Shown here piece after piece: positions 1 through 32,677 of a DNA stretch of 32,677 nt. Numbering within the stretch: position 1 is the first letter of the stretch; every line of letters starts with the position of its first letter. A program made the translations under genes and the position numbers. The stretch is taken from positions 1 to 32,677 of the forward strand of contig JAJUGK010000009.1 of NCBI GenBank assembly GCA_029268205.1. Reading direction: 5' to 3'. The notes under the pieces were generated by a model that did no database searches, was not told the DNA's origin, and was given only the letters and a program-made list of their open reading frames with translations. This DNA comes from Nocardioidaceae bacterium. GTDB lineage: Bacteria; Actinomycetota; Actinomycetes; Propionibacteriales; Nocardioidaceae.

Positions 1-1
1 C

Positions 2-469
2 AACGACCTGGTCCGCGTCGCTGCCGGTCTGGTCGGCATCGACCCGTCGAGAACCGTGACGCTGCGCGGGGCCCTGCGGCTGATCGCACCGGTGCTGCAC
101 GTGCGCGACGTCCCGGCCGGCAGCCTCGTCGGCTACGGCGAGGGGCACCGCACGCGGCATGCGACCCGGCTCGCGCTGCTCCCGGTGGGCTATGCCGACG
201 GCCTCCCCCACCAGGCCGGCGGCTCCGCGGAGGTGCTGCTCGGGGGTCGTCGCCGTCGCGTCATCGGCTCGGTCTCGATGGACCAGGTCGTCGTCGACCT
301 CGGCCCCCACACCGATACCGACCGGGTCCGGGCCGGTGACGTCGCGATCGTGTTCGGCCCGGGCGACGCGGGCGAGCCCACCGTCGCCGACTGGGCACGC
401 TGGGCGGGCACGTTGCCGCACGCGATCGTCACCGGCCTCGGCCACCGCTCCGCGCGGGTCGTCCGATGA
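2..469 (+). CDS. alr: Alanine racemase, C-terminal part (5' end outside window)
   Basis: PLP-dependent enzyme interconverting L- and D-alanine for peptidoglycan precursors, cytosolic. The reading frame is open from base 2, so the gene begins upstream and the PLP-lysine barrel is not visible. What is seen is the end of the barrel and the C-terminal beta domain: VGYGEG near visible codon 45, which aligns with the catalytic tyrosine segment of the family, then PVGYADG and GSVSMDQVVVDLG, the second-subunit segment (usually CMDQ) that lines the active site. The stop overlaps the next ATG by 4 bases (ATGA), coupling it to the D-Ala-D-Ala ligase, which uses its product. Family assignment is secure. 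Whether the missing N-terminus carries an extra domain cannot be judged. Confidence 0.93.
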   Translation, partial: NDLVRVAAGLVGIDPSRTVTLRGALRLIAPVLHVRDVPAGSLVGYGEGHRTRHATRLALLPVGYADGLPHQAGGSAEVLLGGRRRRVIGSVSMDQVVVDLGPHTDTDRVRAGDVAIVFGPGDAGEPTVADWARWAGTLPHAIVTGLGHRSARVVR

Positions 470-1410
470 GCACGGTGACGGTGGTGGGAGGCGGACGCAG
501 CTGCGAGCACGAGGTCTCGCTCGCCTCGGCCCGGTCGGTCGCCCGAGGGCTGCGCACCGCGGGCTTCGCGGTGCTGGAGCTGACGATCGGGCTGGACGGT
601 CGCTGGTACGAGGACGGCGCGCCACTCGGCGCGAGCGTCGCCAGCAGCCTCGCCGCGGCGCTGCACCGCGCGGAGGGCAGCGTGTGGTTCCCCGTGCTGC
701 ACGGGCCGGACGGCGAGGACGGCACCCTCGCCGCGCTGAGCCGCCTGCACGGCTCACCGTTGGTCGGCTCGGGCGTGGGCGCGGGCGCGATCGCCATGGA
801 CAAATGGACCACCAAGCTCGTGGCCCGGGCCGTCGGCGTCGCGACCGCTCCCGGGGTCGTCGTACGCCGTGGCGAGCCCGTTCCCCGGTGGACGGGCGCG
901 GCCGTGGTGAAGCCGGTCGCCGCGGGGTCGAGCCATGGGGTGTCGCTCGTCGCCGACCCCACGGAGCTGCCTGCGGCGCTCGGGGCGGCCCTCGGGCTCG
1001 ACGACCGGGCCCTCGTCGAGGAGGTGGTGCACGGCCGCGAGATCGACGTCGCCGTCCTGCGTCGGGCCGACGGCACCCTGCTGGTAGCCCCCGCCCTCGA
1101 GATCCTGGGCGGCGGCATCTTCGACACGGCCACGAAGTACGACGGCAGCGCGCGGTTCCAGGTCCCGGCGGATCTCGACCCGGACCTGGCGGACCGGCTC
1201 GAGGCGGCCGCGGTGCGGGTCTTCGAGGCGCTCGGGTGTGCCGGGGTGGCCCGGGTCGACTTCTTCGTCACCGCGACCGGGGACCTCGTGCTCAACGAGG
1301 TCAACACCATGCCGGGCATGACGGAGCACTCACAGGTGCCCCGGATGTTCGCCGCAGCGGGGTGCAGCTACGCGAGCCTGCTCGGCGAGCTGGTCCGGGC
1401 GGCCGCGTGA
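466..1410 (+). CDS. ddl: D-alanine--D-alanine ligase family protein
   Basis: ATP-grasp ligase of 314 residues that joins two D-amino acids, normally D-Ala-D-Ala, for the peptidoglycan stem. Visible landmarks: GGRSCEHEVSL (Glu14 matches E. coli DdlB Glu15), GEDGTL, the AMDKW segment, AAGSSHGVSL in the ATP-grasp fold, TKYDGS (the Lys-Tyr of the omega loop that VanA-type D-Ala-D-Lac ligases lack), ARVDFF and LNEVNTMPGMTEHS. The Lys-Tyr pair favours dipeptide rather than depsipeptide synthesis. Two oddities: the omega region is shorter than in DdlB, and the D-Ala2-pocket Ser-Leu is Ser289-Gln290 here. The ATG overlaps alr by 4 bases, and the stop overlaps the acyltransferase GTG. Linkage to alr suggests joint provision of D-Ala-D-Ala, but a D-Ala-D-X variant is possible. 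Confidence 0.9.
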   Translation: MSTVTVVGGGRSCEHEVSLASARSVARGLRTAGFAVLELTIGLDGRWYEDGAPLGASVASSLAAALHRAEGSVWFPVLHGPDGEDGTLAALSRLHGSPLVGSGVGAGAIAMDKWTTKLVARAVGVATAPGVVVRRGEPVPRWTGAAVVKPVAAGSSHGVSLVADPTELPAALGAALGLDDRALVEEVVHGREIDVAVLRRADGTLLVAPALEILGGGIFDTATKYDGSARFQVPADLDPDLADRLEAAAVRVFEALGCAGVARVDFFVTATGDLVLNEVNTMPGMTEHSQVPRMFAAAGCSYASLLGELVRAAA

Positions 1411-2447
1411 CGGGGCCGCGCAATCCGGCACTGGACCTGCTGCGCGGGCTCGCGGTCGGCCTGGTGCTGCTGCGCCATGCCCTGCCGGCGGTGTTCCCCG
1501 GCGCCGGGGTCGTGGGGATCGTGATGTTCTTCAGCCTCAGCGGCTACCTCATCACCGGACTGCTCACCGCCGACCTCCGGGTCCACGGGCGGGTGCGCTT
1601 CGCGCGCTTCTACCGGCGGCGGGCCCTGCGGCTCGCACCGCCGCTTCTGGTCCTCGTGATCGTCGTGGCGGTGGTGATGATGACCCTCGACCCGCTCGGC
1701 GACCGTTCCGAGACCCTGCGCACGGTGGCGATCGCGCTCACCTGGACCGCCAACCTGCCCCTCGACCAGGGCAGCGCCGCCACCTTCCACCTCTGGACGT
1801 TGGCGACCGAGGAGCAGTTCTACCTGCTGTGGCCCGCGGTGCTGGCGATCGGCGCCGCCCGCGACCGGCTCGGCCTCGCGCTCGGCGTGACGGCTCTCGC
1901 CTGCGTGGGCGCGTGCGTCGCCACCGTCGTGTGGCTGCGCGCGGATCCGGACCTCGCCTACGCGCTGCCCACCAGCTGGGCGCTGTGCTTCGTCGTCGGA
2001 GGCGCCGCCCGGATCCTGCAGGAGCGGGGTTCCCGGCGGTGGTGCCCGCCGCCGGGACTGGTCCTCCTGAGCCTCGTCACGCTCGGGGCACTCGGTGTGG
2101 TTCCCTTGCGGGGCCATGCCGCGACGTACCTGATCGGAGGCCCGCTGATCGCCGTCCTGACCGCGACCTGCATCCTCGCCGCCACCCGCCGTCCGGCCGG
2201 TCCCGTCCTCCCGCGCGTCGCCGCTCCACTCGTGTGGCTGGGGACGGTGTCGTACGCCGCGTACCTGTGGAACTACCCGCTGACCCTGTGGTTACGACCG
2301 GTCGCGGGCGAGGTCGTCGGCGGACTCGCCGCCGCGGCGCTCACCCTGGTCGCCGCCTGCCTGAGCTGGCATCTCGTGGAGCAGCCGGTGCACCGCTGGT
2401 CACGGCGTGCCGGCGCAGCACCCGCCCTCGTGGGAGCCGACCGATGA
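1407..2447 (+). CDS. Acyltransferase-3 (OafA/YrhL-type) membrane protein
   Basis: Integral membrane O-acyltransferase of about 346 residues and roughly ten hydrophobic segments. Proteins of this family move acetyl or other acyl groups onto surface glycans or small molecules. Seen in the sequence: a histidine in the first membrane segment (LLRHALP), VMFFSLSGYLITGLL, FYRRRALRLAPPLL, HLWTLATEEQFYLLWP, SYAAYLWNYPLTLW and a terminal HLVEQPVHRW, all at the usual places. The start is GTG at 1407, overlapping the ligase stop by 4 bases; a much longer open frame upstream in this register is only a shadow of alr/ddl. Context suggests a cell-wall substrate. The membrane half of VanT serine racemases belongs to the same family, but here it is a separate gene. 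Confidence 0.88.
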   Translation: MTGPRNPALDLLRGLAVGLVLLRHALPAVFPGAGVVGIVMFFSLSGYLITGLLTADLRVHGRVRFARFYRRRALRLAPPLLVLVIVVAVVMMTLDPLGDRSETLRTVAIALTWTANLPLDQGSAATFHLWTLATEEQFYLLWPAVLAIGAARDRLGLALGVTALACVGACVATVVWLRADPDLAYALPTSWALCFVVGGAARILQERGSRRWCPPPGLVLLSLVTLGALGVVPLRGHAATYLIGGPLIAVLTATCILAATRRPAGPVLPRVAAPLVWLGTVSYAAYLWNYPLTLWLRPVAGEVVGGLAAAALTLVAACLSWHLVEQPVHRWSRRAGAAPALVGADR

Positions 2448-3706
2448 CAGCGCGTCCGACTCCGACCGAGGTCGTGACGCGCTGGTGGCCCGAGGCGCTG
2501 CTCGTCGTGACCGTGATCCTCGCCGGACTCACCGACGCGACCTACGGCCTGCAGTACTGGGCGCCCTCGAGCGCCGGGCTCGCCACGTCCGTGGTCATGG
2601 CGATCGCGGTGGCGCTGTTCCGGCGCGTGCCCGAGGGCGCCCTCGCCGCAACCTGGCTCGCCGGCCTGCTGTTCGTGCTGCTGCCCGGGTCGGGCATCCC
2701 GACCCCGCTGCTCGGCGCGGCCGCCGTCGCGTACGGGTGCGCTCGCCACGGGTCGCGCGGCGTCGTGTGGGCCAGCGGTCTGTCGATCCCAGCCGCCGGC
2801 CTCGCGGGTGTGCTGGTCGTCCTCGTGCAGCAGGCGGGTCGGTCCGGCATCCTGATGCCGCGCTCGCTCATCGACAGCATCTACGACCTCGTCTATGCCG
2901 CGCCGTTCCCGCTCGAGAAGCCGTTCGTCGTCGTCCTCGTCGCCATCGCCGGCTTCACGGTCCTCGTCGTCCCGTGGCTGACCGGCCTGGCGCTGCGGGC
3001 GCGGGCCGGGCAGGCCGTGGCGGAGCAGGCCCGCGACGAGGCGGAGTCCGAGACCCGCGCCGTCGCCGAGATCGCCGGTCTGCGGGCCGAGCAGGCCCAA
3101 CTCGCCCGCGACGTCCATGACGTCGTCGGGCACTCGCTCGCGGTGATCCTCGCCCAGGCGGAGTCGGCGCAGTTCCTACCCGACGATCGGCTGCCGGAGA
3201 TCCGACAGACGCTCACCCACGTCGCCACCGCGGCCCGCCAGTCGCTGCGCGACGTCCGCGGCGTGCTCGCCAGCACCCGCGACGGCGTACCCCCTCCGCC
3301 GCCCGGCAGCTGGGAGTCCCTGGTCGACGGCGTCCGCGCCACCGGCCAGCAGGTCGACCTCACCCAGGACGGCACCCCCCGCCCGCTCCCGCCGGAGCTC
3401 GAGGTCGTGGCATTCCGCGTGCTGCAGGAGATGCTCACCAATGCGCTCAAGCACGGGGTGCGCGAGGATGCGATCGTGGTGGACGTGCACTGGGCCGACG
3501 ACCTGCGGATCGAGGTCGCCAATGCGACCACCCAACCCGTGCCGGGGGTCGACGGGCAGGGACTGGACGGCATGCGTCGCCGGCTCGACGGGGTCGGGGG
3601 CCGCCTCGACGTACGCCGGCGCGCGCACCCCGACGGCGGCGACGGTCGGCTCCTGCACACGGCGACCGCCTGGGTGCCGGTGCGGGCACGGGAGATCCGG
3701 CGGTGA
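2444..3706 (+). CDS. NarL-family sensor histidine kinase
   Basis: Sensor kinase of 420 residues. The N-terminal ~185 residues hold several hydrophobic segments (about 24-40, 46-62, 69-90, 105-128, 160-182) with little outside them, so the input is probably membrane- or envelope-sensed. A charged coiled stretch (REQ/AEQARDEAESETRAVAE-like) leads to a HisKA_3 dimerisation motif, LARDVHDVVGHS, with the phospho-acceptor His225. The ATPase domain shows the N box QEMLTNALKHG and the G box GQGLDGMRRRL. Its ATG overlaps the acyltransferase stop by 4 bases, and its stop overlaps the regulator GTG by 4, so the pair is translationally coupled to the cell-wall genes upstream. The signal is unknown. Confidence 0.92.
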   Translation: MTARPTPTEVVTRWWPEALLVVTVILAGLTDATYGLQYWAPSSAGLATSVVMAIAVALFRRVPEGALAATWLAGLLFVLLPGSGIPTPLLGAAAVAYGCARHGSRGVVWASGLSIPAAGLAGVLVVLVQQAGRSGILMPRSLIDSIYDLVYAAPFPLEKPFVVVLVAIAGFTVLVVPWLTGLALRARAGQAVAEQARDEAESETRAVAEIAGLRAEQAQLARDVHDVVGHSLAVILAQAESAQFLPDDRLPEIRQTLTHVATAARQSLRDVRGVLASTRDGVPPPPPGSWESLVDGVRATGQQVDLTQDGTPRPLPPELEVVAFRVLQEMLTNALKHGVREDAIVVDVHWADDLRIEVANATTQPVPGVDGQGLDGMRRRLDGVGGRLDVRRRAHPDGGDGRLLHTATAWVPVRAREIRR

Positions 3707-4386
3707 GCGCGACGCCCGCCCCACCCATCCGGGTCCTGCTCGTCGACGACCAGGAGCTCTTCCGGGCCGGCGTGCGCACGATCATCGACGCCCAGCCCGA
3801 CCTGGAGGTCGTCGGCGAGGCCGGTGACGGCGACCAGGCGGTGCGACTCGTCGCCGACCTCGAGCCCGACGTCGTCCTCATGGACCTGCGCATGCCCGAG
3901 CTCGACGGGGTCGAGGCGACGCGGCGGATCTTCGCGCCCGAGCGGGTCCGCGCGCGCAGCCGGCCGGTGCGCGTCGTCGTCCTCACGACCTTCGACCTCG
4001 ACGAGCGCGCCGCGACCGCGATCCGACACGGCGCCAGCGGGTTCCTGCTCAAGGACGCCACCCCCGCCCAGCTCACCGACGCCGTCCGCACCGTCCACGG
4101 CGGCAACGCCGTGCTGGCGCCCAACGACCTGACGACCCTCCTCGAGGGCGAGTTCCGCACCAGTCGACCGCTGCCACCGGCCTACGACCGGCTCACCGAC
4201 AAGGAGCGGGAGGTACTCCTCGGGGTCGCGCGGGGTGACTCCAACGCCGAGATCGCCGCGTCGCTCTTCGTCAGCGAGTCGACGGTGAAGACCCACCTGG
4301 GTCAGGTGCTGCGCAAACTCGGCCTGCGCGACCGCGTACAGGTGGCGGTCTTCGCCCACGCCCACGGTCTGGTCACGGAGAGCTGA
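3703..4386 (+). CDS. NarL/LuxR-family response regulator
   Basis: Partner of the kinase just upstream, 227 residues. The receiver domain (about 7-130) shows the acidic pair in LLVDDQELF, the phosphorylation site Asp61 in VLMDLRMPELDG, the switch Thr in VLTTFD and Lys117 in LLKDA. The C-terminal LuxR-type helix-turn-helix (about 163-220) reads LTDKEREVLLGVARG, then SNAEIAASLFVSESTVKTHL. GTG is taken as start because it overlaps the kinase stop (GTGA) and puts the receiver at the correct distance. It ends only 16 bases from the convergent purE stop. Targets are unknown; an effect on the D-Ala genes in the same transcript is an inference from linkage. Confidence 0.93.
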   Translation: MSATPAPPIRVLLVDDQELFRAGVRTIIDAQPDLEVVGEAGDGDQAVRLVADLEPDVVLMDLRMPELDGVEATRRIFAPERVRARSRPVRVVVLTTFDLDERAATAIRHGASGFLLKDATPAQLTDAVRTVHGGNAVLAPNDLTTLLEGEFRTSRPLPPAYDRLTDKEREVLLGVARGDSNAEIAASLFVSESTVKTHLGQVLRKLGLRDRVQVAVFAHAHGLVTES

Positions 4387-4402
4387 GCTCGGTCCCTGCC
4401 GC

Positions 4403-4936
4403 TCAGGCGAAACCGACGGTGCGCGTCTGAGCGCCGCGCACGACCTCGCCCTTGGCGTACGCCGCCTGCCGCAGCGACTCCTGGAAATCCACCATCCGCT
4501 CCTGCAGCGCGGGGTCGGTGGCCGCGAGGATGCGCACGGCGAGCAGGCCGGCGTTGCGGGCGTTGCCGACGGCCACCGTCGCGACCGGGACCCCGGCCGG
4601 CATCTGCACGATCGAGAGCAACGAGTCCATCCCGTCGAGGTGCTTGAGCGGCACGGGCACGCCGATGACCGGCAGCGGCGTCACCGCGGCCAGCATGCCG
4701 GGCAGGTGCGCGGCGCCGCCGGCTCCGGCGATGATCACCGCCAGTCCGCGACCCGCGGCGTCCTTGCCGTAGGCGAGCATCTCCTCGGGCATCCGGTGCG
4801 CCGAGACGACATCGGCCTCGTAGCCGATGCCGAACTCCGCCAGCGCCTCGGCCGCCGCCCGCATCACCGGCCAGTCGGAGTCGGACCCCATCACGATGCC
4901 GACCCGCACCGCGTCGGTCGCCTGCTGCTCGCTCAT
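4403..4936 (-). CDS. purE: N5-carboxyaminoimidazole ribonucleotide mutase PurE
   Basis: Class I PurE of 177 residues. It rearranges N5-CAIR, made by PurK, to CAIR in de novo purine synthesis; cytosolic and usually an octamer. Seen: [12 protein letters not shown] with the phosphate-binding loop, [11 protein letters not shown] with the catalytic histidine, [14 protein letters not shown] and [19 protein letters not shown], all canonical. The ATG at 4936 overlaps the purK stop by 4 bases, so the two are translationally coupled; a longer frame upstream is out of frame with purK and is only a shadow. It is the last gene of the minus-strand run and converges on the response regulator gene. Confidence 0.96.
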
Positions 4937-6135
4937 TCGCTGTCCTCTCCGAGGTCGCCGCGGAACCAGGCCGCCGCGTGCCGGGCGCGCTCGAGGACCT
5001 CGTCGAGGTCCTCGCCGTACGCGTTGACGTGCCCCACCTTGCGGCCCGGACGCACGTCCTTGCCGTAGAGGTGCACCCGCAGTCGCGGGTCGCGGGCGAG
5101 GGCGTGCGGGTAGCCGGCGTAGAGGCTGCCGACCTCCGCCTCCCCGCCCAGGATGTTGACCATCACGGTCCAGGGGGCGCGCGGTCGGGGGTCGCCGAGC
5201 GGCAGGTCGAGCACCGCCCGCAGGTGGTTCTCGAACTGGCTGGTGACCGCGCCGTCCTGCGACCAGTGCCCGGTGTTGTGGGGCCGCATGGCCAGTTCGT
5301 TGACGAGCACCCCTCCGGCGCCGGTCGCCGGGTCGACGGTCTCGAACAGCTCGACGGCGAGGATGCCGGTCACGTCGAGCTCGGCGGCGACCCGCAGCGC
5401 GATCTGCTGGGCCTCGTGGGCCAGGTCGGGGTCGAGGTCCGGGGCGGGCGCGATCACCTCGTGGCAGATGCCGTCGAGCTGGGTGGTCTGCACCACGGGG
5501 TACGCCGCCGCCTGGCCGGACGGCGAGCGGGCGACCAGCGCGGAGAGCTCGCGGGTGAAGTCGACCTTCTCCTCCGCCAGCACCTCGACGCCGGCGGCCG
5601 TCGCGGCGGCGAACGCCTCGGCCGACCCCTCCGCCGAGCCGACGACCCACACGCCCTTGCCGTCGTACCCGCCGCGGGTGGTCTTGAGCACGACCGGGAA
5701 CCCGCCGACGTCGGTGGCGAACGCCTCGACGTCGGCCGGCGAGGCGACCACGACGTGCCGCGGGCAGGGGACGTCCATCGCGGTGAGCCGCGCCCGCATC
5801 ACGGCCTTGTCCTGCGCGTGCACGAGCGCACCCGGGCCGGGTCGGCAGGCGACCCCGTCGGCCTCGAGCGCCCGCAGGTGCTCGGTCGGGACGTGCTCGT
5901 GGTCGAAGGTGACCACCGCGCACCCGGCGGTCGCGGTCCGCAGGGTGGCGAGGTCGCGGTAGTCGCCGACGGTGTGGTCGACGACGACCTGCGCCGCCGA
6001 GACGCCCGGCCCCTCGGCGAGCAGGCGCAGCGGCACCCCCAGCGCGATCGCCGGCTGGGCGAGCATCCGGGCGAGCTGGCCGCCGCCGATGACGGCCACC
6101 CGGGGGGTGGGAACAGGGGAAGGCGCCGCGGACAC
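4933..6135 (-). CDS. purK: 5-(carboxyamino)imidazole ribonucleotide synthase PurK
   Basis: ATP-grasp enzyme of 400 residues that carboxylates aminoimidazole ribonucleotide with bicarbonate and ATP, feeding PurE. The N-terminal Rossmann-like part begins at [17 protein letters not shown]. The ATP-grasp core shows [20 protein letters not shown], then [16 protein letters not shown] and [16 protein letters not shown], all hallmark PurK stretches. The start is GTG at 6135. A -10-like box TAGGCT (minus strand) ends 7 bases upstream, so a leaderless transcript is plausible. The stop overlaps purE. The winged-helix gene ends 34 bases upstream on the same strand. Confidence 0.96.
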
Positions 6136-6142
6136 GGACGGC

Positions 6143-6148
6143 AGCCTA
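6143..6148 (-). promoter_or_regulatory. Candidate -10 box of purK (leaderless)
   Basis: On the minus strand TAGGCT lies exactly 7 bases before the purK GTG. This fits the TANNNT -10 of actinobacterial vegetative promoters with transcription starting at or next to the start codon. There is no good Shine-Dalgarno sequence between it and the GTG. It would give purKE its own promoter inside the minus-strand gene run. Confidence 0.45.
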
Positions 6149-6169
6149 GTGCCGGGCCCCCGACCGGGG

Positions 6170-6520
6170 TCAGGCGTGTCCGGCGACGCTGGCCGACGGG
6201 GCGGCGTCGTCGCCCACCGGCGCCGCGAGCTCGAAGCGCAGGCCGCGGCCGCGCACCGTGGTGATCAGCTGGGGTCGCCGGGGGTCGTCGCCGAGCTTGC
6301 GGCGCAGCCAGCCCAGGTGCACGTCGATCGTCTTCGACGAGGTCCAGAACGTCGTCTGCCAGACCTCGCTCATCAACTCGGCCCGGGAGACGATCCGACC
6401 GGCGCGCTGGATCAGGGCGGCGAGGAGGTCGAACTCCTTGCGCGCGAGCCTCACCTCGACTCCCCCACGCCAGCACCGCCGGGCCTCGAGGTCGACCGCG
6501 ACGTCCTGGACGGTCACCAC
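6170..6520 (-). CDS. Stand-alone OmpR/PhoB-type winged-helix protein
   Basis: A 116-residue protein that is almost entirely the DNA-binding half of an OmpR-type regulator, with no receiver domain. The fold is visible in order: a short beta sheet (VTVQDVAVDLEARRCWRGG), LARKEFDLLAALIQRAGRIV, the turn SRAELMSEVW, recognition helix TIDVHLGWLRRKLGDD and the wing ITTVRGRGLRFEL. The start is GTG at 6520 (a second GTG codon follows directly); GATACT lies 6 bases upstream as a weak -10. With no receiver it cannot be switched by phosphorylation. It sits between an adenylate cyclase and purK on the same strand. Its targets are unknown. Confidence 0.85.
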   Translation of the reverse strand: MVTVQDVAVDLEARRCWRGGVEVRLARKEFDLLAALIQRAGRIVSRAELMSEVWQTTFWTSSKTIDVHLGWLRRKLGDDPRRPQLITTVRGRGLRFELAAPVGDDAAPSASVAGHA

Positions 6521-6552
6521 CGGGTCAGTATCGGGCCATCCGGGCCCCCATC

Positions 6553-6565
6553 CGCCGAAGCGGCG
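6553..6565. repeat. Short inverted repeat in the cyclase / winged-helix spacer
   Basis: In the 102-base spacer, CGCCG and CGGCG flank AAG, a perfect 5+5 hairpin downstream of the cyclase stop on the minus strand. It is short and has no T tract. It might be a weak terminator or nothing. Nothing else clear was seen in the spacer. Confidence 0.2.
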
Positions 6566-6622
6566 CCATACCCCCCGAAATGACTACGCCGACATGGCCC
6601 GAACAGGCCAGGAACCACGCGC

Positions 6623-7627
6623 TCAACGCACCCGGCGGACGGCGACGGGCTCCACGACGCCGAAGCCGCGCAGCGGCCGCGCCGGCAGCGTCCGACTGGA
6701 GAACAGGTCGCCGGGGAGCACCGCGGCGGTGTCGGGGGCGACGATCACCCGGTTGCGCCGCGCGACGGCGGTCAACCGGGCCGCCAGGTTGACCGGCGGG
6801 CCGAACACGTCGCCCAGCCGCTGGGTGACGGTGCCGGAGGCCAGGCCGACGCGCACGTCGGGCAGCCGCTTGTCGCGGCCGATCACCTGGACGATGTCCT
6901 CGGCGATGTGGACGCCGGTGACCGGGTCCTCGGCGACGAAGAGCACCGAGTCGCCGATGCTCTTGATCACTCGGCCGCGCCGGCTGGCGACCACGTCGGT
7001 GCAGCGCGTCTCGAACACCTCGACCAGGTCGCCGATCTCGTCCTGGTTGAGCTGGTTCGACAGCGCGGTGAAGCCGACCAGGTCGGCGAAGCCGACGGTG
7101 ACCTCGGCGAGGTGCAACTCGCTGCCCGGGGTCTCCAGCGCCTCCAGCCGGCCGACGGCCACAGCGAGATGGCGCCGCCAGGCGTAGACCAGCAGTTCCT
7201 CGAAGGTGGGGCCGACGCGCTCGACCAGGTCGAGCGCGCCCTCGACCAGCTGCTCGGGTCCGCGCTGGAGCCGGCCGAGCTCCTCGACCCGGGTGCTCAG
7301 CGTCGCGACCTGCCAGTCGGCGAGCTTGCCCATCGTCTGGCCCAGGGCCCGGGTCAGCTGGACGGCGGTGTCGAGGTCGATCAGGTCGTCGCCGACGGCG
7401 GCGGTGATCAGCCCGAGCGCCTGGGCGTCGGCGGCCGAGAACGCCGCCTCGTCGCCGGCGTCGGGGAAGCCGAGCGCCCGCCACAGCCGGCGCGCGACGG
7501 TCTCGTCGACACCGGCAGCCGCGGCGACCTCGCCGCTGGTGAGCGCGGTCCCGCTCTCCCCGAGCCCGAGGATCGCCCGGGCCAGCTGATCGCGGGTCGA
7601 CGGGCGGGATTGGTCGGCAGCAGCCAT
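6623..7627 (-). CDS. Class III adenylate/guanylate cyclase with N-terminal regulatory helices
   Basis: Predicted cyclic-nucleotide synthase of 334 residues, soluble (no membrane segment). The catalytic domain (about 172-330) has a full set of residues: metal-binding Asp182 (FADLVGFT) and Asp226 (SIGDSVLFV), base-selecting Lys222 (VIKSIGD) and Asp273 (GDVFGPPVN), and transition-state residues Asn280 and Arg284 (VNLAARL). Lys plus Asp at the selection positions favour ATP. The first ~165 residues include a helix-turn-helix-like segment (LTSGEVAAAAGVDETVARRL, about 30-49), resembling the regulatory N-terminus of mycobacterial Rv2212-type cyclases. The ATG is 4 bases after the PH gene stop, so the two are co-transcribed. 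The signal is unknown. Confidence 0.9.
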   Translation of the reverse strand: MAAADQSRPSTRDQLARAILGLGESGTALTSGEVAAAAGVDETVARRLWRALGFPDAGDEAAFSAADAQALGLITAAVGDDLIDLDTAVQLTRALGQTMGKLADWQVATLSTRVEELGRLQRGPEQLVEGALDLVERVGPTFEELLVYAWRRHLAVAVGRLEALETPGSELHLAEVTVGFADLVGFTALSNQLNQDEIGDLVEVFETRCTDVVASRRGRVIKSIGDSVLFVAEDPVTGVHIAEDIVQVIGRDKRLPDVRVGLASGTVTQRLGDVFGPPVNLAARLTAVARRNRVIVAPDTAAVLPGDLFSSRTLPARPLRGFGVVEPVAVRRVR

Positions 7628-7631
7628 CGGC

Positions 7632-8144
7632 CTAGGTGCCGTCGTCGGCGCGGTCGCCGCTCGAGAGCCGGTGCAGCTCCTCGGCCACGCGCATCTGGAC
7701 CCGCTCGACCTGGGGGATGTCGTGCAGTTCCACCGACCCGGCCTCGCTGGCGTCGCTGACCACGAGGGTGCCGCACCGGAAGATCCGGTCGACCACGCCG
7801 ATGTCGAAGTCGACGCCGCTGATCCGGTTCAGCGGGATCGTGCGGCCCTTGCGCGCGATGAAGCCGGCGCGGGCGATGAACCGCCGGTTGGTGAAGGTGT
7901 AGGTCGTGGTGAGCCAGGTGACCAGCGGCCGCAGGAAGCACCAGATCAGCAGCAGCGCCGCCACCACCCAGATCGCCCACAGCACGGGGGTCCGCGGGTC
8001 ACCGCTCGGCAGGGTCGAGGCGAACCCGGCCACCGCAAGGACGATCACGGCGACCAGCGTGGGCAGGATCATCGCCTTCACGTGGGTGCGCGTGGTGACG
8101 ACGATCGACTCGCCCTCGTTCAACAGGCGCTGCGGAAAGGACAC
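7632..8144 (-). CDS. PH-domain (bPH2/YdbS-like) membrane protein
   Basis: A 170-residue membrane protein. After an N-terminal segment (LLNEGESIVVTTRTHVKAM) come two hydrophobic helices (about 24-44 and 54-80), then a cytosolic bacterial PH domain: YTFTNRRFIARAGFIARKGR, then IPLNRISGVDFDIGVVDRIFRCGTL in two stretches, typical of the family. The function is not established. Homologues sit beside birA in mycobacteria (Rv3278c position), and here birA is likewise its upstream neighbour, 18 bases away. GTG start at 8144. The stop lies 4 bases before the cyclase ATG. Confidence 0.87.
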   Translation of the reverse strand: MSFPQRLLNEGESIVVTTRTHVKAMILPTLVAVIVLAVAGFASTLPSGDPRTPVLWAIWVVAALLLIWCFLRPLVTWLTTTYTFTNRRFIARAGFIARKGRTIPLNRISGVDFDIGVVDRIFRCGTLVVSDASEAGSVELHDIPQVERVQMRVAEELHRLSSGDRADDGT

Positions 8145-8162
8145 CCGCGCATCATGGCACGG

Positions 8163-9011
8163 TCAGGGCGTACGCCGCGCGTGCACCACGTCGCCGGCGT
8201 GGAACGAGCGACGGACCGTCCGGCCCGTGCCGTCGGTCCCGGCCACGACCAACGCCCCGGAGGCGTCCACGGACTCCACCCGCCCGGCGAAGTTGGTGCC
8301 GTCGGGCAGCTCGACGGTGACGTCCCGGTCGAGCGAGACGCACCGTCGCAGGTACGACGCATGCAGCCCCGCCGCGGGGTCGCCGCCCTCACCTCGCCAC
8401 TCGAGGTAGAGCGCCTCGAAGGTCCGCAGCACCTCGCGCAGCACGACCGTCCGGTCCGGCCGCGGCCCCGCCGGATCCATCTCGAGCACCAGCGAGGTCG
8501 CCTGCGGCACCGGCAGCTCGTCGGCATCCATCGCGACGTTGAGTCCGACCCCGACGACCGCCATCGGCCCGGAGGGTCCCTCGACCCGCTCCACCAGGAT
8601 CCCGGCGAGCTTGCGCTCGGCGACGAGCACGTCGTTGGGCCATTTCACCCCGGCCTGCACCCCGGTCGCGCGGCGTACGCCCTCCGCGCCCGCGACCCCC
8701 GTCAACAGCGGCAGCCAGGGCCACCGCTTCCCCGGCACCGGCGCCGGGCTGAGCAGGACCGAGAAGGTGAGCGCGGTGCCGGGCGGGGTCGACCAGGCCC
8801 GGTCGAGTCGGCCCCGACCGGCGGTCTGGTGGTCGGCCACCACGACCAGGCCCTCCGCCGCACCGTCGCGAGCAGCACCCGCGGCGAGCGCGTTGGTGGA
8901 CGCCGCCGAGGCATACAGGTCGACCCGGTGCCACAGGGACGCCCCCCGCGTCAGCGCCTCGTGGAGGGCGTCGCGGTCAAGGGGTGGGCGGTCGAGATCG
9001 TCGAAGGTCAC
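8163..9011 (-). CDS. birA: Biotin--[acetyl-CoA-carboxylase] ligase BirA, without repressor domain
   Basis: Attaches biotin, via biotinyl-5'-AMP, to the carrier lysine of acyl-CoA carboxylase alpha subunits; 282 residues, cytosolic. Seen: STNALAAGAA, the biotinyl-AMP loop TAGRGRLDRAW, GVKWPNDVLVAERKLAGIL with the catalytic lysine region, GVGLNVA, and a C-terminal SH3-like part. There is no N-terminal winged helix, so unlike E. coli BirA it cannot repress transcription directly. GTG start at 9011. It is divergent from accD with only 44 bases between them, and the shared spacer carries a palindrome that overlaps the birA start. Context fits: accD encodes the carboxylase whose partner subunit it biotinylates. 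Confidence 0.95.
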   Translation of the reverse strand: MTFDDLDRPPLDRDALHEALTRGASLWHRVDLYASAASTNALAAGAARDGAAEGLVVVADHQTAGRGRLDRAWSTPPGTALTFSVLLSPAPVPGKRWPWLPLLTGVAGAEGVRRATGVQAGVKWPNDVLVAERKLAGILVERVEGPSGPMAVVGVGLNVAMDADELPVPQATSLVLEMDPAGPRPDRTVVLREVLRTFEALYLEWRGEGGDPAAGLHASYLRRCVSLDRDVTVELPDGTNFAGRVESVDASGALVVAGTDGTGRTVRRSFHAGDVVHARRTP

Positions 9012-9027
9012 AGGTACTACCCTGACC
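9006..9027. promoter_or_regulatory. Palindromic operator candidate between birA and accD
   Basis: Two nested inverted repeats: outer GGTCA (9006-9010) / TGACC (9023-9027) and inner GGTA (9013-9016) / TACC (9018-9021) around a single C. The inner half contains TACTAC, a possible accD -10. The left arm covers the birA start codon. The position allows one regulator to control both directions. The regulator is not identified. Confidence 0.4.
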
Positions 9028-9046
9028 GACGGCCTGATGAGGACCC

Positions 9047-9053
9047 GAGGAGG
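9047..9053 (+). promoter_or_regulatory. Ribosome binding site of accD
   Basis: GAGGAGG is the strongest Shine-Dalgarno match near any start in this window. It lies 2 bases before GTG (9056) and 5 bases before TTG (9059). The normal spacing of 5 or more bases favours TTG 9059 over the GTG, a difference of one residue. Confidence 0.6.
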
Positions 9054-9055
9054 TC

Positions 9056-10686
<1,631 letters not shown>

Positions 10687-10690
<4 letters not shown>

Positions 10691-10908
10691 CCGCGAGCGA
10701 AGCCGACCCGACGCCGTTGTTCCTCGTGCGCGGTGGGGCGACGGACGAGGAGGTCGCCGCGCTGACCGCGGTGCTCTCGGCCGTGGCGGGCGCCGGCGCG
10801 GCCCCCGCCCCCCGGCCCGTCCGAGCCTGGGCGGCGCCACATCGGCTCCACCGTCGCAGCCTGCCGCACGGTCGGGGCGGGTGGCGCAGCAGCGGGTTGC
10901 CGACCTGA
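10687..10908 (+). CDS. accE: Acyl-CoA carboxylase epsilon subunit
   Basis: A 73-residue small subunit that binds and stimulates the actinobacterial carboxylase beta/alpha complex. The family core is visible: [23 protein letters not shown], in two stretches, followed by a disordered Ala/Pro/Arg-rich stretch and a C-terminal W...GWRSSGLP. The GTG overlaps the accD stop by 4 bases (GTGA), so translation is coupled. Its place directly after accD is the normal one. Length and order are typical. Confidence 0.88.
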
Positions 10909-10936
10909 GCAGCCCGGCGTCATCCCGGCGTGAACA

Positions 10937-10990
10937 AGGTTGCGCCGAACCTGCAGAAACCTTGCACTTGCCATCGGTACGGGTTGCACC
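10937..10990 (+). promoter_or_regulatory. Repeat-rich leader region of the GT2 operon
   Basis: The 103-base spacer after accE holds AGGTT (10937-10941) / AACCT (10948-10952) as an inverted repeat with a 6-base centre, then TTGCAC twice (10962 and 10984) and GTGCACC beside the second copy. It is probably the promoter/operator zone of the glycosyltransferase. No convincing -10 or Shine-Dalgarno sequence could be fixed. Confidence 0.3.
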
Positions 10991-11011
10991 ACGTGCACCA
11001 GACTTCCCAGC

Positions 11012-12529
11012 GTGAACGGGAACCAGGACTTCCCCTGGCCACGCGGCCAGGACACCGAGCAGAGCGCGCCCGCCCGGCCCTCTGCGCCTGATCCGTCCTA
11101 CGTGCGCTCGTTGCCCGCCCCGGACCCGGCGATGATGGCCTACGCCCCGGCGTTCCTCTCCAGCCTCGAGCAGATCCCGACCTACCGGCCGACCATCGGC
11201 TGCGTGATCCCCTGCTACAACGAGGAGGAGACGATCGCCGCGGTGCTGGACTCGCTGCTGAACCAGACCCGTCTCCCCGACGTCATCCACGTCATCGTCA
11301 ACAACACCACCGACGACACCGTCGAGGTCGCCAGCCACTACGCCGGCCTGCACGTGCGCGCCGACAAGCACGGCAACGAGCAGTCCTGCGAGATCTTCGT
11401 CCACGACATCGGCGAGAACCCCGACAAGAAGGTCGGGGCGCTCAACTACGGCTACTCCCTCGTCGAGGGGTGCGACTACCTGCTCGGCGTCGACGGCGAC
11501 ACCACCGCCGAGCCGAACGCCGTCCAGGCGCTGGTCGACGAGATCTCCAGCGACGACCGGATCGGCGGCATCTCCGCCATCTACAGCATCGACGACAGCG
11601 CGCTGAAGGGGCCGATGGCGAAGTTCCTGATCGCCGGCCAGCGCGCGCAGTTCGCCGCCTTCAACATGCAGAACCTGCTGCGGGGTCGCAACATGGCGGT
11701 CCTCGGCGGCCAGTTCTCGATCTTCTCCACGCACGCCCTGCGCGAGGTCGTGGAGCGCACCCACCAGCGCTACCCGTGGGTCCGCGACAGCGAGGTCGAG
11801 GACTCCCTGCTGTCGCTGGAGATCAAGAGCGCGGGCTACCTGACCAAGATCAGCGCCGTCGCCCGGGCCCACGTGGGAGGCATGACCACCCTGCGCGCGC
11901 TCGACGCCCAGCAGGTGAAGTGGAACTTCGGCGCGATCGAGCTCATGTGGCCCGGCCAGCGCGGCGACACCAAGGGTCAGCCGTTCCACCCGAACCTGCG
12001 CCTGCGGTGGTTCGAGCAGGCCTCGATGGTGCTCAACCTGATCACCCGGGTCGGCTTCTTCCTGCTGCTGGCCGGCTCGCTGTCGATCAGCGCGTTCGTG
12101 TTCAACCCGCTGTGGCTGATCCCACCGACGGTGGCGACCATCCTGAACCTCCGCGTGGCGCGCTCGATGCACTACGCGAACTCCCGCGACTACGTCTTCG
12201 CGCTGTGCATCGTCTTCGCCGAGGCCTACATGTGGATCCGCCTGGGCCACTTCGTGCGCTCGTGGGCGAAGTTCGCCAGCCGCACCCAAACCGACAACTG
12301 GGCCGCTCAGGCCAAGGCCGAACGGGGATCGGGCAACAGCCACTGGACGCCGGTGATCGTGCTGGTCGTCTTCCTGGGGGCGATGGCGGCGATCTGGCTG
12401 CAACTGCCGATCGGCACCAAGTCCGACATCCTCGCGGTCGGCTGGCCGATCCTCGGCGCGATCACCATCGCGCAGACCGCCTGGATGGGATTGAAGATCC
12501 TGCGACGCTACAAGGGGTTCAAGGCATGA
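11012..12529 (+). CDS. Processive family-2 glycosyltransferase (polysaccharide synthase-like)
   Basis: Membrane glycosyltransferase of about 505 residues. The cytosolic GT-A domain (about 60-310) begins PTIGCVIPCYNEEETI, with UDP-sugar/metal Asp161-Gly-Asp163 (GVDGDTTAEP), the general-base Glu263-Asp264 (SEVEDSLLSLEI) and a QxxKW motif at Gln300-Trp304, where cellulose, chitin and hyaluronan synthases have QxxRW. About five hydrophobic segments follow (roughly 340-385, 400-418, 447-466, 475-495), consistent with synthesis coupled to export. There is no PilZ domain. GTG 11012 is chosen over a long in-frame extension upstream; ATG 11132 is another possibility. The stop overlaps the lipoprotein ATG by 4 bases. 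The polymer is unknown; a beta-glucan is suggested by the GH6 gene opposite. Confidence 0.85.
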   Translation: MNGNQDFPWPRGQDTEQSAPARPSAPDPSYVRSLPAPDPAMMAYAPAFLSSLEQIPTYRPTIGCVIPCYNEEETIAAVLDSLLNQTRLPDVIHVIVNNTTDDTVEVASHYAGLHVRADKHGNEQSCEIFVHDIGENPDKKVGALNYGYSLVEGCDYLLGVDGDTTAEPNAVQALVDEISSDDRIGGISAIYSIDDSALKGPMAKFLIAGQRAQFAAFNMQNLLRGRNMAVLGGQFSIFSTHALREVVERTHQRYPWVRDSEVEDSLLSLEIKSAGYLTKISAVARAHVGGMTTLRALDAQQVKWNFGAIELMWPGQRGDTKGQPFHPNLRLRWFEQASMVLNLITRVGFFLLLAGSLSISAFVFNPLWLIPPTVATILNLRVARSMHYANSRDYVFALCIVFAEAYMWIRLGHFVRSWAKFASRTQTDNWAAQAKAERGSGNSHWTPVIVLVVFLGAMAAIWLQLPIGTKSDILAVGWPILGAITIAQTAWMGLKILRRYKGFKA

Positions 12530-13245
12530 CGACCACCACCACCCGCCGCACCCGTGCTGCGCTCGCGCTCGCGGCCGCCCTCAGCGTGCTGCTCTCCGGC
12601 TGCGGGCTGCTCGGCGACCTCACCGCCGCCGACCCGGAGCCCACTCCGGTCGCGACGCCGTCGAAGAACCCGACGCCGTACCCGACGCAGTTCACCAACG
12701 ACGGCACCTTCCAGTCCCACACCCGGGTCCGCAACCTCGACTTCGTCTACACCCTGTGGCCGACCAAGGCGACGCCGGAGACGAACCTGTGGTTCCCCCG
12801 GGGCAACAAGCACTTCTCCTTCACCCTCACCGCCTACGACCTGAACCGGAAGCTGCGCGACCGCTTCGCCACCAAGCGCAAGGTGTGGTTGGGCAACATC
12901 ACGGTCACCTCGCAGACCAAGACGACCTCCGGCGTGGTCGAGGAGCCCTACTACCTCGACGCCCAGGCCCGGCGCATCACCTTCGACCCGGAGCCGGTCA
13001 CCAACAAGCACGGCATGCTCATCACCTCGCCCAAGGGCGCCTTCGAGCTGCGCAACCAGACCATCGGGACCCTCGACCCGGACACGATCGGGGTCGACCT
13101 GATGTTCCGCGCGACGGTCTACATCGAGACCCGGGCGGGCGCGGACCGCTACCGGCGCAAGATCATCCGGCAGAAGGTCCCGATGTCGATCTTCCCCTCC
13201 GAGCTGACCACCCAGGTCACGAAGATCCCGTTCACCGCGAACTGA
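12526..13245 (+). CDS. Secreted lipoprotein linked to the GT2 synthase
   Basis: A 239-residue protein with a Thr/Arg-rich N-terminus, a hydrophobic helix and the lipobox LLSGC; Cys26 should be lipidated, leaving the rest outside on the membrane. After a Pro/Thr linker (about 38-55) comes a ~180-residue domain rich in beta-strand-like stretches (KHFSFTLTAYDLNRKLRDRF, VWLGNITVTSQTK). I do not recognise the family. The ATG overlaps the GT2 stop by 4 bases, which argues for joint action, for instance receiving or guiding the polymer as it emerges. An 11-base tandem repeat straddles the stop codon. Confidence 0.8.
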   Translation: MTTTTTRRTRAALALAAALSVLLSGCGLLGDLTAADPEPTPVATPSKNPTPYPTQFTNDGTFQSHTRVRNLDFVYTLWPTKATPETNLWFPRGNKHFSFTLTAYDLNRKLRDRFATKRKVWLGNITVTSQTKTTSGVVEEPYYLDAQARRITFDPEPVTNKHGMLITSPKGAFELRNQTIGTLDPDTIGVDLMFRATVYIETRAGADRYRRKIIRQKVPMSIFPSELTTQVTKIPFTAN

Positions 13246-13261
13246 CCGCGAACTGACCGCG
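13234..13261 (+). repeat. 11-base tandem repeat at the lipoprotein stop
   Basis: ACCGCGAACTG occurs at 13234-13244 and 13245-13255, followed by a partial third copy ACCGCG. The first stop codon TGA (13243-13245) lies across the junction, and the second copy is untranslated. It may be replication slippage, and it fills most of the 33-base convergent spacer. Confidence 0.8.
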
Positions 13262-13278
13262 GTGCGGCCGGCCCCGGC

Positions 13279-14250
13279 TCAGTCGGGGACGGCCAGCCGG
13301 TAGCCCACCCCGCGCACGGTCTCGATCCAGCGCGGGGTGGCGCCGTCGTCGCCGATCTTGCGGCGGATGCTCTCGATGTGGCCCTCGACCTCACGCTTGT
13401 CGGCCTCGTTGACGAAGTACGCGGTGACGTAGTTCTGCCCGCGCATGGTGAGCACGAGGTCGGCCTTGCTCCGGACGCGGCGTCCGGACATCAGCAGCGA
13501 GGTGAGCAGCTCGAACTCCACGCTGGTGAGGTCGATGGTGCGCTGGCCGACCGTGACGACCCGCTGGTCGGTGTTGACCGCGAGCTCGCCGACCCGGATC
13601 CACCCGCCGGTCGGGGTGACCTGGGGCTCGGGGGCGTACGGCAGCTCGGTCCGGGTGGGTTCCGGAGCCGCGGGCTGGGCGACCGGCTGGGTGGCTGGCT
13701 GGGGGGCCGGCGGGGACTGCTTGGCGGGCGGCGCGGAGGTGCCGGCGATCGGGCGGACGCCCGCACCGTCGCTGAGCTGGCGGGCGGCCTGCTCGGCCCA
13801 GGTCTCGGTGGGTGCCGGCGCGGGGGCGGGTGCCGGCGGTGGCGCCTGGATCGGCTCGTTCGGGCCGGTGCGGTGGCGCGGTCGCCGCAGCATCGACTCC
13901 GCCCGGGCGCGCAGCTCCCGGGGCCGGAACGGCTTGACGAGGTAGTCGTCGGCGCCGGCCTCCAGGCCGGAGATCACGTCGATCTCGTCGCCGAGACCGG
14001 TGATCATGATCAGGTAGGTCTGGCTGAACTCACGGATCCGCTTGGCCACGGCGAAGCCGTCCATACCGGGCATGTTGACGTCGAGCGTCGTCAGCAGCGG
14101 GTTGTGCGCCCGCACCGCCTCGAGGCCCTCGGGACCGTCGGTGGCCACCACCGTTCGGAAGCCGCTCTGGGTGAGGACCGTGTCGAGGAGCATCCGTACG
14201 TCGGGCTCGTCCTCGATGATGACGGCCACCCAGGCCTCGGCTGGATCCAT
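13279..14250 (-). CDS. OmpR-family response regulator with long Pro/Ala linker
   Basis: A 323-residue two-domain regulator. The receiver (about 7-125) has IIEDEPDVRM, the phospho-acceptor Asp57 in TTLDVNMPGMDG, the switch Thr in MITGLGDE and Lys in YLVKPFRP. A ~95-residue linker made mostly of Pro, Ala, Gln and Thr (about 135-225) joins it to a C-terminal winged helix: TIDLTSVEFELLTSLLMSGR, then HIESIRRKIGDD and ETVRGVGYRLAVPD. No kinase gene is adjacent. It lies 82 bases downstream of the GH6 gene on the same strand and converges on the GT2/lipoprotein operon, so control of that surface-polymer locus is a reasonable inference. Confidence 0.9.
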   Translation of the reverse strand: MDPAEAWVAVIIEDEPDVRMLLDTVLTQSGFRTVVATDGPEGLEAVRAHNPLLTTLDVNMPGMDGFAVAKRIREFSQTYLIMITGLGDEIDVISGLEAGADDYLVKPFRPRELRARAESMLRRPRHRTGPNEPIQAPPPAPAPAPAPTETWAEQAARQLSDGAGVRPIAGTSAPPAKQSPPAPQPATQPVAQPAAPEPTRTELPYAPEPQVTPTGGWIRVGELAVNTDQRVVTVGQRTIDLTSVEFELLTSLLMSGRRVRSKADLVLTMRGQNYVTAYFVNEADKREVEGHIESIRRKIGDDGATPRWIETVRGVGYRLAVPD

Positions 14251-14332
14251 GGGGGCGACTCTAACAACGGCGGCGGCCCTCACCCGCCGCAATGCCGGAT
14301 CCGGACTGCAAGGATCACCGAAGTTCCAGCGG

Positions 14333-15403
14333 CTACCAGCCGGCCCCGCGGGCGAGCGAGACGGCGCGCTCGGGCCAGAACTCGCCAGCGGGTGGTCCGC
14401 CGTTGCAGGTCCCGTCGCTCTCCCCCGGCGGTTTGACCCACAGCCGGGCGTCCCACGGGTCCTCACCGGAGGTCGGCGCCGGCGGGGCCCCGAGCGCCAG
14501 GCCGGTGGCGTTGCAATAGGTCGCGCCCGCGCCGTTGCCGTTGCGTCCGGTGTCGACCACAGCGTGCACCGGCGCGGGCAAGGCGGCGTTGATCGCCCGC
14601 GCGTAGGCGAGCTCGAGCGCCTCGGGCTGGGAGTTGGCGACGTTGGTGGCGAAACCGCGCACCCGTTCGACGCCGACGTCGACGAGCAGGGCCGCCACCT
14701 CCTCGGCCGAGCGCCAGCCGGAGTGCCCGGCGTCGACGTAGACCGCGGCCCGGGACTCGGCGAGGACACCGACCGCCGAGCGCAGCAGGCCGATCCGCGA
14801 CTCGAGCTCGGCGCACTCCAAGGTCGCCACCAGCGCGTCGGGCTCGAGCACCACCGCGGCCCGCTCGGCCCGGCCGAGCCCGTCGGCGATCGCCCCGATC
14901 CAGGCGAGGTACTCGTCCCCGGCGAGCCCGCCGGCGGAGAACCCCCCGGTGCAGTCCCGCTGCGGGACGCCGTAGACCACCAGCACCGGCACCGCGTCCC
15001 CGGCGTCGTCGACGATGCGCTCCACGTGCCGGGCGACCGAGTCGACCCCGTGCTCCTCCGGCACGAGCCAGATGCCCTGCGGCGTCGCAGCCAGCCGGCG
15101 CAGGGTCGCCGCGTCCGGGCTGCCCGCCTGCTCGGCCTTGGCCGCCGCCCGGGCCGTGCGGGAGTCGGGGTCGGCATACATCGCCCGGTCGGTGAACGGA
15201 CTGACCTCCTGCGACCCCGGCGCCCACGGTGGCCGGAAACCCGCGAGGAGTCCGAGGACGCCGCTGAGGACGAGCGTCACGACCACCACGCCGACGACGG
15301 CGACCGGCGCCACAACCCACCACGACGGCCGGCGCCGCGGGGGCGCTGCGGGCTCCTCGAAGAGGTGGGACCATCCGGAGGTCGGGCGTTCGTCGGGGTC
15401 CAC
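14333..15403 (-). CDS. Membrane-anchored glycoside hydrolase family 6 (endoglucanase-like)
   Basis: A 356-residue type II membrane protein: a short cytosolic tail, one membrane helix (about 28-55) and an extracellular GH6 domain. GH6 enzymes cut beta-1,4-glucan with inversion. Family landmarks: VVYGVPQRDCTGGFSAGG (Asp150), VVLEPDAL with the general acid Asp189, VDAGHSGW, GFATNVANSQ, VDTGRNGNG and WVKPPGESDG with Asp330; the three key aspartates are kept. Thr after RDC deviates from the usual GH6 signature. GTG 15403 is preferred over an ATG further up because a -10 box lies 6 bases before it. No cellulose-binding domain is present, so a role in trimming the cell's own glucan is more likely than foraging. 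Confidence 0.9.
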   Translation of the reverse strand: MDPDERPTSGWSHLFEEPAAPPRRRPSWWVVAPVAVVGVVVVTLVLSGVLGLLAGFRPPWAPGSQEVSPFTDRAMYADPDSRTARAAAKAEQAGSPDAATLRRLAATPQGIWLVPEEHGVDSVARHVERIVDDAGDAVPVLVVYGVPQRDCTGGFSAGGLAGDEYLAWIGAIADGLGRAERAAVVLEPDALVATLECAELESRIGLLRSAVGVLAESRAAVYVDAGHSGWRSAEEVAALLVDVGVERVRGFATNVANSQPEALELAYARAINAALPAPVHAVVDTGRNGNGAGATYCNATGLALGAPPAPTSGEDPWDARLWVKPPGESDGTCNGGPPAGEFWPERAVSLARGAGW

Positions 15404-15409
15404 GGCGCA

Positions 15410-15415
15410 ACGATA
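15410..15415 (-). promoter_or_regulatory. Candidate -10 box of the GH6 gene (leaderless)
   Basis: On the minus strand TATCGT ends 6 bases before the GH6 GTG. No Shine-Dalgarno sequence is present. Only 6 bases separate it from the opposing -10 of the DUF2277 gene, so the two promoters are back to back. Confidence 0.45.
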
Positions 15416-15421
15416 TCGGCG

Positions 15422-15427
15422 TACCGT
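15422..15427 (+). promoter_or_regulatory. Candidate -10 box of the DUF2277 gene (leaderless)
   Basis: TACCGT ends 7 bases before the ATG at 15435, again with no ribosome binding site in between. Fits the TANNNT -10 with transcription starting at the ATG. Confidence 0.45.
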
Positions 15428-15434
15428 GACGCAC

Positions 15435-15704
15435 ATGTGCCGCAACATCCGCACCCTCCACAACTTCGCGCCCCCGGCCACCGACGACGAGGTGCAGGCC
15501 GCGGCGCTGCAGTACGTCCGCAAGATCAGCGGCACCTCGAAGCCATCCCGGGCCAACCAGGAGGCCTTCGACGCGGCGGTCCGTGAGATCGCCGCCACCA
15601 CGCGCGACCTGCTCGACCGCCTCACCACCTCCGCTCCGCCCAAGGACCGCGAGGTCGAGGCGGCCAAGGCCCGCGCACGTGCTGAGCTCCGCTACGCGCG
15701 CTGA
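15435..15704 (+). CDS. DUF2277 family protein
   Basis: A small 89-residue soluble protein beginning MCRNIRTLHNF, the diagnostic start of the DUF2277 family, and containing VRKISGTSKPSRANQEAFD, then a helical, charged C-terminus. No function is known for the family. The conserved Cys2 at the extreme N-terminus is notable. It overlaps the start of the sirtuin gene by 26 bases, so both are probably made from one transcript. Confidence 0.88.
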   Translation: MCRNIRTLHNFAPPATDDEVQAAALQYVRKISGTSKPSRANQEAFDAAVREIAATTRDLLDRLTTSAPPKDREVEAAKARARAELRYAR

Positions 15705-16524
15705 CCCGGTCGGCGCGGCCCTCGATCTCCTCGCCGGCCGCACCCTGGTCACCCTGACGGGGGCCGGGATGTCCACCGACTCCGGCATCCCCGACTACCG
15801 CGGGCCGTTGGCACCCGACCGCCGACCGATGACCTTCGACGAGTTCTGCTCCGGTCCGGCGGCGCGCCGCCGCTACTGGGCGCGCAGTCACGTCGGCTGG
15901 GGTCGGATGGGCGGTGCCGCACCGAACGCCGGCCACCGGGCCGTCGCCCGTCTCGAGGCGGCCGGTCGGCAGCGGCTGCTGATCACCCAGAACGTCGACG
16001 GCCTGCACGAGCGCGCCGGCTCCGCGGCGGTCGTCGCGCTGCACGGGCGGATCGCCGAGGTCGTCTGCCTCGGGTGCGGCACGCGCACCGCCCGCGCCGC
16101 CCTGCAGGAGCGGCTCTCCGCGCTCAATCCCGGCTACGCCGAGCGGCACCTGCACGCACCGGCGCGACCGGATGGCGACGTGCTCCTCACCGACACCGAC
16201 GCCTTCGTGGTCCCCGACTGCGACCGCTGCGGCGGGGTGCTCAAGCCCGACGTCGTGTTCTTCGGCGAGAACGTGCCCCGCCCGCGCGTGCAGAGGTGCT
16301 TCGACGCCGTCGACGCACTTTCGCCCGCGACCGGCGCGCTCCTGGTCGCCGGCTCCTCGCTCACGGTCATGTCGGGGTTCCGATTCGTCCGCCGGTGTGC
16401 GCGGGCCGGCGTGCCGGTCGTGATCGTCAACCGCGGTCCCACCCGCGGCGACGACCTCGCCACGGTGCGGGTCGATGCCGGCTGCAGCGAGACGTTGACC
16501 ACGCTCGCCGCGGCGCTGGCCTGA
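15679..16524 (+). CDS. Sir2-family NAD-dependent protein deacylase (SIRT4-like, class II)
   Basis: A 281-residue sirtuin that removes acyl groups from lysines using NAD. Seen: the NAD loop GAGMSTDSGIPDYRG, TQNVDGLHERAG, the catalytic histidine in VALHGRIAEVV, two zinc pairs CLGC and CDRC, VVFFGENVP, and GSSLTVMSG. The long insert between the zinc pairs and the PDYRG form fit the SIRT4-like class. GTG 15679 is the start that gives a normal-length N-terminus; it lies inside the DUF2277 gene, so translation is likely coupled. Given an accD and acyl-CoA genes nearby, a propionyl- or other acyl-lysine substrate is possible, but that is inference. Confidence 0.92.
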   Translation: MLSSATRADPVGAALDLLAGRTLVTLTGAGMSTDSGIPDYRGPLAPDRRPMTFDEFCSGPAARRRYWARSHVGWGRMGGAAPNAGHRAVARLEAAGRQRLLITQNVDGLHERAGSAAVVALHGRIAEVVCLGCGTRTARAALQERLSALNPGYAERHLHAPARPDGDVLLTDTDAFVVPDCDRCGGVLKPDVVFFGENVPRPRVQRCFDAVDALSPATGALLVAGSSLTVMSGFRFVRRCARAGVPVVIVNRGPTRGDDLATVRVDAGCSETLTTLAAALA

Positions 16525-16564
16525 CGGCGACGAAATCGGCTCGCCGCCGACCGGCCGGGCTGCC

Positions 16565-16570
16565 TAACGT
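16565..16570 (+). promoter_or_regulatory. Candidate -10 box of the ABC exporter operon (leaderless)
   Basis: TAACGT ends 6 bases before the GTG at 16577, with no Shine-Dalgarno sequence between. Supports that GTG as the start. Confidence 0.45.
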
Positions 16571-16576
16571 TGCCCG

Positions 16577-18289
16577 GTGCGCGACCTCCCCCTCCTCGAC
16601 CCCGGGACCCCCGACCACCGGTCGCCCGGCAGGTTCCTGCTGTGGCTCATGCGCACGCAGGTCGCCACCCTGCTGGGCGGCGTCGGCTTCGGGGTGCTGT
16701 GGATGTCGGCGCAGGCGGTGCTGCCGGCGGTCGTCGGTCGTGCGATCGACGCCGGGGTGACCGCCCGCGACACCCGGGCCCTGCTCGGCTGGGCCGCGGC
16801 GATGCTGGCGGTCGGCGGCGTGCAGGTCGTGGCCGGCATCGTCCGGCACCGGTTCGCGGTGACCAACTGGCTGTCGGCGGCCTACACGACGGTGCAGGTG
16901 GTGACCCGGCAGGTCACCCGGCTCGGCGCCGAACTACCGCGCCGGGTCTCCACCGGCGAGGTGGTGGCGATCGGCACCAGCGACCTCGGCCACCTCGGGC
17001 ACGCCCTCGACGTGACCGCCCGCGCCTCGGGCGCGGTGGTGTCCATCGGGGTGGTCGCGGTGATCCTGCTGCAGACCTCCCTCCCGCTCGCCCTACTGGT
17101 CCTGGTCGGGGTGCCCGCGCTGCTGCTGGCGCTGGGGCCGCTGCTGGCGCCCCTGCAGCGGCGGACGGCACACCAGCGTGAGCTCACCGGCTCGCTCACG
17201 AACCTCGCCACCGACATCGTCGGCGGGTTGCGGGTGTTGCTCGGCATCGGCGGGGAGCGGGTCTTCCACCGCCGCTACGTCACCACCTCGCGCGCCGTCC
17301 GGCGCGCCGGGGTGGAGGTCGGCCGCGTCCAGTCCTGGCTCGACGCCGCTCAGGTGCTGCTGCCGGGAGCGCTGGTGGTCGTGGTCGTGTGGGTGGGGGC
17401 GCGGTTCGCGGTCACCGGCCGGATCAGCCCCGGCGAGCTCGTCGCGTTCTACGGCTACGCGACCTTCCTGCTGATCCCGGTGCGGACGCTGACCGAGTTC
17501 GCCAACAAGTGGATCAAGGCGATCGTCTCGGCGCGCCGGGTCGTCCGGGTGCTGGCGCTGGAGCCGGCCGCGCACGGCACGCGTCCGGGGCCGGCCCCGG
17601 CGGCCGGCACCGGACTCGTCGACCCCGCCGCCGGGCTGCAGATCCGTCCCGGGGTGCTCAGCGCGATCGTCTCCGAGCCGCCCGAGGACGCCGCGGTGCT
17701 GGTCGACCGGCTCGCCGGCTTCGCCCCCGCCACGGACGACGCGCCGACCTGGGGCGGTATCCCGCTCCACGAGATCGACCCTGCCGAGCTGCGCCGTCGG
17801 ATCCTGGTCGCCGGGGCGAGCGACGGGCTGTTCTCCGGACCGATGCGGTCGGTGCTCGACGTCCGCGACCAGGGCGAGGACGCCGTCCGCGCGGCCATCG
17901 AGACCGCGGCCGCGACCGATGTCCTCGACGCCCTCCCGGCGGGCCCCGACGCGCCGGTGCACGAACGCGGCCGCTCGTTCTCCGGCGGGCAGCGGCAGCG
18001 GCTCGTGCTGGCCCGCGCCCTCGCCGCCGATCCGGAGGTGCTGCTGCTGGTCGAGCCGACGTCCGCGGTCGATGCCCACACCGAGGGGAAGATCGCCGAC
18101 CGCCTCGCCGCACACCGCCGGGGCCGCACCACCGTCGTCACCACGACGAGTCCGTTGGTGCTCGACCGGGTCGACGAGGTGCTCTTCGTGCACGGTGGCG
18201 CGCTGCGGGCCCGCGGCTCCCACGCCGAGCTGCTGCACGGCGACCCGGTCTACCGCGCGCTCGTCACCCGCGAGGAGGTGCCGGCGTGA
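16577..18289 (+). CDS. ABC exporter half-transporter with degenerate ATPase (subunit A)
   Basis: A 570-residue type I exporter half: six membrane segments (about 20-320), then a nucleotide-binding domain (about 350-570). The ATPase domain is damaged in a specific way. The Walker A region (about 365-380) reads AIVSEPPEDAAVLVD and has no GxxGxGKS/T. Walker B is LLLVEPTSAVD, with Val492 in place of the Mg-binding Asp and Glu493 kept. The H-loop is TTTSPLV without histidine. The signature SFSGGQRQR (Ser469 on) is perfect. It can therefore serve only as signature donor to its partner. The stop overlaps the next GTG by 4 bases. The substrate is unknown. Confidence 0.9.
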   Translation: MRDLPLLDPGTPDHRSPGRFLLWLMRTQVATLLGGVGFGVLWMSAQAVLPAVVGRAIDAGVTARDTRALLGWAAAMLAVGGVQVVAGIVRHRFAVTNWLSAAYTTVQVVTRQVTRLGAELPRRVSTGEVVAIGTSDLGHLGHALDVTARASGAVVSIGVVAVILLQTSLPLALLVLVGVPALLLALGPLLAPLQRRTAHQRELTGSLTNLATDIVGGLRVLLGIGGERVFHRRYVTTSRAVRRAGVEVGRVQSWLDAAQVLLPGALVVVVVWVGARFAVTGRISPGELVAFYGYATFLLIPVRTLTEFANKWIKAIVSARRVVRVLALEPAAHGTRPGPAPAAGTGLVDPAAGLQIRPGVLSAIVSEPPEDAAVLVDRLAGFAPATDDAPTWGGIPLHEIDPAELRRRILVAGASDGLFSGPMRSVLDVRDQGEDAVRAAIETAAATDVLDALPAGPDAPVHERGRSFSGGQRQRLVLARALAADPEVLLLVEPTSAVDAHTEGKIADRLAAHRRGRTTVVTTTSPLVLDRVDEVLFVHGGALRARGSHAELLHGDPVYRALVTREEVPA

Positions 18290-20076
18290 GCGCGCGCACC
18301 GACCTGCCGGTCGCCGAGCCGCGGGCCGTACGCCGCTACGCGGTCAGGGTCCTCGCGCGCTACCCGCGCCAGGTCTGGCTCGGCGTGGCCCTCAACGGGC
18401 TCGCTGCGGCCGCGGCGCTGGTCGCGCCCCGGTTGCTCGGTCGGCTCGTCGAGGCTGTCGAGGCCGGCACCACGGTGGCCGAGGTCGACCGGATCGTGCT
18501 GGCGCTGGCGGCCTTCCTGCTCGCCGAGGCGCTGCTGACCCGGTGGGCCCGGTTCGTGTCCTACGTGCTCGGTGAGCGGGTGCTCGCACGACTGCGGGAG
18601 GACTTCGTCGCCAGCGCGCTGCGGCTCCCCCTCGGCGTCGTCGAGCGCGCCGGGAGCGGCGATCTGATCACCCGCACCTCGCGCGACGTCGAGGCAGTCG
18701 GCTGGTCGGCGCGGTGGGCGCTGCCCGAGGCGGTCATCGCGCTGGTCACGACCTGTCTGACCCTCGTCGCCACCGCGGCCGTCGGGGGGTGGGCCCTGGC
18801 CTGCTGCCTGGTCGGGGTGCCGCTCCAGGTACTCGCGTCCCGGTGGTACCTGCGCCGGGCCCGTCCGGCGTACCTGGAGGAGAACGCGTCGTACGCCGCC
18901 ATCAGCGCCTCGCTCACCGAGACCGCCGAGGGTGCCCGCACCACCGAGGCCCTCGCCCTCGGCGAGCAGCGGATGAGCGATCTGGAGGCCGCGATCCGCC
19001 GGTCCTACACCGCCGAGCGGCGGACCCTGCGGTTGCGCACGTTCTTCTACCCGTCCATGGAGCTGTCCTACCTGCTCCCCACCGTCGTCACGCTGGTGGT
19101 CGGCGGTCTCCTCTACGCCGACGGTCGGGTCGGACTGGGCGCGGTCACCGCGGCGGTGCTCTACGTGCAGATGCTCGCCGATCCGGTCGACCGGCTGGTC
19201 ATGGTGCTCGACGAGCTCCAGGTCGGCCTGGCCTCGCTCGCCCGGCTGCTCGGCGTCGGCGAGGCCGCCGAGGACGACCGGCCCACCGCCTCGCAGGCCC
19301 CGGTGCGGGGTGAGCGCCTGGTCGCCCGCGATGTGCGGTTCGCCTATGACGAGACGGGGGACGAGAGCGGCGACGTGCTCCACGGCGTCGACCTGGTCGT
19401 CGAGCCCGGGGAGCGGCTGGCGATGGTGGGGCCCTCCGGTGCCGGCAAGTCGACCCTGGGCCGGTTGATCGCCGGGATCCACCCGCCCCGCGCCGGCGAG
19501 ATCCGCCTCGGCGACGTCCCGCTGGCCGACCTCCCCGCCACCGAGCTGCGTCGGCACGTCTGCCTGGTCACCCAGGAGCACCACGTCTTCGCCGGCACCG
19601 TGCGCGATAACCTGGTGATGGCCCTCGACCACGCCCCCCGCCTTCCCGGAGACCTGCCCGCCGTCCCCGACGCCCGGGTGCTGGCCGCCCCCGACGCGGT
19701 CGACGCCCGCGGCTGGGTCGAGGCGCTCCCCGACGGCCTCGACACCGAGGTGGGGTCCGGGGGCCTGGCGCTGACCCCGGCGCAGGCGCAGCAGGTCGCG
19801 CTGGCCCGGCTGGTGCTCGCCGACCCCGGCACCCTGGTCCTCGACGAGGCGACGTCCCTGATCGACCCCCGGGCGGCCCGGCACCTGGAGCGCTCCCTCG
19901 CCGGGGTGCTCGCCGGCCGGACGGTGATCGCGATCGCCCACCGGTTGTTCTCCGCCCACGACGCCGACCGGGTCGCGGTGGTGGAGGAGGGGCGCATCGC
20001 CGAGCTCGGGACCCACGACGAGCTGGTCGCGCAGGGCGGCTCCTATGCCGCGCTCTGGGCGAGCTGGCACCGCTAG
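18286..20076 (+). CDS. ABC exporter half-transporter with intact Walker motifs (subunit B)
   Basis: A 596-residue partner of the preceding gene, with six membrane segments (about 25-310) and an ATPase domain (about 345-596). Walker A is intact (GPSGAGKST, Lys388), the Q-loop is TQEHHVF, Walker B is LVLDEATSLID (Asp520, Glu521) and the H-loop histidine is present (AIAHRL, His552). The signature, however, is LTPAQ (496-500) instead of LSGGQ. Together with subunit A this gives one complete ATP site (B Walker + A signature) and one dead site. The GTG start overlaps the upstream stop by 4 bases. Drug or lipid export is the usual role of such heterodimers; nothing here fixes the substrate. Confidence 0.92.
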   Translation: MSARTDLPVAEPRAVRRYAVRVLARYPRQVWLGVALNGLAAAAALVAPRLLGRLVEAVEAGTTVAEVDRIVLALAAFLLAEALLTRWARFVSYVLGERVLARLREDFVASALRLPLGVVERAGSGDLITRTSRDVEAVGWSARWALPEAVIALVTTCLTLVATAAVGGWALACCLVGVPLQVLASRWYLRRARPAYLEENASYAAISASLTETAEGARTTEALALGEQRMSDLEAAIRRSYTAERRTLRLRTFFYPSMELSYLLPTVVTLVVGGLLYADGRVGLGAVTAAVLYVQMLADPVDRLVMVLDELQVGLASLARLLGVGEAAEDDRPTASQAPVRGERLVARDVRFAYDETGDESGDVLHGVDLVVEPGERLAMVGPSGAGKSTLGRLIAGIHPPRAGEIRLGDVPLADLPATELRRHVCLVTQEHHVFAGTVRDNLVMALDHAPRLPGDLPAVPDARVLAAPDAVDARGWVEALPDGLDTEVGSGGLALTPAQAQQVALARLVLADPGTLVLDEATSLIDPRAARHLERSLAGVLAGRTVIAIAHRLFSAHDADRVAVVEEGRIAELGTHDELVAQGGSYAALWASWHR

Positions 20077-20118
20077 CCGACGCGTTTCCGCCGGGCCCGG
20101 CCCGGGCACGGGACGGGC

Positions 20119-20421
20119 ATGGCCCCGCAACCGCACATGCAGCCCAAGGGAAACAAGGCAGCCAAGATCCTCTACCGGCCGATCGGCCTGATCGGCGGCC
20201 TGGCCGGGGGGGTGCTCGCCGGCAAGGTGACCAAGTTGATCTGGCACCGGACCGCCGGTGAGGGCGACCCGCCGAAGTCCCTGGAGTCGGAGTACTCGCT
20301 GAAGGAGGTCATCGCCGCGGCGGCCCTCCAGGCGGCCGTCTTCGCGGTGGTGAAGACCGCGATCGACCGCGGCGGGGCGCGGATGTTCCAGCGCTGGACC
20401 GGGGAGTGGCCCGGCGACTGA
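20119..20421 (+). CDS. DUF4235 family membrane protein
   Basis: A 100-residue protein of the DUF4235 family: KILYRPIGLIGGLAGGVLAG, KVTKLIW, an acidic middle, LKEVIAAAALQAAVFAVVK, AIDRGGARMFQRWTGEWPGD. Two hydrophobic helices (about 19-36 and 60-78) suggest a small inner-membrane protein. Such proteins are common in actinobacteria and have no assigned function. It stands between the ABC operon and the LLM operon, 42 bases after the former. Confidence 0.88.
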   Translation: MAPQPHMQPKGNKAAKILYRPIGLIGGLAGGVLAGKVTKLIWHRTAGEGDPPKSLESEYSLKEVIAAAALQAAVFAVVKTAIDRGGARMFQRWTGEWPGD

Positions 20422-20452
20422 GGGTGACGCGCGCCACCTCCCCGCGCCGACT

Positions 20453-20471
20453 GTGACAGTGCTACTGTCAC
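20453..20471. promoter_or_regulatory. Perfect palindrome overlapping the LLM oxidoreductase promoter
   Basis: GTGACAGT (20453-20460), centre GCT, ACTGTCAC (20464-20471): a perfect 8+8 inverted repeat that ends 4 bases before the ATG. Size and symmetry are typical of TetR- or GntR-type operators. No regulator gene is adjacent. Confidence 0.6.
20463..20468 (+). promoter_or_regulatory. Candidate -10 box of the LLM/acyl-CoA dehydrogenase operon (leaderless)
   Basis: TACTGT ends 7 bases before the ATG at 20476 and is almost wholly inside the right arm of the palindrome. A repressor bound there would block polymerase. No ribosome binding site precedes the ATG. Confidence 0.5.
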
Positions 20472-20475
20472 GGTC

Positions 20476-21507
20476 ATGAAGATCTCGACGATGCTGCAGT
20501 ACGACGGCAACCCGCGGGCGGCTGCCGACCAGGTCGCCGCCTGGGAGAAGGCCGGACTCGACACCGTGTGGGTGGCCGAGGCCTACGGCTTCGACTCCCC
20601 CACCCTGATGGGCTATCTCGCGGCGCGCACCGAGACCGTCGAGATCGGCGCCGCGATCCTCAACATCTACTCGCGCACCCCCGGTACGCTCGCCCAGACC
20701 GCGGCCGGCCTCGACAACGTCAGCGGCGGTCGCGCGATCCTGGGGCTCGGCGCCTCCGGCCCGCAGGTGATCGAGGGCTGGCACGGCCTTCCCTACACCA
20801 AGCCGCTGGGCCGCACCCGCGAGGTCGTGGAGGTCGTGCGCGCGATGCTGCGCCGCGAGACGATCGAGTACTCCGGCAAGCACATCACCCTGCCGCTGCC
20901 CGCCGACCAGGGCACCGGCCTCGGCAAGCCGCTGAAGATGCTGACCAAGCCCGAGCGGTCGGCGGTGCCGATCTACATCGCTGCTCTGGGTGAGGCCAAC
21001 GTGCGGGCCACCGCGGAGTACGCCGACGGCTGGCTCCCGCACCTCTACGCCCCCGAGAAGGCCGACATCGCCTGGGGCGAGTCGCTGCGGGCCGGCACCG
21101 CGAAGCGGTCCGCCGACCTCGGTCCGCTCGAGGTCGTCGCCGGCGGCCTCGTGGCCATCGGCGAGGACGTGAAGTCGATGCTCGACTTCGCCCGCCCGAT
21201 CGTGGCGCTCTACGTCGGCGGGATGGGCGCGCGCAACAAGAACTTCTACAACGAGCTGGTCTGCCGGTACGGCTTCGAGCAGGAGGCCAAGGAGATCCAG
21301 GACCTCTACCTCGACGGTCACAAGCGCGACGCCGAGGCGAAGGTGCCGATGGAGCTGCTGGAGATGATCAACCTCGTCGGCCCCGCGTCCTACGTCCAGG
21401 AGCGGATCGCCGCCTTCCGCGAGTCCGGCGTCACCAGCCTGAACGTCATCCCGGCCAGCGAGGACCCCGCGGCCACGATCCGGCAGCTGAAGGAGTGGAC
21501 CGCGTGA
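20476..21507 (+). CDS. LLM-class F420-dependent oxidoreductase
   Basis: A 343-residue luciferase-like TIM-barrel oxidoreductase. Visible family parts: [20 protein letters not shown], the [20 protein letters not shown] strand-helix, [54 protein letters not shown] and ADGWLPHLY. Enzymes with this pattern in actinobacteria usually use F420 rather than FMN, in line with fbiC two genes on. The substrate is unknown. Coupling to an LCAD-like dehydrogenase by a 4-base stop/start overlap suggests an acyl-CoA or lipid-derived compound. It is probably the first gene of an operon under the palindrome upstream. Confidence 0.9.
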
Positions 21508-22649
21508 GCAGGCGAGCGATCTTCGACGACGAGCACGAGGCGTTCCGCCAGACCGTGCGCTCCTTCATCGAGAAGGAGATCACCCCCCACCACGAGGAGT
21601 GGGACGCCGCCGGGCAGGTGCCCCGCGAGCTCTGGACCAGGGCAGGCGAGCTCGGGATGCTCTGCTTCGACGTGCCCGAGGAGTACGGCGGTCCGGGCGT
21701 CGACGACTTCCGTTACAACGCGGTCGTGACCGAGGAGCTCTCCCGGGCGGGCGCGGGGGGCCCGGGGTTCCCGGTGCACAGCGACATCATCGTCCCCTAC
21801 CTCGTCTCGCTCGGCACCGACGAGCAGAAGCAACGCTGGCTGCCCGGCTGCGTGAGCGGCGAGACGATCACCGCGATCGCGATGACCGAGCCGGGGGCGG
21901 GCTCCGACCTGCAGGGCATCCGTACCCACGCCGCCGACAAGGGCGACCACTGGGTCCTCAACGGCTCGAAGACCTTCATCAGCAACGGCATCATGGCCGA
22001 CCTGGTCATCGTCGTCGCCCGCACCGACCCCGACGCGGGCGCCCGTGGCATCAGCCTGCTGGTCGTCGAGGCCGGGATGGAGGGCTTCGAGCGCGGCCGC
22101 AACCTCGACAAGGTCGGCCTCAAGGCCCAGGACACCGCCGAGCTGTTCTTCCACGACGTGATCGTGCCGAAGGAGAACACCCTCGGCGAGCCGGGCTCCG
22201 GCTTCATCTCGCTGATGCAGAACCTGCCGCAGGAGCGGCTCTCGATCGGCATCATCGCCGCGGCGGCGTGCGAGCGGGTGCTGGAGCTGTCGTTGGAGTA
22301 CGCCCGGGAGCGCGAGGCGTTCGGGCGCCCCATCGGCAAGTTCCAACACAACCGGTTCCTGCTGGCCGAGATGGCCACCGAGACCCACATCGCCCGCACC
22401 TTCATCGACGACTGCCTGGCCAAGCACCTGCGCGGCGAGCTCGACAGCACCCTGGCGTCGATGGCGAAGTACTGGACCACCGAGCTGCAGACCAAGCTCG
22501 TCGACCGTTCGGTGCAGCTGCACGGCGGCTACGGCTACATGATGGAGTACCCGATCGCGAAGGCCTTCATCGACAGCCGCATCCAGACGATCTACGGCGG
22601 CACCACGGAGATCCAGAAGGAGATCATCGGGCGCTCGCTCGGGATCTGA
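21504..22649 (+). CDS. Acyl-CoA dehydrogenase, long-chain (LCAD) type
   Basis: A 381-residue FAD enzyme that makes the alpha,beta double bond in acyl-CoA. Landmarks: [14 protein letters not shown] (FAD/substrate), [53 protein letters not shown] and the end [18 protein letters not shown]. In medium-chain enzymes the catalytic Glu sits at the YxGT position; here that is Gly, as in mammalian LCAD. The base is instead expected at Glu257 in AAACERVLE, which matches the LCAD helix-G glutamate. GTG 21504 is chosen for its 4-base overlap with the upstream stop; a GTG at 21495 is possible. The partner for electrons is not in the window. Confidence 0.93.
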
Positions 22650-22662
22650 CCTCTCCGCACCC

Positions 22663-22697
22663 GGTCCGACCCGCGCAGGTACCGTGCGGGTCGGACC
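22663..22697 (+). terminator. Perfect 12-bp stem between the acyl-CoA dehydrogenase gene and fbiC
   Basis: GGTCCGACCCGC (22663-22674) and GCGGGTCGGACC (22686-22697) form a perfect 12-base stem around an 11-base loop that itself contains GGTACC. It follows the dehydrogenase stop by 13 bases, and its last base lies 11 bases before the fbiC GTG. There is no T tract, which is common for actinobacterial terminators. It could also be a leader hairpin of fbiC because it nearly touches the ribosome site. Confidence 0.6.
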
Positions 22698-22708
22698 TTG
22701 GAGGGACC

Positions 22709-25279
<2,571 letters not shown>

Positions 25280-25286
25280 TCGAGGG

Positions 25287-25308
25287 CTGCTTCGTCGATC
25301 GAACGCAG
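25287..25308. repeat. Hairpin / REP-like element between convergent fbiC and xdhC
   Basis: CTGCTTCG, loop TCGAT, CGAA-(C)-GCAG: an 8-bp stem with one bulge filling the 35-base convergent spacer. The words TCGA and GCAGTCGAG recall dispersed REP-like elements of Nocardioidaceae intergenic regions (from memory, not checked). It could act as a terminator for both genes. Confidence 0.4.
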
Positions 25309-25314
25309 TCGAGA

Positions 25315-26445
25315 TTACCGGCGCGCGCGGATCGGACCGTCGAGGTCGGCCAGCGGGCGTCCCGTGCCGCCCCACCGCTGCGCGATGATCTCGGCCGCGA
25401 TCGACACCGCCGCCTCCTGGGGCGTACGTCCGCCCAGGTCGAGACCGATCGGGCTCGAGAGCAGCGCGATCTGCTCCTCGGTCACGCCGGCCTCCCGCAA
25501 CCGCCGCAGCCGGTCGGCGTGGGTGGTGCGCGAGCCCATCACCCCGATGTAGGCGGGACGCATCTGCTCGGGCAGGCCGGTGACGGCCTTGAGCACCGGC
25601 ACGTCGAACTTCGCGTCGTGGGTCAACACGCAGACGACGGTGCGGCGGTCGATGCGGCCGGCCCCCGCCTCGGCGGCGACGTAGCGGTGCGGCCAGTCGA
25701 CCACCACCTCGTCGGCGCCGGGGAACCGCTGCGGGGTGGCGAAGACCGGGCGGGCGTCGCAGACGGTGACGTGGAAACCGAGGAACGACGCCTGCCGGGC
25801 CAGCGCCGCGGCGAAGTCGACCGCACCGAAGATCAGCATCCGCGCCCGCGGCTGGAAGGTGGAGACGAACACCTCCATCTCCTCCCCCAATCGCTCGCCA
25901 CGGGGACCGAAGTGCATCAGCCGGCTGTCGCCGGCGGCGAGCACGCCGCGGACGTCGGCCACCACAGCGTGGTCGGCGAACTCCTCGTGCAGGCTGCCGT
26001 CGTGGGAGTCGGGGCGGACGACCAGGCGCCGACCGACCCAGGCGTCCTCGGGGTGCCCGATCACCGAGACCCAGGCGACCGGCCGGCCGGCGGCGACGTC
26101 GTCGGCCACCGCGGCCACGACGTCGGCGGCGTCGGGGTCGATCCGCTCGATGAAGATCGTCAGCTCGCCCCCGCAGGTCAGCCCGACGGCGAACGCGTCG
26201 GCGTCGGAGTAGCCGAACTGCTCCCGGACCGCGACCCCGTCGGCCAGCACCTGTTGGGCGATGTCGTAGACCGCACCCTCGACACACCCACCGGACACCG
26301 AGCCGACGACGGTGCCGTCGTCGAGCACGAGCATCGAGGCGCCCGGGTCGCGCGGGGAGGACCCCTCGGCGCCCACGACGGTCGCCAAGGCCACCGGACG
26401 TCCGGCGCGCAGGTGGTCGACCGCCTCGGGCAGCACCTCAAACAC
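25315..26445 (-). CDS. xdhC: XdhC/CoxI-family molybdenum-hydroxylase maturation factor
   Basis: A 376-residue protein of the XdhC family, which binds molybdenum cofactor, oversees its sulfuration and inserts it into xanthine-dehydrogenase-type hydroxylases. N-terminal XdhC/CoxI domain: ATVVGAEGSSPRDPGASMLV, GSVSGGCVEGAVYD, and the conserved cysteine in LTCGGELTIF. C-terminal Rossmann domain: RMLIFGAVDFAAALARQA, then VLTHDAKFDVPVL, YIGVMGSRTTHADRL and SPIGLDLGGRTPQEAAVSI. The GTG start overlaps the CoxE-like gene stop by 8 bases. It is the last gene of the minus-strand cluster. No hydroxylase gene is in view. Confidence 0.9.
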   Translation of the reverse strand: MFEVLPEAVDHLRAGRPVALATVVGAEGSSPRDPGASMLVLDDGTVVGSVSGGCVEGAVYDIAQQVLADGVAVREQFGYSDADAFAVGLTCGGELTIFIERIDPDAADVVAAVADDVAAGRPVAWVSVIGHPEDAWVGRRLVVRPDSHDGSLHEEFADHAVVADVRGVLAAGDSRLMHFGPRGERLGEEMEVFVSTFQPRARMLIFGAVDFAAALARQASFLGFHVTVCDARPVFATPQRFPGADEVVVDWPHRYVAAEAGAGRIDRRTVVCVLTHDAKFDVPVLKAVTGLPEQMRPAYIGVMGSRTTHADRLRRLREAGVTEEQIALLSSPIGLDLGGRTPQEAAVSIAAEIIAQRWGGTGRPLADLDGPIRARR

Positions 26446-27538
26446 GCTCCACCACCTCCATCAGCTCCTCGAACGTGGCGAAGGTGTGTCCCGCCACCAA
26501 CTGGTCAACGTAGGGCAGCACCGCGTTCATCCCCGACTGCACCGGCGCGAAGCCCGGCTTGCCCCGGTGCGGGTTGACCCACACGACCCGGTGCGCGACC
26601 CGCTGCAGCTGCGCGGCCTGCTGGGCGAGCAGGGACGGGTCGCCCCGCTCCCAGCCGTCGCTCACGACCACGACGACCGCGCCGCGCGCCACACCGCGCC
26701 GCCCCCACCGGTCGACGAAGGCCTCCAGCGCCTCGCCGAGCCGGGTGCCGCCGGACCAGTCGGGGATCACCTCGCCGGCCGCGACCAGCGCCCGTTCGGC
26801 ATCGCCGACCCGCAGCGCACGGGTCACGCGGGTGAGTCGCGTGCCCATCGTGAACACCTCGACCCGACCCGGCGCCGCACCGACGAGCCGGTGGGCCAGC
26901 CGCAGCATCTGGTCGGCGTACGGCGCCATGGAGCGCGACACGTCGACCAGCACCGCCATCCGACGCGGCTTGCGGCGCCGGCGCCGGTGTTGCAGGGGAC
27001 CCGGCTCCCCCGCGAGTCGCAGCCGGGCCCGCAGCGTCGCGGCGACGTCGACCTCGCCGCGGTGGTGCGGCTCGCGACGCCGGACCTCGCGCCACGGCAG
27101 TCGCACCCGAAGCCGGGCATAGAGCGCGGCCAGGTGCCGCGCTTCGGCCGGGCTCAGGTCCGCGACGTCGCGATGGCGCAGGACCTCGGCACGCGATGCC
27201 AGCATCGCCAGGTCCTCGACCTCGTCCGGTCCCTGCGGACCGTCGTCGCCGTCGTCGCGGGCACCGGACGCGAGGGTCACCGTGGTGCTCGCCGGGACGC
27301 GCCCGACGTTGACGCCGCTGAACCAGTCGGCGAAGAGCCGGTCGTAGACCTCCACGTCGTCGGGTGAGGCGCACAGCGTCGCGCGGCCGGCCCAGTAGAC
27401 GTCGTCGCGGCGCATCGGCTCCAGCTGGTCGAGCGCCGCGACGAACAGGTCGGTGCGTACCGCGCTCAGCCCCGCCCGGCGCAGCGCCTGGCAGAAGCCG
27501 ACCATCTCGCCCAGCACACCGGCGACGGGCTCGGTCAT
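26438..27538 (-). CDS. coxE: CoxE-like VWA-domain protein
   Basis: A 366-residue protein with a C-terminal von Willebrand A domain (about 190-360). The metal site is complete: DVSRS (AVLVDVSRSMAPYADQ), the Thr in WSGGTRLGEAL, and the Asp in VVVVSDGWERGD. The N-terminal ~170 residues are helical, as in CoxE. CoxE works with the MoxR ATPase CoxD in late assembly of CO-dehydrogenase/xanthine-oxidase type enzymes, including sulfuration of the copper/molybdenum site in CO dehydrogenase. The ATG begins 1 base after the MoxR stop. There is no signal peptide, so it is cytosolic. Confidence 0.9.
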   Translation of the reverse strand: MTEPVAGVLGEMVGFCQALRRAGLSAVRTDLFVAALDQLEPMRRDDVYWAGRATLCASPDDVEVYDRLFADWFSGVNVGRVPASTTVTLASGARDDGDDGPQGPDEVEDLAMLASRAEVLRHRDVADLSPAEARHLAALYARLRVRLPWREVRRREPHHRGEVDVAATLRARLRLAGEPGPLQHRRRRRKPRRMAVLVDVSRSMAPYADQMLRLAHRLVGAAPGRVEVFTMGTRLTRVTRALRVGDAERALVAAGEVIPDWSGGTRLGEALEAFVDRWGRRGVARGAVVVVVSDGWERGDPSLLAQQAAQLQRVAHRVVWVNPHRGKPGFAPVQSGMNAVLPYVDQLVAGHTFATFEELMEVVERV

Positions 27539-27539
27539 C

Positions 27540-28415
27540 TCAGCCCAGCTGCTCGGTGAGCACCGCCCGCAGGTGCTCGGTGTCCTCGCGGTACTTGCTC
27601 AACGCCCCCAGGGTCAGCAACGCCGCGTCGAACTCGAGCTCGTCGCGCCCGAGCTCGTGGACGGCGCGGGCCCAGTCGATCGTCTCCGCGACCCCGGGGA
27701 GCTTGACCAGCCGGTTCTCCGCGCGCAGGCGCTGCACCACCTCGACCACCCGGCGGGTGAGCCGCTCGCTGACCTGCGGCAGCCGGGCGCGCACGATCTC
27801 GACCTCCCGATCGAGGTCGGGGTGGTCGATCCAGTGGTAGAGGCAGCGGCGCTTGAGGGCGTCGTGGACGTCGCGCGTGCGGTTGGAGGTGAGGACCACG
27901 ACCGGCGGCGTCTCGGCCCGGATCGTGCCGAGCTCGGGGATGGAGACCTGGTAGTCCGACAGCGTCTCGAGCAGGAACGCCTCGAACTCGTCGTCGGCCC
28001 GGTCGATCTCGTCGACGAGCAGGACCGCCGGGCTCTGCTGCAGGGCGCGCAGCACCGGTCGGGCGAGCAGGAAGCGCTCGCTGTGCAGCACGCCCTCCGT
28101 GGCGTCCACGTCGACGTCGCCACCGCTGGCCTCGAGCGTGCGCAGGTGCAGGATCTGACGGGCGAAGTCCCAGTCGTAGAGCGCCTGCTGGGCATCGATG
28201 CCCTCGTAGCACTGGAGCCGGATCAGCGGGATGTCGAGAGCGTCGGCCAACGCCGTGGCCAGCGCCGTCTTACCCGTGCCCGGCTCCCCCTCCAGCATCA
28301 GCGGCCGCTCGAGGGCGAGGGCGAGGTGGCAGACCGTGGCCAGCCCCTCGTCGGCGACGTAGTCGACGGCGGCGAGCAGGTCGGCCAGCTCGGCGGGGCT
28401 GGAGTGCGTCTTCAT
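27540..28415 (-). CDS. coxD: MoxR-family AAA ATPase (CoxD-like)
   Basis: A 291-residue AAA+ ATPase. Walker A GEPGTGKTALATALADAL, the Walker B/acidic stretch AVLLVDEIDRADDEFEAFLL, a sensor region VVLTSNRTRDVHDALKRRCL and YEGIDAQQALYDWDFARQIL are the pattern of CoxD-type MoxR proteins, which remodel molybdenum hydroxylases together with a VWA partner (here the adjacent CoxE). The ATG overlaps the nucleotidyltransferase stop by 4 bases. Together with XdhC and the MocA-like protein it forms a compact maturation kit. Confidence 0.92.
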   Translation of the reverse strand: MKTHSSPAELADLLAAVDYVADEGLATVCHLALALERPLMLEGEPGTGKTALATALADALDIPLIRLQCYEGIDAQQALYDWDFARQILHLRTLEASGGDVDVDATEGVLHSERFLLARPVLRALQQSPAVLLVDEIDRADDEFEAFLLETLSDYQVSIPELGTIRAETPPVVVLTSNRTRDVHDALKRRCLYHWIDHPDLDREVEIVRARLPQVSERLTRRVVEVVQRLRAENRLVKLPGVAETIDWARAVHELGRDELEFDAALLTLGALSKYREDTEHLRAVLTEQLG

Positions 28416-28981
28416 GCGGGAGGAAGTCCTTCGGGGGTGTCGACGTCGTCGCCGGTGGCGAGGTCACCACACTCCACCAGTGTGGCGCCGTGGCGGTCGA
28501 GATAGGCACGGGCCCCCTCGTCGCCGGTCAGCTCCGCGACCAGCGCGGGCCAGTGGTCACGGCCGATGAGGACCGGGTGGCCGGGGGTGCCGTCGTACGT
28601 CGCCCGCGCGAGCGCGTCCGGCCCGGCGAGGGCCAGGAGACGGCCCATCACCGCGGGTCCGACGTCGGGGAGGTCGACGAGGTGCACGAGGACCGCATCG
28701 GCCGGGCCGGACCGCGCGGCCTCGAGCCCGGTGCGCAGGGAGGCGCTCATGCCGTCGGCCCAGTCCGCGGCGACGACGTGCTCAGCGCCCGCCGGGAGCA
28801 GGGCTACGGCCGCTTCGGCCTGCGCCCCCAGGACGACCAGGACCCGGTCGCAGCCGGCCGCCAGCAGCGCCGACCGGCTGGCCAGCAGCCAGGGGACGCC
28901 GTCCGCGCCGCGGACCAGGGCCTTGGGCGATCCCATCCGGGATCCCCGGCCCGCGGCGAGGAGGAGCCCCAGCGTGCTCAC
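28412..28981 (-). CDS. MocA-like molybdenum cofactor nucleotidyltransferase
   Basis: A 189-residue NTP-transferase of the MobA/MocA group: LLLAAGRGSRMGSPKALV nucleotide loop, a GMSASLRTGLEAA segment, LVHLVDLPDVGPAVMGRLL and GTPGHPVLIGRDHW. Such enzymes add CMP to molybdopterin to make the MCD cofactor used by xanthine-oxidase family hydroxylases; use of CTP here is inferred from the neighbours. GTG 28981 is chosen because it overlaps the CoA-transferase stop by 4 bases and begins directly before the Rossmann strand; a longer in-frame extension would run into the CoA-transferase gene. The stop overlaps the MoxR ATG. Confidence 0.9.
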   Translation of the reverse strand: MSTLGLLLAAGRGSRMGSPKALVRGADGVPWLLASRSALLAAGCDRVLVVLGAQAEAAVALLPAGAEHVVAADWADGMSASLRTGLEAARSGPADAVLVHLVDLPDVGPAVMGRLLALAGPDALARATYDGTPGHPVLIGRDHWPALVAELTGDEGARAYLDRHGATLVECGDLATGDDVDTPEGLPPA

Positions 28982-30225
28982 CCGTCGGTCGGGTCCGTCT
29001 CGTCGAGCCAGGCCCGTACGGACTCGTTGTGCTGCCCCAGCACCGGCGGCGCGATGACCTCGGGGCGGGCACCGCCGTAGGGGTTGTCGTCGAACCGGAT
29101 GACCGGACCCGGGATGGCGAAGGTGCCCTTGGTGGCGTGGTCGACCTCGACCAGCAGGCCCTGGGAGCGGACCTGCTCCCACTCGTAGACCTCCTGGAGG
29201 TTGCGCACCTTGCCCGACGGGATGCCCGTCGACGACAACAGCTCGAGCCAGTGCTCGGCCGGCTGCGTGGCGAAGATGTCGTTGAGCACCTGCACCAGCT
29301 CGTCACGGTGCGCGACCCGCTCGCCGTTGGTGGCGAACCGCGGCTCGTCGGGGTCCAGGCCGACCGCCGGGGCGAACTTGCGCCACAGGCCCTCCGACCC
29401 GCAGGAGAGCTGAATCGGGCCGGTCGCGGTGTGGAACAGCCCGTACGGCGCGATCGAGGGGTGGTGTGAGCCCGACAGGCCCGGGAGCTCCCCGCCCACG
29501 GTCCACTTGGTGCCCTGGAAAGCGTGGACGCCCACGACGCTGGCGATCAGCGAGGTCCGCACCACGCGACCGCGACCGGTGCGCTGCCGCTCGAGCAGGG
29601 CGGCGAGGATGCCGTAGGCGCCGTTCATCCCGGCCAGCAGGTCGGCGATCGGGACCCCGACCTTGGTCGGCTCCTCGATGCCGGTGAGGCTCATCAGCCC
29701 CGCCTCGCCCTGGGCGATCTGGTCGTACCCGGCCCGCTGCGACTCCGGGCCGTCGTGCCCGAAGCCGGTGATCGAGCACACGACCAGGCCAGGGTTGAGC
29801 TCGTGCAGCCGCTCGACGCTGAAGCCGAGCCGGTCGAGCACGCCGACGCGGAAGTTCTCGATCAGCACGTCCGCGCGCCGGACCAGCCTGGCCAGCACGT
29901 CCTTGTCGGCCTCGTCCTTGAGGTCGAGGGTGATCGACTCCTTGTTGCGGTTGGCCGCCATGAAGTACGTCGACTCGCGGTCCTCGCCCTCCCCGAGGAA
30001 GGGCGGGCCCCAACCGCGGCTGTCGTCGCCGCCGTTGGGGGTCTCGACCTTGATGACGCGGGCGCCGAGGTCGCCCAGCATCATGCCGGCGTGGGGACCC
30101 GCCAGGGCCCGGCTGAGGTCGAGGACGAGCGTCCCCGACAGCAGCCCGGCCCCGGCGGTGCCGTCGGCCCCGGCGTCCACCCCGGTGTTCACTGTGGTGT
30201 CCGCCTGCGTGCCGTGGTCAGCCAT
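28978..30225 (-). CDS. CaiB/BaiF (family III) CoA-transferase
   Basis: A 415-residue formyl-CoA-transferase-like enzyme that moves CoA between carboxylic acids. Seen: VLDLSRALAGPHAGMMLGDL, RVIKVETPNGGDDSRGWGPP, YFMAANRNKESITLDL, LIENFRVGVLDRLG and RAGYDQIAQGEAG with Asp168, matching the acyl-anhydride Asp169 of oxalate-type Frc. The first ~30 residues are an Ala/Gly/Thr-rich tail. ATG 30225 is chosen because it lies 1 base after the amidohydrolase stop; an in-frame ATG 39 bases upstream would overlap that gene. In this cluster a dicarboxylate made after ring opening, such as malonate, is a possible substrate; that is inference. Confidence 0.9.
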   Translation of the reverse strand: MADHGTQADTTVNTGVDAGADGTAGAGLLSGTLVLDLSRALAGPHAGMMLGDLGARVIKVETPNGGDDSRGWGPPFLGEGEDRESTYFMAANRNKESITLDLKDEADKDVLARLVRRADVLIENFRVGVLDRLGFSVERLHELNPGLVVCSITGFGHDGPESQRAGYDQIAQGEAGLMSLTGIEEPTKVGVPIADLLAGMNGAYGILAALLERQRTGRGRVVRTSLIASVVGVHAFQGTKWTVGGELPGLSGSHHPSIAPYGLFHTATGPIQLSCGSEGLWRKFAPAVGLDPDEPRFATNGERVAHRDELVQVLNDIFATQPAEHWLELLSSTGIPSGKVRNLQEVYEWEQVRSQGLLVEVDHATKGTFAIPGPVIRFDDNPYGGARPEVIAPPVLGQHNESVRAWLDETDPTDG

Positions 30226-30226
30226 G

Positions 30227-31333
30227 TCAGCTGACGTCGACGATCGCGGCGACCGGGCCGCCACCCTCGGGGCCCTGGTGGGCGGCGGAGACCGAGACGA
30301 AGACGGCGGGGTCGCCGGTGACCGAGGCGGTCACACCACCGACGGCGGCCTTGATCTGCCGGTGCCAGTGCACGTCGGAGTCATCGAGCATGGCGTTGCG
30401 CCGACCGCGCACCATGCCGTCCTGGCTGGCCTCGCACTTGAGGAACACGTTGACCAGGCGACCGTCGAGGTCGCTGGGGTGCGGACGCTCGGGCAGGTCG
30501 AGGCCGGCGTCGCGGATGGCGTTCCAGATGCCGTCGGTGTCGAGCGCGTCGGTCATCACCGAGTGGCCGATGCGGTACTTGCCGCCGATGCCGCGGACGT
30601 TGCCGACCACGACGACCTGGGCCTGGTCGAGCTCGACGCCGGAGGAGCACGAGGCGACCGCGGAGTACAGCTCGCGGTTGTGCATGACGTCCTCGTCGGT
30701 CGGCATCTCGATCTCGCCGAGCGCGACGGCGATGCCGAGCGCGGTGACGCCGTTGGACAGGTCCATCGACTCGTGCGTGTGCTCGGTCCATACCTTCTTG
30801 CCACGGCTCTTGGCGTCGCGGATGGTGTGGATGGTCAGCAGCGGGGTCTTGGTCTGCACGTAGTGCACGTCGGCGGGGTCGGTGATGCCGGCCTCGCCCA
30901 TCGCCGCCTTGACCGCCGCGGCGACCTTCTCGATCATCGCGACGTAGCCGATCTCCTCGGGCAGGATCGGCTCGCTCATGGCGAAGCCGACGCTGAGCCG
31001 CGGCTCGTCGGTCTTCACGGTCTTCTCCTCGGGGAGGGTCGCGAAGATCGTGGCGTGCGGGCTGATCACACCGTCGGTGCCACCGGACCACACGATCGGG
31101 ATCTGCTTGACCTCCTCGGCCGAGCGGCTGCCCTTGTCCTGGATGACCTCGCGGAACGCCCGGTCGGCGATGATCCGGGTGTAGTCGTTGACGCCGCCGT
31201 TGCCTTCGGTCTTGCCGATGATCGCGATGATCCGGTCGGCCTCGAAGACGCCCTCGTCGATCAGCTTGGCCAACTCGCTGGCGTCTGCCACGGAGTGGAT
31301 CGGGACCTTGCGGACTTCAATTGCAGATGGCAC
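30227..31333 (-). CDS. Ring-opening amidohydrolase (barbiturase / cyanuric acid hydrolase family)
   Basis: A 368-residue enzyme of the small AtzD/barbiturase family, which opens barbiturate or cyanuric acid rings with three Ser-Lys pairs, one per repeat. The expected residues are seen: Lys41 (IIGKTEGNG) with Ser83 (VWSGGTDGV), Lys162 (VQTKTPLLT) with Ser230/231 ([10 protein letters not shown]), Lys299 (VFLKCEAS) with Ser347/349 ([15 protein letters not shown]). Length fits both barbiturase and cyanuric acid hydrolase. Clustering with a carbamate kinase and molybdenum-hydroxylase maturation genes favours barbiturate or a similar oxidised pyrimidine. GTG start at 31333 with AAGGAAGGA on the minus strand about 7 bases before it. 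The 24-base gap to carbamate kinase shows co-transcription. Confidence 0.92.
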
Positions 31334-31357
31334 CTCAGTGTCCTTCCTTGTCAGCGG

Positions 31358-32302
31358 TTAGGCGGCGGTCGCCCGGACCACGCGGGTTCCAGCATCGGCG
31401 TCGACCGCATCGGCGATCTTCGCCAGGGAAGTGATGACACCGGGCCCGCGCCCGGTGTCGGCGAAACTCAGCACTGCGTCCACCTTGGGGCCCATCGACC
31501 CCTCGGCGAATCCCTGCTCCGCGGCGATCTGCCGCATCTCCTCGACGGTGACCCGGCCGATCGGGCGGGCCCGGTCGGTCCCCCAGTCGGCGATCACGGT
31601 GTCGACGTCGGTGGCGATGACCAGCATGTCGGCCTCGACCTGACGCGCGATCAGCGCGGCGGTCAGGTCCTTGTCGATGACGGCCTCGGTGCCCGAGAGC
31701 CGACCGTCCGCCTCGCGGACGGTCGGGATCCCGCCGCCCCCGGAGCAGACGACGACGAAGCCCGCGCGCATCAGCTGGTCGGCGGCCGGGGCGTCGAGGC
31801 AGTCCAGCGGCCGGGGCGAGGGGACCAGACGGCGCCAGCCGCGCCCCTCGACCTCGACGAAGCGCTGCCCGCGCTCGCGCAGGGGCGCCGCCTTCTCGGC
31901 ATCCAGGTAGCGCCCGACGGGCTTGGTCGGGTGGGTGAAGCCGGGGTCGTTCGCGTCGACCAGGGTGCGCGAGACCAGGGCGGCGGTGCGGCGGTCGATC
32001 CCGCGGACGGAGAAGGCGTCGTCGAGCGCGCTGAGCAGCAGCATGCCGATCGTGCCCTGCGTCTGCGCCCCGCACCAGTCCAGCGGCACCGGAGGGACCT
32101 CACCGGCGGTCAGCTCGTTCTTCACCAGCAGATTGCCGACCTGGGGGCCGTTGCCGTGGGTCAGCAGCACCTCGTGCCCGCGCGCGACCAGGTCGGCGAT
32201 CGGGTCGGCGGCCTCGCGGATCGCGGCCTGCTGATCCTCCGGGGTCGCCCGCCCGTCCGGCGAAGTCATGGCGTTGCCGCCCAAAGCGATCACGATGCGC
32301 AT
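31358..32302 (-). CDS. arcC: Carbamate kinase
   Basis: A 314-residue amino-acid-kinase-fold enzyme. It catalyses carbamoyl phosphate + ADP = ATP + carbamate, in catabolism giving one ATP. Seen: IVIALGGNAM, LTHGNGPQVGNLL, AQTQGTIGMLL, VVCSGGGGIPTVR, AVIDKDLTAALIA, VIATDVDTVI and GSMGPKVDAVLSF, all canonical. No arginine deiminase or ornithine carbamoyltransferase gene is nearby, so it is not part of the ADI pathway here; the carbamoyl phosphate presumably comes from the N-heterocycle route. It is the first gene of the minus-strand cluster. A -10 box TAGTGT ends 7 bases before the ATG. Confidence 0.95.
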   Translation of the reverse strand: MRIVIALGGNAMTSPDGRATPEDQQAAIREAADPIADLVARGHEVLLTHGNGPQVGNLLVKNELTAGEVPPVPLDWCGAQTQGTIGMLLLSALDDAFSVRGIDRRTAALVSRTLVDANDPGFTHPTKPVGRYLDAEKAAPLRERGQRFVEVEGRGWRRLVPSPRPLDCLDAPAADQLMRAGFVVVCSGGGGIPTVREADGRLSGTEAVIDKDLTAALIARQVEADMLVIATDVDTVIADWGTDRARPIGRVTVEEMRQIAAEQGFAEGSMGPKVDAVLSFADTGRGPGVITSLAKIADAVDADAGTRVVRATAA

Positions 32303-32309
32303 GCCGCTG

Positions 32310-32315
32310 ACACTA
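32310..32315 (-). promoter_or_regulatory. Candidate -10 box of the carbamate kinase operon (leaderless)
   Basis: On the minus strand TAGTGT ends 7 bases before the ATG at 32302. No Shine-Dalgarno sequence lies between. This would be the promoter for the whole run down to xdhC. Confidence 0.45.
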
Positions 32316-32352
32316 GGTGAGCCCGGTCACGCATTCATGGTCAGATTCACCC

Positions 32353-32381
32353 GGAACTTCGGCGGAACCCTCGGCAGAACC
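32353..32381. repeat. Phased GGAAC-type repeats upstream of carbamate kinase
   Basis: GGAAC at 32353 and 32364 and AGAAC at 32376 recur every 11-12 bases, the last two inside CGGCGGAACC / CGGCAGAACC. They lie about 50-80 bases before the carbamate kinase start, a suitable place for an activator or repressor. This could also be chance. Confidence 0.3.
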
Positions 32382-32391
32382 TGACAACCGC

Positions 32392-32677
32392 TCAGGCGGG
32401 CCGCAGCTCGCGCTGCAGCACCTCGTGCAACCCCCGGGGCGGACGGCCGAGCACCGCCGCGCTCCCGAGCGGCCCGCAGGGCAGGCCGTGCGCGTCGTAG
32501 TAGGCGAACATCGCCAGCAACCAGTCCCGCTCGCGGGGGTCCAGCGCGGCGCCGGGGCCGGCGGACCAGGCGACCGCGGTGGTGTGCCGGACACCGACCG
32601 GGCGGCCCAGCACCGCGCTCGCCGCCCGCGCGACGTCGCGCACGCTGACCGCGGCGGGACCGCCGAGCTCGAGGGTG
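32392..32677 (-). CDS. NmrA-like / SDR-type NAD(P)-binding protein, C-terminal part (5' end outside window)
   Basis: The last ~95 residues of a protein whose start lies beyond the window edge. The visible part, LELGGPAAVSVRDVARAASA, then VLGRPVGVRHTTAVAW and a helical end (DWLLAMFAYYDAHGLPCG, LHEVLQRELRPA), is the C-terminal substrate-side region of NmrA-like atypical SDR proteins (quinone oxidoreductase/redox sensor type), where a typical stretch reads 'L.L.GPEALS..E.A..LS..LGRPV'. The NAD-binding GxxGxxG is not in view. It is on the same strand as, and upstream of, the carbamate kinase gene with an 89-base gap that holds a promoter candidate, so it is probably a separate unit. Confidence 0.65.
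   Translation of the reverse strand, partial: TLELGGPAAVSVRDVARAASAVLGRPVGVRHTTAVAWSAGPGAALDPRERDWLLAMFAYYDAHGLPCGPLGSAAVLGRPPRGLHEVLQRELRPA

Follow-up and report, generated by a model that had tools for sequence, protein, structure and literature searches.

A conserved actinobacterial gene set for the probable synthesis of a cellulose-like surface polymer

Polysaccharide synthases that are encoded together with an unrelated partner protein and an endoglucanase have precedents in the CslA-GlxA-CslZ and CcsA-CcsB-CcsZ systems (PMC11022532, PMC7710045). The Streptomyces cslA-glxA-cslZ (lpmP) locus combines a GT2 synthase, an exported partner, and an adjacent membrane-bound GH6 enzyme without a binding module in the production of an actinobacterial surface glycan, with the GH6 enzyme CslZ of S. 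coelicolor acting not only on cellulose, but also on peptidoglycan and chitin (PMC11022532, PMC9040799). The clostridial ccsZABHI locus likewise joins a synthase to a non-BcsB partner and to a cognate endoglucanase of a different GH family (PMC7710045), and in the ydaJKLMN locus of Bacillus subtilis the receptor YdaK, which keeps its c-di-GMP-binding I-site, is found beside the synthase YdaM/YdaN (PMC7064775).

The locus described here lies in a 32,677-nucleotide stretch of DNA from a Nocardioidaceae bacterium (contig JAJUGK010000009.1), the whole of which we refer to as the window, and it resembles these systems in outline but differs from each of them in its parts. Compared with cslA-glxA-cslZ, GlxA, a copper oxidase, is replaced as partner by an unrelated lipoprotein, the GT2 has none of TED, QxxRW, FxVTxK, and PilZ and so falls outside the CslA/BcsA type, the GH6 is held by a transmembrane (TM) segment whereas CslZ is lipid-anchored, and a response regulator and a probable operator form part of the locus. 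In the clostridial locus, the synthase CcsA is homologous to BcsA and the glycanase CcsZ is a GH5 enzyme, whereas here the synthase belongs to another family and is accompanied by GH6 or GH8. A degenerate-GGDEF membrane protein beside the GT2 in Microbacteriaceae and Aeromicrobium recalls YdaK, although RxxD is missing from these proteins at the I-site (as judged by eye) and no such protein was found in the window's genus. The PgaC/IcaA poly-beta-1,6-GlcNAc synthases are the nearest sampled family, but the GT2 lacks QxxRW and keeps different companion genes. Finally, the GH6 shares its catalytic-site residues with Cel6/CelA1 of Mycobacterium tuberculosis, a comparison confined to the catalytic domain of the latter, while the window enzyme has a TM anchor and its gene lies next to one for a glycan synthase.

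Organization and inheritance of the locus

An earlier note on this DNA had proposed that a GT2 and a lipoprotein gene converge on genes for an OmpR-type regulator and a membrane-anchored GH6, and all four genes are present (Table 1), with the convergence of the two pairs borne out by their coordinates and strands. The ATG of the lipoprotein gene overlaps the stop codon of the GT2 gene (ATGA), an arrangement that indicates translational coupling, and the GH6 and regulator genes are co-directional with 82 bp between them. No Rfam RNA, whether riboswitch or other, was detected 5' of the GT2 gene at the gathering threshold.

Table 1. Features of the locus, in window coordinates
Feature	Position	Strand	Details
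Probable regulator operator, 5' of GT2	10939-10967	+	three heptamers, 11-bp pitch
GT2 gene	11012-12529	+	GTG start; PF00535 1.4e-18
Lipoprotein gene	12526-13245	+	ATG start; lipobox LSGC; 239 aa
OmpR/PhoB-family response regulator	13279-14250	-	PF00072 3.5e-23, PF00486 3.1e-15
GH6 gene	14333-15403	-	GTG 15403; PF01341 180 bits (cut-off 27)

The arrangement is not due to chance, because the gene order recurs in dozens of genomes. Across 149 genomes of the family, 35 have the GT2, and the lipoprotein is present in exactly those 35; all of them carry the locus-type GH6, in 34 cases on the same contig. Among loci with enough flank to be counted, the lipoprotein, regulator, and GH6 are kept in 41 of 43 of the Nocardioidaceae type, and the regulator and GH6 in 22 of 24 from Microbacteriaceae. 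In most Microbacteriaceae, this core is accompanied by a histidine kinase and a protein with a degenerate GGDEF domain. The co-conservation check that the earlier note had proposed thereby reveals a co-inherited set, and the GT2, lipoprotein, regulator, and GH6 form one functional unit. Independent occurrence of GT2 and GH6, which the note had held to speak against its proposal, is not seen for the locus-type GH6 within the 149 family genomes but does appear at a distance: two genomes (G063 and G348) have the GT2 and lipoprotein while GH6 is absent from the genome, and in a third (G037) the GT2 is present with an unlinked GH6, the GT2 relatives concerned showing 61-64% identity. At most of the distant loci (f6), neither GH6 nor GH8 was recognised nearby. 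GH6 is consequently not a universal partner of the GT2-lipoprotein pair.

The synthase and its lipoprotein partner

In the GT2, a cytosolic GT-A domain precedes several membrane helices at the C-terminal end, and in an alignment of 33 relatives (mean column identity 70%) its motifs VDGDT, EVED, and QQVKW are invariant or nearly so, in agreement with the DxD, ED, and QxxKW motifs previously read from the window; the last motif opens the family signature QQVKWN-x-GA-x2-LMWPGQRGDT-x-GQP-x-HPNLRLRW. Its sequence identifies the protein as a processive-type synthase embedded in the membrane. Its assignment to the cellulose-type synthases, in contrast, was not supported by closer comparison. The DxD for UDP binding is present (VDGDT, nearly invariant) but without the His of the DxDH of BcsA/CelA, TED is absent with S-E-V/I-E-D standing there in the aligned members, and QQVKW has Lys, invariant in the 33 members, where cellulose synthases have the Arg of QxxRW. 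The FxVTxK gating loop is likewise absent, with DNWA-x-QAKAE at the equivalent position, and Pfam finds no PilZ domain in the GT2, which stops after its last helix. The TIGR03030 (CelA) profile has no match in the window's own genome, and in a tree whose CelA-like set was restricted to L119-L122 (L118 and L123-L127 being excluded for wrong reading frames or insufficient length), the GT2 clade is separate from BcsA/CelA with support of 100/100. By both HMM score and tree, the nearest named synthase family among those sampled is PgaC/IcaA, the GT2 scoring 43.3 bits against the PNAG synthase profile TIGR03937 (cut-off 422.3). An AlphaFold model of middling confidence (pLDDT 75) is matched along its length by membrane-integrated polysaccharide synthases, with hyaluronan synthase (7sp7, 1.4e-12), chitin synthases, and BcsA (5.7e-8) as top Foldseek matches and with about 350 residues similar to hyaluronan synthase (Z 17-18, rmsd about 6, sequence identity 11-15%). 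Since the cellulose-synthase motifs are missing and the enzyme lies nearer to PgaC/IcaA than to BcsA, the sugar that it polymerises is not readable from its sequence.

No partner accompanies the GT2 more constantly than the lipoprotein. A homologue adjoins the synthase gene in 56 of 56 Nocardioidaceae-type and 27 of 28 Microbacteriaceae loci, the proteins of the two groups are homologous to each other (hhalign 98.2%, 4e-14), and in most of the distant relatives, too, the GT2 is flanked by a lipoprotein gene, with the association spanning four actinobacterial families; the lipoprotein is missing at a few loci (L014, L090, L162-L164). Its lipobox Cys26, which follows a hydrophobic signal, is invariant in 40 homologues. 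The homology between the two groups and the constant adjacency mark as a dedicated partner the protein that had been noted as coupled to the GT2, and the earlier observation that an unrecognised lipoprotein occupies the place of a GlxA-like oxidase also holds: it belongs to no Pfam family (18 members searched), has no PDB relative by sequence, and gave nothing convincing in NCBIfam. The model (pLDDT 84) shows a single beta-sandwich domain, covering approximately residues 57-227, of arrestin/ApaG-like form (best Z 9.4). Matches of the fold to arrestin, ApaG, and transglutaminase were rejected as a guide to function, this being a common beta sandwich.

Regulator, operator, and signal input

The regulator comprises a receiver and a winged helix joined by a long Pro-rich linker, and its phospho-acceptor Asp57, together with Thr84 and Lys106, is intact, as expected of a regulator competent for phosphorylation; across 70 regulators from such loci D57 and K106 are invariant and T84 is Thr or Ser. 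A triple direct repeat of the PhoB/OmpR type, CTTGAGN-N4 repeated three times at an 11-bp pitch, is found almost only 5' of the synthase operon. Written out, it reads CTTGAGC-N4-CTTGAGG-N4-CTTGAGG, and at least 14 of 18 positions are matched in 36 of 86 GT2 upstream regions, compared with none of the random controls at the 11-bp pitch. The window holds a diverged form, GTTGCGC-CGAA-CCTGCAG-AAAC-CTTGCAC, which is weak (11/18) yet conserved in two congeners; no copy lies upstream of the GH6 gene. Because a repeat of this type is almost confined to the fronts of synthase operons, it points to predicted control of the operon by the neighbouring regulator, which fits the earlier inclusion of an OmpR regulator in the locus.

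As for the signal, no kinase gene adjoins the regulator in the window, and when the window's genome was searched for a histidine kinase dedicated to it, only generic kinase-domain matches appeared, with no callable ortholog. The probable source of the signal in Microbacteriaceae and Aeromicrobium is a pair encoded immediately upstream, namely a PAS histidine kinase together with the degenerate-GGDEF membrane protein. In the window's genus, control by c-di-GMP of the canonical kind is unlikely, since no GGDEF protein was found there (G000, G001, and G002 gave no match to PF00990), and an unlinked kinase is presumably used.

The glycanase, the product, and competing readings

As the earlier note had described, the GH6 is anchored in the membrane, by a single TM segment at its N-terminus, and lacks a binding module, and it is also intact: all catalytic-site Asp residues are present, and D150, D189, D224, D284, and D330 are invariant in 66 GH6 proteins from such loci. 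Its best solved relative is M. tuberculosis Cel6/CelA1 (1uoz, 1.1e-56). For the second and third GH6 genes of the genome, tblastn of the stretches taken around them found no synthase of this GT2 kind alongside; inspection of the genes around the copy on C55 likewise revealed no such pairing.

With a probability of about 0.6, we consider that a surface polysaccharide is synthesised, exported, and trimmed by the products of this locus, and that it is likeliest a beta-1,4-linked glucan or some polymer with that backbone. This product is favoured because the GH6 is catalytically complete and because GH8, of the BcsZ family, occupies its place beside the GT2-lipoprotein pair in a distant family (G348 and G547), a replacement that keeps the glucan likely despite the relatives without GH6. 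In the mechanism that we envisage, the GT2 would build the chain at the inner face from a UDP-sugar, probably UDP-glucose, and pass it outward between its own membrane helices. On the outer side the lipoprotein may receive or guide the chain, or else stabilise the active synthase, in the manner of BcsB, CcsB, and GlxA from unrelated systems, while the GH6, anchored outside the membrane, would trim or release chains, or alternatively open a path through the peptidoglycan as proposed for CslZ. Synthesis would be switched on when the phosphorylated regulator binds the triple repeat before the GT2.

The presence of GH6 is itself no proof of a glucan, because peptidoglycan and alpha-chitin are also substrates of S. 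coelicolor CslZ (PMC9040799, PMC11022532), and the GT2 could instead make an amino-sugar polymer resembling chitin or poly-GlcNAc, or one that mixes GlcNAc with GlcA, with a GH6 that is promiscuous or acts on peptidoglycan for passage. Consistent with this are the position of the GT2 on the PgaC/IcaA side of the tree, its closest score (43 bits) to that family, its best fold matches to hyaluronan and chitin synthases, and a UDP-glucose dehydrogenase gene that adjoins the G348 locus and hints at glucuronic acid there. That score, however, is far under the cut-off, none of the neighbours examined was identified as a PgaB/IcaB-type deacetylase, and two unrelated families, GH6 and GH8, whose common activity is beta-1,4-glucanase, both occur at the locus, all of which leaves an amino-sugar product rather unlikely.

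The GH6 and GH8 families also include enzymes that cut mixed-linkage glucan, and a (1,3;1,4)-beta-glucan or a decorated glucan, as opposed to plain cellulose, deserves consideration. The Gram-positive GT2 RiGT2 is able to make such a glucan, but RiGT2 contains a PilZ domain and shares QxxRW with BgsA (PMC10374906), both features being absent from the GT2 here, and we regard this product as improbable. Less probable still is that the true unit is the GT2-lipoprotein pair alone, with the GH6 (for example as a secreted scavenging cellulase) and regulator as separate neighbours: although G063 and G348 have the pair without GH6 and the operator is absent upstream of the GH6 gene, the identical presence pattern across the 149 genomes, the order conserved in most loci of two families, the membrane anchor and missing binding module of the GH6, and its substitution by GH8 all argue for the larger unit.

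A literature search, mostly of papers available outside subscription, found no description of the locus in Nocardioides or Microbacteriaceae, and the synthase and its partner lipoprotein match no described family. We tentatively raise the possibility, somewhat short of even odds, of an independently evolved actinobacterial beta-1,4-glucan synthase complex, built from a non-BcsA/CslA GT2 (QxxKW), an undescribed lipoprotein, and a dedicated two-component operator. Should the proposal hold, a polysaccharide system that the literature searched does not describe would be carried by many members of Nocardioides, Aeromicrobium, Cryobacterium, Agreia, Plantibacter, and related bacteria of soil and plants, and would add a second actinobacterial route to a cellulose-like coat. 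A lipoprotein family without annotation would gain a role, an origin of beta-1,4-glucan synthesis separate from the BcsA line could be put to the test, and the clear operator sequence would provide a means to trace the regulon.

Composition and co-conservation of the locus

The four genes that the earlier note had described were all found where it had placed them (see table), in a window that constitutes contig C9 of a 2.6-Mb genome (198 contigs, 81% complete) whose relatives are Nocardioidaceae-like; the Pfam search gave no match for the lipoprotein.

Features of the window in and around the locus, with the Pfam evidence
Feature	Position	Strand	Evidence or remark
GT2 synthase	11012 (GTG start) to 12529	+	GT2, 1.4e-18
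Lipoprotein	12526 (ATG start) to 13245	+	start within the GT2 stop (ATGA)
Response regulator	13279-14250	-	receiver, 3.5e-23; winged helix, 3.1e-15
GH6	14333-15403	-	GH6, 9.3e-53
Class III adenylate/guanylate cyclase with regulatory domain	6623-7627	-	PF00211, PF16701
Small protein gene starting MCRNIRTLHNFAPP	15437-15704	+	divergent, beside GH6

A scan of genome contigs for the GT2 yielded 193 confirmed relatives, the best 80 of which fall in Nocardioides, Aeromicrobium, and Microbacteriaceae such as Labedella, Agreia, Cryobacterium, Plantibacter, Herbiconiux, and Curtobacterium. Where 4.5 kb or more of sequence follows the GT2, the lipoprotein, regulator, and GH6 are kept in 41 of 43 loci of the Nocardioidaceae type, and the regulator and GH6 in 22 of 24 from Microbacteriaceae. 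In a second sample of 149 genomes of the window's family, where counts are not phylogenetically independent, 35 carry the GT2, the identical 35 carry the lipoprotein, and all 35 have a locus-type GH6, which lies on the GT2's contig within a few kb in 34; three more genomes with GH6 hold only GH6 proteins of at most 46% identity. These counts bear out the co-conservation of the four genes, which the earlier note had proposed to check, and a four-gene functional unit is well supported. The note's counter-possibility, that GT2 and GH6 occur independently in relatives, is borne out in part, among more distant relatives: GH6 is absent from the whole genomes of G063 and G348, two GT2 carriers from further families, and is present but unlinked in genome G037. 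Presence of GT2, lipoprotein, and GH6 is also patchy within genera, so the set has not simply been passed down vertically as part of a fixed core.

Several variations accompany this arrangement. A few Nocardioides loci (L054, L039, and L041) carry one to three kb of extra sequence between lipoprotein and regulator, and one genome of the family (G354:C1:2759948-2761315, L136) has two GT2-lipoprotein-regulator copies, with GH6 at just one. The cyclase gene of the window lies a few kb upstream of the locus, and the same gene family adjoins the locus in many Nocardioides. The small protein gene, which is followed by a sirtuin-like gene, showed no tie to the locus.

The synthase and its lipoprotein partner

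The GT2 model aligns over its whole length with membrane-integrated synthases, Foldseek ranking hyaluronan synthases (1.4e-12) ahead of chitin synthases and then BcsA (5.7e-8), and a structural aligner giving Z 17-18 over ~350 residues at 6 Å for hyaluronan synthases; as judged from the model, this likeness is one of shared architecture and not a specificity. The label of a cellulose-type synthase failed its tests and was dropped. Set beside BcsA, PgaC, IcaA, and four CelA-like proteins from actinobacteria, the GT2 has VDGDT without the histidine of DxDH, EVED where TED is expected, QQVKW instead of QxxRW, and DNWA-x-QAKAE at the place of FxVTxK; the CelA profile had no match in its own genome, and a tree sets it apart from BcsA/CelA with 100/100 support. 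The same tree groups it with a Lacticaseibacillus plasmid GT2 and next with PgaC/IcaA, on branches so long and in a sample so small that only the separation from BcsA/CelA is usable. That plasmid protein (L130 5932-7416, conjugative plasmid pLPCN-1 of L. paracasei), 25% identical over 88% of the protein, has similar signatures (GGQ-x-S, DGWA-x-Q), hinting at a subfamily that may extend more widely in Gram-positives.

The most constant partner of the GT2 is the lipoprotein. In Microbacteriaceae its close match is gone, but a lipoprotein gene lies ahead of the GT2 in divergent orientation, and profile comparison with the Nocardioidaceae type (98.2%, E 4e-14, 26% over 194 columns) establishes the two as homologous; with both profiles, a lipoprotein is recovered at all 56 Nocardioidaceae-type loci and at 27 of 28 from Microbacteriaceae. 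It accompanies the GT2 in the two further families as well: in G063 it lies 3 bp in front, and in G348, whose family has it at 10 of 13 GT2 loci, it follows immediately. Cys26 is invariant. Its model, a beta sandwich at pLDDT 84, has generic structural matches only, so the role that we infer for it, as chain guide or synthase subunit, is read from where it lies and from the unrelated synthase partners GlxA, CcsB, and BcsB as precedents (PMC11022532).

A candidate operator and the signalling genes

Upstream of the GT2 lies a triple direct repeat of consensus CTTGAGC-N4-CTTGAGG-N4-CTTGAGG, which at 14 or more of 18 matching positions occurs in 36 of 86 GT2 upstream regions and in no random segments, an enrichment that is partly circular, since the hexamer was derived from the regions scored, although its location and its restriction to an 11-bp pitch are not. 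Across both strands of 2.9 Mb of locus sequence, 32 sites have at least 15 matches; 28 share the strand of a GT2 and lie no more than 300 bp before it, and none precedes a lipoprotein, regulator, or GH6 gene. The other four belong to three loci (L023, L037, and L061), where they lie 1.4 kb upstream of the GT2, near or ahead of a gene for a CarboxypepD_reg-like secreted protein. In the loci of that group this gene precedes the GT2, and several Aeromicrobium loci have a member of the family beside GH6; the protein is a probable extra component of the system. The window's own copy (10939-10967) has diverged to 11 of 18 matches but is conserved in two congeners. Triple direct repeats of this layout are those of PhoB/OmpR-class operators, which makes the neighbouring regulator the probable binding protein; locus regulators keep Asp57, Thr/Ser84, and Lys106.

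The loci of Microbacteriaceae and Aeromicrobium have, just upstream, genes for a PAS histidine kinase and for a membrane protein whose GGDEF domain has neither the GGDEF residues nor the RxxD site; the YdaK gene of B. subtilis stands in a similar arrangement (PMC7064775). No GGDEF protein was found in three genomes of the window's genus, one of them complete.

The glycanase and the probable product

The GH6 domain is nearest to Cel6 of M. tuberculosis (1.1e-56); endoglucanase E2 of Thermobifida comes lower in the ranking. Across 66 GH6 proteins of such loci, five aspartates of the GH6 catalytic motifs do not vary, and nearly all of these proteins have an N-terminal hydrophobic anchor or lipobox. 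A second secreted GH6, 42% identical, is encoded on contig C55 of the same genome (L015 11426-14208), next to other unannotated genes and one for a protein of 425 aa that begins with a helical, WXG100-like stretch and is hydrophobic in the middle.

In G348 the GT2-lipoprotein pair is followed on the same strand by a GH8 gene (PF01270, 7.6e-32), its product TM-anchored as judged by sequence, and in genome G547 a GH8 likewise stands behind the pair; GH8 is the BcsZ family (PMC7710045). That two unrelated families with beta-1,4-glucanase activity occupy the same place argues for a beta-1,4-glucan-like product, to which we assign a probability of about 0.6. Set against this, CslZ, itself a GH6, acts also on peptidoglycan and chitin (PMC9040799, PMC11022532), and the GT2-lipoprotein-GH8 genes of G348 (L135 1891-13252) are preceded by genes for two proteins of right-handed beta-helix type and for a UDP-glucose dehydrogenase, suggesting that the polymer of that family may involve uronic acid or an epimerase/lyase step. 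The glucan claim of the earlier note is plausible, favoured by the shared GH6/GH8 position and weakened by these neighbours and by the breadth of CslZ.

No description of this locus was found in the literature searched, the coverage of which was limited. The kind of system, a synthase with an unrelated partner and a cognate glycanase, is already known; this locus is new in its subfamily of synthase, in the family of the partner, and in how it is controlled.

Follow-up and report, generated by a model that had tools for sequence, protein, structure and literature searches.

MerR proteins usually sit in the spacer between the -35 and -10 promoter elements, which in their promoters usually measures 19-20 bp, and they classically activate transcription from such spacers. 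In Proteobacteria, the MerR-family regulator LiuR has been reported to govern branched-chain amino acid utilization (PMC5343134). In Mycobacterium, KstR is described as a lipid-degradation regulator with a palindromic operator lying partly over a -10 element and with autoregulation (PMC1995591). One MerR gene of N. simplex has been reported as induced by cortisone acetate, and the motif given with it, Acin3 (PMC7807495), is possibly a partial earlier sighting of the operator described below. Titles and abstract openings yielded no published account of this operator, most subscription journals lying outside the search, and a literature search combining MerR, fatty acid and TGACAGT found no paper.

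Here we analyze a palindrome in a 32,677-nucleotide stretch of a Nocardioidaceae genome (the window). From sequence comparison we read it as the operator of a MerR-family factor that would control a lipid-catabolic regulon, and we put the probability of this reading at roughly 0.88.

A probable palindromic operator at the start of the LLM operon

The core of the operator is a perfect 8+3+8 palindrome, GTGACAGT-GCT-ACTGTCAC, at 20453-20471 (no strand assigned), delimited by its sequence and by its conservation before LLM orthologues and MerR genes. It extends to a 12+3+12 inverted repeat at 20449-20475 (likewise unstranded) with a single mismatched pair and arms that are 92% complementary; this repeat directly abuts the ATG at 20476. 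Conservation among regulon sites also includes the outer positions A(-4), C(-3) and T(+4). The first-pass annotation had called the palindrome perfect, and rightly so, but the span it gave, 20453-20475, takes in the four spacer bases that separate the end of the core from the ATG.

The right arm contains TACTGT (20463-20468, + strand), a probable -10 element by its position and by a comparison of registers among orthologues, with seven bases between it and the ATG. Transcription of the LLM gene is expected to begin at or beside the ATG, giving a leaderless message, on the strength of this position and the comparison across genomes. Because a sigma-70 consensus scan found no promoter-like site in 20380-20520, the -10 assignment rests on the between-genome comparison.

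The gene behind the operator (20476-21507, + strand; 343 aa including the stop codon) encodes an F420-dependent LLM-class oxidoreductase of the Rv3520c subfamily, matching TIGR03559 with an E value of 8.1e-141, above the model cut-off. An acyl-CoA dehydrogenase gene follows (21504-22649, + strand), probably starting at GTG 21504 and sharing 4 bases with the end of the LLM frame, and the two belong to the same operon. The overlap of the reading frames is in line with the first-pass proposal that the operator is placed to control the LLM/acyl-CoA dehydrogenase pair. The upstream side of the operon carries a DUF4235 gene and two genes for ABC transporters. Directly downstream of the pair, at 22709-25279 (+), is a gene for a bifunctional CofGH, an enzyme of F420 precursor synthesis.

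Conservation of the operator before LLM orthologues

The palindrome had originally been judged unlikely by chance. Taken as a lone 8+8 repeat this was weak evidence, since simple arithmetic gives about 0.5 perfect 8+8 repeats with a 3-base loop per 32 kb, but conservation of the sequence exceeds chance. With up to 3 mismatches the pattern occurs once in the window (0.07 expected; at least one occurrence in 7 of 100 shuffles), and the exact pattern occurs once in the 2.6-Mb assembly of the same genome, which is 81% complete. The core at up to 3 mismatches is not enriched in that assembly (15 occurrences versus 23 for the reversed control), so that only close matches are informative. At up to one mismatch, the core TGACAGTNNNACTGTCA was found 56 times in 58 genomes of the order, versus 9 times for the reversed control, and the exact core is present in 102 of 216 genomes of the family, where the reversed control is found in 1.

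A site lies upstream of 12 of 13 close LLM orthologues and of none of 17 distant LLM proteins (44-50% identity). A broader set took in 114 of 135 matches, the other 21 being left out, and among the 114 three (L342, L345, L355) have poorly placed start codons. Here the site is exact in 30, within one mismatch in 71, within two in 90 and within three in 99. Permuted palindromes gave means of 0, 0.007, 0.07 and 0.87 at the same thresholds, with maxima of 0, 1, 3 and 31. Of the 24 orthologues without a site at up to 2 mismatches, 9 have one at 3. The distance from site to start codon ranges from 2 to 163 nt. Conservation before orthologous genes raises the palindrome above chance. Retention before 90 of the 114 orthologues agrees with the earlier view that it behaves as an operator, and the absence from orthologous promoters that had been named as grounds for giving up that view was looked for and is not the case.

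Two further arrangements were seen upstream of LLM genes. In L055 and L057, two tandem operators overlap 14 bp apart, the second one in L057 having 3 mismatches. In seven relatives (L088, L094, L103, L107, L112, L126, L127) an NpdG-type F420 reductase gene is divergent from the LLM gene, and the two may share the operator region. A cluster adjoining LLM that had been considered a TetR candidate (cl4) is in fact this NpdG, an NADPH-dependent F420 reductase.

A MerR subfamily shares the operator

Relatives supplied 56 sites, 55 of them with at most one mismatch and one with two. A gene start lies within 150 bp of 48 of these; genes came from a home-made caller and distances are approximate. Genes recurring beside the sites encode CoA-transferase III, acyl-CoA dehydrogenases, thiolase, FadB, YrbE/Mce and LLM proteins. 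One recurrent neighbor cluster is a DNA-binding protein matching Pfam MerR_1 (E = 9.7e-22 and 4.5e-17 in relatives), and the MerR protein of the window's own genome matches the same family, an N-terminal winged helix-turn-helix, with E = 6.2e-18. Members of the MerR profile occur in 30 of the 58 genomes of the order. With sites counted at up to one mismatch, 26 of these 58 have both site and MerR, 4 the site only, 4 MerR only and 24 neither (Fisher p = 3.6e-8, uncorrected for kinship, so that related genomes overstate the independence of the counts).

The tie is also found when starting from the regulator. MerR loci were fetched from named genomes by protein profile alone, and the best 80 of 363 came mostly from Nocardioides and Marmoricola, with others from Pimelobacter, Pseudonocardia, Aeromicrobium and one Streptosporangiaceae. 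In 77 of these best 80 the operator (up to 2 mismatches; 23 exact) lies at the MerR start, within a range from 260 bp upstream to 45 bp inside the matched start, whereas permuted controls averaged 0.045 with a highest count of 3. The MerR gene stands head-to-head with a regulon gene in 71 of the same best 80 (the window-type acyl-CoA dehydrogenase in 53, yrbE in 12, thiolase in 3, LLM in 2 and a second dehydrogenase in 1), and in the other 9 no reference gene was found in this arrangement. An LLM gene falls within the locus stretch in 24 and NpdG in 22 of the best 80. An alignment of MerR loci (A2) covers 20 of an initial 26. The first-pass annotation had suggested searching for a divergently encoded TetR gene carrying the palindrome; in other genomes a regulator gene does carry it, but that regulator is MerR.

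Other proteins were also noted near the sites. In five relatives the operator precedes the gene of a protein of about 290 aa (cl6; for example L105:3096-3995, minus strand), which had no Pfam or NCBIfam match in the one member checked. MPAB_Lcp_cat matches 2 of 69 neighbor proteins.

In the window's own genome, a relaxed consensus, TGACASYNNNRSTGTCA, at one mismatch returned 5 sites versus 1 for the reversed control. These are the window site before the LLM gene, a site on contig C171 just before a CoA-transferase III gene, one on C70 between divergent thiolase and MerR genes, one on C5 ahead of a MerR paralogue of more distant kinship, and an unexplained one on C58. The best candidate for the regulator acting at the window site is the C70 protein, a MerR of 251 aa (G000:C70:11948-12703, + strand) divergent from the thiolase gene; its own site is degenerate, with 3 mismatches to the core. 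Its position on another contig accords with the earlier expectation of a regulator encoded elsewhere in the genome. The paralogue on C5 is preceded by three successive TGACAG half-sites, just before 20577-20593 (L128). In the closely related genome G001 the operator accompanies two MerR paralogues, one beside thiolase and one beside yrbE (L402, L404), and cross-regulation between the two is possible. The window's own assembly, which is 81% complete, showed no paralogue with a link to yrbE/mce.

One operator in two promoter registers

Site-to-start distances in the 99 LLM orthologues with a site fall into distinct classes. Twelve share the window's distance of exactly 5 nt from site to start codon. 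Here T precedes ACTGT or its one variant in all 12 (TACTGT in 11), the operator covers the -10 in every member, and TTG at the -35 place is found in none, the window included. A distance of 10 or 11 nt is found in another 22, and all 22 have a fixed TTG and CAnnnT directly after the operator, with an 18-bp spacer; T precedes ACTGT in only 6. The two registers differ in TTG and in the T before ACTGT (Fisher p = 1.8e-9 and 3.7e-5, respectively, both uncorrected for kinship). The remaining sites lie at 2 nt (4) or at 22 nt or more, the leadered class (61). TACTGT was tried as a general -10 and rejected, T preceding ACTGT in only 15 of 30 one-sided sites; it holds for the 5-nt register. On these comparisons, one operator is used in two putative leaderless promoter registers.

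In the window, a MerR dimer would lie over TACTGT, which is likely to be a leaderless promoter's -10, and would thereby block RNA polymerase, until a ligand derived from lipid, either a fatty acid or an acyl-CoA, released it from the operator. The regulon would comprise the LLM/acyl-CoA dehydrogenase operon, fadA-fadB and CoA-transferase III, to which relatives would add yrbE/mce and the regulator's own gene. Simple repression can explain both registers because a protein bound in the window's register must cover the -10, and our best guess for how the system works is that a lipid-derived signal relieves this repression.

An unlikely alternative is that the MerR protein is an activator, which on binding its ligand would distort a long spacer, the window's register being either activated in the same way or diverged and wired differently. 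The 10-11-nt register has much of what this calls for, with TTG 18 bp before CAnnnT in 22 of 22 cases and the operator in the spacer. That spacer, however, is 18 bp and not the usual 19-20, and the 5-nt register, with no TTG in any of its 12 members and its operator over the -10, is hard to fit to spacer distortion. The window promoter does not have this long-spacer layout, with the operator between -35 and -10 elements.

Other readings of the palindrome

The first-pass annotation attributed the palindrome to a TetR- or GntR-type repressor encoded elsewhere, which we now consider very improbable. Palindromes over a -10 are typical of such repressors, and KstR, of the TetR family, controls mycobacterial lipid genes through a motif that overlaps a -10 and of which one copy, given as positive for binding, is reported from the interval between Rv3520c and Rv3521 (PMC1995591). 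The KstR motif as given there, TnnAACnnGTTnnA, nevertheless differs from the window operator. The neighbors of the sites also speak against such a repressor. In a set of 69 of 70 neighbor proteins (130-300 aa, five main enzyme clusters excluded), MerR_1 matches 7, and the 25 commonest Pfam families, out of 84, include neither TetR nor GntR, so that either would have at most 2 members. The regulator with the palindrome in its own promoter is of the MerR family, the site preceding 77 of the best 80 of 363 MerR loci.

A chance palindrome or a structural element such as an RNA hairpin near the start codon, with no protein partner, can practically be dismissed: one 8+8 repeat in 32 kb is nothing unusual, but this sequence is specifically conserved before orthologues at distances of 2 to 163 nt with controls near zero, and it also precedes unrelated gene families.

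A possible lipid-sensing effector domain

The C-terminal part of the MerR protein was predicted with a pLDDT of 79. The closest solved fold to this predicted effector domain is the C-terminal domain of Rv1828, a MerR-family protein of M. tuberculosis (Z 6.5 over 118 residues, rmsd 4.2), and entries of the regulatory domain of Rv1264, an adenylyl cyclase of the same species, follow at Z 5.5-6.0 over 124-131 residues (rmsd 3.8-4.1). In a Foldseek search with the predicted domain, Rv1264 tops the list at E = 0.02. A sequence-profile comparison of the effector domain with the Rv1264 type gave a probability of 0.4, and a further profile search gave no match. The own-genome MerR has no match to Pfam Ad_Cy_reg, and when the MerR and cyclase profiles are compared at full length, the alignment is confined to the helix-turn-helix parts (probability 31). 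Rv1264 is reported to hold oleic acid between its domains, and oleate to activate the related Rv2212 (PMC12505454). With Z values below 8, kinship of the predicted effector domain to the oleate-binding domain of Rv1264 is a lead only, and a lipid ligand for the MerR protein is a reasoned guess. The window itself encodes an Rv1264-type adenylate cyclase at 6626-7627 (minus strand; Pfam Ad_Cy_reg, 1.3e-7, and Guanylate_cyc).

A fuller and more speculative picture, which we hold as tentative and rather doubtful, is that this undescribed MerR subfamily might let Nocardioidaceae and their relatives sense fatty acids or acyl-CoAs through an Rv1264-type oleate-binding effector domain. It would serve one lipid regulon through one operator in two registers, over a leaderless -10 or in an 18-bp spacer, orthologous genes having switched between them, and MerR would fill the role that KstR has at the Rv3520c locus of mycobacteria.

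Comparison with known regulatory systems

These results assign to an uncharacterized lipid-catabolic regulon of soil actinobacteria its regulator family, operator and genes; the hosts form a large group, with steroid degraders such as Pimelobacter (Nocardioides) simplex among its members. The pairing of the same regulator with an orthologous gene in two promoter geometries bears on whether MerR proteins repress, activate or do both, and should fatty acids prove to be ligands of the effector domain, the system would be a simple lipid-sensing switch.

LiuR, compared here by its description only, resembles the candidate regulator as a MerR-family regulator of acyl-CoA catabolic genes, but is proteobacterial and reported for branched-chain amino acids (PMC5343134). 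The likeness to KstR lies in the kind of operator, the autoregulation and the regulon, and in its reported motif next to Rv3520c, the namesake of the window's LLM subfamily, a tie made through TIGR03559 only; the difference lies in the protein, a TetR-family regulator, and in its reported operator, TnnAACnnGTTnnA (PMC1995591). Among MerR proteins, the DNA-binding domain resembles those of CueR, CadR and PbrR (Z about 10 over 70 residues), and the Bacillus megaterium MerR (4ua1/4ua2) matches in sequence with E down to 8.7e-13. No metal-sensor family reached its cut-off for the MerR proteins searched. Compared with the classical regulators CueR, CadR and PbrR, the candidate has a larger effector part, and the window operator lies over the -10 and not in the spacer. 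MerR regulons as such are known; what is unusual here is the promoter geometry.
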